From an uncultured Rhodocyclaceae bacterium (GTDB taxonomy: Bacteria > Pseudomonadota > Gammaproteobacteria > Burkholderiales > Rhodocyclaceae), in assembly GCA_907163075.1 (NCBI GenBank), contig CAJQTY010000001.1, forward strand, positions 806,001 through 870,000: DNA of 64,000 bases. The letters run 5' to 3'. This document shows, in pieces, positions 1 through 64,000 of the stretch. The translations under genes were made by a program, and so were the position numbers. The notes below the pieces were generated by a model that was given only the letters and a program-made list of their open reading frames with translations, made no database searches and was not told where the DNA came from. Within the stretch, counting starts at the first letter, position 1, and each line of letters opens with the position of its first letter.

Positions 1-743
1 TTACACGACCAAAGCTGGCGTTTGTCATCGCCGAACAGCACGAAATCATCGACGTAGCGCAGGTAGGCCGGGCAGCCGAGTTCGCGCTGAACGAACCAGT
101 CGAAGTCGTTGAGATACACGTTCGACCAGAACTGCGAAGTGAGGTTGCCGATGGGCAATCCGCGCGGGCGGCACAGCGCCAGCAGGTCGTCACCGGGGAA
201 ATACACCGGGGAGTACTGGTCCGCCAGCACGCCAGCGCCGCTGTCGAGAATGGCGTCGATCAGCCACAGCACCTCGTCCTCCTCAATCACGCGCGCCAGC
301 TTGGCGCGCAGCAGCGCGTGATCCAGCGACGGAAAATGCTGGACGACATCGGCACGCAGGGCATAGCGATAACGCCGCCCCCAGGTTTGCAGCCGGTCGA
401 GCGCCCGGTGCGTGCCCTTGCCGGTGCGGTTGGCATAGCTGTGAGTGATGAAGTGCAACTCGAAAAGCGGCTCGATGACGTTGCACAGCGCATGGTGGAT
501 AACGCGGTCCTGAAACGGGGCGGCGCTGATCTTGCGCCGCTTTGGCTCATGAATAAAGAAGTTGCAGTAGGCACCCGGGCGGTAGCTTCGCTCCCGCAAC
601 TGCGCCTGCAAGGCGATCAACCGGTCGGCAAGCTGGTGTTCGAAGCTCGCCGCGCTGGCCCGCCGTCGCTTGCCACGCGCAGCCAGCCGATAGGCCAGCG
701 AAAGATTGTCCCAGGCGCAGATCGCGTCGAACATCGCCCCCAT
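1..743 (-). CDS. DGR-type reverse transcriptase (3' end outside window)
   Basis: Makes mutagenised cDNA from the template-repeat RNA of the adjacent retroelement. 247 residues are visible and the frame runs off the left edge, so the C-terminus is missing. Domain 5 carries the catalytic YVDD (bases 45-56), inside [13 protein letters not shown]. Domain 4 carries PIGNLTSQ (bases 132-155), the IGxxxSQ form that marks DGR reverse transcriptases, where other RTs have QGxxxSP. The N-terminus has [20 protein letters not shown], typical of group II-like RTs. The start ATG at 743 is preceded by GGAGG with 5-nt spacing; a second ATG at 734 is less likely. It lies on the same strand as the target gene and TR, and is divergent from avd, with 35 bp between the two start codons. 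The family call is very secure. Whether the enzyme is intact cannot be seen. Confidence 0.95.
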
Positions 744-778
744 CCGATCCTCCCACCCCCCGAGTCGGCCGTCCCGTC

Positions 779-1174
779 ATGCCCAATGCCAAAGAACTGG
801 TGATCTTCACCCAGACCTACGATCTTCTGACCTGGTTGCTGCCGCAGTGTGAGCACTTTCCAAAGAGCCAGCGCTTCGTCGTCACCCAGCGTCTGCAGGG
901 CGCCGCGCTAGATTTTCAAGAAGCGATTTTCGATGCCAACGCACGTAGCGGCTTGCTGCGGCTGCAGCATCTGCAGGCCGCCGACGCACACCTGAACAAG
1001 CTGCGATTGTATCTGCGCCTGGCGCGCCAGTGGGAGTGGCTGAGCAGCGGCCAGTACGAGCACGTCAGCCGCCTGGTCGCGGGCATCGGCAGACTCCTGG
1101 GCGGCTGGATCAGGCAGACCAGCGTCGCCGCCGGTGGAGTCCGTGGGCGTAGGGGCGAACCCGAAGCAGGATGA
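779..1174 (+). CDS. avd: Avd, DGR accessory variability determinant (four-helix bundle)
   Basis: A 131-residue basic protein of the Avd / four-helix-bundle family, which forms a pentamer, binds the RT and TR RNA and is needed for mutagenic retrohoming. Recognisable features are the N-terminal helix (KELVIFTQTYDLLTWLLPQ), FPKSQRF at about residues 28-34, the basic helix around LRLYLRLARQWEWL, and the C-terminal QYEHVSRLVAGIGRLLGGW. The last ~20 residues after WIRQT are low complexity and may be a run-on. No Shine-Dalgarno is visible before the ATG. It lies between TR and RT but on the opposite strand to both, which is unusual for DGRs, where avd normally reads with them. Its mRNA would be antisense to any TR-RT spacer transcript. 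Confidence 0.9.
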   Translation: MPNAKELVIFTQTYDLLTWLLPQCEHFPKSQRFVVTQRLQGAALDFQEAIFDANARSGLLRLQHLQAADAHLNKLRLYLRLARQWEWLSSGQYEHVSRLVAGIGRLLGGWIRQTSVAAGGVRGRRGEPEAG

Positions 1175-1435
1175 GAAAGCTGATGGGGCGGGGCACGGCG
1201 GGCACTTTGGCCTGGTCGTGCCCCGGCTTGCCTATGCGCCCGGCGCTGGCGATGCCCCAATGTCGCCTTGCCTTGCGGCGTGCGCGCGGACCAGACCTGT
1301 CTGGCGCTGTTCTTCTTCCTTCGCCTCGGCGAACCAATCCGCAGATCGGCCCGCATTGCCGGAACGCGACCGGCCGGGTAAGCCGGCGCGCCGCCCCGCC
1401 TTGCGGCGGAACCAGAAGAAGGGGCGGAAGAACGT

Positions 1436-1556
1436 GGGAGAACGCAACACCACGCGAAAACCGATGTTATTGTTACGGTTGCCGGGGTGATTCCTGTTGC
1501 GAATCGCACAGCGCGCGTTGTCTCGATTGTTGTTCCACGAGCCGCCGCGCACGAGC
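1436..1556 (-). repeat. DGR template repeat (TR)
   Basis: A 121-bp block, sense strand minus, matching the VR at 1716-1836 without gaps. The sense strand has 26 adenines, many in AAC/AAT codons, so the virtual translation is asparagine-rich ([17 protein letters not shown] and onward). Of the 26 adenines, 18 are replaced in the VR; none of the 95 non-adenine positions differs. Both ends are adenine-free in the sense strand (1436-1464 and 1535-1556), giving unmutable flanks for homing. Its RNA is expected to be non-coding and to serve as template for the RT. Confidence 0.96.
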
Positions 1557-1597
1557 TTTCCAGACCGCCTGACCGGGCGTTGCCACCCGGCGACAAA

Positions 1598-1603
1598 ATT
1601 ATA
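1598..1603 (-). promoter_or_regulatory. Possible -10 element for the TR RNA
   Basis: A perfect TATAAT lies on the minus strand about 42 bp upstream of the TR 5' end. No convincing -35 hexamer sits 16-18 bp further upstream, where the sequence is GC-only. It may drive the TR RNA separately from the target gene. Weak evidence: a single hexamer. Confidence 0.3.
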
Positions 1604-1624
1604 GCCGAGGAAGCGGCAGCGCCG

Positions 1625-1644
1625 GCGGGGGAAGTCTCCCCCGC
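1625..1644. other. 8-bp perfect hairpin/cruciform between VR and TR
   Basis: GCGGGGGA (1625-1632) and TCCCCCGC (1637-1644) pair perfectly around the 4-nt loop AGTC. In the target-gene direction it lies 72 bp past the VR. Other DGRs carry a hairpin of about this stem and loop size just downstream of the VR that stimulates retrohoming. The loop here is not the GRNA type, and there is no T-run to make it a clear terminator. A smaller 5-bp hairpin (CTCCG/CGGAG, loop GAGG) lies at 1650-1663. Confidence 0.5.
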
Positions 1645-1703
1645 ACCCCCTCCGGAGGCGGAGTGATCCGAGCTTCGGAGGACGGAGTTTTCAGAGTCCG
1701 GAG

Positions 1704-4484
1704 TCACAAAACAGGGGGAGAACGCAACACCACGCGAAAACCGAGGCTATTGACACGGCTGCCGGGGGGATCCCTGCCGCGAAACGCACAGCGCGCGAAG
1801 CCTCGAAAGCCGCTCCACGAGCCGCCGCGCACGAGCAGATCTGTATCGTCGGCTGTCAGGTCTGCCTGCACTTCATTGCGAGCGTCGTAGGGGTAATCCG
1901 CCCAGCGGCTACGGGTCCATTCCCAGACGTTGCCCGCCATGTCCAGGCAGCCATAAGGGCTGGCGCCGTTCAGGAAAATGCCGACTGGCGTCGTGCCCCC
2001 GAATCCCGATTCTTCAACGTTGCAGCGCGCCGCGTTGAAGGTTTCACCCCATGGGTAACTGCGCGCATCGTCCGCGCCGCGCGCGGCTTTCTCCCACTCG
2101 GCTTCGCTGGGCAGTGTGATCGGCCTGCCCGTGATCCCGCTCAGCCAGCGGCAATAGGCCAGCGCGTCATGCCAGCGCACGTTGACCACTGGATGGATTT
2201 CCCTGCCACGCGGTGCGCGTTTGCCATTCCAGTCGCCCGGCGGATCATATTCGTTCGCCTGCACGAAAATCTGATACTGAGCGTTGGTGATCGGTACCCG
2301 CGAAATCGCATAGTGGGGCAGAAACACGCGATGGGCTTCGTCCCCTTCGCCCATTACAAACTCGCCTTGCGGGATCGCCACCCAATCGGGTTCGCCATGC
2401 GGAAGGGTCCAGAACTGACTGCCACCGATTTTCCCCAGTGCCTCTGCTGCTGCAATGCGCCGTTTGATCGCGGTCGCCGGGCTGACGCCGCGCGTGAGTA
2501 GCGTATGCACGGCGCCAACAAACCCTTTCGCGGACGGTGTATCCAGTTCGCGCTGCAATCGCCCGCGCACCATGGCTTCAAGGTTGCCGACAACGCGATT
2601 GGCGCCTGCGTCGCGCAGGCATTCGGACGCCAGCACCAGGTTGTGATAAGGCTGCGGTTCGTTCTTGGCGTCGGCGATGGCGCCGATCAAGTTTGTTGCC
2701 TTCTCCTTGCTCTGCGTGCTGAGGTAACCCGCTTCGAGAAGAATGACCTCGCGCCACCATTCATCGGCGGTATGGCGCAGACTGAAGTCCACATAATCGT
2801 CGCGTCCGGCGACTGCCAGGGCGGCCAGATACTCCTGAAAGGTCAGATGAGAGAACGCATAAGTACCCTCTGCGCGCGCAATGAGCAAGCCCGAGCGCTC
2901 GCGAATAACACCGAGAAAACGCTCGACGCTGGCATCAAGGTCGCGCGGGTCGGTCACCGCATCGCCGAGTTGCTCGGCAAGCAATCTGCGCAAGGGCTCG
3001 GCGTCGATCTCCTTGATTGCCCGTTCGTGCATCGTCAGCGCCACATGCTGCAGAAGCAGACGGCGGTCGCTGATGTCGAAAGTCCGATCGCAGATAATCA
3101 CTGAATCCTGTACGCCGCGCGCCTCGTCCCATTTGCCGAGCAGTACATCAACGGCCTCCTGGTACAACTCGGCGCGGCGATCGGGCAACTTGACGCGATC
3201 GCGGTGAATCAGTGCGATGACGGTGAGCATCAAAGGATTGATCGCCAACTCCCGAACGCGCTCGTTCTGCTCGATGGAGGCCAGCAGTTGCCGCGTTTGA
3301 TTTGCCGCAGCCGCCTCGGCGTCGTCGCCGGGCCCCATCTGCCCGATTGCCACCAGCCGGTGCCACTGCGAGAGGAAGACGCCGACATCGGCGAGCGTGA
3401 AATCGCGCACGATCGTCGTCGCGTAACCTTCGCTCAGACATGAGGCCTCGGTGTAGCCGACGATGCGGCTTGTAACCACGTAGCGGCAGTCCGGGTAAGC
3501 GCGGGTAAAGGCGTCCACCAGACGGGAAACACGCCGTCGAAGCGCCGGATCGGCTACCTCGTCGAGCCCGTCGAGCAGGACGACGGCACGTCCGCTCTTC
3601 AGCCATTCGTCGAAGAAATCGGCGGGCACTTCGATACGCTCCTGCTTCAAGGTCCGCACCAGGAACTGCAACAGGATCGCATGACCCTCGGTACCGTCGT
3701 CCTTGGCGTGATGCTCAGCCAGATAGCGCCCGATCTGCCGCAGTGCAAGGAAAACCGGCAGCACTCCGTCCTCGGCCAGACGGAGCGTTTCTGGCACCTG
3801 ATGCTGGCCCTCGGCGAAGTCGCGTCCATAGAGCAGTGCCAGATAGCGTAGCAGCGTGGTCTTGCCGCTGCCTGGATCGCCGAGCACAACCAGGCGCTTG
3901 TGATCGTACAAAGCCTCGTTGACGCTGACCTGGGTGGTATCGTTTGCAGGCGCTTCTTCGTTGCCACGCTGGCGCTCGCCCGGGGCCAGCGCTGTCTCGT
4001 TTGCCAGCCAGTCAACCTTGGCCCGCTGTGCGCGCTGGCTGGATGTCCGCAAGGTCACGTATATCCGGTCAAGCTCTATATTGACCAGTTTGCCGCCTGA
4101 CCGGATGCCTTGGAGTTGCAGGTAGCGGTTCTGGCTGATCAGGTGTTGCAGATAGCGCCCAAGCGTGCTGTGGCGATCTACCGCAGTCATCGGGACCGGC
4201 ACTTCGCCGATGACGATGGTGGCACCGGTTTCAGCGTAGATGATCTGCCCCCCCTGCTCGGCAGAGAGTTGGTGACCCGTGTTGACATCGCCGTGGCTGA
4301 CGCCGCCAAGAGCCACACCCTTCTCGCCAACGGCCATGCTGCCCGGCCCCTGGGCAACGGCACCACTGCCGTCGAGCCGGGCGCTCATCCCCACGACGGC
4401 GGCGTCGTACGTATCGCGGTCGATCACGCCCGCGCTGAACGCCCGCTTGAGTTGGTCGATGCGCGAGACCTGTTCTTCATTCAC
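1704..4484 (-). CDS. DGR target protein: NACHT ATPase with hypervariable C-terminal FGE-sulfatase domain
   Basis: A 926-residue NLR-like protein. Residues 1-100 are of unknown type and rich in glycine and Val/Ile (GVALGGVSHGDVNTG). The NACHT NTPase has Walker A GDPGSGKTT at 202-210 and Walker B VVLLDGLDEV at 301-310. A helical region follows, then a formylglycine-generating-enzyme/C-type-lectin-like domain from about residue 715 (GEFVMGEGDE, PVVNVRWHDA, LPSEAEWEKAARG, DMAGNVWEW, LVRGGSW). The last ~40 residues are the VR. The GTG start at 4484 has an excellent GGAGG six bases upstream. The known theme is NACHT/STAND ATPases carrying DGR-diversified ligand-binding tips in bacterial conflict systems. 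The inference here is that ligand binding by the variable tip triggers NACHT oligomerisation and activates an effector, perhaps through the upstream partner gene. No recognisable effector domain is fused. The FGE fold is probably used for binding and not catalysis. Confidence 0.93.
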   Translation of the reverse strand: MNEEQVSRIDQLKRAFSAGVIDRDTYDAAVVGMSARLDGSGAVAQGPGSMAVGEKGVALGGVSHGDVNTGHQLSAEQGGQIIYAETGATIVIGEVPVPMTAVDRHSTLGRYLQHLISQNRYLQLQGIRSGGKLVNIELDRIYVTLRTSSQRAQRAKVDWLANETALAPGERQRGNEEAPANDTTQVSVNEALYDHKRLVVLGDPGSGKTTLLRYLALLYGRDFAEGQHQVPETLRLAEDGVLPVFLALRQIGRYLAEHHAKDDGTEGHAILLQFLVRTLKQERIEVPADFFDEWLKSGRAVVLLDGLDEVADPALRRRVSRLVDAFTRAYPDCRYVVTSRIVGYTEASCLSEGYATTIVRDFTLADVGVFLSQWHRLVAIGQMGPGDDAEAAAANQTRQLLASIEQNERVRELAINPLMLTVIALIHRDRVKLPDRRAELYQEAVDVLLGKWDEARGVQDSVIICDRTFDISDRRLLLQHVALTMHERAIKEIDAEPLRRLLAEQLGDAVTDPRDLDASVERFLGVIRERSGLLIARAEGTYAFSHLTFQEYLAALAVAGRDDYVDFSLRHTADEWWREVILLEAGYLSTQSKEKATNLIGAIADAKNEPQPYHNLVLASECLRDAGANRVVGNLEAMVRGRLQRELDTPSAKGFVGAVHTLLTRGVSPATAIKRRIAAAEALGKIGGSQFWTLPHGEPDWVAIPQGEFVMGEGDEAHRVFLPHYAISRVPITNAQYQIFVQANEYDPPGDWNGKRAPRGREIHPVVNVRWHDALAYCRWLSGITGRPITLPSEAEWEKAARGADDARSYPWGETFNAARCNVEESGFGGTTPVGIFLNGASPYGCLDMAGNVWEWTRSRWADYPYDARNEVQADLTADDTDLLVRGGSWSGFRGFARCAFRGRDPPGSRVNSLGFRVVLRSPPVL
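1716..1836 (-). repeat. DGR variable repeat (VR) inside the target gene
   Basis: 121 bp, aligned gap-free to TR at an offset of 280 bp. There are 18 differences, all opposite TR sense adenines, and they change 13 codons of the FGE domain (for example Asn to Ser, Gly, Phe, Val or Asp; Asp to Gly; His to Pro; Ile to Phe or Leu). Several codons have both adenines changed (AAC to GGC, TTC or GTC). The VR ends three codons before the target stop codon, so diversification is confined to the extreme C-terminus. The shared 3' 29 bp without adenines likely includes the initiation-of-homing segment. Confidence 0.96.
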
Positions 4485-4498
4485 TGGATTCCTCCGGT

Positions 4499-5032
4499 CT
4501 AGCGGCGCACGCGCAGGGAAGCCGCCGCCGCGCGGAAGTAGCCGGCGGCTTCGTCGAGTTCGCAGAACTTGGCGTCCCGCTCGGCGGACGGCAACTGCAT
4601 GAACTGGTGGCCGAAGGCTTCGACCTGGCGGGACTCCATCAGCTTGGCCGACAATGCTGCCGCCTGGCCCTGACCGATCACGTCACCGATCACCGCCGGA
4701 ATCATCCTTGCATGCCCTTCCATTTCGCCACGCTTGTGGTGCGAGATATCACCCTGACGTAATGCCTCAGCTGCCTCACTTAAAGTCAGGACAATGCGCG
4801 GGTAATAGTCTGCGATGTCCGTCTTGCGTTGGGCATCCAGCGGTTTCGCCAGCAGCGATGCCGCGAGGATAGTTCGCGCGATCTCGACGTTCTTTGCGAT
4901 GTCGTCACCATGGATGTTGACTATCAACCCGGTGTTGATCGCGCTGTAGTTATCGCCACCGACGGTGACCGCTTGATCAGCCACGACGAAGACTTCAGAA
5001 GATGGCGGCAAATCTGCGATCTGGTCAGGCAT
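4499..5032 (-). CDS. Unknown small protein, upstream partner of the DGR target
   Basis: About 177 residues; I do not recognise a family. The start chosen is the ATG at 5032, with GGAG nine bases upstream; earlier in-frame starts exist (TTG 5077, ATG 5056, ATG 5047). The stop lies 14 bp before the GTG of the NACHT-FGE gene, so the two are probably co-transcribed. Residues 21-42 (AVTVGGDNYSAINTG and following) resemble the GG-x-NTG stretch in the N-terminus of the target protein. The rest is predicted helical, with Ala- and Glu-rich segments and no signal peptide or membrane segment. It could be an effector, an effector adaptor or an inhibitor of the NACHT protein. Function is unknown; only the coding call is firm. 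Confidence 0.75.
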   Translation of the reverse strand: MPDQIADLPPSSEVFVVADQAVTVGGDNYSAINTGLIVNIHGDDIAKNVEIARTILAASLLAKPLDAQRKTDIADYYPRIVLTLSEAAEALRQGDISHHKRGEMEGHARMIPAVIGDVIGQGQAAALSAKLMESRQVEAFGHQFMQLPSAERDAKFCELDEAAGYFRAAAASLRVRR

Positions 5033-5116
5033 GTTTTCGTACTCCATGCTGTACATCTTCACGTCATTCTGTACCAAAGGCGCTGGTTAGTCGTCGAGAA
5101 ATAATAACTTGAACAA

Positions 5117-5281
5117 TTACGTCTGGACATGCTGATTTCGAGGCATCAACCGGAAGTTCCATTCGCCATGGAACGCGTCGCGCTCGATGGCGAGCTTGGC
5201 CAGTTCATCGTCGGTGATCTTGATTCCCTTCGCGTAGATATTCTCGTCAATGCCCGCCTTGATGCGAAGCCCAGCGGGAAG
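5117..5281 (-). pseudogene. ISAzo13-family transposase C-terminal remnant
   Basis: The last ~54 codons of a reading frame read LRIKAGIDENIYAKGIKITD, then ELAKL and FHGEWNFRLMPR. This matches the characteristic C-terminus of ISAzo13-type transposases (KGIKVSDEE, FHGEWNY). Nothing upstream continues the transposase, so only the tail survives. It lies directly upstream of the DGR target operon and indicates past mobile-element activity at the island edge. Confidence 0.7.
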
Positions 5282-5348
5282 AGTCAGTTGCCGATCGGGA
5301 TTCATCGCCGGAAAGCGGCACCCAATAGGAAACGCGCGAGGTGCACGA

Positions 5349-6599
5349 TCACTCCAAACGGTTTGTTGCACGTAGCCACTCTAACACCCCCATCCCCGCA
5401 TATAAACCGGTACCCAAACAAGCAGTGAGCAGATATCCACCAGTCGTTGCCTCCCAGTCCAGCATCTCCCCAGCCACAAATAATCCGGGCAACTCCTTGA
5501 TCATCAGATTTTCGTCAAGGCTGCCAAAGCACACACCACCTGCGGTGCTGATGGCTTCCTCGATAGGACGAATTGCATGCACAGTGACGGGCAAGCTCTT
5601 GATTGCTTCCGTCAGCGTGGCAGCATCCGCAAATTGATCCTTACTCAGAACCTCGTGAAGTAGCGCCATTTTGACGCCTGTTATGCCGATCCGGCTTTTC
5701 AAGTGACTAGATATCGAACGCGACCCGCGAGGATGACAGACTTCCGTCAACAATCGCTCGGCTTCATACCCGGGCGCCAAATCAAGAGTGAAGGTCGCTT
5801 TGCCATGGGCATTTATGCACTCGCGCAACTGACGCGAGAACGCATAGATCAGACCCCCTTCGACACCATGCGTCCCAATGATCATTTCGCCTTGCCTTCG
5901 CTCAGCAACACCCTGAACATCGGTGAACGTTAGGGCGACCGACTTGACGGGCGCGCCGGCAAACCTGCTTCGCAGATGCTCGCTCCACGTAACGTCGAAA
6001 CCACAATTCGCACTTTGCAATGGCGCAATGTTTACACCTCTCGCATGCAACCATGGCACCCAAGCCCCGTCAGAACCCAGTTGTGGCCAACTGGCCCCAC
6101 CCAGCGCCAGAATCGTTGCCTGTGGCTTTATCGAAATTTCACCGTCCGTATTGGCTAGTCGCAATCCACCCTCACTGCCCCACCCCAGCCAGCGATGACG
6201 TACGTGCAGGCGCACACCTGAACTGCGTAGCCGATGCAGCCACGCCCGAAGCAGTGGGGCTGCTTTCATTCCTGCAGGGAACACACGGCCGGAGCTGCCG
6301 ATAAAGGTATCGATGCCCAACCCATTTGCCCACGAGCGCACGCTACTCGGCGGCAGTCTGTCAAGCATTGGCCGTAGCTGCGCTTGACGATCACCGTAGC
6401 GCGAACAGAATGTGTCGTAAGGTTCGCTATGTGTGATATTCAGACCACCAATTCCAGCGAGAAGAAACTTGCGACCCACTGATGGCATGGCGTCGTAAAT
6501 ATCGACCTGAACACCCGCAAGGCTCAGCGCCTCGGCAGCCATCAGGCCGGCCGGGCCACCTCCGATTACGGCAACTTGTGGTGCAACGGGATCGGGCAT
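5349..6599 (-). CDS. BaiN/HI0933-type NAD(P)/FAD-dependent oxidoreductase (TIGR03862-like)
   Basis: A 416-residue flavoprotein. The N-terminal FAD-binding GGGPAGLMAAEAL lies at about 13-25, followed by GRKFLLAGIGGLNITHS, the family signature after the Rossmann motif. The C-terminal GLFVAGEMLDWEATTGGYLL binds FAD. Length is normal for the family. The substrate is unknown; relatives are annotated as aminoacetone-oxidase-like or BaiN reductases. The start ATG at 6599 gives the expected N-terminus. A fragment of a second, different copy lies on the opposite strand at 6954-7061, so this gene may have come with the island or may have moved. Confidence 0.9.
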   Translation of the reverse strand: MPDPVAPQVAVIGGGPAGLMAAEALSLAGVQVDIYDAMPSVGRKFLLAGIGGLNITHSEPYDTFCSRYGDRQAQLRPMLDRLPPSSVRSWANGLGIDTFIGSSGRVFPAGMKAAPLLRAWLHRLRSSGVRLHVRHRWLGWGSEGGLRLANTDGEISIKPQATILALGGASWPQLGSDGAWVPWLHARGVNIAPLQSANCGFDVTWSEHLRSRFAGAPVKSVALTFTDVQGVAERRQGEMIIGTHGVEGGLIYAFSRQLRECINAHGKATFTLDLAPGYEAERLLTEVCHPRGSRSISSHLKSRIGITGVKMALLHEVLSKDQFADAATLTEAIKSLPVTVHAIRPIEEAISTAGGVCFGSLDENLMIKELPGLFVAGEMLDWEATTGGYLLTACLGTGLYAGMGVLEWLRATNRLE

Positions 6600-6953
6600 C
6601 AGGCTTGCACCCCAATCCTCATGCCGGTCGCGCGCACGTTACGCCGGCGAACGGCTCGCTCAATGGCACCATATTTTTCTTCAGCCACCAACACACGGAC
6701 TCGCACTCCGGCCAAAACAATGAAATCACCACGGCTATGAACATTGCGTAAGCGATTGCCGTGTCGATTCCAACGAGGTTTGAATTTTATCAACGGTAAA
6801 ATACCAGGCTGAAATTTGGTGTTTCCAACCACAATGCACATAGCCCATTTTCCTTAGAATACGCGTCTGTATTCCAGCAAGCGAAACTATTTTTTGATGT
6901 AGCATCAAGCTTTATCAGTAAAACAGTTCGGGCAAGCAATATTTTCTTCTCCC
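6600..6953. other. Non-coding, relatively AT-rich junction region
   Basis: No convincing gene. It is clearly AT-richer than its surroundings from about 6780 on. Two perfect short inverted repeats are visible: GAATAC/GTATTC with a 6-nt spacer (6857-6874) and TTGATG/CATCAA with a 3-nt spacer (6894-6908). The region sits between the end of island-type sequence and a truncated native gene, so it probably contains the island junction. Confidence 0.5.
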
Positions 6954-7061
6954 TATACCGAAGCGCCGACCGGCGGCTATCTGCTCACCGCCTGCTTCGC
7001 CAGCGGCCGTGCGGCGGGCAATGGGGCGCTGGACTGGGTGCATGAACAGCGTCCGTGCTAA
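6954..7061 (+). pseudogene. Truncated 3' end of a second BaiN/HI0933-type flavoprotein gene
   Basis: Plus-strand codons from about 6960 read EAPTGGYLLTACFASGRAAG, then NGALDWVHEQRPC and a TAA at 7059-7061. This matches the C-terminus of the complete minus-strand homologue (EATTGGYLLTACLGTGLYAG) but with many differences, so it is a paralogue or orthologue remnant and not a recent duplication. No in-frame upstream part exists; the sequence to the left is AT-rich and unrelated. The likely reading is that the native gene was cut when the island inserted to its left. Confidence 0.8.
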
Positions 7062-7111
7062 CCTTGCGCCCTCGCACCCGCCCTCGTACCATTTCTCACC
7101 ATGAAATCCGC

Positions 7112-8125
7112 ATGAATACAGCTGGCAAACCCACCGCCCACGACTACGCTGCGTGGATATTCGCGGTGCTTGGTGTGCTCTTTGTTCTCCAGTTCCACCT
7201 GCTGCCGGCGCTGATCGCCGGCCTGCTGGTTTATGAACTGGTGCGCACCCTTTTTCCGTTTTTTGCCCGGCACCTGTCGACCGCTCGCGCCAAGGGCGTG
7301 GCCGTCGCCCTCGTCATGCTGCTGGCGATCGGCATGGTCAGCGCCGCCGTCTTCGGCCTCATCGCGTTCATGCGCAGCGAAGGCGGCAGCCTCGCCGCCC
7401 TGCTCGCCAAGATGGCCGATATCCTTGAGGATTCGCGCGCCATGCTGCCGCCCTGGCTGGCCGACTACCTGCCGAACAATGTTGATGGCATTAGCGGAAA
7501 AATCAGCGAATGGCTGCGCGAACACGCCGCCGAACTGCAACGCATCGGCAAGGAAACCGGCCACATGCTGGCGCACGTGTTGATCGGCATGGTCATCGGC
7601 GCCATGGTGTCACTGCGCGAAGCCTGCGCCAACGACGGCTACGGGCCCCTGGCCAGGGCGCTGGCCGAACGCGTGTTCCGGCTGGGCGAGGCTTTCCGCC
7701 GCGTCGTCTTCGCCCAGGTTCGCATCTCGGCCATCAACACCGTCTTCTCGGCCCTCTACCTGGCCGTTGCGCTGCCGGTCTTCGGCATACACCTGCCGCT
7801 GACCAAGACGATGATCGTCGTCACCTTTATCGCCGGTCTGCTGCCGGTGGTCGGCAACCTGGTCTCGAACGCGGTGATCTTCGTCGTCAGCCTGGCGCAT
7901 TCACCCTTCGTCGCCTTATCGTCGCTCGGCTTCCTGGTCGTCATCCACAAGCTGGAATACTTCCTCAATGCACGCATCGTCGGCGCCGAGATTCGCGCCA
8001 CGACGTGGGAACTGCTCACCGCCATGCTGGTCATGGAAAGCGCCTTCGGTCTCGCCGGACTGGTCGCCGCGCCGGTCTGCTACGCCTGGCTGAAGGACGA
8101 ACTCAGCCAGCGCGGGTTGCTCTGA
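7112..8125 (+). CDS. AI-2E family transporter / PerM-like permease
   Basis: A 337-residue integral membrane protein with about seven to eight hydrophobic segments. An N-terminal pair (residues ~15-45) is followed by one near 65-85, then a hydrophilic stretch ([20 protein letters not shown]) and a C-terminal bundle containing [15 protein letters not shown], a family-typical segment. Members export or move autoinducer-2, ions or other small molecules; the substrate cannot be read from sequence. The ATG at 7112 is preferred over the GTG at 7055, because the extra 19 residues are Arg-rich and overlap the upstream gene remnant. The stop overlaps the start of the next gene by one base (TGATG), so the two are translationally coupled. 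Confidence 0.85.
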
Positions 8126-8571
8126 TGCACATCTGGGTCGACGCCGATGCCTGCCCGAAGGTGATCAAGGAGATCCTCTTCCGGGCGGCCACGCGCACCG
8201 GGATTTCGCTGACGCTGGTGGCCAACCAGACGCTGCACGTGCCGCCCTCGCCGTTCATTCGCAGCGTCCAGGTGCATGCCGGTTTCGATGTCGCCGACAA
8301 CGAGATCGTGAAGCGTGTCAGCGCCGGTGACCTGGTGATCACCAGCGATCTGCCGCTAGCCGCCGAGGTCATCGAGAAAGGCGGTCATGTCCTGAGCCAC
8401 CGCGGCGAATGGTATTCGGCCGCCAACATCCGTCCGCTGCTCAACATGCGCGACTTCATGGATAACCTGCGCGCCAGCGGCGTGCAGACCGGCGGCCCGC
8501 CACCGATGAGCCAAAGCGAGAGCCGCAGTTTTGCCGGGCACCTGGATCGTTTCCTGGCAAGTCATCGCTAA
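8125..8571 (+). CDS. yaiI: YaiI/YqxD family protein (DUF188, PIN-like)
   Basis: 148 residues. The N-terminal [19 protein letters not shown] is the hallmark of the UPF0178 family, and [19 protein letters not shown] and [14 protein letters not shown] are conserved blocks. The fold is PIN-like with conserved acidic residues that could bind metal, but the biochemical role is not established. The start overlaps the stop of the upstream permease gene (TGATG). Confidence 0.92.
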
Positions 8572-8628
8572 GCGGCTGGGATTTGCATTTTGTCCAGCGC
8601 CTCCCAATAGACCGCGCCGACCGCCATC

Positions 8629-9231
8629 ATGAATACTCAACTTGTTGCCGGCTTCCTGTCCGGTCTGGTGCTTATCGTCGCCATCGGCGCCCAGAACACC
8701 TTTGTCCTGCGCCAGGGCATCCGGCGCGAGCACCGACTGCCCATCGTTCTAATCTGCGCGCTCTCCGACGCCGCGCTCGTTCTTGCCGGCATTGCCGGCC
8801 TCGGTGCGCTGATCGAGACCAGCCCGACACTGCTGGCGGTCGCGCGCTATGGCGGCGCGGCCTTCCTGTTCGCCTATGGCGTCTTTGCCGCACGGCGGGC
8901 GTGGCACGGCGAGCAGTTGAGTCTGGACGACGACGAGGCGGTGCCTCTGCTGGCGGCGGTCACCGCCTGCCTTGGCTTCACATTTCTGAATCCCCATGTC
9001 TATCTGGACACGGTGGTGCTGCTCGGCGCGCTGGCCAACCAGCAGGGCGACTCCGGCCGCTGGATATTCGGTGCCGGTGCGGCGGCGGCCAGCCTGATCT
9101 GGTTCACGGCGCTGGCTTACGGCGCCGGCTATCTGGCGCCCCTGTTCCGCAAAAAAATGGCCTGGCGCGTGCTCGACAGCTTCATCGCCTGCGTGATGCT
9201 GGGATTGGCGATCAGCTTGCTGCTCGGATAA
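8629..9231 (+). CDS. argO: LysE/ArgO family amino-acid exporter
   Basis: A 200-residue inner-membrane protein with six predicted membrane segments. Family motifs are IVAIGAQNTFVLRQGIRREH near the N-terminus and FLNPHVYLDTVVLLG in the middle, very close to ArgO of enterobacteria, which exports arginine and its toxic analogues. The exact substrate here (lysine or arginine) is inferred. It stands alone; no LysR/ArgP regulator lies next to it. Confidence 0.88.
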   Translation: MNTQLVAGFLSGLVLIVAIGAQNTFVLRQGIRREHRLPIVLICALSDAALVLAGIAGLGALIETSPTLLAVARYGGAAFLFAYGVFAARRAWHGEQLSLDDDEAVPLLAAVTACLGFTFLNPHVYLDTVVLLGALANQQGDSGRWIFGAGAAAASLIWFTALAYGAGYLAPLFRKKMAWRVLDSFIACVMLGLAISLLLG

Positions 9232-9781
9232 GGCCGCTTTGACGGGTAAGCGGGCTGGCTCGCCGAATTTCGCCTAATCCTTGGGCAAAGGGAAAAAATC
9301 CTGAGCGGACAGCCACCTAGTCCGGTTATCCAGGACTTACCCACAGGGTTGCAGGCGTGTTCTGTGATGGCTGCCGCGCCAGCCGCGGTTTGACGGCGTG
9401 CATTTCAATCGGTGACGGCGGCTCGTGCTTCCCGCCCGCTCATGAACATGGATTTGCGCAAAGGCCGGATTTTTGCGAAATTTACCGTTTGTCATGGTAG
9501 GATTGGCGGGACAGATGCGGTTTCGGCCGCTCAATGCCGGGTGGATAGCGTCGGCCAAACCCGAGTTGCCATAAGAATAATCAGCCGCCTTGACTGTGGC
9601 AGCCGGTTCAGTCGTTCCAGTCTTCCCCGAACTGCTTGATGAATTTCGTCATACGCTGAATGATCCGCCCTTCCCTGCGGACAAGGACAAAAGCATGTCC
9701 GGTCGCAGATTTAGACAGCATGGAGACGGTACTTGGCGATGATCGTGTTATGCGATTTTATTAACCACCTGGAGTGTCAAC
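9232..9781. other. Intergenic region, no gene recognised
   Basis: 550 bp between argO and satP. I see no convincing coding sequence, RNA gene or strong hairpin. The last ~100 bp should contain the satP promoter; the satP start is preceded by GGAG with 7-nt spacing. Short open frames here have no family features. Confidence 0.5.
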
Positions 9782-10342
9782 ATGGCAGAACAGAAATTGG
9801 GAAACCCGGCGGCCGTCGGCCTGGCCGGATTCGGCCTCACGACTTTGGTATTGCAGTTCCACAATGTCGGGTGGATGGGGATCGGTCCGGTCATCTGGCT
9901 GGGACTGGTTTTCGGCGGCCTGGCTCAGTTGATCGCCGGCTTGCAGGAGATGAAAACCGGCAACAACTTCGGCTATTGCGCTTTCACGGGATATGGCTGC
10001 TTCTGGATATCCCTGGCCCTGATGCTTCTTGGCAACCATTTCAACATCTACGTTTCAAGCAAGACCGACATCGGCTGGTTTCTCGTCGCCTGGACCGCAT
10101 TCACGGCGATTCTCTGGATCGGCTCGATGCGTATCAGCGGCGCTCTGGGGCTGACCTTCACCCTGTTGCTGATTGGCTTCATCCTGCTTGATCTGGCGCA
10201 TTTTGGCTACCCGGGGCTGACGGTGGTGGCCGGCTATGAACTGATGGTGACGGCGTGCATGGCATGGTACATCATGGCGCACATCATTTTCGCCGATGTC
10301 TTCGGCCGCGACGTGCTGCCGGTCGGCAAGCCCTGGATTTAA
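9782..10342 (+). CDS. satP: Acetate/succinate uptake transporter, GPR1/FUN34/YaaH (SatP) family
   Basis: A 186-residue protein with six hydrophobic segments, the usual size for SatP. The family signature NPAAVGLAGFGLTTL is at residues 8-22, and CAFTGYGCFWISLA matches the second conserved block. SatP-type proteins move acetate or succinate with protons. The role fits an organism living on volatile fatty acids. GGAG stands seven bases before the ATG. A secreted Cache-like protein gene follows after 77 bp and may be co-transcribed. Confidence 0.92.
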   Translation: MAEQKLGNPAAVGLAGFGLTTLVLQFHNVGWMGIGPVIWLGLVFGGLAQLIAGLQEMKTGNNFGYCAFTGYGCFWISLALMLLGNHFNIYVSSKTDIGWFLVAWTAFTAILWIGSMRISGALGLTFTLLLIGFILLDLAHFGYPGLTVVAGYELMVTACMAWYIMAHIIFADVFGRDVLPVGKPWI

Positions 10343-10419
10343 GCGCAACCGAGCGCTGCATGCCGGCCTTCTTCCGCGCCAACGTAGTGAATATCGCTTG
10401 AATTTTTGGAGAAATTGAA

Positions 10420-10974
10420 ATGCTACAACGACGAAATTGCATCCTTGCCGTGCTGGTTTCACTGTTTTCGGGTCTGGCCTGCGCCGCCCCCGCCGCTGAC
10501 GAGGCAGCGACACCCGAAGAATCGATCACCAAGGTGTGGGCCGCGTCAAAGTTCCTGCAGGACAAGGGCGCGTCCGGATTCGCTTCCCTCAACAGCCAGG
10601 ATGGTATCTGGACCTGGAAGGACAGCTACGTCTTCGCCTTCGACTGTCGCTTCGACCGGATGGTCGCGCATCCGACGCGCCCGGACCTGGTCGGCCGGCC
10701 GATCATGCAGATCACCGACAACAACGGCAAGTACATTTTCAAGGAAATGTGCAAGCTCGCCTCATCGCCGCGCGGCGGCTGGTTGGAATACGTATGGACG
10801 CGGCCCGGCGCCGGGCGCGTGTCGCGTAAACTGACCTATGTACATACCGCCGAGATCGCATTTTCGAACGGCATCCAGTTGGCCGCCGGGGTGTACGACG
10901 AAAAACTGTCGCTCGAAGACCTGGACAAGCTGACAGCGAAGATGGCCGATCCGGCGAAATACCCGGCCCACTGA
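10420..10974 (+). CDS. Secreted single-Cache-like domain protein
   Basis: 184 residues with a Sec signal peptide (hydrophobic ~10-22, cleavage after GLACA). The mature part has DGIWTWKDSYVFAFDCRFDR, a PDLVGRPIMQITDNNGKYI block and GGWLEYVWTRP, the pattern of small extracellular Cache domains (sCache_2-like) that bind small ligands such as organic acids. There is no output domain, so it may act as a soluble periplasmic sensor or binding protein. GGAGA with 7-nt spacing precedes the ATG. The location behind satP suggests, but does not prove, a link to carboxylate sensing. Confidence 0.75.
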   Translation: MLQRRNCILAVLVSLFSGLACAAPAADEAATPEESITKVWAASKFLQDKGASGFASLNSQDGIWTWKDSYVFAFDCRFDRMVAHPTRPDLVGRPIMQITDNNGKYIFKEMCKLASSPRGGWLEYVWTRPGAGRVSRKLTYVHTAEIAFSNGIQLAAGVYDEKLSLEDLDKLTAKMADPAKYPAH

Positions 10975-10983
10975 GCGATCACC

Positions 10984-11016
10984 GCCTCGATGCCGGACAC
11001 ACGCCGGCATCGAGGC
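10984..11016. terminator. Strong 13-bp hairpin, possible terminator between converging genes
   Basis: GCCTCGATGCCGG (10984-10996) pairs perfectly with CCGGCATCGAGGC (11004-11016) across a 7-nt loop. It lies 10 bp after the Cache-protein stop and before the converging efflux operon end. No T-run follows on either strand, so canonical intrinsic termination is uncertain; it could also protect mRNA 3' ends. Confidence 0.45.
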
Positions 11017-11172
11017 TGTTGGCCGATCGACGTGTTCCTGGAAGAGAAAGCTTGCCGCCTTCGACGGAATATCCGTCCGATCGAGCAGGGTGACGATATG
11101 CTTCCAAGGCATTTGCGGAAGCGGGTAGCGTTGCCCTGACATTATGAGTCCGCGGTTGCCGGTATCTGAGAC

Positions 11173-11877
11173 TCAGTTCAGCGCCAGGCCTTTTTCTTCA
11201 AAGGTTTTCCCGTCTCGTATGTGGTAAATCCGCTTGAAGGTAGGAATGATTTTCTCATCGTGGGTCACCACGATGATGGCCGTATTGAACTGCTGTGCCA
11301 TCTGGTTGAGGATGCGCACGACACTCAAGGCGCGTTCGCTATCCAAGGGAGCGGTCGGCTCATCGGCAAGGATGACGGGCGGCTGATTCGCCAGGGCTCG
11401 GGCAATTGCGACGCGTTGTTGCTCCCCTCCTGACAGTTGCGATGGCTGGGCTTTGGCGCGGTGCCCGACATCCAGCGCTTCAAGCAACTCCAGCGCGCGC
11501 TTTCTCGACTCACCATTCGGTCTGCCTGCCAGCATGGGTAACAAGGCTACGTTGTCGATGACATCAAGGAATGGAATCAGATAGGGAGCCTGAAATACGA
11601 ATCCGATCCGGTCGCGGCGCAAGGCGCGCAGGTCCGGAATCTTCCAGCCGTTGTCGTAGATGACCTCATCACCCAGGGTCATCTTGCCGGTTGTCGGCTC
11701 AATCACCGCGCCCAGGCATTTGAGCAAGGTGCTTTTTCCGGAACCAGAGGGGCCAATCAATCCCACCACCTCGCCGGGGGCGACGGTCATATTGACGTCT
11801 TTAAGGGCGTCGACTGCGGTATCGCCCTCACCGTAGCGCTTGCTCAAACCTTCGATGCGAATGCCGAAACCGTCCAT
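11173..11877 (-). CDS. MacB-like ABC transporter ATPase
   Basis: A 234-residue nucleotide-binding protein. Walker A is GPSGSGKST, the signature is LSGGEQQRVAIARAL, Walker B is PVILADEPTAPLD, and the H-loop is VVTHDE. The LolD/MacB subgroup fits the FtsX-type permease one base upstream. The ATG at 11877 was chosen as it gives the standard N-terminus (MDGFGIRIEGLSKRYGEGD); longer frames run into the permease gene. It is the last gene of a TetR-adaptor-permease-ATPase operon and powers export or membrane extraction of an unknown substrate. Confidence 0.92.
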   Translation of the reverse strand: MDGFGIRIEGLSKRYGEGDTAVDALKDVNMTVAPGEVVGLIGPSGSGKSTLLKCLGAVIEPTTGKMTLGDEVIYDNGWKIPDLRALRRDRIGFVFQAPYLIPFLDVIDNVALLPMLAGRPNGESRKRALELLEALDVGHRAKAQPSQLSGGEQQRVAIARALANQPPVILADEPTAPLDSERALSVVRILNQMAQQFNTAIIVVTHDEKIIPTFKRIYHIRDGKTFEEKGLALN

Positions 11878-11878
11878 C

Positions 11879-13072
11879 TCATCCTCCAATGGCGGTGGCA
11901 GGGTCGACGCGCAGGGCAGCCCGAATCGCCAGCGTGCTGGCCAGCGCACAAATGAGCATGACCACGACAAAGCCGCGCGCTGCATCGCCTGGCTCCAGCA
12001 GAACATACTTGGGAAAGAATGGCGCCCATACCGTTGCCGAAACCTTGCCAACCAGAAAACCGATCAGGCCCAAACCCAGGGCCTGCTGAAGAATCATGCC
12101 GGCAATGGTCCGGTTACGCGTGCCTATCAACTTCAACACGGCAATCTCACGAATCTTGCCCAAGGTCATCGTGTAAATGATGAAAGCGACGATGGCCGCG
12201 CTGACCACCGCGAGAATGACCAGAAACATCGCGATTTGTCTGGCCGAGGTGGCGATCAGCTTGGCCACCAGAATCTCTTCCATTTGAAGCCGGGTGAAAG
12301 CCTGCAAGTGCTTCCAGCGCCTGACTTCATTTGCGACGGTCTCGGGCTGACTTCCTGGAGACACCTGGACCAGCAAGGCATTGACGTTGCGATTCGCGTT
12401 CTGCGATGCCTGGATGGCCTCGAGCAGACCCGGCACGCCCGGGCGATTCAGCGTCGGATTGGCCGCTGTTCTTGCCCGCTCATTGAGGATGGCATCGTTG
12501 TCCTTCAGGAACTGGGCTTCCTGTGCATCCTTCAGCGGAATGAAGACCATGGGGTCGCCGCCGGACGAAACCATGCGTTTGGTCAGGCCGACAACCCGGT
12601 AGTCGTGCCGACGAATTCGAATGCTATCGCCCAGCCGGAATCCGGTTTTAACGTCAGCCACAGCTTCGTAATGATTACGGGTGATGTGGCGGCCAGCGAT
12701 CAGGTAGCCGGGCTCTCCCGGTTGCCCCGGCTCGAAGCCAACGACCATCGCACGCACATCGGTATTGTCCAGACGAACCTGCATGGTCAGATAAGTCACG
12801 TTGGCGGCACGGGCCACACCAGAGAGGCTGAGCAATGAGCGGTACACGTCGTCATGGATGCTCGAGGACTCCGCATATGGCCCCTGCGTGTCCTGCTGCA
12901 CGACCCACAAGTCGGCACCACTGTTGTTGAGCAGCGCCTTGGCATCATCGACCATGCCGCGATACACCCCGGCCATGGTCAGCGTCACGCCAATCAGCAA
13001 GCCAAGACCGATTCCGGTCAGCACGAACTTCGACCAGGAATGCAGGATGTCGCGCCCGGCCAGACTGATCAC
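11879..13072 (-). CDS. FtsX-like/MacB-type ABC permease (DevC-like)
   Basis: 397 residues. There is one N-terminal membrane helix (~17-37), a large periplasmic MacB-PCD-like domain (~40-265), and three C-terminal helices in the FtsX domain (ILAVVSAAIVAFIIYTM; LGLGLIGFLVGKV; VVVMLICALASTLAI). The four-helix topology is standard for mechanotransmission ABC systems. It overlaps the adaptor gene by 4 nt at its start and lies 1 nt from the ATPase gene, so the three are tightly coupled. Confidence 0.9.
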   Translation of the reverse strand: MISLAGRDILHSWSKFVLTGIGLGLLIGVTLTMAGVYRGMVDDAKALLNNSGADLWVVQQDTQGPYAESSSIHDDVYRSLLSLSGVARAANVTYLTMQVRLDNTDVRAMVVGFEPGQPGEPGYLIAGRHITRNHYEAVADVKTGFRLGDSIRIRRHDYRVVGLTKRMVSSGGDPMVFIPLKDAQEAQFLKDNDAILNERARTAANPTLNRPGVPGLLEAIQASQNANRNVNALLVQVSPGSQPETVANEVRRWKHLQAFTRLQMEEILVAKLIATSARQIAMFLVILAVVSAAIVAFIIYTMTLGKIREIAVLKLIGTRNRTIAGMILQQALGLGLIGFLVGKVSATVWAPFFPKYVLLEPGDAARGFVVVMLICALASTLAIRAALRVDPATAIGG

Positions 13073-14259
13073 TGGCGTTGTCCCGCCAGTTGTTCGACAA
13101 CTTTGACGCGGCCACCTTCAGACAGCTCGCGCTCGCTGTGAACGATGATTTCGTCACCGGCACCAAGTCCTTCCAGTACCTGCACCAAGCCATCCAGGGT
13201 GCTGGTGCCGAGTTTGATGGCGACAAAGGCGGGCTTGCCATCGCGTAGTTTCCAGACACCGGAACCCTCGGGCGTTTGTTTGATGGCTGCATTGGGCAGT
13301 GTCAGGCCAGATTGATTGGCTGCCGTTTGAACGGTCACCTCGGCCATCTCGCCAATACTGAGGCCAGACGGAATCTGGTCGAAGGTAATCAGGGTGATGC
13401 GCTCCTCGGTCACGCTGTCACTGACCGGTTCAATCCTGACTACCTTGCCGGTTAAAGGCATTCCCGGATTGCTGCGCAGGGCAATGCTTGCGGCTTGTCC
13501 TTCAGCCAGCCCGCGGGACCGTCCCTGGTCCAGCCGGACCTTGACCCAGAGACTGCTGGGCTCTATCAACTTGAGCACCGACTGGCCGGCAATTACCGTC
13601 GAGCCGGCTTCCGCGTCACGACTGGTCAGCACGCCGTCAACGGGCGCGACCAGGCGCAGGTTATTCCGTTGCTGCCGCAAAGCATCGTGGTCAGCCTTCA
13701 GGCGGACGACCTCCTGCCGGGCACTTTGCAGGTTGGCTTCACTCGCATCGACGGCTGCCTGAGCCGAGGTCAGTTCCTGTTGTTTGCTCTCAACTGCACT
13801 CGGGCTGACGAAATGCTTATCGCCGAGGTCGCGATAGCGTTTCGCATTCAAGCCGGCAATCGTCTGGCGGGCCAGAACATCCTTGCGCTGAGCGTCAGCC
13901 GCCAAAACCGCGCTGGATGCCCGGCCGTATGAGGCTTCAAGCGAATGTAGTCGTTCGTCCAGGTCGACTGGGTCGATTTCTGCCAGCAGTTGCCCGGCCT
14001 TGACCTGTTCACCTACATCGACATGAACTGCTTTGACGCGACCAGCAGCGGTTGGACCAATAAAATAGCTGCGCCGCGCTTCGACTGTGCCAATGCCGAA
14101 CAGGGATGACGACAAACTGCCGGTTTCGACCCGGGTGACGGTGACCTTGGTTGGCGCCAGCGGGCCTGACCGGGCAACCACAAAGCCAAATCCAACCAGA
14201 AGAAGCACTGCAAAGGCAAGCAGGCCAAACTTGCGACTGAGAATACCATTCAGCTTCAT
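13069..14259 (-). CDS. HlyD/MacA-type periplasmic adaptor (membrane fusion protein)
   Basis: 396 residues. An N-terminal membrane anchor (LAFAVLLLVGFGFVVA, ~14-29) is followed by a lipoyl half-motif GRVKAVHVDVGEQVKAGQLL, a long helical hairpin (~110-200), the second lipoyl half (VDGVLTSRDAEAGSTV), then beta-barrel and membrane-proximal domains. It links the inner-membrane ABC permease to an outer-membrane channel; no TolC-like gene is in the window. The stop/start with the permease and the start with the TetR stop both overlap by 4 nt. Confidence 0.92.
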   Translation of the reverse strand: MKLNGILSRKFGLLAFAVLLLVGFGFVVARSGPLAPTKVTVTRVETGSLSSSLFGIGTVEARRSYFIGPTAAGRVKAVHVDVGEQVKAGQLLAEIDPVDLDERLHSLEASYGRASSAVLAADAQRKDVLARQTIAGLNAKRYRDLGDKHFVSPSAVESKQQELTSAQAAVDASEANLQSARQEVVRLKADHDALRQQRNNLRLVAPVDGVLTSRDAEAGSTVIAGQSVLKLIEPSSLWVKVRLDQGRSRGLAEGQAASIALRSNPGMPLTGKVVRIEPVSDSVTEERITLITFDQIPSGLSIGEMAEVTVQTAANQSGLTLPNAAIKQTPEGSGVWKLRDGKPAFVAIKLGTSTLDGLVQVLEGLGAGDEIIVHSERELSEGGRVKVVEQLAGQRQ

Positions 14260-14861
14260 GACTTGACCCCTAGGGCGGCAAGATAAAGGTCCAGAACGCC
14301 GACCGCCTGCTGCTCCATCTGCTCAGTGCTTCCGCTGAGCATGGATTGAATGATCAAGCCCTGGATGGCCCCAAGAAACAAGGCTGCCGCCGATGCGCTA
14401 TCGACATCAGCACGAATCAGCTTTGCCTCAATTGCTGTAGCCAGGGTTTGGGAAAGGGTTTGCCGATAGCGCTGCATGATTTGCTGAACCCGCATTTTGA
14501 CGGGGGATGCAGCAGCTTGCTGAAGCTCGCCAAAGATGAGGCGAGGCGCCCCGGGGTATGCTCTGGCAAAGCCAACGTGAGCCATGAACATGGCCTTGAG
14601 GGCAATCAGCGCATCAGGGGAGCGCTCCTTGGCAGCCAGGAGTTCGAACATTAAATGCTCATCTATCCATTCGACCACGGCCAGGCGGATAGCTTCCTTG
14701 GTGGCGAAGTGCCGAAAAAGCGCCCCCTGAGTCACCTTCATGGCCTTGGCAATGTCCGTAGTCGTTATTTCAGCAGGGCTGCGCTCGGCCGAGAGCCGGA
14801 CCATGGTCGCGATAATTTCTGCCTGGCGTGACTCGGTGGATTGACGAGGGTTTATAGACAT
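14256..14861 (-). CDS. TetR family repressor of the efflux operon
   Basis: 201 residues. An N-terminal HTH at about 15-60 (ITTTDIAKAMKVTQGALFRHF) is followed by a helical ligand-binding domain. It is the first gene of the operon and overlaps the adaptor gene by 4 nt. A perfect 26-bp palindrome lies 5 bp upstream of its ATG and is the obvious autoregulatory operator. The inferred role is de-repression of the efflux pump by its substrate. Confidence 0.9.
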   Translation of the reverse strand: MSINPRQSTESRQAEIIATMVRLSAERSPAEITTTDIAKAMKVTQGALFRHFATKEAIRLAVVEWIDEHLMFELLAAKERSPDALIALKAMFMAHVGFARAYPGAPRLIFGELQQAAASPVKMRVQQIMQRYRQTLSQTLATAIEAKLIRADVDSASAAALFLGAIQGLIIQSMLSGSTEQMEQQAVGVLDLYLAALGVKS

Positions 14862-14866
14862 GGTCG

Positions 14867-14892
14867 CTAGTAAGTAATAAGTTACTTACTAG
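14867..14892. promoter_or_regulatory. Palindromic operator for the TetR repressor
   Basis: CTAGTAAGTAA (14867-14877) and TTACTTACTAG (14882-14892) are exact inverted repeats separated by TAAG. The site lies directly before the tetR-type start codon, where it would overlap the promoter or 5' end. Size and symmetry fit a TetR dimer pair. Confidence 0.85.
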
Positions 14893-15371
14893 TATAAGCG
14901 AGCAATTTTAGATTTGTCTAATATTTATTGCGCCAATTGCAACTATATGTTGCTGCATCAGTTTTTCTGAAAATCGGGGCTATGACTGAATTGAAGGTTT
15001 GAAGAAAAAACGCTGTAGCGCTTCAGGCTCAGTCGTTGTTTGGAGGTAATTTTGTTCGGCTGCGCCCGTAGTCATATGGGTAGTTTGTCGAATAGAACGT
15101 AAATACGCCGGCTTCCGGAGCGCGGTTTTCGGAACACGCAGCCAAACCCAAAGCGAATACCAGTAAAACGTGCGATGTGCGAAACCGCCAACGCCCTGAA
15201 CTCCGGTGTGTAGTCCTGCCTCGGCATCCTCATCTTCCGCCTTCCAAAGTAAGGTCAATACTACGTCACCCGGGGAAGACGAAATTTCGGGGGACGCTCG
15301 GTAGCGCAAACGGGGGGGGGCGTATCCTCCGCCCAAACCGAACGGCGGAATGCGCCTCCGGCTGTTCCGGT
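14893..15371. other. Intergenic region with one doubtful frame and a nine-G run
   Basis: 479 bp. A minus-strand frame of 118 codons (14980-15336) is open, but I recognise no family, there is no ribosome binding site and composition is mixed, so I do not call it a gene. A run of nine G lies near 15311-15319. The left ~100 bp is AT-rich and probably holds the tetR-operon promoter. Confidence 0.4.
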
Positions 15372-16613
15372 CTACTCTTCGCTGCCGTTGATCCAGCGCA
15401 GGGACTCCATCAGGCAGACGTTCAGCAGGTCGCGGTCGAGGCCTGGCAATTCGTCCAGCAGGCGATCACATCCGGCGATGTTTTCGTCATCGAAGCATTC
15501 GATCAGCGCCAGCATTTTTCCGAGCGTGCCGTCGTGCAGCGAAAGGGCGCGCATGATTTCCGGTTCGAGTGTGATTTGCTCGAAGATCTCGTTCATCGGT
15601 AGGCCCAGCGCCGCCGGCATCATCGACATGATGCCGGTGATGAAGGCTTGATCGGCCAGCTTGTGGTCGCCCGGATGCTTGTGCTCGATCAGCATTTCCA
15701 TCATCCGCCCGCGCAGGGCGGCGACCTGCAGCAGCGGCGAACGACTGGCGTCGGGCACTTTTCCGAACGGCGTCATGAGCAGTAACTGCAACCAGCGCTG
15801 CAATTGCCGACGGCCGAGCAGGGTGATGGCATGGCGCAGCGAACTGATGCGCTGCACCGCGCCATTACCGACCGAGTTGACGATGCGCAGCAGATTCACC
15901 GCGAGCGCCGGTTCGCGCTTGAATTCCTCTTCGATCCTGACCGTATCCGCATCGCGGCTGGCCAGATTGATCAGCTGCATCAGACGGGTCTGCGACGAGG
16001 TGAGCCGGCGGCCGCTGACGATTTCCGGATGGGCGAAATAGTTGCCCTCGAAGAGCTGGAAACCGATCGTCCGGCAGCGTTCCATCGCTTCCTGCGTGGC
16101 CACGCCCTGCGCCAGCAGCTTGAGCGGAAGGCGGACCAGCGGGCCGGCAAGTTCGCGCAGCGTCGCATCGTCGTAGCGCCTGATGTCGATCTTGACTATG
16201 CTGACCATGACCAGCAGTGGCCGGCTGCGCTCGTCGAGACCGGCGTAGTCGCCCAGGGCCAGAACGTAGCGCCGTTCGCGCAGAGCGCGGCAGCGTTCCA
16301 GCGTACGCGCGTCCGGCGCGGCATCGAGAAACAGTTCGAGAACGACGCCATCGGGCGGCAAGGCCTCGATCGCATCATCGTGAAGAAAGTCGGTGTCGAC
16401 CGGCAGGAAAGCCTTGGTTCGCCCGAGTGCGCTGCGAATGCCAAGCTCGGCGTAGGCGGCGCAAACCAGCATTGACGCGCGCGAACGGGCCAGGCCGGAC
16501 GACCCGGCATCGACCGCCGCGAGGAGCGTCAGCTCGTAGCCGACGAGTTCCTGGTGCTGGTCGAGAATCGGCCGGCGGCTGAGCAGTGATTCATTGCGGA
16601 CGGGTTCAGTCAT
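15372..16613 (-). CDS. Degenerate-EAL/HDOD signalling protein (YuxH/CdgJ-like), copy 1
   Basis: 413 residues. The N-terminal EAL-like domain begins with LLSRRPILDQHQELVGYEL and lacks the EAL catalytic motif and metal-binding acidic residues, so it is probably inactive. The C-terminal HDOD domain starts near residue 200 (MQLINLASRDADTVRIEEEF, LLRIVNSVG, ISSLRHAITLLGRRQLQRWL). Proteins of this layout (COG3434) act in c-di-GMP-linked signalling and motility. This is the last of three tandem paralogues on the same strand, 6 bp after copy 2, and the most diverged. Confidence 0.9.
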   Translation of the reverse strand: MTEPVRNESLLSRRPILDQHQELVGYELTLLAAVDAGSSGLARSRASMLVCAAYAELGIRSALGRTKAFLPVDTDFLHDDAIEALPPDGVVLELFLDAAPDARTLERCRALRERRYVLALGDYAGLDERSRPLLVMVSIVKIDIRRYDDATLRELAGPLVRLPLKLLAQGVATQEAMERCRTIGFQLFEGNYFAHPEIVSGRRLTSSQTRLMQLINLASRDADTVRIEEEFKREPALAVNLLRIVNSVGNGAVQRISSLRHAITLLGRRQLQRWLQLLLMTPFGKVPDASRSPLLQVAALRGRMMEMLIEHKHPGDHKLADQAFITGIMSMMPAALGLPMNEIFEQITLEPEIMRALSLHDGTLGKMLALIECFDDENIAGCDRLLDELPGLDRDLLNVCLMESLRWINGSEE

Positions 16614-16619
16614 GGGATT

Positions 16620-17921
16620 TCAAGCCCGTGCGGTGGACGCTTGCCCGATCGTCGCCCCGCCCTGCTCCTGCCCGAGCCGGTTGGCCCAGGACAAAGCCTT
16701 GGCCAGGCACTGGTCGAGAAAGTCGGTACGCATTCCCGGCACCTGTTGCATGGCGTCTTCGAGCACCAGCGGATCGCTCTGTTCGGTGGCTTCGACGAGT
16801 TGCAGGAGGGCGCCGTGCTGGCCGCCACGCTCGCTCAGCGCCTGCCGGACGCGCGGCGCAACGGGCAACTCGGCGAGCAGCTCGGCCATGCCTACGCCGA
16901 GCAGCGCGGGCATCAGCGACATGATGCCGACCATGAACGCCTGGTCAGCAAATTCGCGGTTCTTCGGCTGCGTGCGCTCGGCCAGCAGTTCCATCAAGCG
17001 GCCCCGCGTCGCGGCCAGTTGCAGGAGGGGATTGACGCCCTGCGCCGGTCCCTTGGGGTTGGTATAGATCAGCAACTGCAACCAGCGCTGCAACTGGCGG
17101 CGGCCAAGCATGGTGATGGCATGGCGCAGCGAGGTGATCCGCGTCGGCAGGCCGGCGCCGACCGAATTGGTCAGGCGCAGCATGTTCAGGGTCAGCCCCG
17201 GTTCGCGCTTGAAGGCGTTTTCGACCTCCGTCGTTTCGGCGTCTTCCATGACCAGCGTCAGCAGGCGCAGGAGCACCAGTTGCGAGGGGTCGAGCTGGCG
17301 GCCGCTGACGATGCGCGGCCGGGCAAAGTGGTAGCCCTGGAACAGGTCGAAGCCGAGACTCTGGCATTGCGCCAGTTGCTCGGCGGATTCGACTTTTTCA
17401 GCCAGCAGCTTCTTGCCGAAGGCCTTGAGCTGGTCGACGCGGGCGCGCAGGCCGTCAGCCGCCAGACCGGTGATGTCGACCTTGATGATAGCGGACAGTG
17501 CGAGCAACGCGCGATACGTCTCAATGCGCGTTTCGTCGCGTGTGACGATGTCGCCGACGACCAGCATGAAACCGCGTTCGTGAAGCTGCCGGCAACGCGC
17601 CACGACATCTTCCGCCGGGACGATGTCGTCGCGTATTTCCAGCGCAACGAATTGCGGTGGCAGCACGTCGATCAGCTCGCTGAAAAGTAATTCACGATCG
17701 ACGTCGATGAAGGCGCGATAAGGCCCGAGCGTGTCGTTAGCGGCCAATTCGGCCAGGGCGGCGGCGACTGTCGCCGCCTGCGGCGGTTCGAGAACATCGG
17801 CACGGTTTGCGGTGGCGATGATGCCGCCGTGGACAAGCAGTTCGTAGGCGAGCAACTGCTGTTCGCGGCCGAGGATCGGCTGGCGACCGAGAAAAATTGG
17901 CGTGCTGCGCGTGTCGGGCAT
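16620..17921 (-). CDS. Degenerate-EAL/HDOD signalling protein (YuxH/CdgJ-like), copy 2
   Basis: 433 residues. FLGRQPILGREQQLLAYELL opens the degenerate EAL domain; KVDITGLAADGLRARVDQLK corresponds to the EAL fold without catalytic residues. The HDOD part has LLRLLTLVMEDAETTEVENA, LTLNMLRLTNSVGAGLPTRI and SLRHAITMLGRRQLQRWLQL. The layout matches its two neighbours, which points to tandem duplication. It probably forms a transcript with copy 1. Confidence 0.9.
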   Translation of the reverse strand: MPDTRSTPIFLGRQPILGREQQLLAYELLVHGGIIATANRADVLEPPQAATVAAALAELAANDTLGPYRAFIDVDRELLFSELIDVLPPQFVALEIRDDIVPAEDVVARCRQLHERGFMLVVGDIVTRDETRIETYRALLALSAIIKVDITGLAADGLRARVDQLKAFGKKLLAEKVESAEQLAQCQSLGFDLFQGYHFARPRIVSGRQLDPSQLVLLRLLTLVMEDAETTEVENAFKREPGLTLNMLRLTNSVGAGLPTRITSLRHAITMLGRRQLQRWLQLLIYTNPKGPAQGVNPLLQLAATRGRLMELLAERTQPKNREFADQAFMVGIMSLMPALLGVGMAELLAELPVAPRVRQALSERGGQHGALLQLVEATEQSDPLVLEDAMQQVPGMRTDFLDQCLAKALSWANRLGQEQGGATIGQASTARA

Positions 17922-18002
17922 CGTCGGTCGGGGGCTCAGGGGTAAAAAGTCAAAAGGTAAAATGAAAAAGGTGTCGCTAGCCGGGCCAGGACACTACGTC
18001 GG

Positions 18003-19277
18003 TCACGGCGCGTCGCAGGCAAGATTATTGGCCCAGGCCAGCGCCCGCGCCAGGCAGCTATTGGCGAAGGCGGCATCGATTCCGGGCAGGCGGCGCAGAA
18101 AATCAGCGGCCTTGGCGCCATCGTTCTCCTGTGCATTTTCGAGCAGTTCGATAAGGCTCAGCAGTTCGCCCAGTGTGCCGCCATGATCGCCGAGCGCCTC
18201 GGTGACCGTCGGCGCCAGAGACAGTTGCGCCAGGATTTGGGACATGCGGTTGCCGACCAGCGCCGGCATCAGCGACAGGATCCCAACCATGTACGCCTGG
18301 TCGACGAGATCCTGGGTGTTCCCGGTGGCGGCTGGTGTTCGCTCGACCAGCAGTTCCATCAGGCGTCCGCGCGTAGCCGCCAGTTGCAGCAGGGGGCTTA
18401 CGGTCTGCGTCGAACCAGCAACGCTGTACAGCAGAAGTTGCAGCCAGCGCAGCAGTTGCCGCCGGCCAAGAATGGTGATGGCATGGCGCAACGAGGTGAT
18501 TTTTGTCGCCATCCCGGCACTGGCCGAGTTGGTCAGGCGCAGCAGATTGAAGGTGAGCACCGGCTCCTGCTTGAAGATTTTTTCCACTTCGCCGATCTCG
18601 GCGTCCTGGCTAAGCAGGGTGAGCAGGCGCAGCAGGGCGATTTCCGAGGTGTGCAGTCGTCTGCCTTGAATGACCGTCGGATGCGCAAAGAAATAACCCT
18701 GGAAGAGATCGAAGCCGAGGTCGTGGCAAAGCTGCATCTGCTCGTGGCTCTCTACTTTTTCAGCGAGGACCGTCTTGCCCAGCGGTTTGAGATTGCCGAC
18801 GAGTTGCTTCAGGCGCGCCGGGTCGACGCGGCTGATATCGACCTTGATGACTTGCGCCAACTTCAACAGCAGCCGCGACTGATCAAGCGATTCCGGCCGC
18901 TCCCTGATCGCCAGTACAAAGCCCTCGGCGCGCAGTTGCTCGCAGCGCGCCAGCATTTCGGGCGTCGGCGTCACGGTTTCGAGTACCTCCAGCACGACGC
19001 AGTGCGGCGGCAAGGCGCTGATCAGGTCGCTGAACAGTAGTCCGTGGTCGACCTTGATGAATCCCTGGTAGGGACCGAGCGCGTCGGCCATGGAAAGTTC
19101 GGCAAAGACATTGGCGATGACGGTGGCGGTGGCCTGGTTGCCATCGTGAAAGCTGGCGAAGTTTCCGTTAGCGGCGCTGCCGCTGCGAAAAAGAAGCTCA
19201 TAGGCAAACAACTGCCGGCTGCGGTCAAGAATCGGCTGGCGGCCGAGGAATACTTCCTGCAGGTCGTTGCTGGACAT
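18003..19277 (-). CDS. Degenerate-EAL/HDOD signalling protein (YuxH/CdgJ-like), copy 3
   Basis: 424 residues, starting at the ATG at 19277 (MSSNDLQEVFLGRQPILDRS); the longer open frame to 19406 has Ala/Cys-rich residues unlike its relatives. The EAL-like domain (~10-205) has no EAL motif. The HDOD domain contains LLRLLTLLSQDAEIGEVEKI, LLRLTNSASAGMATKITSLR and HAITILGRRQLLRWLQLLL. First gene of the tandem set. An 81-bp gap to copy 2 is large enough for a separate promoter. Confidence 0.9.
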   Translation of the reverse strand: MSSNDLQEVFLGRQPILDRSRQLFAYELLFRSGSAANGNFASFHDGNQATATVIANVFAELSMADALGPYQGFIKVDHGLLFSDLISALPPHCVVLEVLETVTPTPEMLARCEQLRAEGFVLAIRERPESLDQSRLLLKLAQVIKVDISRVDPARLKQLVGNLKPLGKTVLAEKVESHEQMQLCHDLGFDLFQGYFFAHPTVIQGRRLHTSEIALLRLLTLLSQDAEIGEVEKIFKQEPVLTFNLLRLTNSASAGMATKITSLRHAITILGRRQLLRWLQLLLYSVAGSTQTVSPLLQLAATRGRLMELLVERTPAATGNTQDLVDQAYMVGILSLMPALVGNRMSQILAQLSLAPTVTEALGDHGGTLGELLSLIELLENAQENDGAKAADFLRRLPGIDAAFANSCLARALAWANNLACDAP

Positions 19278-19453
19278 AGGGCTTCCTTGTTGGCTTCGCG
19301 ACGCGGCCCCGCGGCACGCACAAATCTTAGCACTACCAAGGACGGAAGTTTTAACTGAGCATGCCGCGGCGCCGACTGCGGGAGCCGATGCTGGCGCGTA
19401 TGCCAAACCCCGTAGTAGAGTGGTAACATTCGGGAATTACTGAGGGAAAAGCC

Positions 19454-20416
19454 ATGATCGTTGCCGGGAACAAGACGCTCCATATGGACGGCGAACAGGG
19501 TGTCAAGGTGATGCAGGCGCTCGGCAACGAGACCCGCCTGATGATGCTCAGCCTGCTCTCGCACCGCTCGCTCAACCTCTCGACGCTGGCCGAGGCGATC
19601 AGCCTGCCGCAATCGACGACCGCTTTTCACCTCAAGCAGCTCGAAGCCGCCGGACTGGTCAACGTGCAGTACATGCCGGGCACGCGCGGCCAGCAAAAAC
19701 TCATCTCCAAGCGGTACGACGAGGTGCACTTCAAGCTCCCCGGCGTCGCCATCGAGTCGGCCAGCAACGTCGTCGAAGTATCGATGCCGGTCGGCAACTA
19801 CAAGCGCATCAGCGTCAAGCCGACGTGCGGCCTGGCCTCCGACACCAAGTGCATCGGGATGATCGACGACGCCCGCAGCTTCTACGAGCCGGAACACGTG
19901 TTCGCGCAGATCCTGTGGTTCCGCCAGGGCTTCGTGGAGTACGACTTTCCGAACAACGTCCCGTTTGGCGCACAGCCGGTGGAGATTCAGCTCGCCATGG
20001 AAATCTGCTCGGAAGCGCCGGAGTACGACCTCGACTGGCCGTCCGACATCACCCTGAGCGTCAATGGCGTGGAAACGGGAACCTGGACCAGCCCCGGCGA
20101 TTTCGGCGGCGTGCGCGGACGGCTTACCCCCGAATGGTGGCCGGTCGAGCAAACCCAGTACGGCGTGCTCAAGCGCTGGCGAATCACGGCCGACGGCACC
20201 TACGTCGACGGCACGAAACTCTCCGAAGTAAACCTCGCGCAGGTCGGCCTGAACGACAACCCGCACATCTGCATGCGCCTGGAAGTCAAGGACGACGCCA
20301 ACAACATCGGCGGCATCAATATCTTCGGCAAACGCTTCGGCAACTACAACCAGGATATCGTCATGCGCACCAGCTACGAGTTCCGCGACGGCGAGCGCCC
20401 GTTCGTCTTGAAGTAG
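19454..20416 (+). CDS. ArsR-type regulator with long C-terminal domain, likely sugar-responsive
   Basis: 320 residues, about three times a plain ArsR repressor. The winged HTH spans ~15-95 (VMQALGNETRLMMLSLLSHR, LAEAISLPQSTTAFHLKQLE). It is followed by ~225 residues with many aromatic and beta-type segments (WPSDITLSVNGVETGTWTSP, NNIGGINIFGKRFGNYNQDI) that may bind a carbohydrate ligand; I do not know a named family for this part. It converges on the sugar ABC importer genes, with 10 bp between the stops. The inference is that it controls the importer and perhaps galTK. Confidence 0.8.
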   Translation: MIVAGNKTLHMDGEQGVKVMQALGNETRLMMLSLLSHRSLNLSTLAEAISLPQSTTAFHLKQLEAAGLVNVQYMPGTRGQQKLISKRYDEVHFKLPGVAIESASNVVEVSMPVGNYKRISVKPTCGLASDTKCIGMIDDARSFYEPEHVFAQILWFRQGFVEYDFPNNVPFGAQPVEIQLAMEICSEAPEYDLDWPSDITLSVNGVETGTWTSPGDFGGVRGRLTPEWWPVEQTQYGVLKRWRITADGTYVDGTKLSEVNLAQVGLNDNPHICMRLEVKDDANNIGGINIFGKRFGNYNQDIVMRTSYEFRDGERPFVLK

Positions 20417-20426
20417 CAACCCGCCG

Positions 20427-21413
20427 CTAATTCTTCGTCCGTATCTTCTTTCCACTGCGATCGAGCAGGCGCTGCAGCAGGCAGAAGACGAAGAGCAGCC
20501 CGCCGATGGCGATGCGCGTCCACCATGAACTCAGCGAGCCGTCGAAGACGATCAGCGTCTGGATCACGCCGAGAATCATGACGCCGACCAGAGTGCCCAC
20601 CACGTAACCGACACCGCCGGTGAGCAGGGTTCCGCCGATCACCGCCGCGGCGATCGCGTCAAGCTCCATGCCCAGGGCGTGCAGCCCGTAGCCTGACTGC
20701 ATATACAGCGTCACCAGCACACCGCCCAGCGCCGAGCAGAAACCGCTGAGCACATACACCATGATCTTTGTTTTCGCTACCGGCAGACCCATCAGCATTG
20801 CCGAGCGCTCGTTGCCGCCGATGGCGTAAACCGTGCGCCCGAATCGCGTGTAGTGCGCCAGATAGACGCCCACCGCCAGCAGCGCGATGGCAACGACGCC
20901 GCTGGTCGAGACGAAGGTTTCTTCGCCGAGGGGGATTCGGTACTCGGCGAGAACGGTAAAGCTCGGCTCCGTGATGGAAATCGAATCGATGCTGATGACG
21001 TAACACAGGCCGCGCGCCAGGAACATGCCGCCGAGCGTCACGATGAACGCCTGCAGCTTGAAAACCTGGATCAACACGCCCATGAACAGCCCGAACAGGC
21101 AGCCGATGGCGAGCACCAGCGGCAGGATCTGCCAGAAGTTCCAATGGTGCTGCTGTGCCAGGGTGGCCGAGACCATGGTGGTCAGCGCGACAATCGAACC
21201 GACCGAGAGGTCGATGCCGCCGGAAATGATGACGAAAGTCATGCCGACGGCGACCACCACCAGGAAGCCGTTGTCGATCAGCAGATTGACGAACACCTGC
21301 GGCGACAGGAAGGCGTCGTAACTCACCGCGCCGAAGCCGTACAACAGGGCGAACAGCGACGTGGTAATGACTAGTGGCAGGCTTCGCGGATTGAGGAAAC
21401 GGGCGAAGTTCAT
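20427..21413 (-). CDS. yjfF: Sugar ABC transporter permease, YjfF type
   Basis: A 328-residue integral membrane permease of the ribose/galactofuranose class. The cytoplasmic-loop block ISGGIDLSVGSIVALTTMVS and FGRTVYAIGGNERSAMLMGL are conserved. The start ATG at 21413 overlaps the stop of the upstream permease by 4 nt. In E. coli, YtfT and YjfF form the heterodimeric channel of the galactofuranose importer. Confidence 0.88.
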   Translation of the reverse strand: MNFARFLNPRSLPLVITTSLFALLYGFGAVSYDAFLSPQVFVNLLIDNGFLVVVAVGMTFVIISGGIDLSVGSIVALTTMVSATLAQQHHWNFWQILPLVLAIGCLFGLFMGVLIQVFKLQAFIVTLGGMFLARGLCYVISIDSISITEPSFTVLAEYRIPLGEETFVSTSGVVAIALLAVGVYLAHYTRFGRTVYAIGGNERSAMLMGLPVAKTKIMVYVLSGFCSALGGVLVTLYMQSGYGLHALGMELDAIAAAVIGGTLLTGGVGYVVGTLVGVMILGVIQTLIVFDGSLSSWWTRIAIGGLLFVFCLLQRLLDRSGKKIRTKN

Positions 21414-22450
21414 GCTTGCCCCTCGACCCGCGTGCGCCGCTGAAACAGCATGTTGCGCAAAGCCTCCGACTGGATCAGGCAGACCACGAAGACGACGATG
21501 GCCTTGACCACCAGGTTGATTTCCGGCGGCACGCCGAGTGAATAGATGGCGTACGACAGTGTCTGCAGGATAAGGGCTCCGATCAGCGTGCCGATCAGGC
21601 TGAAGCGCCCGCCGTCGAGCGAGGTGCCACCGAGGGCGACGGCCAGGATGGCGTCGAGTTCCATCATCAGGCCGGCGTTGTTGCCATCCGCGCTCTTCAC
21701 GTTGGAGGCGATGATCACGCCGGCCACGGCCGCCGTCACGCCGCAGAAACCGTAGACCCAGAAGATCAGGGCGCGCGCGCTGATGCCCGAGAAGCGGGAG
21801 GCCGTCGGATTGAGGCCGACTGCCTGGACGAACAGGCCCAGTGCCGTGCGATGCACCAGGAGCAGGAGGACGACGGCCACCGCGGCGACGAGGTAGATGG
21901 CGAAGGGCACGCCGAGGAAGAAGCCGTTGCCGAAGAAGAAGAAGGGTTCGTAGTAGATGGTGACGATCTGCCCGCCGGTGATCAGTTGCGCGATGCCGCG
22001 CCCGGCCACCATCAGGATCAGCGTGGCGATGATCGGCTGCATGCCGACGCCGGCCACCAGGAAGCCGTTCCACAATCCGCACAGGAGACCGACGCCGAGC
22101 GCGGCGAGAATGGCCAGCGACATCGGTGTGTTCGAAACGTAAGTCTGCACGCCGTCCTTGATTTCCAGCGAACCGCCGATGAGCGCGGCGGCGATCGCGC
22201 CGCTGATGGCCACCGTCGCGCCGACCGAGATATCGATGCCGCGGGTGGCGATGACCAGCGTCATGCCCATGGCGATGAGCATCACCGGGGCAGCACGGTT
22301 CAGGATGTCGATCACGCTGCCGTACAGGCCATTGTTAACCACCTTGATGCTGAAGAAATCCGGATTGAACCAGAAATTGACCATCACCATCAGGAATAGG
22401 GCGACCAGCGGCCAGAACAGCCGGCCCTTGGAAATGCTCTGCAAATTCAT
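21410..22450 (-). CDS. ytfT: Sugar ABC transporter permease, YtfT type
   Basis: A 346-residue membrane protein. Conserved blocks are MTLVIATRGIDISVGATVAI and SLDGGRFSLIGTLIGALILQ. It overlaps the ATPase gene and the second permease gene by 4 nt each, so all are one operon. It pairs with YjfF. The substrate, by homology, is galactofuranose or galactose; the neighbouring galTK supports this. Confidence 0.88.
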   Translation of the reverse strand: MNLQSISKGRLFWPLVALFLMVMVNFWFNPDFFSIKVVNNGLYGSVIDILNRAAPVMLIAMGMTLVIATRGIDISVGATVAISGAIAAALIGGSLEIKDGVQTYVSNTPMSLAILAALGVGLLCGLWNGFLVAGVGMQPIIATLILMVAGRGIAQLITGGQIVTIYYEPFFFFGNGFFLGVPFAIYLVAAVAVVLLLLVHRTALGLFVQAVGLNPTASRFSGISARALIFWVYGFCGVTAAVAGVIIASNVKSADGNNAGLMMELDAILAVALGGTSLDGGRFSLIGTLIGALILQTLSYAIYSLGVPPEINLVVKAIVVFVVCLIQSEALRNMLFQRRTRVEGQA

Positions 22451-23961
22451 GAGTCCACTCCTGCGATCATGCGGAAGACCTTTTGTTCATCCGCGTCATT
22501 CCCGGCAAGCTCGCCGATCTTCTGTCGATCGCGCAGGACAGCGATCCTGTCGCTCACGCGCAGCACTTCGGGCATTTCCGACGAGATGAAGAGAATCGCC
22601 AGCCCCTTGCGGCACTGTTCTTTCACCAGATCCATGATTTCCAGTTTCGCCGCCACGTCGATACCTCGCGTCGGCTCGTCGAGGATTAGCATCTTCGGTT
22701 CGGTCGCCAGCCAGCGCGCCAGCATGGCCTTCTGCTGGTTGCCGCCGGAAAGCTGGCTGATCGGGCTCTCGGCATCGGCAACCTTGATGCCGAGCTGCTT
22801 GATGCAATCCTCGGCGACGGCGCTTTGCCGTTTTTTGCTCAGGAAGCGGAAAACCCCGCGCTTGGCCTGCAGCGCGAGGATGATGTTCTCCCGAATGGAA
22901 AGGTCGGCGACGATGCCTTCCGTCTTGCGGTCTTCCGGGCAGAAGGCAAGGCCATTCTGGATCGCCCTGTGCGGTGTGTTCACACGTACCGGCACGCCCT
23001 CGATACTCAGCGAACCGGTGTCGGCGGGATCGATGCCGAACAGCATGCGCGCCGTTTCGGTACGCCCGGAGCCGAGCAGCCCGCCCAGGCCGAGCACCTC
23101 GCCGCAGCGCACGTCCAGATCGATCGGCTGCATCGCGCCGGCGCGTCCCAGTCTCTGCGTGGCGAGGAAAGGGCGCCGGCCGGAGGAGTCGGCATTGCTC
23201 GCCCCCTCCTGCCGGCCAAAGGCGCTCTCGTCGATTTCGCGGCCGACCATCTTGTTGATCAACTGCAGGCGCGGCAGGTCGGCGGCCATGTACTCGCCCT
23301 CGAACTCGCCATTGCGCAAAACGGTGATGCGATCCGAGATGGCGTAGGTCTGATCGAGAAAGTGGGTGACGAAAAGAATCGCAATGCCCTTGCTCTTGAG
23401 CTGGCGCAGTGCCTCGAAAAGGCGCCCGACCTCATCCTCATCGAGGCTTGAGGTCGGTTCGTCAAGAATCAGGACCTGCGCCTCGGTACTCAGGGCGCGT
23501 GCAATGGCCACCATCTGCTGCACGGCGACCGGATAGCTGAACAGCGGCAGGCTGACATCGACACTCAGGTTGAGCGCCTTGAGCGCGGAGCGGGCGCGTT
23601 CCTGCATCAGCGGCCAGTCGATCAGCGGCCCGCGCGTGGGGAAGCGCCCAATGTAGATGTTCTCTGCGACCGACAGGTTGGGGCAGAGATTGACTTCCTG
23701 GTAGACGGTGCTGATGCCCAGATCCTGCGCTTCGAGCACCGAGCCCGGCTGGATCTTTTTTCCGGCCAGGCGGATGTCGCCGCCATCGGGTTTTTCAACA
23801 CCCGTGAGCACCTTGATGAGCGTCGATTTCCCGGCGCCGTTTTGTCCCATCAGGGCGTGAACTTCTCCGGGAAACAGCCGGATGCCAACGTTCTTGAGCG
23901 CAACAACGCCCGGGAACCGCTTGTGGATACGGTGCATCTCGAGGATCGGCTCTTGCGCCAT
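22447..23961 (-). CDS. ytfR: Sugar ABC transporter ATPase, YtfR type (two nucleotide-binding domains)
   Basis: 504 residues with two ABC domains, as usual for ribose/galactose-class importers. Domain 1 has Walker A GQNGAGKST, the degenerate signature FSYPVAVQQMVAIARAL and Walker B VLILDEPTSSLD. Domain 2 has a degenerate Walker A GLLGSGRTE, signature LSGGNQQKAMLARWL and Walker B MLILDEPTRGID. The ATG at 23961 is chosen because GGGAG lies 8 nt upstream and the N-terminus fits the family. Confidence 0.92.
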   Translation of the reverse strand: MAQEPILEMHRIHKRFPGVVALKNVGIRLFPGEVHALMGQNGAGKSTLIKVLTGVEKPDGGDIRLAGKKIQPGSVLEAQDLGISTVYQEVNLCPNLSVAENIYIGRFPTRGPLIDWPLMQERARSALKALNLSVDVSLPLFSYPVAVQQMVAIARALSTEAQVLILDEPTSSLDEDEVGRLFEALRQLKSKGIAILFVTHFLDQTYAISDRITVLRNGEFEGEYMAADLPRLQLINKMVGREIDESAFGRQEGASNADSSGRRPFLATQRLGRAGAMQPIDLDVRCGEVLGLGGLLGSGRTETARMLFGIDPADTGSLSIEGVPVRVNTPHRAIQNGLAFCPEDRKTEGIVADLSIRENIILALQAKRGVFRFLSKKRQSAVAEDCIKQLGIKVADAESPISQLSGGNQQKAMLARWLATEPKMLILDEPTRGIDVAAKLEIMDLVKEQCRKGLAILFISSEMPEVLRVSDRIAVLRDRQKIGELAGNDADEQKVFRMIAGVDS

Positions 23962-24128
23962 GCTTGTCACTCCCATCTCGCACTGGACACGACTGGACAC
24001 GAACTGAACACAACGCGGGCAAGAAGGCGGCGCAACGCGACGCGATCTTGCCCGGCTTTCGATCAGGCCAACGAGCCAGGTTCGGCCAGTTTATACCCGG
24101 CCGCCCTTGACTCACGCGCCCGTTTCGC

Positions 24129-25091
24129 TCAGTACTTGCGGTTCGGGAATTCCTTGGCGGCGGTTTCCATTGGGAATACGCCTTCCTTAGTGATGATGCG
24201 GCGCGGTACCGGCTTGCCGGCAACGATATCCTTGACCACTTCCATGAGCTGCGGCCCGAGTTGCGGGTTGCATTCGATTGAAACGTTCATCTTGCCGGCC
24301 ATCATGGCTTCGAAGGCACCCTTCACGGCATCGACGCCAATCACGATGATATCCTTGCCCGGCTTCTTGCCCGCGGCTTCGATGGCCTGGATGGCGCCGA
24401 TGGCCATGTCGTCGTTGTGTGCGTAGAGCACATTGATGTTGGCATCGGCCTTGAGGAAGGCTTCCATGACTTCCTTGCCCTTGGCACGGGTAAAGTCGCC
24501 AGTCTGCGAACGGGTGATCTTGAAGCGCGGATCGGCCTTGATGACTTCCTCGAAACCCTTCTTGCGCTCGATCGCCGGCGCCGAGCCGACGGTGCCCTGC
24601 AGTTCGACGATGTTCACATCGCCCGGGGTCTTGTAGTTCTCCAGCAGCCACTTGCCGGCTTTGCGACCTTCTTCGGTAAAGTCCGAAGCGATCATCGCCA
24701 CATACAGCGACTCGTCCTTGGTATCGACGCTGCGGTCGGTCAAAACCACGGGAATCTTCGCGGCTTTGGCTTCCTTGAGCACCGTGTCCCAGCCGGTCGT
24801 GACGACCGGTGCGAACGAGATCACATCGACTTTCTGCGCGATGTAGCCGCGGATCGCCTTGATCTGGTTTTCCTGTTTCTGCTGCGCATCGGAGAACTTC
24901 AGATCGATGCCCGCCGCCTTGGCCGCTTCCTTGATGGAAACCGTATTAGCCGCACGCCACTCGCTTTCAGCGCCAACCTGGGCAAAACCCAGAGTGATCT
25001 TCTTGTCGGCGGCAAAAGCCGGCATGGCGACCGCACCCGCGACAAGGCCCATGACTATGGCGGAAAGCAGACTTCTTCTTGATTTCAACAT
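24129..25091 (-). CDS. ytfQ: Periplasmic sugar-binding protein, YtfQ type
   Basis: 320 residues. A signal peptide (residues ~1-27, ending MPAFA) is followed by the mature start ADKKITLGFAQVGAESEWR, very close to YtfQ, which binds galactofuranose and galactopyranose. Periplasmic-binding-protein-1 blocks such as VLYAHNDDMAIGAIQAIEAA and GVDAVKGAFEAMMAGKMNVS are present. The ATG at 25091 is chosen over earlier in-frame codons because it begins the signal peptide. First gene of the importer operon, 167 bp before ytfR and divergent from galT. Confidence 0.93.
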   Translation of the reverse strand: MLKSRRSLLSAIVMGLVAGAVAMPAFAADKKITLGFAQVGAESEWRAANTVSIKEAAKAAGIDLKFSDAQQKQENQIKAIRGYIAQKVDVISFAPVVTTGWDTVLKEAKAAKIPVVLTDRSVDTKDESLYVAMIASDFTEEGRKAGKWLLENYKTPGDVNIVELQGTVGSAPAIERKKGFEEVIKADPRFKITRSQTGDFTRAKGKEVMEAFLKADANINVLYAHNDDMAIGAIQAIEAAGKKPGKDIIVIGVDAVKGAFEAMMAGKMNVSIECNPQLGPQLMEVVKDIVAGKPVPRRIITKEGVFPMETAAKEFPNRKY

Positions 25092-27981
<2,890 letters not shown>

Positions 27982-28021
27982 ACTGCATTAAGCCGGCAGA
28001 GTGATCGCTTCGCGCCGCCGC

Positions 28022-28810
28022 TCAACCGGCCCAGGCGGCGAGGAACTCGTGCCAGTGCGGTTTGTCGAGCCGCTTCAGTTCGTTGCGCACGAAGCCGATC
28101 TCGGTGTCGTATTCGGCGCGCGACAGTTCGCCGCGCATCAGCCGAAAGCGCAGTGAAACGAGGTAGGTGTTCATCACGTCGGTTTCACAGTAATCGCGGA
28201 TGCCGGCAATCTCGCCGTTCTGCCAGGCCTCCCACACCTTGCCGCCGTCCATGCCGAGCTTGCCGGGAAAGCCGATCAGCTTGGCCAGCGCATCGAGCGG
28301 CGCGCTGGCACGCGGCTGGTACATGGCCAGCAGGTCCATCAGATCGAGGTGGCGGGTGTGGTAGCGGCTGATGTAGTTGTTCCACTTGAAGTCGCGGCTG
28401 TCACTGTAGTCGCCGTCGCCCAGATCCCAGTAACGCGGCGCCACGACACCGTGAATCAGCCCGCGGTAGTGCAGTACTGGCAAGTCGAATCCACCGCCGT
28501 TCCAGGAAACGATCTGCGGCGAAAATTTTTCGACGCCGTCGAAAAAGCGCTGAATGATCTCGGCCTCGCCCTGCTCCGGCTCGGCCAGCGACCAAACGCG
28601 CAGGTCCTTGCCGGCGCGCAGCGCGCAGGAAATGACGGCAACCCGCTGCAGGTAATGCGGCAAAAAATCACTGCCGCTCTGGGCGCGCCGCTGCTGGAAG
28701 GCCATCTCGGCGACTTCGGCGTCTGACAGCGCCGGATCGAGCTCATGCAGTCGGCGCAGGCCCGGCACGTCGGGAATGGTTTCGATGTCGAAGACGAGAA
28801 CGGGCTTCAT
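28022..28810 (-). CDS. PolB-like 3'-5' exonuclease (DEDDy family)
   Basis: 262 residues. Exo I is LVFDIETIPD near the N-terminus, Exo II is VSWNGGGFDLPVL, and Exo III is IRDYCETDVMNTYL with the Y-xxx-D of DEDDy nucleases. This matches the stand-alone exonucleases related to the proofreading domain of DNA polymerase B (COG3298). Likely a cytoplasmic DNA or RNA repair or processing nuclease; the physiological substrate is not known. It lies 50 bp downstream of cysM on the same strand. Confidence 0.88.
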   Translation of the reverse strand: MKPVLVFDIETIPDVPGLRRLHELDPALSDAEVAEMAFQQRRAQSGSDFLPHYLQRVAVISCALRAGKDLRVWSLAEPEQGEAEIIQRFFDGVEKFSPQIVSWNGGGFDLPVLHYRGLIHGVVAPRYWDLGDGDYSDSRDFKWNNYISRYHTRHLDLMDLLAMYQPRASAPLDALAKLIGFPGKLGMDGGKVWEAWQNGEIAGIRDYCETDVMNTYLVSLRFRLMRGELSRAEYDTEIGFVRNELKRLDKPHWHEFLAAWAG

Positions 28811-28860
28811 GCAGGACTCAATCCGATTCAGTCAATTCAATTTGAACGGTGGCTGCCGAA

Positions 28861-29760
28861 TCAGGACGGGAAAACGCCGGTGGACAAATAGCGGTCGCCG
28901 CGGTCGCAAACGATGGTAACGATGGTGGCGTTTTCGACTTCACGCGCCAGACGCAGGGCAATCACCATCGCGCCACCGGAAGAAATCCCGGCGAAGATGC
29001 CCTCTTCGCACGCCAGGCGCCGCGTCATTTCCTCGGCCTCCCCCTGCGACACCGATTCCACCCGGTCCACCCGCGAGCGGTCAAAAATCTTGGGCAGATA
29101 GGCTTCCGGCCATTTGCGGATGCCCGGGATCTGCGAACCCGTCTCGGGCTGGCAGCCGACAATGCAGATGGCCGGGTTCTGTTCCTTGAGGTAGCGCGAG
29201 ACGCCCATGATCGTTCCGGTGGTGCCCATGCTGCTGACAAAATGCGTGACTCGTCCGTTCGTCTCGCGCCAGATCTCGGGACCGGTTCCCTCGTAGTGCG
29301 CCAGCGGGTTATCGAAATTGGCGAACTGGTCAAGAATGATGCCGCGACCTTCATCGCGCATCTTCTCTGCCACGTCGCGCGCCAGTTCCATGCCGCCGTC
29401 CTTTGGCGTGAGCACCAGTTCGGCGCCGAACGCGCGCATCGTCTGCCGGCGTTCGATACTCTGATTCTCGGGCATGACCAGGATCATCCGGTAACCGCCC
29501 ATCGCCGCCGCCATGGCCAGGGCGATGCCGGTATTGCCCGAGGTCGCCTCGATCAGCGTCGCGCCGGGTTTGATGTCGCCGCGCCGCTCGGCATGACGAA
29601 TCATCGACAGCGCCGGGCGGTCCTTGACCGAACCGGCCGGGTTGTTGCCTTCGAGCTTGGCCAGGATGACGTTGCCGTGTGCCTCCAGGTCGGCGCCCGG
29701 CAAGCGTTTCAGCCGCACCAGTGGCGTTCCTCCGACATAGTCTTCAAGGGTCTTATACAT
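28861..29760 (-). CDS. cysM: Cysteine synthase B (O-acetylserine sulfhydrylase)
   Basis: A 299-residue PLP enzyme making cysteine from O-acetylserine and sulfide or thiosulfate. The PLP lysine is in [19 protein letters not shown], the phosphate-binding substrate loop is [13 protein letters not shown], and the GISSGGAMV block binds the cofactor phosphate. Length and the LEGNNPAGS variant fit CysM more than CysK. It overlaps hldD by 8 nt, continuing the LPS/heptose gene run. Confidence 0.94.
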
Positions 29761-30754
29761 GCTTGTTCAGCCACTCAACGTAGTGCGCGACGCCTTCCTC
29801 AACGCTGGCAAACGGGGCGTCATAACCCGCCTGGCGCAGCTTCGCAAGATCGGCCTGAGTGAAACTCTGGTATTTTCCGCGGAGCGCGTCAGGAAACGGG
29901 ATGTACTCGATGAAGCCCTGCTGCAGCAGTTCTTCGAGCGACTGATTCGGCTCGCCGGCCAGCGCGCGGCAGCTATTGACGTTGGCCACGGCGAGCTCGT
30001 TGAAGCTTTGCGCCCGCCCGGTACCCAGATTGAAGATGCCCGATTTCTCCGGATGGTCGAGGAAGAAGAGGTTCACCTTGCTCACATCGCCAACGTACAC
30101 GAAATCCCGCTTCTGCGCACCGTTGGCGTAACCGTCGCAGCCTTCGAACAGCTTGACCTTGTACGCCGAGCGGAACTGGTTGTAGTGGTGGAAGGCGACC
30201 GACGCCATGCGCCCCTTGTGCGATTCGCGCGGGCCGTAGACGTTGAAATAACGAAAGCCGACGATCTGCGAAGCCGCTTCCGGCAGACGCTGGCGCACGA
30301 TCTGGTCGAAGAGGAACTTGGAGTAGCCATACACGTTGAGCGGCGCCTCGAACGCCCGTTCTTCCCTGAATTCGCTGCTGCCGCCGTAGGTTGCCGCGCT
30401 CGAGGCATAGAGGAACTGGACGCGCTGATCGATGCACCAGTCGAGCATGCTTATCGAATAGCGAAAATTGTTCTCCATCATGTAGCGGCCGTCGGATTCC
30501 ATGGTGTCGGAACAGGCACCCTCGTGGAAAACGGCGTCTACCCTGCCGTCGAATTGTCCGGCCAGCAGCCGTTCGATGAATTCCTTCTTGTCGAGGTAAT
30601 CGACGATCTCGCAATCGACCAGATTCCTGAATTTGTCAGCGCGTGTCAGATTGTCGACGGCGATGATCCGGTTCACCCCGCGCTCGTTGAGCGCCTTGAC
30701 AAGATTCGATCCGATAAAACCGGCCGCGCCGGTAACAATGGTATACATGGACAT
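29753..30754 (-). CDS. hldD: ADP-L-glycero-D-manno-heptose 6-epimerase
   Basis: 333 residues, an SDR-type epimerase. The Rossmann motif is [10 protein letters not shown], the catalytic site is SSAATYGG with YGYSK, and there is a long substrate-binding domain. It produces ADP-L-glycero-heptose for the LPS inner core. An alternative start two codons later (30748) is equally possible. It sits 3 bp after the heptose kinase gene in the usual order rfaE1-hldD-cysM. Confidence 0.95.
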
Positions 30755-30757
30755 CCC

Positions 30758-31690
30758 TCAGTTCAGTGCGGCATCAAGCTCGGCGCGCGTAACCACCGCC
30801 GTTCCGAGCTTCCCGACGACAATCCCGGCCGCGACATTGGCGACGTGAATGGCCTGCGCCCAATCGGCACCGTGCGCGAGCATCACCGCCAGCGTCGCAA
30901 TCACCGTATCCCCGGCGCCCGAGACATCGAATACCTCGCGTGCGACGGCCTTTTCGTTAACCGTTCCCGTCGCATGGAACAGCGTCATTCCCTCTTCGCT
31001 GCGCGTCACCAGCAACGCCTCCAGTGCCAGTTCGCGGCGCAGGGCATCGGCCTTGCGCTGCAGTTCATCGTCATCCTTCCAGCGCCCGACGACTTCGCGC
31101 ATCTCGGAACGATTCGGCGTGATTATGGTGGCCCCGGCGTAGTTCGAATAATCGTCGCCTTTCGGATCGACGAGGACCGTCTTGCCGGCCGCGCGCGCCA
31201 TCCGAATCATGTCGCCGACGTGCGTCAATCCCCCCTTGCCGTAATCCGAGAACACCACGGCATCGCAGGCGGGCAGGCGCTCCTCGAATTCGGAGAGTTT
31301 GGCGCGTAGCGCCTCGTGCGAAGGCACTGTCTCGAAATCAATGCGCAGAAGCTGCTGCTGGCGGCTGATAACGCGCAGCTTGACGGTGGTGGTAATGGCG
31401 TCGTCGACGTGCAGGCTGGCGTCAATGCCGCCTTCCGTCATCAAGCGCTTGAGGCTTTCGCCGGGCTCGTCGTTGCCAACCAGCGCCAGCAGGGAAACCC
31501 GCGCGCCAAGCGCCGCCGCGTTGCGCGCCACGTTGGCGGCGCCGCCTGGACGCTCCTCGCTGCGCACGACCCTGACCACCGGCACCGGCGCCTCGGGCGA
31601 GATGCGCGACACTTCGCCGAACCAGTAACGGTCGAGCATTACGTCGCCAACAATGAGCAGTCGGACAGCCGAAAGATCTCCCAGATACAT
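30758..31690 (-). CDS. rfaE1: D-glycero-beta-D-manno-heptose-7-phosphate kinase (HldE kinase domain)
   Basis: 310 residues, PfkB-type sugar kinase. IVGDVMLDRYWFGEVSRISP is the N-terminal signature, RPGGAANVARNAAALGA the substrate site, and DVSGAGDTVIATLAV the catalytic and anion-hole motif. The adenylyltransferase half of bifunctional HldE is absent, so a separate rfaE2 is expected elsewhere. The start at 31690 is preferred, with GAGGG 7 nt upstream; ATGs at 31696 and 31720 are alternatives. Confidence 0.92.
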   Translation of the reverse strand: MYLGDLSAVRLLIVGDVMLDRYWFGEVSRISPEAPVPVVRVVRSEERPGGAANVARNAAALGARVSLLALVGNDEPGESLKRLMTEGGIDASLHVDDAITTTVKLRVISRQQQLLRIDFETVPSHEALRAKLSEFEERLPACDAVVFSDYGKGGLTHVGDMIRMARAAGKTVLVDPKGDDYSNYAGATIITPNRSEMREVVGRWKDDDELQRKADALRRELALEALLVTRSEEGMTLFHATGTVNEKAVAREVFDVSGAGDTVIATLAVMLAHGADWAQAIHVANVAAGIVVGKLGTAVVTRAELDAALN

Positions 31691-31721
31691 GCGCATTCCC
31701 TCGGCCCGTTCGGGCCTCAAA

Positions 31722-32891
31722 TCAAGGCGTCAAATCGAATTCTTCGGTACGCTTGGGCGAGTAGGTTTCCCAGCCGCCGCAGGCCGGGCAGCGCCAATAG
31801 AACTGGCGTGCCTTGAAACCGCAATTATCGCACCGATAACGCGCCAGCCGCCGGGTGTAGCCCTGCACGATACTCTTGGCCAGATCCAGGTCGGCCCGGG
31901 CTTCGGGCGCCGCCACCAGCAACCGGGCCTCGATCAGCTTGTCGAAACCGAGCAGCGTCGGATTGCGTTTCAACTCGTCGCGCACCAGACAGTACGCCGC
32001 ATCCGCGCCTTCACTCTCGAGTACGAGCTGAAAAACGACGTCGAGCAGATCGAGCGAGGGATAACGATCGAGATAGCCACGCAGAAGTTGCAAGCCTTCA
32101 TCGCTGCGCTTCAGCTTACGGAAGGCATCGAGCAGGCGCTGTGCGACCAGGGCCAGGTAGGTCGGATCCTGCTGCTCGATCCGTTGCCAGCAGGCGATGG
32201 CTTCGGCGGTTCTGTCCTGCTGCACCTCGATATCGCCCTGCAGAAGACTGGCGCGAACGCATTTCCGGTTTCTCTCGAGCGCTGTCTTCAGGTAGCCGGT
32301 GGCCGCATCGGGACGCGAGCGAATGACCTCGGCGGCGGCCAGTTCGCAGTAGTACTCGGCGATTTCCTTTTGTGAAGCAATGTCGGGCAATTCGGCGGCT
32401 ATGGCAATCGCCCTTTCCCAATCCTTTTCGAGCTGGTAAATCTCAAGCAAATTCCGCTTGGCGTCCTTGACCAGCGCCGAGTGCTGAAGCTTGTCGAAAA
32501 CCTCCTCGGCGCGGTCGAGCAAACCGGCCTTCAGATAATCCTGCCCGAGTTCGGCCAGCGCCTGCAGCTTCAGGTCCTGGGGCAGGTCGTCGCGCTCAGC
32601 GAGGTTCTGGTGCATGCGAATGGCGCGCTCGGTCTCGCCGCGCCGACGAAACAGGCTACCCAGCGCGAAGTGCAGTTCGATCGTCTGCGGGTCGACCTTT
32701 ACGGCATCGACAAACGATTCGATGGCGCGATCCGGTTGCTCGTTGAGCAGGAAATTGAGGCCCTGGAAATACGAGCGTGGCAGCGCCCGCGACTCCTTGA
32801 CCAGGTGCCGGATGTCGATGCGCGCTGCGGCCCAGCCCAGCCCGAAGAAGAGCGGGAAGAACAGGAGTTGCCAGTATTCAAATTCAATCAT
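31722..32891 (-). CDS. lapB: Lipopolysaccharide assembly protein B (TPR plus rubredoxin-like zinc domain)
   Basis: 389 residues. One N-terminal membrane anchor (WQLLFFPLFFGLGWAAARID) is followed by about seven to nine TPR repeats and a C-terminal zinc-binding domain with CDNC and CPAC pairs. LapB/YciM tunes LPS synthesis by directing FtsH to LpxC. It normally follows lapA; here lapA is broken (32915-33145). Confidence 0.94.
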   Translation of the reverse strand: MIEFEYWQLLFFPLFFGLGWAAARIDIRHLVKESRALPRSYFQGLNFLLNEQPDRAIESFVDAVKVDPQTIELHFALGSLFRRRGETERAIRMHQNLAERDDLPQDLKLQALAELGQDYLKAGLLDRAEEVFDKLQHSALVKDAKRNLLEIYQLEKDWERAIAIAAELPDIASQKEIAEYYCELAAAEVIRSRPDAATGYLKTALERNRKCVRASLLQGDIEVQQDRTAEAIACWQRIEQQDPTYLALVAQRLLDAFRKLKRSDEGLQLLRGYLDRYPSLDLLDVVFQLVLESEGADAAYCLVRDELKRNPTLLGFDKLIEARLLVAAPEARADLDLAKSIVQGYTRRLARYRCDNCGFKARQFYWRCPACGGWETYSPKRTEEFDLTP

Positions 32892-32914
32892 TCGATCATT
32901 CGATCAAGGACACC

Positions 32915-33145
32915 CTATCGTAAGCCGCTGCCCCCCACCCCCTGTCCGGCGCCAACGGCGGTCGGCAAGGACCGTGCTCCGAGTGCCGTGCCGCCGGCAA
33001 AAAAACCAGGACGATGATGATCAGTAAGGCCTGCCCGGTAGTTTCAAAGAAGAAGCGAACACTGACAGGATCGGAGTTTTTGAGCGCAAAGGCAAGCCGG
33101 AACAGGAATATGAAAATCCGGCAGCCCTATCTCCAAGGCACGCAT
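32915..33145 (-). pseudogene. lapA: lapA, frameshifted
   Basis: The ATG at 33145 has GGAGGG six bases upstream and starts MRALEIGLP. The LapA-like sequence then continues in another frame (RIFIFLFRLAFALKNSDPVS, then VRFFFETTGQALLIIIVLVF) and again in a third frame (GGTALGARSLP) to the TAG at 32915. LapA proteins read ALKNSDPVxVRFF and end in AAGAALG, so identity is clear despite at least two frameshifts. The second shift lies next to a 7-base A/T homopolymer (about 33000), so sequencing error is possible for that one. LapA is a small inner-membrane partner of LapB. Confidence 0.8.
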
Positions 33146-33160
33146 CAGCTTCCCTCCAGA

Positions 33161-33192
33161 AATAAAAAGGGCGGCAACTCGCGTTGCCGCCC
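33161..33192 (-). terminator. Intrinsic terminator after ihfB
   Basis: GGGCGGCAAC (33169-33178) and GTTGCCGCCC (33183-33192) form a perfect 10-bp stem with a TCGC loop. On the minus strand it is followed by TTTTTATT. It ends the rpsA-ihfB transcript and separates it from lapA/lapB. Confidence 0.88.
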
Positions 33193-33223
33193 ATGACATT
33201 TCACTTTACCACAATTTCGTCAC

Positions 33224-33517
33224 TCAGACCGATTCGAGCGCGCCATCGACACGCTCACGCAGCTCCTTGCCCGCCTTGAAATGCGGCACCCATTTTTCCG
33301 GGACGCTGACCTTATCCCCGGACTTCGGGTTCCGGCCAACACGCGGCGGGCGATAGTTCAGCGAAAAGCTGCCGAATCCGCGGATTTCGATACGATCACC
33401 CTTGACCAAAGCTTCCGACATCGCATCAAGAATCATCTTGACCGCAAAATCGGCATCCTTTGCAACGAGTTGCGGAAACCTCTCCGCCAACCGTGCGATC
33501 AAATCTGACTTGGTCAT
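33224..33517 (-). CDS. ihfB: Integration host factor beta subunit
   Basis: 97 residues, HU/IHF family. [17 protein letters not shown] is the N-terminus and [20 protein letters not shown] is the DNA-bending arm with its conserved proline. It pairs with IhfA to bend DNA. It lies 10 bp after rpsA, a conserved arrangement, and is followed by a strong terminator. Confidence 0.95.
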
Positions 33518-33527
33518 GCTTCGAACC

Positions 33528-35225
33528 TTATTGCGGGTTGTTCAGCTTGGCTTTCAGCAGAGCACCAAGGTTGGTCGTCCCCGAGTTGACGCTGCTGTCT
33601 GCAGAAAACTTCTGCATCGCTTCGTACTGCTCGGCCTGATCCTTGGCCTTGATCGATAGGTTGATCGAACGCGTCTTGCGGTCGATGTTGATGATCATCG
33701 TTTCGACGGCGTCACCTTCCTTGTAAACCTTGGTGAGATCGTCGATACGATCGCGCGATACTTCGGATGCGCGCAGATAGCCTTCCATGTCGCCTTCGAG
33801 GGTGATGATCGCGCCGCGGGCATCGACCGACTTCACGACACCGCGCACAATGGCGTTCTTCTCGTGGGTAGCGATGAAACTGGTATAGGGATCGCCATCA
33901 AGCTGCTTGATGCCAAGGGAAATACGCTCCTTCTCGGTGTCGATCGCCAGCACTACGGCCTCGACTTCGTCACCCTTCTTGAAGTTGCGGATGGCTTCTT
34001 CGCCAGGCACCGACCACGAGAGGTCGGAGAGGTGAACCAGGCCATCGATGCCGCCCGGCAAGCCAATGAACACGCCGAAGTCGGTAATCGACTTGATCGC
34101 GCCGCGAACCTTGTCGCCCTTCTTCTGGTTCATCGAGAACTCGTCCCACGGATTGGCAGCGCACTGCTTCATGCCGAGCGAGATACGGCGACGCTCTTCG
34201 TCGATCTCGAGGATCATGACTTCGACTTCGTCGCCCAGTTGAACGACCTTGGACGGATGAACATTCTTGTTGGTCCAGTCCATTTCGGAGACGTGCACCA
34301 GGCCTTCGATACCTTGCTCGATTTCAACGAATGCACCGTAATCGGTCAGGTTGGTCACCTTGCCGAACAGGCGGGTGCTTTGCGGGTAACGACGCGAGAT
34401 GCCGACCCACGGGTCTTCGCCGAGCTGCTTGAGGCCGAGCGAAACGCGGTTCTTGTCCTGGTCGAACTTGAGGATCTTGGCTTGTACTTCGTCGCCGACG
34501 GCGAGAACTTCGGACGGGTGACGAACACGGCGCCAGGCCAGGTCGGTGATGTGCAGCAGGCCATCGATACCGCCAAGGTCAACGAATGCGCCGTAGTCGG
34601 TGATGTTCTTGACGATACCCTTGACGATGCTGCCTTCCTTGAGGTTGGACAGTAGCGCTTCGCGCTCTTCGCCCACGCTGGCTTCGAGAACGGCACGACG
34701 GGATACGACAACGTTGTTGCGCTTGCGGTCGAGCTTGATGACCTTGAATTCGTAAGTTTTACCTTCGTACGGCGTGGTGTCCTTGACCGGACGCATGTCG
34801 ACCAGCGAGCCCGGAAGGAAAGCGCGGACGCTGTTGGCCATAACGGTCAGACCACCCTTGACCTTGCCGGTGATGGTGCCGGTAACCAGGGTGCCTTCGT
34901 TCAACGCGGCTTCGAGGTAGTTCCATGCGGCAACGCGCTTGGCGCGTTCGCGTGAGAGGCGGGTTTCGCCGAAACCGTTTTCAAGCTGCTCGATGGCAAC
35001 TTGAGTAAAGTCACCGACCTTGACTTCAAGTTCGCCAAGGTCGCTTAGAAATTCTTCACGTTCGATATAGCTTTCGGATTTCAGTCCGGCATTGACGACC
35101 ACAAAGTTCTGGTCGATACGCACGACTTCTGCGGTAATGACTTCGCCCTGGCGCATTTCCTGGCGCGCGAGGCTGGCTTCAAAAAGATCGGCAAAACTTT
35201 CTTGAACAATGGGATTAGCTGACAT
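33528..35225 (-). CDS. rpsA: 30S ribosomal protein S1
   Basis: 565 residues with six S1/OB-fold repeats, for example [40 protein letters not shown] and [20 protein letters not shown]. It binds mRNA on the 30S subunit during initiation. The ATG at 35225 ([19 protein letters not shown]) matches the usual S1 start; the frame extends 7 codons further upstream without support. It heads the rpsA-ihfB unit, 172 bp after aroA-cmk. Confidence 0.96.
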
Positions 35226-35397
35226 GTGTGAGTTACCTGACCGCATAACTGCGGGTAGAGTTAAAAAACGTCACCAATTCTTGCTATTCGCCAGACGGAA
35301 ACCTGAACGGCTTTGCCGTTGAACCCTGACGGGCCAGCGAAATAGGAAATCGAACGGGTAACACCTTCGGCGCGCGGCACATGCCGCAACACCCTTG

Positions 35398-37350
35398 CTA
35401 CAACGCCTTCTTGCTCCAGACCAAGACTTGAGTCACCGCTTGTTCAATGCTCAGATCAGTCGTGTCAAGCAATTCGGCATCTTCATTCTGCTGCAATGGC
35501 GCCACACTACGTTGGCTATCGCGTTCGTCGCGCTCGCGCAAATCCAGCAAAAGAGGCAGGATACTAGCAGTGATTCCTTTTTCGATCAACTGCTTATAGC
35601 GCCTTTCGGCTCGCACTTCGACACTGGCGGTCAGGAAGACTTTGGTCGCCGCATCCGGAAACACCACCGAGGCCATATCGCGTCCATCGGCCACCAAGCC
35701 AGGCGCCAGACGGAATACGCGTTGCCTGAAAAGCAGTGCAGCGCGAACGGCCGGCAGTGAAGCAACCTGGGAAGCTCCGGATGAGATTTCCTCCTGGCGA
35801 ATTGCCTCGCCCACCTCTTCACCGGAAAGCAGGATCGAGTTTTCACCGAACACCACATCGAGTCCGGCAGCGATGGCCGCCACTCGCAATTCGTCATTCC
35901 AAGGCACATCGGCGCGCCGGGCAGCCAGCGCGGTCAGACGATACAGTGCGCCAGAATCAAGATAATGCCAGCCCAGCGCTGCCGCAACGCGCGCCGCGAC
36001 GGTCCCTTTGCCAGAAGCCGAAGGGCCGTCAATAGCAATTACCGGGACGGGCTGTGTCACCGTCGAGAATCGTTCGAAATAGTCGGGAAAGGTCTTGCCC
36101 ACACAACTCGGATCATTGATGCGCAATGACGTGCCAAAAGCCGCCAGCGAGAAGCACATGGCGATGCGGTGATCGTCGTAGGTATCGATGCCGTTGTTAG
36201 GCGTTCGAAGCGCGGCACGAGGCGGCGTCACGCGAATGAAGTCGGCGCCCTCCTCGACTTCTGCGCCGAGCTTGCGCAACTCAGTCGCCATCGCCGCGAT
36301 GCGGTCGGTTTCCTTGACGCGCCAACTGGCAATGTTGGTGAGTGTGGTCGGGCCTTCGGCAAATAGCGCTGTTGTCGCGAGCGTCATTGCTGCATCGGGA
36401 ATGTGGTTGCAGTCGAGTTCGATGCCGTGCAGCTTTCCTGACAACGGTGAAGAAACCGCAATCCAGTTCGGGCCCATCTCGATGTGGGCTCCCATTTGCG
36501 ACAACGCATCGGCAAAACGCACATCGCCCTGTATCGAGTCGCTGCCGACGCCTTCAACGCGAATGGTTTGCTGTGGCCCGCCACCAATCGCTCCAAGCGC
36601 CAGGAAATACGAGGCCGACGACGCATCGCCCTCAACATAGATCACACCGGGCGAACGGTAAGATGCGCCGGATGAAACCGTAAACCGCTGCCAGCCCTCA
36701 CGTACGACGTTCACACCGAAGCGCGCCATTACGGCCAGCGTGATTTCGACATAGGGTTTGGAGATCAGCTCGCCGACGACTTCAACTGAGGTTTCAACCC
36801 CGGTCAGCGGCAGCGCCATCAGCAGGCCGGTCAGAAACTGGCTCGAAACGTCTCCGCGCACCTTTACCAGACCCGACGCCCGAATCGTCGCCGGCCTGAT
36901 TTTCAGCGGCGGGAAACCCTGTTTATCCAGATACGCAATGTCGGCACCGAGTTCGCGCAAGGCATCGACCAGATCGCCAATCGGCCGCTCGTGCATGCGT
37001 TCGACACCGAACAGCCGGTAGTCCCCGCCGGCCAGAGCAAGTGCTGCGGTCAGCGAGCGGAAGGCCGTACCCGCATTGCCGAGAAACAGATCAGCGTCCT
37101 TGACGGGAAAAACACCGCCGGTTCCGCGTACACGATAGGCGTTTTCACCAAGCGACTGGACACTCACGCCGAGTGTTTCGAGTGCTTCAAGCATGCGCGC
37201 CGTATCGTCGGACTCAAGCAGGTCACGAATCTCTGTTTCACCCTCGGCGAGAGCGGCGAGCAACAAAACGCGGTTGGAAATGCTCTTCGAACCGGGCAGA
37301 CGCACGCTACCGCGCGCTGAAAGCAGCATCGGAAGATCGATAAATTCCAT
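35398..37350 (-). CDS. aroA-cmk: Fused EPSP synthase and cytidylate kinase (AroA-Cmk)
   Basis: A single 650-residue frame. Residues ~1-430 are 3-phosphoshikimate 1-carboxyvinyltransferase ([56 protein letters not shown]). Residues ~435-650 are cytidylate kinase (P-loop [10 protein letters not shown] at 441-450, [23 protein letters not shown]). Elsewhere these are usually two adjacent genes. The fused parts look intact, with conserved catalytic residues in both. The start lies 5 bp after tyrA, in an aromatic amino-acid operon. Confidence 0.94.
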
Positions 37351-37355
37351 GGTCG

Positions 37356-38240
37356 TTACCTGGCCTTACCTTCGGCCCACGTGCGCCGTGCCGAGCGGGC
37401 GATATCAAAGGTTTTTTCGAGTGCGGCGCCGTCGCCTCGTCGCAATGCATCGTGCAATTCGTCGAGTTGCGCCCGGTAGCGGTCGAGTTCTTCCAGCAGC
37501 GCAACGTGGTTGGCCAGACAGATATCTCGCCACATTTCCGGATGGCTGGCCGCGATGCGCGTGAAATCGCGGAAACCGCTAGCCGCAAAGCTGAAATAGA
37601 GCTCACTGTTTTCGCGCACGGCAAGATCATGAACCAGCGCAAACGACAGCAGGTGCGGCAGATGGCTGACGGCGGCAAAAACCCGGTCATGCTCGCTCGG
37701 GAGCAGTTGATGAACCTGCGCGCCGCACCATTCCCAGGCCGAACGCACACGGGCCAGATTAAGCACTGAGTTTTCCGGTAGCGGCGTCAGCACCACTTTC
37801 TTTTCCCGGTAGAGATCGGCGCGTGCCGCCGCCGCCCCACTGTTTTCGGCACCCGCAATCGGATGCGCGGGAACAAACTGTCCCAGCTTGTCGCCAAAAT
37901 GCTCACGCGCCGCAGCGACCACATCCGTCTTGGTGCTGCCGCCGTCAGTAACGACGGTATCCGGCCCCAGATAGGGGGCAATACGCGCCATGATTTCCGG
38001 CATTTGCCCGACCGGCGTGGCGATCAGAACCAGATCGGCGTCGGCCACTTCCTGTCCGGCGTTGGCGCCTGCACGATCGATGATGCCCAGGTCCAGCGCC
38101 TGAGTCAGCGTAGCCAAGCTGCGTCCGAAACCAACGACTTCCTCGACCTGCTCGGCCGCCTTGAGCCCGAGAGCGAAAGAACCGCCAATCAGGCCGACGC
38201 CAAAGACAACAATCTTGCCGAATTCTGGCGCGTTGCTCAT
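37356..38240 (-). CDS. tyrA: Prephenate dehydrogenase
   Basis: 294 residues. The NAD-binding [14 protein letters not shown] is near the N-terminus, followed by [24 protein letters not shown] and the C-terminal helical domain with [13 protein letters not shown]. It oxidises prephenate to 4-hydroxyphenylpyruvate for tyrosine. The start at 38240 shares one base with the hisC stop; an upstream in-frame extension to 38312 lies inside hisC and is not used. Confidence 0.94.
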
Positions 38241-39328
38241 CACACCACCTTGTCCATGGCTTCGATAAAGCGCTGGTTCTCGGCTTCGGTACCAATCGTC
38301 ACGCGCAGCCATTCGGGCATTCCGTAGCCGCCAATCGGACGCACGATAACGCCCTGCTGGAGCAACTTCTGATTCAGTGAAGCCGCGTCGCCGACCTTGA
38401 AGGTGATGAAATTTCCATGCGAGGGAATATGCGAGAAACCGAAGCGTTTGAGACCGGCGAGTATCTGTTCCATGCCAGCGCGATTGAGGGCGTAGCTTCT
38501 GGCAACAAACTCATGATCATCAAGTGCCGCTGTGGCGGCGGCCAGTGCCAGATTGTTGCAGTTGAACGGTTGCCGCACGCGGTTCATCAGATCGGCAATT
38601 TCTGCCGAAGCCAGCGCATAACCGATACGCAAACCAGCAAGCCCGTAGATCTTGGAAAAGGTCCGCGTGATCACCAGATTCGGAAACTCCGCCAGCCAGG
38701 CTGTCGTATTAGCACGTTCAGTCGGCGGAATGTATTCGTTATAGGCCTCATCCAGCACAACAATGACATCGCCCGGAACGGCCTGCATAAATGTCTTGAG
38801 CTGCGGATACGGCAGGAAGGTTCCGGTCGGGTTGTTCGGATTGGCGATCCAGATCAGACGTGTATCCGGGCGAATCGCGTCGCGCATGGCCTCGAGGTCA
38901 TGCCCGAAATCCTTGGCGGGCACGGCGATCAGCTCGGCACCCGCCGAGAGCGAGGCCAAAGGATAAACCGCAAACGCGTGCTGCGAAAAAATGGCCGAAC
39001 GACCGGGCGCGAGGAAGACCCGCGCAATCAGGTCAAGCACGTCGTTCGACCCGTTGCCGAGAACGATGTGCTCCATGGCGAGCCCTGAATGGCCGGACAA
39101 CGCATGCTTCAGATCGAAGTCGTCCGGATAGCGCTCGAGCGTAGCAATGGCCTTTTCCATCGCCGCTTTCGCCTTGGGGCTCATGCCCAGCGGATTTTCG
39201 TTGGAGGCGAGCTTGACGATGCGCTCGACCGGGATACCCATTTCGCGCGCCAGTTGCGTGATCGGTTTGCCCGGAAGATAGGGGGAGATCGCTCGTACGT
39301 TTGGCAATGACTGGTCACGAAGTGACAT
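38240..39328 (-). CDS. hisC: Histidinol-phosphate aminotransferase
   Basis: A 362-residue class I/II aminotransferase. KLASNENPLGMS opens the fold, the PLP lysine is in RTFSKIYGLAGLRIGYALAS, and VLGNGSNDVLDLIARVF binds cofactor phosphate. Placement between pheA and tyrA is the usual betaproteobacterial order and suggests it may also transaminate aromatic precursors. Confidence 0.93.
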   Translation of the reverse strand: MSLRDQSLPNVRAISPYLPGKPITQLAREMGIPVERIVKLASNENPLGMSPKAKAAMEKAIATLERYPDDFDLKHALSGHSGLAMEHIVLGNGSNDVLDLIARVFLAPGRSAIFSQHAFAVYPLASLSAGAELIAVPAKDFGHDLEAMRDAIRPDTRLIWIANPNNPTGTFLPYPQLKTFMQAVPGDVIVVLDEAYNEYIPPTERANTTAWLAEFPNLVITRTFSKIYGLAGLRIGYALASAEIADLMNRVRQPFNCNNLALAAATAALDDHEFVARSYALNRAGMEQILAGLKRFGFSHIPSHGNFITFKVGDAASLNQKLLQQGVIVRPIGGYGMPEWLRVTIGTEAENQRFIEAMDKVV

Positions 39329-39354
39329 GGGCGGTCCTCGATAAAAAGGAAAAA

Positions 39355-40446
39355 TCAGTATACGGCGACGGGATAGGATCCGAGTACCTTCAGATAGGCC
39401 GCGCGACGGCCAAGCTCGGCCAGTGCCATGGCCACGGCGGCGTCATCGCGATGGCCCTCGATATCGACAAAGAACACGTACTCCCACAAGGTATGGCGCG
39501 CCGGCCTCGATTCAAGCCGGGTCATCGAGACGCCGGCATCCGAAAAAGGCGCGAGCAAGGTGCTCAGCGCGCCCGTCCGGTTATGCGCCGACATGATCAG
39601 CGACGTCTTGTCACGCCCCGAAGGCCCCGCCTCCTGGCGGCCGAGAACGACGAAACGTGTGGTGTTGTTGGGCTCGTCCTCAATGCTGCTGGCCACTCTC
39701 GGCAACTGGTAGCGATCGGCCGCGGCCTCACCGGCAATGGCTGCCGCCCCGGCCTCGGACGCCGCGAACTGGGCGGCCTGCGCGTTGCTCCCGACCGATA
39801 TGCGTTGCGCACCCGGCAGCGAACGGTTGAGCCATTCGTGGCACTGCGCCAGCGACTGCGCGTGCGAATAGACCTTGGTGATGCGGTCGAGGGACTGTTC
39901 GTTGGACAGCAGGTGCTGGTGGATGCGCAGAACGACTTCGCCGCAAATCTTCAGCGGCGTATTGAGCAGGAGGTCGAGCGTGCGGCCGATGGCGCCTTCG
40001 GTCGAATTCTCGATCGGCACGACCGCATGATCGGCGTGACAGGCTTCGACCTCGCGGAACACATCGTCGATCGAAATCTGCGGCAGCAAGCGCGCGGCGT
40101 GACCGAAGTGCTTGGTTGCCGCGCTCTCGGAAAACGTACCGAGCGGACCGAGAAAGGCGACGCCGAGCGCCTGTTCGAGCGACAGGCAGGCGGACATGAC
40201 TTCGCGGAAAAACCAGGTGACGCTATCGTTTGACAGTGGGCCCGGATTGATTTCCTGGATCCGGCGCAAAATCTGCGCCTCCCGCTCCGGGCGATAAATG
40301 AAGCCAGCTTCGCCGTGTTGCGCCTTGATCTCGCCCACCCGCTGCGCGCAGCGCGCACGGCGATTCAGGAGGTCAAGCAATTGCGCGTCGATGGCGTCGA
40401 TCTCGGTGCGTACAACCGAAAGCTTTTGCTGCAATTCATCGCTCAT
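39355..40446 (-). CDS. pheA: Bifunctional chorismate mutase / prephenate dehydratase (P-protein)
   Basis: 363 residues. An AroQ-type mutase at ~1-85 (VRTEIDAIDAQLLDLLNRRA) is followed by prephenate dehydratase from about 95 (VAFLGPLGTFSESAATKHFG, NSTEGAIGRTLDLL, NTTRFVVLG) and a C-terminal ACT domain (GALSTLLAPFSDAGVSMTRL, ESRP) for phenylalanine feedback. It lies 56 bp downstream of gyrA; the serC gene often found between them is absent. Confidence 0.95.
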   Translation of the reverse strand: MSDELQQKLSVVRTEIDAIDAQLLDLLNRRARCAQRVGEIKAQHGEAGFIYRPEREAQILRRIQEINPGPLSNDSVTWFFREVMSACLSLEQALGVAFLGPLGTFSESAATKHFGHAARLLPQISIDDVFREVEACHADHAVVPIENSTEGAIGRTLDLLLNTPLKICGEVVLRIHQHLLSNEQSLDRITKVYSHAQSLAQCHEWLNRSLPGAQRISVGSNAQAAQFAASEAGAAAIAGEAAADRYQLPRVASSIEDEPNNTTRFVVLGRQEAGPSGRDKTSLIMSAHNRTGALSTLLAPFSDAGVSMTRLESRPARHTLWEYVFFVDIEGHRDDAAVAMALAELGRRAAYLKVLGSYPVAVY

Positions 40447-40502
40447 GGTTTGTATCCGGCGTTATGTCGGCAAACTTGGTTGATAAAATCGGCTCCCGCC
40501 GT

Positions 40503-43142
<2,640 letters not shown>

Positions 43143-43445
43143 TTTTTGTCCGGATAGTTCAAGCAAGAAACAAACTTCGCTGTCGAAGTTGTCATCTTGA
43201 CTAAACCGGTCATTCTACCACGCCAGCCTCCACCGGCCAGAAACCCGCAAGAGCAAAATCCGAACTCCGACTCGCCCGTTATTAAGCCGAAAATGGTGGC
43301 GGCGTATCGACCGCCGCCCGCAGCGTCCCTTTGTTATATGGCGGCACGAAAATTTCCCACCGCTCGAATTTGCTGCGGATACGAAGTAAGCTAGCGCAAA
43401 ATCCCGTTTTCAAGACCATTTACCCACGCAAAAGCGATCTGGCTA

Positions 43446-44771
43446 ATGAATACAACAATCGATCTGCTCATCGAAGCCCACTGGATCATTCCCGTCGAAC
43501 CGGCCAATGTCGTCCTTGAAAATCACGCGATTGCCGTCGATAAGGGTCGAATTGTTGCAATTTTGCAACAACCAGAAGCAAATTCTCGATTTTTGCCACG
43601 CGCCATAAAAAAGCTGCCGCATCACGTCCTGATTCCGGGTCTCGTCAACCTCCATACACACGCCGCGATGACGCTGCTACGCAGCCTTGGCGATGATTTG
43701 CCGCTAATGGAATGGCTGCAAACCCACATCTGGCCGGCCGAGGAAAAGTACGCTTCCTGGCAATTTGTACACGACGGCACACTCCTCGCCGGCGCCGAGA
43801 TGCTGCGCGGCGGCATCACCTGTTTCAACGACATGTACTTCTACCCTAAAGCCACCGCCAAGGCTGCGCTGGCCTGCGGAATACGCGCCGCCATCGGTCT
43901 TATTACCGTCGATTTTCCGACGCCTTATGCGGCCGATGCGGACGACTATCTGGCCAAGGGACTGGCTGCCCGCGACGAGTTGATCGACGAGCCGCTACTC
44001 AGCTTTTGCCTGGCTCCGCACGCCCCCTACACAGTCAGTGACCGCAACTTTACCAAGGCGCTGACGCTCGCCGAACAGTGCGATCTGCCGATTCATCTCC
44101 ACCTTCACGAAACCACGCAGGAGATTGAAGACAGCGAACATCGCTTCGGCATGCGCCCCATCGAACGGCTGCGCCGATTGGGGCTGCTCAGCCCCGGATT
44201 GATTGGCGCGCACGGTGTCCATCTCAATGCTGACGAGATCATGCTGCTGGCCCAGCACGGCTGCTCCATTGCCCACTGCCCAAGCTCAAATCTCAAGCTC
44301 GCCAGCGGCATCGCGCCGCTCACCGAACTGGCAAAACACGGCGTCAACGTCGGTCTCGGCACCGACGGCGCGGCGAGCAACAACCGGCTGGATATCTTTC
44401 AAGAAATGCGTCTTGCCGCCTTGCTGGCCAAGGGAAGCAGCAAACAGGCCGACGCCATCGGCGCGCATCGGGCGCTGCGCATGGCAACGCTTGGCGGTGC
44501 ACAGGCTCTTGGCCTCGATGAGGAAATCGGTTCCATAACCAAAGGCAAGGCGGCAGACCTGTGCGCCATCAATATAAATGACATTGGACTTGTTCCATGC
44601 TACGACCCGGCATCGATTCTTGTATACTCGGCAGGACGCGAGCATGTTAGCGACGTCTGGGTTGCGGGGAATATCCGTGTTGCCGACGGTCACCTGCTTG
44701 AAACTAGCGAAATTGAGTTGATAAATCTCGCGGCTTTGTGGCAGAATCAAATTCGTCCGCGCGATGTTTGA
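43446..44771 (+). CDS. mtaD: Amidohydrolase, methylthioadenosine/S-adenosylhomocysteine deaminase type (TRZ/ATZ family)
   Basis: 441 residues. Metal-binding NLHTHAAMTLLRSLGDDLPL at ~70-89, HLHLHETTQE, ahead of the third His (AHGVHL), and the catalytic Asp in GLGTDGAASNN. This matches MtaD-like deaminases; the substrate could also be another adenosine analogue. In many Betaproteobacteria this gene stands directly next to ubiG and gyrA, as here, and is thought to serve recycling of S-adenosylhomocysteine from methylation. Confidence 0.88.
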   Translation: MNTTIDLLIEAHWIIPVEPANVVLENHAIAVDKGRIVAILQQPEANSRFLPRAIKKLPHHVLIPGLVNLHTHAAMTLLRSLGDDLPLMEWLQTHIWPAEEKYASWQFVHDGTLLAGAEMLRGGITCFNDMYFYPKATAKAALACGIRAAIGLITVDFPTPYAADADDYLAKGLAARDELIDEPLLSFCLAPHAPYTVSDRNFTKALTLAEQCDLPIHLHLHETTQEIEDSEHRFGMRPIERLRRLGLLSPGLIGAHGVHLNADEIMLLAQHGCSIAHCPSSNLKLASGIAPLTELAKHGVNVGLGTDGAASNNRLDIFQEMRLAALLAKGSSKQADAIGAHRALRMATLGGAQALGLDEEIGSITKGKAADLCAININDIGLVPCYDPASILVYSAGREHVSDVWVAGNIRVADGHLLETSEIELINLAALWQNQIRPRDV

Positions 44772-44848
44772 CCAAGTTTTACAAATAATGAGGCGTAACA
44801 GGCCATGCGGACGAAAACCGCAGGCTTTAACTAACGAGGAAAATCAAG

Positions 44849-45523
44849 ATGAACAAAACTTTGAAACATTCAATTATGGCTCTGCTTGCCGCCACACTTG
44901 GCCTTTGTGCCTCGTTGGCCCAGGCTCAAGCTATCCCCGATAGCATCTACGTCATTGACAGCCGTGGTGAAGTCGCTACAAGCGGTTTCGGCCTGTGCTG
45001 GCGCACTGGCTTCTGGACCCCGGCAGCTGCCGCCAAGGATCCGAACGGCTGCAAATGCGACAAGGACCTGATCCCGAAAGAAATTTGTGAGCCGAAGGTA
45101 GCAGCCGCTCCCGCCGCTGCCGCTCCCGCCGCGAAGCCGATGGGCGAGAAGATCACCGTCGCTGCCGACGCGCTGTTCGACTTCAACAAGGCGACGCTGC
45201 GTCCCGAAGGCATGAAGAAGCTTGACGAAGTAGCTGCCAAGTCGAACAGCCTGGTTCTTGAAGTTGTCATCGCCGTCGGTCACGCTGACCGTATCGGCAG
45301 TGCCGCTTACAACCAGAAGCTGTCCGAGAAGCGTGCTGCCGCCGTCAAGGATTACATGGTCAGCAAGGGTATCCCGGCCAACCGTGTTTACACCGAAGGC
45401 AAGGGCAGCAAGCAGCCGGTTACGAAGCCCGATCAGTGCAAGGGCCCGAAGAGCGCCAAAGTCATTGCTTGCCTGCAACCTGACCGTCGCGTTGATATCG
45501 AAATCATCGGCACCTCCAAGTAA
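44849..45523 (+). CDS. OmpA-family outer-membrane/periplasmic protein
   Basis: 224 residues. A signal peptide (~1-26, ending LAQAQA) precedes a short N-terminal part with CWRTGFWTP and a Cys pair (CKCDK), an Ala/Pro linker, then the OmpA C-terminal peptidoglycan-binding domain from ~105 (LFDFNKATLRPEGMKKLDEV, VGHADRIGSAAYNQKLSEKR, RVYTEGKGSKQP). There is no full eight-strand barrel, so it is probably a small porin-like or peptidoglycan-anchoring protein. Followed by a strong terminator. Confidence 0.92.
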   Translation: MNKTLKHSIMALLAATLGLCASLAQAQAIPDSIYVIDSRGEVATSGFGLCWRTGFWTPAAAAKDPNGCKCDKDLIPKEICEPKVAAAPAAAAPAAKPMGEKITVAADALFDFNKATLRPEGMKKLDEVAAKSNSLVLEVVIAVGHADRIGSAAYNQKLSEKRAAAVKDYMVSKGIPANRVYTEGKGSKQPVTKPDQCKGPKSAKVIACLQPDRRVDIEIIGTSK

Positions 45524-45535
45524 CTCCGCTGATGT

Positions 45536-45566
45536 AAAAAAAGCCCTGCTTAGGCAGGGCTTTTTT
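45536..45566 (+). terminator. Intrinsic terminator after the OmpA-family gene
   Basis: A-run plus GCCCTGC (to 45549), loop TTAG, GCAGGGC and TTTTTT (45561-45566). A perfect stem flanked by an A-run and a T-run, so likely bidirectional. It ends 31 bp before the ubiG start. Confidence 0.95.
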
Positions 45567-45597
45567 GTTTCAACTATATAAAGACACTCTGCACGCC

Positions 45598-46296
45598 ATG
45601 CTCAACGCCGATCAAAGCGAACTCGACAAATTCAGCCAACTTGCCCATCGTTGGTGGGATCCGCAAAGCGAGTTCAAACCGCTCCACGAAATCAACCCGC
45701 TTCGCCTTGACTGGATTGACAAACACGCCAGCCTGTCAGCAAAAAAAGTACTTGATATCGGCTGTGGCGGCGGAATCCTCTCCGAAAGCATGGCGCAACA
45801 TGGTGCGGTGGTGACCGGTATCGATCTTTCGGACAAAGCGCTGGGCGTCGCTCGACTTCACCTGTTGGAAAGCGGGATCAAGGTTGATTACCAGAAGATA
45901 TCCGCAGAAGAACTCGCGAATCAGGCCGCCGGTGGCTTCGACATTGTCACCTGCATGGAAATGCTCGAACACGTTCCCAACCCGGCCAGTACCATTTCCG
46001 CATGCGCGGCGTTGGTCAAACCGGGCGGGCATGTCTTTTTCTCAACCATCAATCGCAATCTTAAAGCCTACCTACTCGCCGTAATCGGAGCCGAATACGT
46101 CCTCAATATGCTCCCCAGGGGCACCCACGACTACGCGAAATTTATTAAACCCTCTGAACTTTCCCGCTGGGCCAAAAGCGTTAACCTGGAACCCGACGAA
46201 GTCATCGGGATGACCTATAACCCGCTAAACCAACGCTACCGCCTGGGACGCGATACTGACGTCAACTATCTGGTGCACGCCGTAAGGGCAATCTAA
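45598..46296 (+). CDS. ubiG: Ubiquinone biosynthesis O-methyltransferase
   Basis: A 232-residue SAM methyltransferase. [20 protein letters not shown] is the UbiG N-terminal signature, [13 protein letters not shown] the SAM-binding motif I, and EMLEHVPNP a post-motif. It catalyses both O-methylations of ubiquinone synthesis. The ATG at 45598 is chosen; the TTG at 45565 lies inside the terminator T-run. Confidence 0.95.
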
Positions 46297-46491
46297 CTGA
46301 GCTCATGCAAAAGCATAAGACGGCTGCTGTGATGAAAGACGGCGTTCGTGTCGGATAATTTGACAGCGCGCCAATATCAGCTGTCTTCTATTAATTTGAG
46401 TTTCCGAATTTTCATTTGCTATCATCGAGTTATTTTACAGTAGCATTTTTTGGCTCGAAAATTGCTTCGTTCACTACAATTATTCATCTAC

Positions 46492-46534
46492 TGTGACTTA
46501 GTTCACTTCTGATGAGTGCGAACATAAATATACT
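46492..46534 (+). promoter_or_regulatory. CRP-like site with -10 box in class II position
   Basis: TGTGA-CTTAGT-TCACT (46492-46507) matches the CRP consensus TGTGA-N6-TCACA with one mismatch. TATACT lies at 46529-46534 with no -35. If transcription starts about 7 nt after the -10 (46541), the CRP-like site is centred at -41.5, the class II activation position. It would drive the HPr-rel-A type cluster, whose first ATG is 32 bp further on. Confidence 0.6.
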
Positions 46535-46572
46535 GTCCAAAATACACTCGTAGTGATTGAAAGAGGTTCTCA

Positions 46573-47136
46573 ATGGAGTCAGAAAATCAAGTCGGCCAGA
46601 TCAATCAGCCTGGCGTTGACACTGAGGCGCAAACCTCCGAAGGTCGCCGGAAACTGATTCGAGGCGCCTTAGTTGGTGCGCCGATCCTGCTTGCGCTAAA
46701 AAGCACTCCGGTTCTGGCGATTAATTGCAAGTTGCCGTCCGGATTTTCAACCTCGGGAAATTTGAGTCGCAACGCGGGAGCAACCTGCACAGAACCCGCT
46801 GCTGGCCCGGTTTATTGGAGAACTGCCATCTCCGGGAGTGAATTCACTGGCACTGGTGTATCCAAAAACGCTGCGTTCAACAGTATTTTTTCTCCTAGTA
46901 GCGACTCAACAAAATTGATCAACATTCTTGATACCGGGAGCATTAATTTTTCAACTTTGGTTATCGCGGCTTATCTTGATGCGAAAGCTTCTGCCTTTCT
47001 CCCGGGCGTTTCCGCTCTAAATGTACAACAGATGTGGGCGGGCACTTACGTACCGACCGGAAGTGTCAGCCCTTGGACCTTGGCAGAAAGCGAGAATTAC
47101 CTGAGGTACGTAATGGGCCAGCCCCTCAACCCGTGA
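46573..47136 (+). CDS. Small exported protein of unknown function, first gene of HPr-rel-A type cluster
   Basis: 187 residues; no family recognised. A leader with GRRKLIRGALVGAPILLALK and STPVLA at ~25-50 looks like a twin-arginine or long Sec signal. The mature part is Ser/Thr/Ala-rich with two cysteines (INCKLPSG, GATCTEP) and no catalytic motif. AGAGG with 6-nt spacing precedes the ATG. It is followed by a PqqD-like protein, a kinase and a nucleotidyltransferase, so it may be the exported and modified product or substrate of that set; this is inference from position only. Confidence 0.75.
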   Translation: MESENQVGQINQPGVDTEAQTSEGRRKLIRGALVGAPILLALKSTPVLAINCKLPSGFSTSGNLSRNAGATCTEPAAGPVYWRTAISGSEFTGTGVSKNAAFNSIFSPSSDSTKLINILDTGSINFSTLVIAAYLDAKASAFLPGVSALNVQQMWAGTYVPTGSVSPWTLAESENYLRYVMGQPLNP

Positions 47137-47160
47137 CCACCTAGTCGTCATCTCGCCAGT

Positions 47161-47469
47161 TTGCGCTACATCACATCTGCAAAGAAGCAAGAGGTTCCCG
47201 CAACGGTTTTCTGGAAAGAAGTCGACGAAGGCTGGATCCGTTACGATCAAGGATCAGGAAGTACGCACCTGCTCTCGCCGTTGGCCCGCTTCGTCATTGA
47301 CTTGATTGACATCAGTTCGGACCCGCTTTCGTCCTCCGATATCGTCAGTCAAGTCCTGCGAGCAGAGCCGGACGCCAGTCCGAGTGATTGCCAGGTTGAA
47401 GTTGACGCTGTACTGAGGTTATTATCCAGCGTTCAACTTATCCAGCCTGACCAGCACATCGAACCTTGA
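47161..47469 (+). CDS. PqqD-like peptide chaperone of the HPr-rel-A system
   Basis: 102 residues. FWKEVDEGWIRYDQGSGSTH, LLSPLARFVIDLI and a C-terminal helix with VDAVLRLLSSVQLI follow the PqqD fold, which delivers peptides to modifying enzymes. It uses TTG (47161) as start; no ribosome binding site is obvious. The stop overlaps the TTG of the kinase gene by 4 nt. This pairing with an HprK-related kinase is what TIGRFAM calls HPr-rel-A. Confidence 0.8.
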   Translation: MRYITSAKKQEVPATVFWKEVDEGWIRYDQGSGSTHLLSPLARFVIDLIDISSDPLSSSDIVSQVLRAEPDASPSDCQVEVDAVLRLLSSVQLIQPDQHIEP

Positions 47470-48377
47470 TTGTAAGTGACCTGTCCCTGAGCGAATTGCC
47501 GCGTCACCTCGACGGAGATGGCTTGAGGATAGCTTCGGGCCCTTTCAATTTCCGGCTTCAAAGCTGCGTTACCGACATTGCCCCTGATTTTGCACGGCTC
47601 TATGCACACCACCCGCTGTTGTCCGACGACGAATTCATAGATTTCCATGTCGCGATTGAGACTGGAAGAGGCTTGCGGGGCTGGCTGAGACCCCAGGCGC
47701 GCTTTGTCGTCGACGGGGTCGAACCGTTTACTCCGCTGCCTCAGAGTCAGGCCCTGCCGATGATCGAATGGGGACTGAACTGGTGCATCACGGCCTATAG
47801 TCAACATGTGCTTATCCTCCACGCTGCGGCCATCGCACGTAACAACCGTGCAGTTATCATGCCCGCTCCGCCGGGTTCCGGCAAAAGTACGCTGTGCGCT
47901 GCGCTGGTCAATCGGGGTTGGCGACTGCTCTCTGACGAATTGACGATCATCCGCCTCGACACAGGTAAGGTTATTGGCCTGGCCCGGCCAGTCAATCTCA
48001 AGAACAGGTCGATTGACATCATCAGCGACTTTGCGCCGGAAGCTTTCCTGACAAAACCCATTCGTGACACCACCAAGGGAACCGTCGCGTTGATGGCCCC
48101 TTCGGCGGAAAGCGTTCGCGACGTCGCGCAGATGGCTACGCCGTGCTGGATGATTCTGCCGCGCTACAAGGCGGGCGCACCGACTTCGCTGGTGCCGATG
48201 CAAACCGGTACAGCATTTCTCCAGATTGCCGACAATGCGATGAACTATCACGTGCTTGGCGTCAAGGGTTTCAAGGCCGTCGGACAACTTGTCGATCGCT
48301 GCCGGCACTTCACTTTTGAATACAGTCGACTGGAAGAAGCCATCGCACGATTTGACCTTCTTGCGTCTGAGGACTGA
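47466..48377 (+). CDS. HprK-related kinase A
   Basis: 303 residues. The P-loop APPGSGKSTLCAALVNRGW lies near 135, preceded by LILHAAAIARNNRAVIMP and followed by RLLSDELTIIRLD, the layout of HPr kinase/phosphorylase C-terminal domains. The full PTS HprK signature and an HPr gene are absent, so it probably phosphorylates something other than HPr. TTG start, translationally coupled to the PqqD-like gene. The target and role of this kinase family are unknown. Confidence 0.88.
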   Translation: MIVSDLSLSELPRHLDGDGLRIASGPFNFRLQSCVTDIAPDFARLYAHHPLLSDDEFIDFHVAIETGRGLRGWLRPQARFVVDGVEPFTPLPQSQALPMIEWGLNWCITAYSQHVLILHAAAIARNNRAVIMPAPPGSGKSTLCAALVNRGWRLLSDELTIIRLDTGKVIGLARPVNLKNRSIDIISDFAPEAFLTKPIRDTTKGTVALMAPSAESVRDVAQMATPCWMILPRYKAGAPTSLVPMQTGTAFLQIADNAMNYHVLGVKGFKAVGQLVDRCRHFTFEYSRLEEAIARFDLLASED

Positions 48378-48381
48378 GACT

Positions 48382-49482
48382 TTGTCCCTGCTGATCTCGG
48401 TACTCAAAGACCCTGCGCAAGCGAGGAGTCTGAGCCCAAGAAACTGGGACATTCTGATTCGCCAGGCGCGTCACGCCAATTTGCTCGGGCGTCTCTATCG
48501 GATTCTTGAAGGATCCGGCGAACTGCCAGCGGTTCCTGAGCGCCCGTACAATCACCTGGTCTCCGGTTCGGTCATGGCCGATCGACAGCACCTTTCGATC
48601 AAGTACGAAGTCGGCTTTCTTCATAAGACATTCAGACAGCACGGAATTCCGCTCATCCTGCTCAAGGGGGCGGCCTACGTTATGGCCGGCCTACCCTCAG
48701 CCAGCGGCCGGGTTTTTGCCGACGTCGACATCCTCGTGCCGCGCGCACGGCTCGAAGAGTCAGAATCAGCGCTAATGCAAACTGGCTGGGTAAACACGGC
48801 GCTTGATGCCTACGATCAGCGCTACTACCGTCAGTGGATGCATGAACTCCCCGCCATGCAACACATGTTCCGCGGAACGACACTTGACGTTCACCACACG
48901 ATCCTGCCGCCCACTTCACGACTCAGGCCCGACCCGGCGCTGCTAACTGAGGCCAGCATCGAGTTGCCTGATTGGCCTGGAGTACGGATTTTGTGTCCCG
49001 CCGATATGGTGCTACACAGTGCAACCCACCTCTTCCACGAGGGCGAGCCGGATAATCTGCTGCGCGACCTCACCGATCTCGATTTGCTTTTGAGGTCTTT
49101 CGGTTCCCAAAGCGGATTCTGGAGCGAACTGACATCTCGCGCCCGACAGCTTCAACTTGGCGAACCGCTCCGACTGGCACTGCGTTATACAAGCCGACTG
49201 CTCGATACGCCAGTACCATCGGGCGTCATACAGCGAATGAGCGCTTGGGAAGGAGGGGGTATCAGACAAAAATTGCTGGACGCAATTTACCTGCGGGTTC
49301 TGCGTCCGCAGCACCAAAGCACGTCCGACACGCTTTCGCCGTTGGCGCGAAAACTTCTCTACATTCGGTCACACTGGCTGAGAATGCCGCCACACCTACT
49401 CGCGTATCATCTCGGCCATAAGGCTTTGTTCCCGCCAAAAACAGTTTCAGTACCGCTGACTAAAGATGAAATAAACCTTTAG
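48382..49482 (+). CDS. Nucleotidyltransferase-family protein of the HPr-rel-A cluster
   Basis: About 366 residues. IPLILLKGAAYVMAGL and GRVFADVDILVPRARLEES give the LLKG and D-x-D metal site of the NTP_transf_5 (PF14907) family. DVHHTILPPTSRLRPDP and a helical C-terminus follow. The start is probably TTG at 48382, with GAGGA 8 nt upstream and 4 bases between stop and start; an open frame extends back into the kinase gene. It likely adds a nucleotide to a protein or small molecule; the substrate is unknown. Confidence 0.82.
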   Translation: MSLLISVLKDPAQARSLSPRNWDILIRQARHANLLGRLYRILEGSGELPAVPERPYNHLVSGSVMADRQHLSIKYEVGFLHKTFRQHGIPLILLKGAAYVMAGLPSASGRVFADVDILVPRARLEESESALMQTGWVNTALDAYDQRYYRQWMHELPAMQHMFRGTTLDVHHTILPPTSRLRPDPALLTEASIELPDWPGVRILCPADMVLHSATHLFHEGEPDNLLRDLTDLDLLLRSFGSQSGFWSELTSRARQLQLGEPLRLALRYTSRLLDTPVPSGVIQRMSAWEGGGIRQKLLDAIYLRVLRPQHQSTSDTLSPLARKLLYIRSHWLRMPPHLLAYHLGHKALFPPKTVSVPLTKDEINL

Positions 49483-49519
49483 GCGATAAGCGTTCCACGC
49501 CACCGTATTGCCAGCCGTG

Positions 49520-49650
49520 TTATTCGGGAACTGCGTTTCTGAACGGCGACAACTCATCAATCCGCCTATAAGGCCAGTTGGGGAGTGTTTCCAGGGTCTT
49601 TTTTAGCCAGGTATGAGTTTCCAAGCCGTTGGGTTTTGGGTCAGCGTCCG
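49520..49650 (-). pseudogene. IS66-family transposase C-terminal remnant
   Basis: Minus-strand codons read KPNGLETHTWLKKTLETLPN, then WPYRRIDELSPF and a TAA at 49520-49522. IS66 TnpC proteins end NGLEPHAWLKDTLEKLPT-WPNSRIDELLP, so the match is good. No upstream transposase sequence remains. It borders the HPr-rel-A type cluster on its right. Confidence 0.65.
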
Positions 49651-49744
49651 GGCAACGCCGTCTTGATCTGAGGTTGAGGATCGGCGACGCTTGGCACGGG
49701 CTGGCTAGTCGGTGGCTCTTTTTATACCGGTCGACTACCGACGG

Positions 49745-49936
49745 CTAATCGAAGTGCACATCATAGGGATACGACCGATTCTTCTCGCGCGATTCGAGGT
49801 TCGCCGCCTGTTCGGCCGGATCGATCTTCCGGTCCCACAACAGGGCGCGACCGACGAGTTGATCCTCAGCCCATTCCGGGTGCTTGGCCATCATTTCACG
49901 CATGAATTTCGTGTGCTCGGACTCGTACAACGCCAT
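49745..49936 (-). CDS. DUF3460 family protein
   Basis: 63 residues. YESEHTKFMREMMAKHPEWA and GRALLWDRKIDPAEQA are the conserved blocks of this small family, found almost only in Betaproteobacteria. Soluble, no known function. It ends with a short polar tail. Confidence 0.88.
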   Translation of the reverse strand: MALYESEHTKFMREMMAKHPEWAEDQLVGRALLWDRKIDPAEQAANLESREKNRSYPYDVHFD

Positions 49937-50006
49937 TAGTGCTCTCCCGAAATAGAGTATTGGTTGGCCATCACGACCGCGATGCCACGATTATACGCCC
50001 GCCCGA

Positions 50007-50240
50007 TCAATGGTAGGCGATCGGGCGCGCGGCGCCGACGCAGTACTCGTCGAGCAGTGAATCGATCGACTCCTCGTCACGATCCTCGAACGGAATGCGG
50101 TCGATGGCATCGCGCAGGCCGAGCGCCACCGAGCCGCGCACGAAGAGGCTGCGGCTACCGACCTTATCGACCAGTTCAAAGCCCTGGTGCACCGGGTAGG
50201 CCACGATGGCGTAGTTCTCGCTGTTATAGACAACGTTCAT
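50007..50240 (-). CDS. DUF3567 family protein
   Basis: 77 residues. MNVVYNSENYAIVAYPVHQG and GSRSLFVRGSVALGLRDAI are characteristic of DUF3567, a betaproteobacterial family of unknown role. It has no signal peptide or membrane segment. It lies 70 bp before DUF3460 on the same strand. Confidence 0.88.
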   Translation of the reverse strand: MNVVYNSENYAIVAYPVHQGFELVDKVGSRSLFVRGSVALGLRDAIDRIPFEDRDEESIDSLLDEYCVGAARPIAYH

Positions 50241-50375
50241 GACGATTCCTTTCTAGGCTGTTGCTTACGGCAACGAAGCAACTTGGGTTGAACAGGAAGA
50301 TGCGTCCGGTTTCGTCTATTTCAAGACAGCACAACACACTGTCCATCGTTCCGACCGGCACGCCCTGGGCAAAGT

Positions 50376-51602
50376 TCAACCCGGCCCGCGATGAGCACGT
50401 CGCCCGACACGCAAGGCCGAAACAACGGCCAGCCCCTGGAACACGGCGACGCCGACCCACAGCGAACTGAAATTGCCGCCGTCCATGATCGGGCCGAATA
50501 TCAGCGGCGCCGTCGCCAAGCCGGTATCCAGCCCCGAATAGACGAAGCCGTAAACCCGCCCGTACGACGCCTCGCCCAGACCCTGCGTGGCCGCCTTGCG
50601 CACCAGCAGGTCACGCGACGGTCCGGCAATGCCGATGCCGAAGCCCATCGCCGCCATCAGCGGCAGCACCGCCCAGTCCGCCATCACACCGCTGGCCAGC
50701 AAAAGACTTATCGCGGCGCCGAAGGAAATGCACAGCACGATGATCTGGTCCTGGGCGCGCCGTGCCGCCAGAAAACCGCCGAGCACGATACCCGCGGCGC
50801 CGCCCAGAAGATACGCCGAGAGGCAGGAGGCCGAGGTCGCCAGCGACAGCCCGTACATCGCCTTCAAGGCCGCCGCCGAAAAGTTCTGCAAGGCGCCGAA
50901 GGCCGCTGTGATCAGGAAAAAGAAGACGAAGCACAGCAGCACCGCCGGCGAACGCAGGACGCTCAGGGTCGACACGCCGTGCCCCGCCGCCTGGCCGACC
51001 GCGAGGGCGCCTGGCGCATCGTCAAAGGTCGCACGCAGCGCGAAGAGCAGCGCCAAAGCAAGCAGCGCCAGCGCAGCCGCCGTGAAGGCGGCTGCCCGCC
51101 AGTCGGCGTGCGCGGCGACGGCTGTCATCAGGAGCGGGGCCGCGGCCCAGCCCAGATTGCCCGACAAGCCATGCACCGAGAACGCGTGCCCGAGGCGCGC
51201 TTTGGAAACGCGGCGGTTGAGAATGGTGAAATCGGCCGGATGAAATACGCTGTTGCCGGCGCCGGCGACCGCTGCGGCCAGCATCAGCATCGCGTAGTTC
51301 TGGGCGGCGCCCAGCAGTAGCCCGGACAACGCCAGCAGCAGCACGCCACCGAAGAGCACCGGTCTCGAGCCGACGCGATCGACCACCAGGCCAGCCAGTG
51401 CCTGACCGACGCCCGAGATGACGAAAAATACGGTCATCAACGCGCCGGCCTGCGTGAAATTCAGGCCAAACGCCGGCATCAGCCACGGAAAGAGCAGCGG
51501 AATGACCAGGTGGAAAAAATGGGATACGGCGTGGGCAAAGCCCACCAGCGCGATCAGTGTCGCATCGCCGCGCGCAGGGGCCGCATCGATCGACGCGTTC
51601 AT
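50376..51602 (-). CDS. MFS transporter (FSR/fosmidomycin-resistance-like)
   Basis: About 408 residues, 12 predicted membrane segments. VGFAHAVSHFFHLVIPLLFP in TM1 and GLVVDRVGSRPVLFGGVLLL (the MFS loop 2-3 motif) are clear. The first-helix HAxSHFFH pattern is typical of the FSR subgroup of drug or metabolite exporters. The ATG at 51602 has AAGGA 8 nt upstream; 51608 is an alternative. Substrate unknown. Confidence 0.85.
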   Translation of the reverse strand: MNASIDAAPARGDATLIALVGFAHAVSHFFHLVIPLLFPWLMPAFGLNFTQAGALMTVFFVISGVGQALAGLVVDRVGSRPVLFGGVLLLALSGLLLGAAQNYAMLMLAAAVAGAGNSVFHPADFTILNRRVSKARLGHAFSVHGLSGNLGWAAAPLLMTAVAAHADWRAAAFTAAALALLALALLFALRATFDDAPGALAVGQAAGHGVSTLSVLRSPAVLLCFVFFFLITAAFGALQNFSAAALKAMYGLSLATSASCLSAYLLGGAAGIVLGGFLAARRAQDQIIVLCISFGAAISLLLASGVMADWAVLPLMAAMGFGIGIAGPSRDLLVRKAATQGLGEASYGRVYGFVYSGLDTGLATAPLIFGPIMDGGNFSSLWVGVAVFQGLAVVSALRVGRRAHRGPG

Positions 51603-51825
51603 TGGCATCTTCCTTATTTCGTCATTGTGTCGCTATTGGCCGAGCCGACATAGTATTCCGATTCGCCATGAAAACGAGAGGCGACGACATGCCGACGACA
51701 GCGCTGCGGCACGGCCAGGCGAACACGGCAGATGACTCGTTGTCGAAGCCGGGTATTTGGGGCTATGCTGAACCTGTACTGCACGCACCGCCTCCTGTGG
51801 TGCCCGCCCTTCCGGGAGACCTCGC

Positions 51826-53793
51826 ATGAAACCTCACGCTTTCGTCGCCATGCCCTTCGGCACCAAGCCCGGCCACGACGGCCAGCCGATCGACTTTAAC
51901 CGGGTGTACGACGACTACATCGCGCCAGCGCTCGATACGGCCGGGTTCGAGGTTTTCCGCGCCGACCAGGAACAGCGCCCCGGCGACATCCGCACCGGCA
52001 TGTTCCAGGAACTGCTGATGGCTGACCTTGTCGTCGCCGACCTGACCCTGGACAACCCCAACGTCTGGTACGAACTCGGCGTGCGCCATGCGCTGCGCGC
52101 GCGCGGCGTGATCCTGGTGCAGGGACCGCGACCGACGCAGCCGTTCGATACCTATACCGACCGCAAGCTGCGCTACGGGCTTCAGGGCGGCGTGCCCGAC
52201 CCGGCGACGCGCGAGAATGACCGCAAGGCGCTCGTGGCAATGGCCCGCGAGACGCTGGCCGAATGGATCGGTGAGCGCGTCAGCCCGGTGTATAACCTGC
52301 TGCCCAACCTGCGCGAGCCGGACTGGAAAACGCTGCTGCTGGCGCAGTCGAACAGCTTTAACGCCGCCTACAAGGAATGGTCCAGCCGGACCGAGATTGC
52401 CCGCCAAAAGCTGCGTCCCGGTGACATTCTGGTGCTCGCCGACGAAACGCCGACACGCGCCCTGCGCATCGAGGCGAAGAGCACTGCCGGCGAGGCCTTA
52501 CTCAAGCTCAAGCACTACGACTTCGCGCTCGAGCAGTTCGAGGCCGTGCTCGCCCTCGAACCCGATCACCAACGGGCGCGCGAGAAAAAAGCCGTCTGCC
52601 TCGGCCGCCTTGGCCGCTACGAGGAGGCGCGCGAGTGGGTACGCCGCTTGACTGACGACTACCCGACCGACCCGGAGGTGTGGGCCCTGCTCGGCCGCGT
52701 CGAGAAGGACAACTGGATCGGCCGCTGGCGACAGGCGGGTGCAGACACGGCGGCACTGCGCGCGGCGGCGACGCAGGAAGATGCCGCGCTGGCCGAAGCC
52801 ATTGAGCCCTACCAGCAGGCCTTCATCGCCGACCCCGCGCATCATTACTCGGGAATCAACGCCCTGACCCTGCACCTGCTGCGCCGTCACCTCGGCGGTG
52901 AAACCAGTGCCACGGTCATCGAAAACCTGATCGGCGGCGTGCTGTGGGCCGCGCTCAGCGCCCAGGAGCGCGATCGCAAGGATTACTGGGCGCGCGCCAG
53001 CTACGCCGAACTGTGCCTGCTGGTGAATCCGCTCGACGCCGTGCGCAAGGAATACGCCGCCACCGCCGCCACCGCGAATCGCGACTGGTTTGCGCTCGAT
53101 TCCAGCCGCCAGACACTGTGCCTGCTGCGTGACCTCGAATTCCGCCCGACCGAGACCGCCGCCGCGCTCGACATCATCGACCGCGAGATCGCGCGCAGCA
53201 CGCCGCCCTTCGAGCCGCGCCAGGTGTTCCTGTTCAGCGGTCACATGATCGACGCCGCGCAGCGGCCGCAGCCCCGCTTCCCGGCCGCCAAGGAAGCCGT
53301 CGCCGCACAGAGGATCGCGGCGGCTCTTGACGCCCTCGGCGCCGGTCCCGGCGACCTGGCGCTGACCCAGGGGGCCAGCGGCGGCGATACGCTGTTCCTC
53401 GAGGCCTGCCAAGCGCGCGGCCTGCGCCTGCACCTGTTGCTGCCGCTCGAAGAACCCGCATTCATCGACCGCTCGATCCTCCCCGCTGCCGACGGCGAAA
53501 AGTGGCGCGACCGTTACTACGCCATCCGCGCCGGACTGAAGGACGCGCCGCGCATCATGCCCAACGAACTCGGCCCGCTGCCGAAGGTCGGCCGCGACCG
53601 CCTGGCCGACGCCTTCGAACGCTGCAACCTGTGGCTGCTCTACACCGCCCTGGCATGGGGTGTAGACAAGGTGCGCTTCGTCTGCCTGTGGAACGGCGAA
53701 GGCGGCGACGGCCCGGGCGGCACCGCGCACATGCACAAGGAAGTAAAGCGCCGCACCGGCCGCGTGACCTGGCTCGACACGCGGACCTTGTAG
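51826..53793 (+). CDS. Deoxyribosyltransferase/TIR-like + TPR-S + SLOG-like protein
   Basis: 655 residues in three parts. Residues ~1-115 (HAFVAMPFGTKPG, FQELLMADLVVADLTLDNPN, VWYELGVRHALRARGV) are a nucleoside-deoxyribosyltransferase/TIR-like Rossmann domain. About 130-460 is helical and matches the TRAFs-binding/TPR-S (DUF4071) type. Residues 466-655 (QVFLFSGHMIDAAQRP, LALTQGASGGDTLFLEACQA) look like a SLOG/LOG-type nucleotide-binding domain. Such fusions have been described in nucleotide-centred bacterial conflict and signalling systems; whether this one makes, cuts or senses a nucleotide is inference. Monocistronic, divergent from the MFS gene. Confidence 0.82.
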   Translation: MKPHAFVAMPFGTKPGHDGQPIDFNRVYDDYIAPALDTAGFEVFRADQEQRPGDIRTGMFQELLMADLVVADLTLDNPNVWYELGVRHALRARGVILVQGPRPTQPFDTYTDRKLRYGLQGGVPDPATRENDRKALVAMARETLAEWIGERVSPVYNLLPNLREPDWKTLLLAQSNSFNAAYKEWSSRTEIARQKLRPGDILVLADETPTRALRIEAKSTAGEALLKLKHYDFALEQFEAVLALEPDHQRAREKKAVCLGRLGRYEEAREWVRRLTDDYPTDPEVWALLGRVEKDNWIGRWRQAGADTAALRAAATQEDAALAEAIEPYQQAFIADPAHHYSGINALTLHLLRRHLGGETSATVIENLIGGVLWAALSAQERDRKDYWARASYAELCLLVNPLDAVRKEYAATAATANRDWFALDSSRQTLCLLRDLEFRPTETAAALDIIDREIARSTPPFEPRQVFLFSGHMIDAAQRPQPRFPAAKEAVAAQRIAAALDALGAGPGDLALTQGASGGDTLFLEACQARGLRLHLLLPLEEPAFIDRSILPAADGEKWRDRYYAIRAGLKDAPRIMPNELGPLPKVGRDRLADAFERCNLWLLYTALAWGVDKVRFVCLWNGEGGDGPGGTAHMHKEVKRRTGRVTWLDTRTL

Positions 53794-53805
53794 CGCGCCG
53801 GCGGC

Positions 53806-56619
53806 CTATCGTGCTGCGGCCATCCGCCGCCTGAAATAAAGCTTGATCAACTCCATGGCCACCGGCGAGGCGAAGAAAAACGGGGCCATGAACAGCCAGT
53901 CTTCGACGCTGAGCGGCACTGTATCGAAGAACGGCCGGAGGAAGGGCACGTAGATCACCATCAGCACCAGCACGAAGGAGACGCCGACAGCCCACACCAT
54001 CCAGCGGTTGGAGAAGACGCCGATGGAAAAGACGCTGTGGCGCTCCGAACGCGCAGCGAAGGCACGGATCAGCTCGGAACTGCACAGGGCGGCGAAGGCC
54101 ATGGTCTGCGCCGCCATCAGTTGGTCGGGGAAACGCTGCAGCGCGAGATAGAAGACGACGATGATCGCCAGCGCGTCGACCACTCCAACGACGGCGATGC
54201 CGATCGCCATCTCCCGGTTGATCACGTGCTCGTCCCGCGAGCGCGGCGGATACTGCATGATGTCCGGGTCGCCCTTCTCCATCCCGAGGGCCAGCGCCGG
54301 GGCGCCGTCGGTGGCCAGGTTCAGCCACAGCAGTTGCACCGGCCGCAGGGGAATCGGCAGGCCCAGCAGCATGCTGCCGAAGATGATCAGGATCTCGCCG
54401 ACATTGCAGGCGAGCAGGAAGTAGACGAACTTGCGGATGTTCGAATAGATGACCCGGCCCTGCTTGATGGCGGCAACGATGCTTGCAAAATTGTCGTCGG
54501 TAAGCACCATGTCCGCCGTCTGCTTGGCCACGTCGGTGCCGGTAATGCCCATGGCCACGCCGATATTCGCCCGCTTCAGCGCCGGCGCGTCGTTGACGCC
54601 GTCACCAGTCATCGCCACGACGTGGCCGCGCGACTTGAGGGCGTCGACGATGCGCGTCTTGTGCTGCGGCGAAACCCTGCAGCACACTTGCAGCGTGTCG
54701 GTTTTCGAGGCCAGATCGGCGTCGCTCATTTTTTCGATTTCCGGCCCGGTCAACACCCCGCCCCCAGGCGTCAGCAGGCCGATGTCGCGGGCAATGGCCA
54801 CGGCGGTATCCTTGTAGTCGCCGGTCACCATGATGCTGCGCAGCCCGGCGCCGCGCGCCACCTGCAGGGCGGCGATCACCTCGGGACGCGGCGGATCGAT
54901 CATGCCGAGCAGGCCGATGAAGACCAGACCCTTCTCCAAGTCTTGTGGAGTGATGCTCGGCGGAACCTCGCCCAGCGGACGACAGGCGACCGCCAGAACG
55001 CGCAAGGCCTGACCGGCCATGTCGCGGTTTTGTTCGAGGATCGCGGCGCGCTGCTCGGCAGTGAGCTCGACGGCGTGGCCCGCTTCCAGCGTTTGCCCGC
55101 ACAGGTCGAGGATGAGGTCGGGCGCGCCCTTGACGAAGACGATGAAAGGCAGGCCACCGAGGCCGGCAACAACGGCCTCGGCCGACGCGCCGGCAATGCG
55201 GTGCACCGTGCTCATGCGCTTGCGGTCGGAATCGAAGGGGATTTCCTGGATGCGGGGCAGCACCAGTGCGAGTTCACGACGCAGGTATCCGCTCTTGGCA
55301 GCGGCGACGACCAGGGCGCCTTCGGTTGGATCACCGAGGATTCGCCACGCGTGCTGGCCACTCTCGTCGATTTTTTCCTCCAGTTGCGCATCGTTGCAGA
55401 CCAACGCGCCGCAGAGCAGGAGCGTGGCGTCGGCGTCGCGGCGCGGATCGAATGGCGCGCTGCCGGAAAAGAAATCGCCCTGCGGACTGTAGCCCTCGCC
55501 GGTAATGCGCAGGCGCTTGCCGCCGGCCCAGGCCTGGACCACGGCCATCGCGTTCTGGGTCAGCGTACCGGTCTTGTCCGAGCACACGACGGTGGCGCAG
55601 CCGAGGGTTTCGACGGCCGGCAGCTTGCGGATCAGCGCATGGTGCTTGATCATGCGCTGCATGCCGAGAGCCAGGCAGATGGTGACGATGGCCGGCAGGC
55701 CTTCGGGAACCGCGGCAATGGCCAGACTCACGGCGGTCATGAAGAGGTTGACGATATCCTTCTGTTCGACCTCCAGATAATGCAGAAAACCACGGTCAAG
55801 AACCGTGGCCAGATGCGTATCACGGAACAGGCCGTAGATGAAGACCAGGACGCAGATGGCCAGGCACGCCGTGCCGAGTACCTTGCCCAGGTGTTCGAGC
55901 GAATTCTGCAGCGGCGTGTTCTCGGTTTCGTAGGACTGGATCATTTCGGCAATCAGGCCGATCTGCGTGTTCATGCCGGTCCCGGTGGCCAGACCCTTGC
56001 CGCGACCGTAGGAGATCAGCGTACCCATGAAGGCGGTATTGAGCCGGTCGCCCAGAGGGATGTCGCGGTCGAGCACGACGCTGGCATTTTTGTTAACCGG
56101 CTGCGATTCGCCGGTCAATGAGGCTTCCTCGATCTTGAGATTGACGCTCTCGATCAGACGCAGATCGGCCGGCACGTAGTTGCCGGCTTCCAGCAGCACA
56201 ATGTCGCCGGCGACGACCTCGCGGCCGGGAATGGTCATCTGCTGGCCCTCGCGGACAACCTGCGCAGTCGGCGCGGCCATCTTCTGCAAGGCCGCCAGGG
56301 CCTGCTCCGCCTTGGCTTCCTGGATGACCCCGACCACCGCGTTGAGCACCACGATGACCATGATGGCGATGGAATCGACGTATTCGCCGAGCCCCAGCGA
56401 AACCAGCGCGGCGATGATCAGGATGATGACCAGGTAGTTGTTGAACTGATCCCAAAGCAGCGCGAGGAACCCCGGCGGCGGCCGCTCGCTCAGCTCGTTG
56501 GCGCCGAGCCGGGCGAAGCGCTCCTGCGCTTCCGGCTGGGTCAGGCCGCGTTCGAGGTGGGTCCGGAAAGCGCTGGCAAGTTCATCGGTCTGCTTGGCAT
56601 GCGCTTCACGGTCCTGCAT
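53806..56619 (-). CDS. P-type cation-transporting ATPase (type II, Ca2+/Mg2+-like)
   Basis: 937 residues. N-terminal cation-ATPase domain ([20 protein letters not shown]), actuator TGES in [12 protein letters not shown], ion-binding TM4 motif [11 protein letters not shown], phosphorylation motif [10 protein letters not shown] and hinge [20 protein letters not shown]. It exports a divalent or alkali cation using ATP. PEGL is typical of Ca2+-type pumps, but Mn2+ or Na+ cannot be excluded. AGGAGG five bases before the ATG at 56619 decides the start. A Mn2+-riboswitch-linked exporter is nearby (57.8 kb). Confidence 0.93.
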
Positions 56620-56753
56620 ATCAGCCTCCTCGGAGTTCTGGCGCGACGCACCGACGTCCGCGGCGCGTCTCATGCTTCAGCTAGTATGGAGGCTCGCGAA
56701 GCCGAATACAAACCCGGCAGGCAGAATGCAGCCGGGGAAATCGGAGCATGCCC

Positions 56754-57443
56754 TCAGCCATTCTCCTCGCTGCACGAGCCGGCGCCAAACAGATCCGCCA
56801 CGTCGCCCCAGCACGATTCGGGATCGGCGCCGAGGCGCTCGATGTTCGCTTCAAACGCAGCCCACATCGCCTCAGAGACCATCTCGTAGGAATGCCCCCA
56901 GAAGTAAAATACGCCGCCCGCCCTTGCCCGTTCGTAGCGCGCCCACAAATCGGGATCGAGAAAGTGGCAGCAGGGGTCGAAGGCCATCGCGTTTTCCGGC
57001 GGGAACGGGCGCTCATGCTGGCCGGTAGTGCGCGCGTAAACGTGACCGGCCGCGCGCACCAGATCCATCACCGCTTCGCTGTAGGAGCCGAATGGATAGG
57101 CAAATCCGCGCACCGCTTGGCGGAAAAATTGCTGCAGACGCTCGCGGCCTTCGGCGATCTCGCGCCGTGCCGCCGCGACCGGCATTTGCTTAAGGTGCGG
57201 ATGCGTCAGGCTGTGGTTGGCGATCGTGAATCCCGCGTAGACGTCCTGCATCTCGTCCCACCCCAGGCGGCTCACCTCGACGCCCCGATAACTCCAGTAC
57301 GCCTGCCGCTGCCGCGCATGCAGGCCGGCGTTGAGGTTGAACGTGGCCCTGGCGCCGTGCCGCCGCAGGATATCGACGAGTCGCGCGTCGGTCGTCACGC
57401 CGTCATCCCAGCACTGTACGACGATCATCTGGCGCGTGCTCAT
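56754..57443 (-). CDS. Polysaccharide deacetylase family (NodB-like) protein
   Basis: 229 residues. The metal site is formed by VVQCWDDGVTTDARLV (catalytic and metal Asp) and IANHSLTHPHL (HxxxH). GFAYPFGSYSEAV and FYFWGHSYEM are later NodB motifs. The N-terminus has no obvious signal peptide, so it may be cytoplasmic or secreted otherwise. The ATG at 57443 has GGAGG 9 nt upstream; an upstream in-frame extension is Cys/Arg-rich and unsupported. Substrate sugar unknown. Confidence 0.87.
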   Translation of the reverse strand: MSTRQMIVVQCWDDGVTTDARLVDILRRHGARATFNLNAGLHARQRQAYWSYRGVEVSRLGWDEMQDVYAGFTIANHSLTHPHLKQMPVAAARREIAEGRERLQQFFRQAVRGFAYPFGSYSEAVMDLVRAAGHVYARTTGQHERPFPPENAMAFDPCCHFLDPDLWARYERARAGGVFYFWGHSYEMVSEAMWAAFEANIERLGADPESCWGDVADLFGAGSCSEENG

Positions 57444-57620
57444 CGGGCTCCACCTCCTCGGACCGAACGTTTGACCGCTTGCTTCACAGCATAGCAAACA
57501 GTCGGGCAGCGGAGAACGGGCAGCCACCCGTTTGCCGGAATCCGGGTTGGTGGCGCGCGAACTGGGCCCCGATTGCCCTGGAATCGACAGGAATCCGCGG
57601 CGCAGGTAGAATGCGCCCAG

Positions 57621-57727
57621 TCATTGGGGAGTAGCCGCCCTCCATCGCGAGGGGCTTGCGTCAACACACTTGACCGGTCGGTCATGGCGTCAGCGGTTTC
57701 CTGATTTGGCAAGACCTTTGACCATAG
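57621..57727 (+). ncRNA. yybP-ykoY (manganese) riboswitch
   Basis: The aptamer has the conserved TTGGGGAGTAGCC (57624-57636), the middle GCGTCAACACACTTGACC block, a hairpin around GGTCGGTCATGGCGTCAGC, and the 3' conserved GGCAAGACCTTTGACC. An imperfect 9-bp hairpin follows at about 57721-57760 (ACCATAGCG pairing with CGCTGTGGT) and may be the expression platform. It ends about 30 bp before a TMEM165/GDT1 exporter gene, the classic target. It senses Mn2+ and turns expression on at high Mn. Confidence 0.9.
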
Positions 57728-57791
57728 CGCCTTCGGACTGGCCGGAGAAGCGCTGTGGTCATTCGTTTCATTCCGGCCAAGGAGCATCGCT

Positions 57792-58367
57792 TTGGAAGCC
57801 TTCCTCATTTCGACCGGCATCGTCGCACTCGCTGAAATTGGCGACAAGACCCAGCTTCTCGCCTTCATTCTCGCCGCCAAATTTCGCAAACCACTGCCGA
57901 TTGTTGTTGGCATCCTGGTCGCAACCATCGCCAATCACTCGTTTGCCGGCGCCCTTGGTTCGTGGATCACGTCGCTCATGGGCCCGGAAACCCTGCGTTG
58001 GGTGCTTGGCGTATCCTTCATCGCGATGGCCATCTGGACGCTGATTCCCGACAAGTTCGATGCCGAGGACGCCAGGCTCACGCGCTTCGGCGTCTTCGGA
58101 ACGACACTGGTCGCCTTCTTCCTGGCCGAGATGGGCGATAAAACCCAGGTCGCGACCATCGCGCTGGCCGCCCAGTATCACGCCTTCTTTTCGGTAGTGG
58201 CCGGAACCACCCTCGGCATGATGATCGCCAACGTTCCAGCCGTTCTTCTTGGCGACAGGATCGCCCACCGCATGCCGGTCCGTCTGGTACACGCCATCGC
58301 CGCCGCCATCTTTGCACTGCTTGGTGTCGCCACCCTGCTCGGCGCCGGCGAACGATTCGGCTTTTGA
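57792..58367 (+). CDS. TMEM165/GDT1 family cation (Mn2+/Ca2+) exporter
   Basis: A 191-residue membrane protein with six segments in two inverted halves, each carrying the family motif E-x-G-D-K-T (ALAEIGDKTQ and LAEMGDKTQ). It uses TTG at 57792, with AAGGAG 7 nt upstream. Placed under a yybP-ykoY riboswitch, so manganese efflux is the likely role. It reads in the opposite direction to the P-type ATPase and deacetylase genes. Confidence 0.92.
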   Translation: MEAFLISTGIVALAEIGDKTQLLAFILAAKFRKPLPIVVGILVATIANHSFAGALGSWITSLMGPETLRWVLGVSFIAMAIWTLIPDKFDAEDARLTRFGVFGTTLVAFFLAEMGDKTQVATIALAAQYHAFFSVVAGTTLGMMIANVPAVLLGDRIAHRMPVRLVHAIAAAIFALLGVATLLGAGERFGF

Positions 58368-58467
58368 TGCGCTCTCGGGACCATTGACCGCCCCTGGCGA
58401 GCCTGGGAGAGCCACGGCGTGTGCTCAACGCGAGCGGCGATAAAGTCTCGATTGAATCGTATGGATT

Positions 58468-61299
58468 ATGTGGTTAGACTCACCTATCGCTGGTTTTTCC
58501 ATCGGGAGATCGGCTTTGCTCAAGGCAACCCGGCGCCGCATCGCGAATGGCCTCCTGCTGCTGCGTCCGCAGCGCTGGATGGTATGGGTTGTCCTGTTTC
58601 TTGGCATCGGCCTGTCGCTGCTCGGCTGGCAGACATCGGTGGAAAGAACCCGCATCCTTGCCGGCAGCCGCTTTGAAGCGCGGGCGCAGGAAATGCACGG
58701 CGCCATCCAGGCGCGCATCTTTGCCTATGCCCAGGCGCTCCACGGCATTCAAGGCTTTGTCGCCGCCAGCGGCCACCCCGACCGCGAACAATGGCTGCAT
58801 ATTTATCATGCACTGGATATCGAGAAGCACTTTCCCGGCATTGTCGGCATGGTTTATTACCGCGTTTTCGAGCATGCCGAACGTGCCGCCGTTGAAGCGG
58901 AAACGCGCCGCTTCGAGCCCGGTTTCGCGATTCGCCCTGCCGGCGAGCGGGCCGATTACGCCGTCGTGACGGCAGTCGCGCCACGCCGCCCGTCGGAACT
59001 CGGCATCATCGGCAGTGACAGCTACGCCAGCCCGGTACGCCGCAAAACCATCGAAGCGGCTCGCGACAGCGGGGAAATCCGCATCACCCGCAAACTGACG
59101 CTGGCCATCGATGACCCGGAGCGGCCGCGCCCCGGCTTCCTGATGTTCAAGGCGATCTATCGCGACGGCAGGCTACCGGCCACAGTCGAAGAACGCCGCA
59201 CCAGTCTGCTCGGCCTGGTCAATGGCGGCTTTCGCATGGATACCCTGATGCGCGGGATCTTCGGCAGCCTCCCCCAGGATGTCGCCCTGCGGCTCTACGA
59301 CGGCGAGAGCAGCAAGGCCGACGACCTGTATTACGCCAGCCACCCTGACTTCGATTTCGGCGGCGCGGCCTACCGTCACCAGACGTCGGTTGAGGCGCTG
59401 GGTCAGACCTGGCGTGTCGAATTCGCCAGCCTGCCCTCCTTTGACGATGAAATCGGCAGCAACAGCCACGCCTGGAAACTGCTGGCGGCCGGCCTGGTGG
59501 TCAGCTTTCTGCTGTCCTCCGTCATCTGGGCGCTGGCCAGGACCCAGTCCATGGCAGACCGCCTGGCGAAGCAGATGACCCGCTCATTACGGGCAAGCGA
59601 AATCAAGATGCGCGCCCTCTTCGAACAGGCGCCAATCGGCATCGTGATGTTCGACAACGCGGGCCGGGTCATCGACTGCAACAACAAGTGCCTGGAATAT
59701 GGCGACACCACCCGCGAGCGCCTGATCGGCTTCCGCATGTTCGAAGACGCACGCGACACCTCGCTCAACGCGTCGATCCGGCGCGCCATCGGCGGCGAAG
59801 TGGTCGAAGATGAAGGCGCCTACACGATGACATCGGGGGGGCGCAGTTTGTATTTGAAGTATTACTTCCAGCCCGTTCAGATCGATGGCCGGTTCGCCTT
59901 CGTCCTCGGCTTTTTCGAAGACATCAGCGCCCGCAAGGAGGCAGAAGCACGTATCGAGCATGTGGCCCATCACGACGCGTTGACCGGTCTGGCCAATCGC
60001 ACACTGCTCAAGGACCGGATGCAGCAGGCGATGGCCAATGCAGGGCGCAACGGAACGCAACTGGCGCTGCTTTTCATCGATCTCGATTTTTTCAAGAGTA
60101 TCAACGATACGGTCAGCCACGCGATGGGTGACAAGGTACTGATCGAAATTGCGAACCGCCTGAGTACCTGCGTGCGGAGCTCGGACACCCTGGCGCGGGT
60201 CGGTGGCGACGAATTCGTCGTCCTGCTCACCAATCTGCGAAGTGGCTCCCAAGCCGCCCCCATCGCCCAACACATGCTTGAACAGGTCGCCCTTTCGCTG
60301 CCGGCCGACGGCCTGGTTTTCGACCTGACGGCTTCGATCGGCATCGCCATCTGGCCGGACGATGGCGAAGATGGCGACACCCTGACGCGCAACGCCGACG
60401 TCGCGATGTACCACGCCAAGCACAATGGCCGCAGCAACTACCAGTTCTTCAAGGCCGAGATGAACGCCCGGGCGCTGGCGCAGGCCGCCATGGAACGCAG
60501 CCTGCGCGATGCCATGCTCAACGATCAGTTCCGTCTCCATTACCAGGCCCAGGTCGATGGTGAAAGCGGCGCCATCACCGGTGCCGAAGCCCTGATCCGC
60601 TGGCAACACCCGGAACTCGGGCTGCTCGGCCCGAAGCGCTTCATCGAGGTCGCCGAGGAGCGGGGCATGATCGAGCCGATCGGCGATTGGGTGCTGCGCA
60701 CCGCCTGCCTTCAGGCCAAAGCCTGGCTCGATGCCGGCCATCAGTTGCGCATCGCGGTCAATGTCTCGCCGATCCAGTTGCGCAAGGGGCGGCTGTTCGA
60801 CAGCGTGGTCATGGCGCTGCGTGACAGTGGCTTGCCGCCAGCCAGTCTGGCGCTGGAGATCACCGAAAGCGCCGTCATGGAAGATGTCGAAGCCGGCGCG
60901 GAGATTCTGCGGCGCCTGCACGAACTCGGCATACAGATCGAGATTGACGACTTCGGTACCGGCCACTCCTCCCTCGCCTATCTCAAGCAGTTGCCGATCG
61001 AGCGCCTGAAGATCGATCAAAGCTTCGTCAGTGCCGTACCTGGCGACGCCGACGGCGAGGCCATCGTCGATGCGATTATCAGCCTGGCCACGAGCCTGCG
61101 CCTGGAGATCATTGCCGAGGGCGTCGAAACCGAGGCCCAGAGGCGCTTTCTGCTCGAACATGGCTGCCGGGCAATGCAGGGTTTCCATTTCTATCGTCCG
61201 CTGCCGCCCGGTGAATTCGAAGAACGATTGAAGGCAAGCCATGCGCCAGCCATGTCTTCCAAGCCAAGCTCTCTGAGCACGGCATGCGATGTCTCATGA
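58468..61299 (+). CDS. CHASE-PAS-GGDEF-EAL c-di-GMP protein
   Basis: 943 residues. Membrane segments at ~37-57 and ~335-357 flank a periplasmic CHASE-type sensor (GIQGFVAASGHPDREQWLHI, PGIVGMVYYRVF). PAS (~375-485) is followed by GGDEF with VGGDEFVVLL and the inhibitory RxxD (RSSD) five residues before it, then EAL (GAEALIRWQHPELG, LALEITESAVMED, IDDFGTGHSSLAYLK). Both catalytic motifs are intact, so it may make and break c-di-GMP. It precedes a second cyclase gene on the same strand. Confidence 0.93.
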   Translation: MWLDSPIAGFSIGRSALLKATRRRIANGLLLLRPQRWMVWVVLFLGIGLSLLGWQTSVERTRILAGSRFEARAQEMHGAIQARIFAYAQALHGIQGFVAASGHPDREQWLHIYHALDIEKHFPGIVGMVYYRVFEHAERAAVEAETRRFEPGFAIRPAGERADYAVVTAVAPRRPSELGIIGSDSYASPVRRKTIEAARDSGEIRITRKLTLAIDDPERPRPGFLMFKAIYRDGRLPATVEERRTSLLGLVNGGFRMDTLMRGIFGSLPQDVALRLYDGESSKADDLYYASHPDFDFGGAAYRHQTSVEALGQTWRVEFASLPSFDDEIGSNSHAWKLLAAGLVVSFLLSSVIWALARTQSMADRLAKQMTRSLRASEIKMRALFEQAPIGIVMFDNAGRVIDCNNKCLEYGDTTRERLIGFRMFEDARDTSLNASIRRAIGGEVVEDEGAYTMTSGGRSLYLKYYFQPVQIDGRFAFVLGFFEDISARKEAEARIEHVAHHDALTGLANRTLLKDRMQQAMANAGRNGTQLALLFIDLDFFKSINDTVSHAMGDKVLIEIANRLSTCVRSSDTLARVGGDEFVVLLTNLRSGSQAAPIAQHMLEQVALSLPADGLVFDLTASIGIAIWPDDGEDGDTLTRNADVAMYHAKHNGRSNYQFFKAEMNARALAQAAMERSLRDAMLNDQFRLHYQAQVDGESGAITGAEALIRWQHPELGLLGPKRFIEVAEERGMIEPIGDWVLRTACLQAKAWLDAGHQLRIAVNVSPIQLRKGRLFDSVVMALRDSGLPPASLALEITESAVMEDVEAGAEILRRLHELGIQIEIDDFGTGHSSLAYLKQLPIERLKIDQSFVSAVPGDADGEAIVDAIISLATSLRLEIIAEGVETEAQRRFLLEHGCRAMQGFHFYRPLPPGEFEERLKASHAPAMSSKPSSLSTACDVS

Positions 61300-61611
61300 G
61301 GCGCAACGGAAATTGCGTTCAACCTTCGGCCTTCGCTCGCCATGTCCGTTTCTCGGCGACTGGCTGCGCGAACCGGAGACCGAAAAACACATGCATGACC
61401 GACACCCCCAAGACGAAAAGCGGAGGGAAGCTGTACTCCGCGTTCTCTGCATCTCGGCGATCTCTGCGTTGAAAGAGGTTTCAACCGAGGTTTTCTGGGT
61501 AAATGGACATTCCCGGGCAAACGGAGGAAACTGTGCGCGCGCGTCGCTTTGATGTCTCCACGGCAAGCAATGGCCGGGACGACAAGCCGCTGGAGAATGG
61601 ACAGGTGTGAC
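61300..61611. other. Intergenic region between the two cyclase genes
   Basis: 312 bp. A stretch around 61430-61500 (GTTCTCTGCATCTCGGCGAT, then CTCTGCGTTGAAA) resembles a dispersed non-coding sequence common in many bacterial genomes, but I cannot show copies here. No gene called. Confidence 0.35.
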
Positions 61612-63774
61612 ATGAGCCGTTATCTTGACAAACTCATCCAGTCCATTCCCGGCGTCGTGTGCCAGTTTCGTGTCGCGGCTGACGGCAGCTGGAGCATCTG
61701 CTATCTGAGCGAAGGCATTCGCGAATTGTATGAATGCGCTCCGGAAGACGCCTACAGGGATCATACCTTACTGACCAATTGCATCCTGGAGGCGGACAGC
61801 GCTTCGCATCGCCACGGCGTTAATCGGGCGACGAAACATCTCACGCCGTGGCTGCATGAACATCGCATCCGGACGCCCAGCGGCAAAGTCAAATGGGTAC
61901 GCGGGCAGGCGCGGCCCGAACACCAGGACGACGGCTCGGTGCTGTGGAACGGCATTCTTGTCGATATTTCCGAAAGCAAGGTGACCGAGAGCCAGCTGCT
62001 TCGTCTTCAAAAGCTGTATTCGGCGATGATCGACGCGGACCGGCTGATTTCCAGGACGCAGGATCGAAGCGAGCTGTTTTCGGGAATCTGCAGGATTGCC
62101 GTCGAACTGGGCGGAATGAATATGGCCTGGATCGGCATCCCGAGCGAAGCCGATCAAAGGATGATTCCGGTGGCGAGCTACGGCGAAGGCACCGACTATC
62201 TGCAAAAGGTTTCGATCTGTGCACGCCAGGGGATTCCTGAAGGCTGGGATCCGTGCGCAATGGCCTACCGTGAAAACAGAACCGTCCTCAACCCGAATGC
62301 ACAGGGAAACCCGCTGGCAAAATCCTGGCATGACGATGCCAAAGTTTACGGCTGGGGCTCGATAGCCGCGTTTCCCATAGCGAACGGCGGCAAGCCGCTA
62401 GCGGTGCTGACGGTATACAGCGGCGAAGCGAACGACTTCGACGCCGAGGTGGTGGCGCTGCTCGAGCGCCTGGCTGTGGACGTCAGCCAGGCGGTGACGG
62501 TGTTTTCCGCCCGCGCTGAACGCAGGCGTTTGGAGGACATGCTGCGTTTTCGGCAATTCGGCCTGAACCATGCGGACGAGGAGGTTTTCTGGATCGACAA
62601 GACGGCGCACATTCTCGACGCCAATGACACGGCCTGCCGCCAGCTCGGCTACACGCGTGCGGAGATGCTGCAGTTCACGGTGGCCGACATCGATCCGAAC
62701 TTCCCCGCCGCGGAATGGTCCGGATACTGGCAGAAACTCAAAGACAACAAAACGCTGCGCTTCGAATCCGCGCACCGGCGCCGGGACGGGACCTTGTTTC
62801 CAACCGAACTCATCTCCAACTACTTCGAGTACGAAGGCGTCGAATACAACTGTGCGCTGGTGCGCGATATTGGCGAGCGCAAGAAGCTGGAACAGGCGCT
62901 GGACGACGGCAAAAAGCGCTTCGACCTGTTCATGGACACCCTGCCCGCCGCAGCGTTTATCAAAGACGAGGCGGGCACGACGCTTTACGCCAATCGGTAC
63001 ATGATGGATGTTATCGGAGCCCGAAACTGGCTTGGCAAGACAACGAGCGACCTCTTTCCCCCGGAACTGGCTGAAACGATGATCGCCGACGACCGGCGCG
63101 CCCTTGAAGCCGGGCATGTGATCAGCGAAGAACAGGTGCCAACCACGGATGGTCAGTTACGCATCTACCAGACGCACAAATTCAGGATTCCCCGGCAGGA
63201 TCAGCCTCCCCTGCTCGGCGGCATCGCGCTCGACATCTCCGAGCGCAAGCGGATGGAAGATCAGATCCGGAATCTCGCCTATTTCGATCCGCTGACCGGC
63301 CTGCCCAATCGCCGCATGCTGCTCGACCGCCTAGCGCAGGCGCTGTTCCGGGCAAAGCGCTACAAACTTTCGCTGGCGGTCATGTTTCTCGATCTGGACA
63401 ACTTCAAGACGGTCAACGACACGTTCGGACACGACGTCGGCGATGGACTGCTCAAAGCCCTCGCCGTCCTCCTGAGCGGCTGCGTGCGCACTGGCGACAC
63501 GGTGTCCCGGCACGGCGGCGACGAATTCATCATCCTGCTCTCCGAGATCGGCCACACGGACGACGCGGGGCTGGTCGCGGACAAGATCATCCGAACGATC
63601 AACACGCCCATTCAGGTCGCGGACTTCACGCTCCAGGTGTCGACCAGTATCGGTATCGCCGTTTACCCGATCAACGGCAACGACGACGCCCAGGACCTCA
63701 TGAAGAAGGCCGACAAGGCGATGTACGCGGCCAAGGACGCCGGGCGCGACGGCTATCGATTCTTCGTGGAGTGA
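61612..63774 (+). CDS. PAS-GAF-PAS-PAS-GGDEF diguanylate cyclase
   Basis: About 720 residues, soluble. PAS at ~1-120 (SIPGVVCQFRVAADGSWSIC), GAF at ~145-295, PAS at ~310-420 (FWIDKTAHILDANDTACRQL), PAS at ~430-550 (TLPAAAFIKDEAGTTLYANR), and GGDEF at ~555-720 with HGGDEFIILL and RxxD (RTGD) five residues before it. No EAL domain. The start at 61612 begins the first PAS directly; codons further upstream are Met/Arg-rich and unlikely. It makes c-di-GMP in response to cytoplasmic signals. Confidence 0.92.
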   Translation: MSRYLDKLIQSIPGVVCQFRVAADGSWSICYLSEGIRELYECAPEDAYRDHTLLTNCILEADSASHRHGVNRATKHLTPWLHEHRIRTPSGKVKWVRGQARPEHQDDGSVLWNGILVDISESKVTESQLLRLQKLYSAMIDADRLISRTQDRSELFSGICRIAVELGGMNMAWIGIPSEADQRMIPVASYGEGTDYLQKVSICARQGIPEGWDPCAMAYRENRTVLNPNAQGNPLAKSWHDDAKVYGWGSIAAFPIANGGKPLAVLTVYSGEANDFDAEVVALLERLAVDVSQAVTVFSARAERRRLEDMLRFRQFGLNHADEEVFWIDKTAHILDANDTACRQLGYTRAEMLQFTVADIDPNFPAAEWSGYWQKLKDNKTLRFESAHRRRDGTLFPTELISNYFEYEGVEYNCALVRDIGERKKLEQALDDGKKRFDLFMDTLPAAAFIKDEAGTTLYANRYMMDVIGARNWLGKTTSDLFPPELAETMIADDRRALEAGHVISEEQVPTTDGQLRIYQTHKFRIPRQDQPPLLGGIALDISERKRMEDQIRNLAYFDPLTGLPNRRMLLDRLAQALFRAKRYKLSLAVMFLDLDNFKTVNDTFGHDVGDGLLKALAVLLSGCVRTGDTVSRHGGDEFIILLSEIGHTDDAGLVADKIIRTINTPIQVADFTLQVSTSIGIAVYPINGNDDAQDLMKKADKAMYAAKDAGRDGYRFFVE

Positions 63775-63801
63775 GCCGGTCGGAGCCCTGGGCGATGCCG
63801 G

Positions 63802-64000
63802 TCAGGCGTGGAACTGGGCGGCCAGTGTCTGCAGCTTTTTCGCCAGTTCCCCGATTTTCTGCGCCTCCCGCGCCGAGCGTTGCGTGGTTTGTGCCTCGGC
63901 GTCGGCATTCATGGAGATACGCTCCATGTTGCTGGCAATACCGTGCATGGCGGTGCTGCTCGCGGCCAGCGAATCGCTGATCAGATGAACCGCTTGACGG
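63802..64000 (-). CDS. Methyl-accepting chemotaxis protein, C-terminal end
   Basis: 66 visible codons at the right edge read HLISDSLAASSTAMHGIASN, MERISMNADAEAQTTQRSA and REAQKIGELAKKLQTLAAQF, ending HA-TGA. This is the coiled-coil tail of an MCP signalling domain, where methylation-helix and C-terminal sequences lie. It converges with the PAS-GGDEF gene. The sensor part is outside the window. Confidence 0.85.
   Translation of the reverse strand, partial: RQAVHLISDSLAASSTAMHGIASNMERISMNADAEAQTTQRSAREAQKIGELAKKLQTLAAQFHA

Follow-up and report, generated by a model that had tools for sequence, protein, structure and literature searches.

A putative two-target diversity-generating retroelement with a folded template RNA in an uncultured Rhodocyclaceae bacterium

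The window analysed here, a 64,000-nucleotide stretch of DNA from an uncultured Rhodocyclaceae bacterium, carries at its left edge part of what appears to be a true bacterial self-mutating cassette, one that rewrites the sensing tips of two immune-like proteins from an RNA template copied with errors at adenines. We interpret the locus as a two-target diversity-generating retroelement (DGR) whose template RNA comprises, from its 5′ end, a hairpin, a leader, the template repeat (TR), and a 3′ spacer (Sp) that folds, and give this interpretation a probability of roughly 0.9. A preliminary description of the window had already recognised a DGR, and the reverse transcriptase (RT), Avd, TR/VR bias, FGE target, and hairpin after the variable repeat (VR) uphold that reading; it was incomplete, with a second, opposed target outside the window, and the inverted Avd and structured template RNA had gone unremarked. 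Judged from the sequence, its term "functional-looking" is fair, with RT, Avd, TR/VR, target, and hairpin all there. Features outside the window are numbered on a longer locus sequence, L002, where window position equals L002 position minus 16000.

The TR (1436–1556) and VR1 (1716–1836) align on the minus strand over 121 positions with no gaps, at exactly the coordinates first proposed. All 18 mismatches fall on the 26 TR adenines (ten A>G, six A>T, and two A>C), and 0 of the 95 non-adenine positions differ (hypergeometric P = 1.2e-15), as the preliminary description had claimed. VR2, on the plus strand outside the window (L002:15436–15556), again differs from TR at 18 positions, every one a TR adenine, so that P is ~1e-15 for each VR; 25 of the 26 TR adenines are altered in at least one VR, and TR, VR1, and VR2 are identical at all 95 non-adenine positions. 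The repeats could instead have arisen by simple duplication of gene ends, with later divergence through mutation or gene conversion and no adenine-directed copying: the targets are paralogous, and their VR flanks are alike, with nucleotide identities of 85, 74, and 67% over 100, 300, and 600 nt upstream and 82% over 90 nt downstream. However, the placement of 36 of 36 differences at TR adenines, next to an RT and Avd, refutes this explanation, to which we give practically no credence. Identity at the 95 non-adenine positions despite the divergence of the targets is instead what is expected from copying out of TR. The program used to find TR/VR pairs demands that at least 75% of mismatches lie at A, and the adenine shares that it returns are therefore biased by construction and were not used as evidence. 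None of the TR codons can mutate to a stop, and the 15 variable codons correspond to ~10^14.6 possible proteins. The IMH in VR and the IMH* in TR of DGRs usually differ; here the final 29 bp are identical in TR, VR1, and VR2, and no IMH/IMH* difference was seen. Of the three VRs in the relative G045, one shows 32 differences along 135 nt, flanks included, and 15 of these lie at non-adenine positions; the same relative also holds degraded copies of this DGR type (L036, L037).

VR1 lies at the C terminus of a 926-aa NACHT-FGE protein encoded on the minus strand (target 1, 1704–4484; Pfam NACHT, 4.2e-8, and FGE-sulfatase, 2.3e-51), and VR2 is carried by a 933-aa protein encoded on the plus strand outside the window (target 2, L002:12767–15568), with 30.6% overall amino acid identity between the two. 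The predicted target model has a mean pLDDT of 84.1 and resembles FGEs as well as Treponema variable protein 1 (2y3c, E 1.2e-13), with VR in the C-type-lectin-like ligand domain of the FGE-sulfatase family. According to the covered text of Dore et al (2024; PMC10907252), DGR clade 5D often has two targets, with a single CLec domain of the FGE subtype and a NACHT or nSTAND1 core; NACHT-FGE is published there as a putative antigen-sensor type, some targets carry TIR or peptidase effectors, and Accumulibacter is listed among the hosts with several DGRs. The present locus, with two targets that combine a STAND NTPase and a single CLec domain, resembles clade 5D in target make-up.

The RT gene is cut at the window edge (1–743, minus strand). 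The preliminary description had allowed for an RT broken beyond that edge; the whole gene (L002:15682–16743) is complete there, encoding 353 aa with no internal stop. It contains the motifs IGNLTSQ and YVDD, which we take to be marks of DGR RTs, and its best match among solved structures is PDB 8ub7 (named "Reverse transcriptase", E 6.1e-53), presumably the BPP-1 RT. A PADLOC search matched the RT to 41 families, with a generic RT at the top, and gave no match for target 1. Avd, correctly placed beside the RT in the earlier account, scores above the curated NCBIfam cut-off for DivGenRetAVD (92.6 bits against 80, E 1.7e-26) and matches Pfam bAvd at 2.8e-21. The locus could also be a once-active DGR that is now frozen, its parts intact and its retrohoming ceased, and the degraded copies in G045 are compatible with such a fate. 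The RT, Avd, TR, and both targets are nevertheless intact here, and the identity of TR and both VRs at non-adenine positions implies that the last copying events are young compared with the separation of the two targets; we consider a frozen element unlikely and a DGR that may still be active the better reading.

Avd (779–1174) is encoded on the plus strand, divergently from the RT with 35 bp between them and antisense to the template RNA strand. In a quick RT tree of the relatives listed, this inversion is a trait of one RT branch, which comprises 47 of the 47 inverted-Avd entries and one entry with no detected Avd. The loci named in this work are the best 80 of at least 535 relatives, so proportions among them are not population estimates. 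No description of inverted Avd was found in the DGR literature covered, although the figures or supplement of Dore et al may show avd orientation; the words "Avd", "opposite", "orientation", and "hairpin" are absent from the main text of that paper (PMC10907252). A candidate prior report, PMC10612066, was rejected, its inverted genes being head genes and not avd. The DiGReF survey of 2012 (PMC3521204), in the text covered, reports RT and TR/VR on different strands, with Pseudogulbenkiania VRs on the opposite strand, and several structure types inside Accumulibacter. In its inverted group the RT is opposite to TR and VR; in the present locus the inverted gene is avd, and RT and TR lie on a common strand. 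No mention of the orientation of Avd or of an RNA fold was found in that text.

The 3′ spacer of the template RNA (Sp, 1228–1433, minus strand; covariance-model core 1228–1363) is structured as judged by covariation, with 94.6% of cells paired versus 33–45% when slid and double changes at 13 of 18 pairs. We relied on covariation because folding the single sequence by minimum free energy gave no signal, scoring no better than shuffles (z −0.78). Rfam returned three matches up to E 1 in window positions 1–5000, all below gathering score and none on Sp, and no match at gathering score in eight relatives. A covariance model built from the clade, R1, scores the Sp of the window at 102.6 bits, this copy being part of the training set. 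The R1 search gave 76 matches, of which 71 were used; the five set aside were that in the window, which duplicates L002, and secondary ones in L058 (two), L070 (one), and L094 (one). Among the 14 clade loci held out of training, several are almost identical to loci used in it (L056/L057, L061, L069, L076). In 21 of the 22 non-clade DGRs with both a match and a called TR, R1 locates Sp 0–130 nt 3′ of TR. It found no match in nine loci with more distant RTs (L038–L046) or in five further loci in which a TR was called, including one clade member (L100), and nothing convincing in BPP-1. Across 399 genomes of the order there were seven matches at E ≤ 0.01, three of them judged convincing, including the bacterium's own genome. 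No description of a strongly covarying 3′ domain of a DGR template RNA was found in the literature covered.

Covariation also identifies a helix of ~13 pairs that joins the sequence just 5′ of TR (leader strand GGTCAGGCGGTCTGG, 1560–1574) to Sp (CCAGACAGGTCTGGTC, 1289–1304), both on the minus strand, enclosing TR in a loop. With wide windows the leader–Sp test was noisy (9/2000 permutations as good in 29 loci and 37/20,000 in 34 non-clade loci). On alignment-defined segments, in a narrow test designed after the wide-window result had been seen, 0 of 20,000 permutations were as good in 29 clade loci. The same figure, 0 of 20,000, was obtained in 20 non-clade DGRs, namely the 21 of 34 loci that were aligned with the model (omitting L038–L046, L092, L115, L125, and L131) less L122; these loci had not been used to find the helix, and the test was not fully blind, its columns having been chosen after the wide non-clade result. 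Over the two tests as run the helix is present in 47 of 49 loci, or 48 after correction of a misplaced window in L083, where it is seen only once the window is moved; the non-clade locus L105 lacks it. The covariation near TR might reflect a DNA element, such as a cruciform or terminator, or coding constraint, the region being GC-rich and near the Avd 3′ end. Against this, 16–20% of helix pairs on the TR-sense strand are G-U, which the complementary strand would turn into A-C mismatches; non-clade DGRs, with Avd and RT placed elsewhere, still have the element behind TR; and four control Sp windows give no signal. We therefore find an explanation at the DNA or coding level improbable, and the comparison of relatives suggests a conserved fold of the template RNA itself, in which one helix shuts in the segment that is to be copied. 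No description of the leader–Sp helix was found in the literature covered, and it may in part be known already from work on the BPP-1 RNA; in BPP-1 the same geometry is possible, with a pairing no better than that of shuffled leaders (131/300).

A hairpin in the 5′ leader (1573–1591, minus strand) overlaps the leader strand of the helix by two bases and appears in most near relatives in an unscored alignment by eye. Upstream lies a −10-like TATAAT (1598–1603, minus strand) that is probably the template RNA's own promoter; no −35 element was found, and a promoter scan did not report it. A further hairpin follows each VR by ~70 nt, with an 8-bp stem and 4-nt loop, and TR has no such hairpin. The copy behind VR1, GCGGGGGA-GACT-TCCCCCGC (1625–1644, minus strand), lies 71 nt after VR1, and the VR-3′ pattern occurs at exactly two sites genome-wide, one behind each VR. 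Among the relatives listed in the inverted-Avd group, a hairpin score of at least 14 was found downstream of 43 of the 62 VRs, compared with 6 of the 39 TRs and 13 of the 310 windows drawn at random, a distribution for which no description was found in the literature covered. The phage DGR hairpins of Guo (2011), in the part of that source covered, have a 7–10 bp stem, a GRNA loop, and a distance of 4–34 bp; loop letters and distance differ here.

From this architecture, the template RNA would be transcribed from the minus strand, probably via the TATAAT promoter, and RT and Avd, divergently encoded, would bind Sp. If BPP-1 is a guide, priming inside Sp could start a cDNA that copies TR with errors at A and halts at the leader–Sp helix, beside the TR 5′ end. 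This altered cDNA would then take the place of VR1 on the minus strand or of VR2 on the plus strand, both of which have the same hairpin behind them, and thereby diversify the ligand-facing end of two putative NACHT-FGE sensor proteins. BPP-1 also has an RT, Avd, TR, and a VR at the target end and, in the sources covered, a folded spacer and a stem-loop after VR, the latter aiding retrohoming there without being indispensable. It differs in that all its components share a strand, avd flanks TR on the 5′ side, a single target is listed as carrying a VR, and R1 finds no convincing match.

A broader proposal joins the flipped Avd and stand-alone template RNA to a helix that is general in Avd-type DGRs and stops the RT, and to unequal rates at the two VRs; we regard this combination as an even bet. 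The lineage would have split an ancestral cassette, and the template RNA would have gained its own promoter, a 5′ hairpin, and the long-range TR-closing helix, which would mark the 5′ limit of copying. If the helix stops the RT, sequence put into the loop would be a mutagenesis template. In BPP-1 reconstituted in laboratory E. coli, retrohoming depends on how the target is oriented with respect to replication (PMC12875486, as covered), so two opposed targets served by one template might be diversified unequally, giving one fast and one slow sensor. The analysis thus offers a covariation-based model of a DGR template RNA other than that of phage BPP-1, singles out a helix that could set which stretch is copied and where copying ends, and points to a single mutagenesis unit shared by two immune-sensor genes of opposite orientation, in bacteria from several phyla; as a search model it finds the template RNA next to TRs despite different gene orders. 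In an IMG/VR scan, 80 of 102 relatives were kept (best identity 44%); R1 gave two weak matches, and Avd was found in 61 of the 80, in all 61 on the RT strand.

The template repeat (TR, window positions 1436-1556) and the first variable repeat (VR1, 1716-1836), both on the minus strand, align without gaps over 121 positions, and all 18 mismatches fall among the 26 TR adenines (P = 1.2e-15) with 0/95 non-adenine positions changed, which bears out the preliminary description of a diversity-generating retroelement (DGR) with adenine-only differences. TR adenines occupy codon position 1 in 13/26 cases and position 2 in 12/26, and no adenine change turns a TR codon into a stop. A reverse transcriptase (RT) broken beyond the left edge of the window had been named as grounds for abandoning that description; the gene there is intact and encodes 353 amino acids.

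Searching the genome with the TR returned three strong matches (E <= 2e-33), namely the TR itself, VR1, and a second variable repeat, VR2, as well as 18 further, weak matches (E >= 0.3). VR2 lies 564-444 bases to the left of the window (15436-15556 in the wider locus, L002, where numbering is 16000 higher) on the strand opposite to TR and VR1. Its 18 differences from the TR are likewise all at TR adenines, so that 25 of the 26 adenines are altered in at least one VR and 11 in both. VR2 forms the C terminus of a 933-residue NACHT-FGE protein (target 2), which is 30.6% identical to the NACHT-FGE protein that carries VR1 (target 1). In the DNA upstream of the two VRs, identity falls from 85% across the nearest 100 nt to 67% when 600 nt are compared, and despite the divergence of the targets, TR, VR1, and VR2 are identical at 95/95 non-adenine positions. 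Target 2 is preceded by a 345-residue gene with a PADLOC PDC-S60 match and a TIR_2 match below the cut-off. This TIR-like gene is separate from the adjoining NACHT-FGE gene here (L002:11719-15568), and the matching part is fused with NACHT-FGE in a 1090-residue protein of a relative, G045 (L035:4476-7748).

The two-target antigen-sensor arrangement is already known: the available text of Dore et al (2024, PMC10907252) describes two such targets as common in clade 5D DGRs, and the targets here are of the type proposed there. The modeled fold of the VR1 domain (mean pLDDT 84.1) has matches among formylglycine-generating enzymes and to 2y3c, a DGR protein from Treponema. Among 17 further targets scanned, all contain an FGE domain and 16 contain NACHT or nSTAND1 (E <= 0.001), with only FGE detected at that threshold in the target of locus L103. 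Caspase, TIR, protein kinase with DUF4062, and EAD8 are among the domains at their N-terminal ends. In one of the 17, from G045, 15/32 VR differences are at non-A positions.

From left to right, the map reads target 2 (+), RT (-), Avd (+), TR (-), and VR1 in target 1 (-), with RT and Avd divergently oriented. We compared 93 DGR loci, of which 13 belong to this genome or its relatives and 80 are named loci, the best 80 of at least 535 relatives. Avd was detected in 89, inverted and upstream of the RT in 49 and on the RT strand in 40. In an RT tree built by a quick method from 91 rows (excluding the short fragments L036 and L037), all 47 inverted-Avd rows fall in one branch (SH-aLRT 99) together with L098, where a search for Avd found none. 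Hosts of this clade include Accumulibacter, Chloroflexota, Acidobacteriota, Poribacteria, Chromatiaceae, and Methylococcaceae. TR/VR pairs were called in 39/49 inverted-Avd loci and 34/44 others. Counting L056 and L057, whose RTs are identical, twice, and with some VRs hidden by short contigs, the TR is upstream of the RT on the same strand in 37/39 versus 14/34, a VR is found no more than 600 nt upstream of the TR in 31/39 versus 8/34, an opposite-strand VR directly follows the RT in 23/39 versus 0/34, and both VR placements occur together in 17/39 versus 0/34.

The region 3' of the TR is conserved among relatives and appears as a structured spacer (Sp) of the template RNA, although the structures were derived from the alignments on which they were tested, a bias in their favor. 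For 12 near relatives, RNAalifold gave 72 pairs, with 98.6% of cells paired versus 39-48% when slid, and double changes at 17 pairs versus 5.1 after shuffling (0/500 shuffles equal). Two helices are retained across 33 clade members (94.6% paired versus 33-45% slid), with double changes at 13/18 pairs and a covariation of 0.478 versus 0.195 shuffled (0/500 shuffles). An Rfam search of the region gave no match. A covariance model trained on 29 clade members matched 14 clade loci outside training, several of them near-copies of training loci, and in all nine of the non-training clade loci with a called TR the match lies 0-130 nt 3' of it. It also matched 28 non-clade DGRs, the weakest near E 1, in which Avd and RT are located elsewhere; where a TR was called, the match is 0-130 nt 3' of it in 21/22, the exception being L092 (183 nt). 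The model found no match in 22/93 loci, including L038-L046 and the clade member L100, and no convincing match in BPP-1. TR and Sp are inverted relative to the RT in the clade locus L068 and placed after the RT in L085; therefore, they seem to move as one block. G045 also holds this DGR type in degraded form at two loci, L036 and L037, where RT and Avd match only as fragments and the Sp RNA and called TR/VR pairs are retained (adenine shares 14/14; 16/18 and 16/21, where the finder demands 75%).

The leader just 5' of the TR base-pairs with a segment of Sp. With a design fixed after a looser test, matched leader-Sp pairs from 29 clade loci (33 minus four near-copies) averaged -20.2 kcal/mol versus -14.8 for mismatched pairs, a difference equaled in 0/20,000 permutations, as was also the case for the 22 more distant loci. 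No pairing signal came from four control windows in Sp. Model-aligned non-clade loci, 20 of 21 being testable (L122 has no letters there), gave -24.8 versus -18.7 (0/20,000 permutations); these loci were unused in discovering the helix, but a wide-window result was known before the columns were chosen. The helix is present in 19 of the 20 and absent from L105. It averages 13-14 pairs, and its 16-20% of G-U pairs points to formation in RNA of the TR sense. No more than 8 nt separate its end from the called TR start in 27/29 clade and 20/20 non-clade loci. The distances are 9 nt in L103 and 15 nt in L083, where the TR was called too late; shifting the leader window by 30-35 nt post hoc gave a helix of ~-20 kcal/mol. 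By eye, most near relatives show a hairpin at the 5' end, upstream of the leader, together with a -10-like box (TATAAT in the window) that a promoter scan did not report.

In BPP-1, according to the available text of PMC12875486, a folded spacer recruits bRT-Avd, an adenine within the spacer primes cDNA, and reverse transcription halts at a motif in the avd 3' end. There avd flanks the TR, an arrangement lost in the window's clade, where the obvious candidate for such a stop would be the leader helix. The BPP-1 avd 3' end can pair with the spacer 6 nt from the TR, a geometry like that of the clade helix, but this pairing is no better than with shuffled leaders (131/300). In the literature searched, titles and abstract beginnings name neither an inverted avd nor a TR-closing helix.

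The same portion of PMC12875486 describes a stem-loop after the BPP-1 VR as helpful, not strictly required. Here, DNA downstream of VR1 and VR2 is similar for ~80 nt beyond the stop codon and contains a hairpin, GCGGGGGA-GACT-TCCCCCGC; by eye, the sequence 3' of the TR is dissimilar. A 30-base pattern from this DNA (<=3 mismatches) has two sites genome-wide, one at each VR, and five in G045, three at main-locus VRs and two in a degraded locus; the reversed control pattern has none. Among VRs with calls of >=80 nt, >=6 mismatches, and sufficient flank, a hairpin scoring >=14 within 130 nt downstream occurs in 43/62 of the inverted-Avd group (6/39 TRs, 13/310 random windows) and 22/43 at other loci (5/33 TRs, 8/215 random windows).

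Two distantly related RTs with equal scores (G000:C1:1899651-1900376 and 2227908-2228633; 468-residue open frames) are 32% identical to the window RT and are perhaps group II intron copies, which is a guess. Directly upstream of target 1, a 192-residue gene (window 4499-5077) has no Pfam, PADLOC, or NCBIfam match at E 0.001. Two HI0933-like flavoprotein genes with 60.6% identity bracket the entire DGR block in facing orientation (L002:9855-11054 and window 5349-6599), the left copy without the conserved C terminus, and an ISAzo13-type transposase fragment matching the C-terminal end lies between target 1 and the right copy (window 5117-5371).
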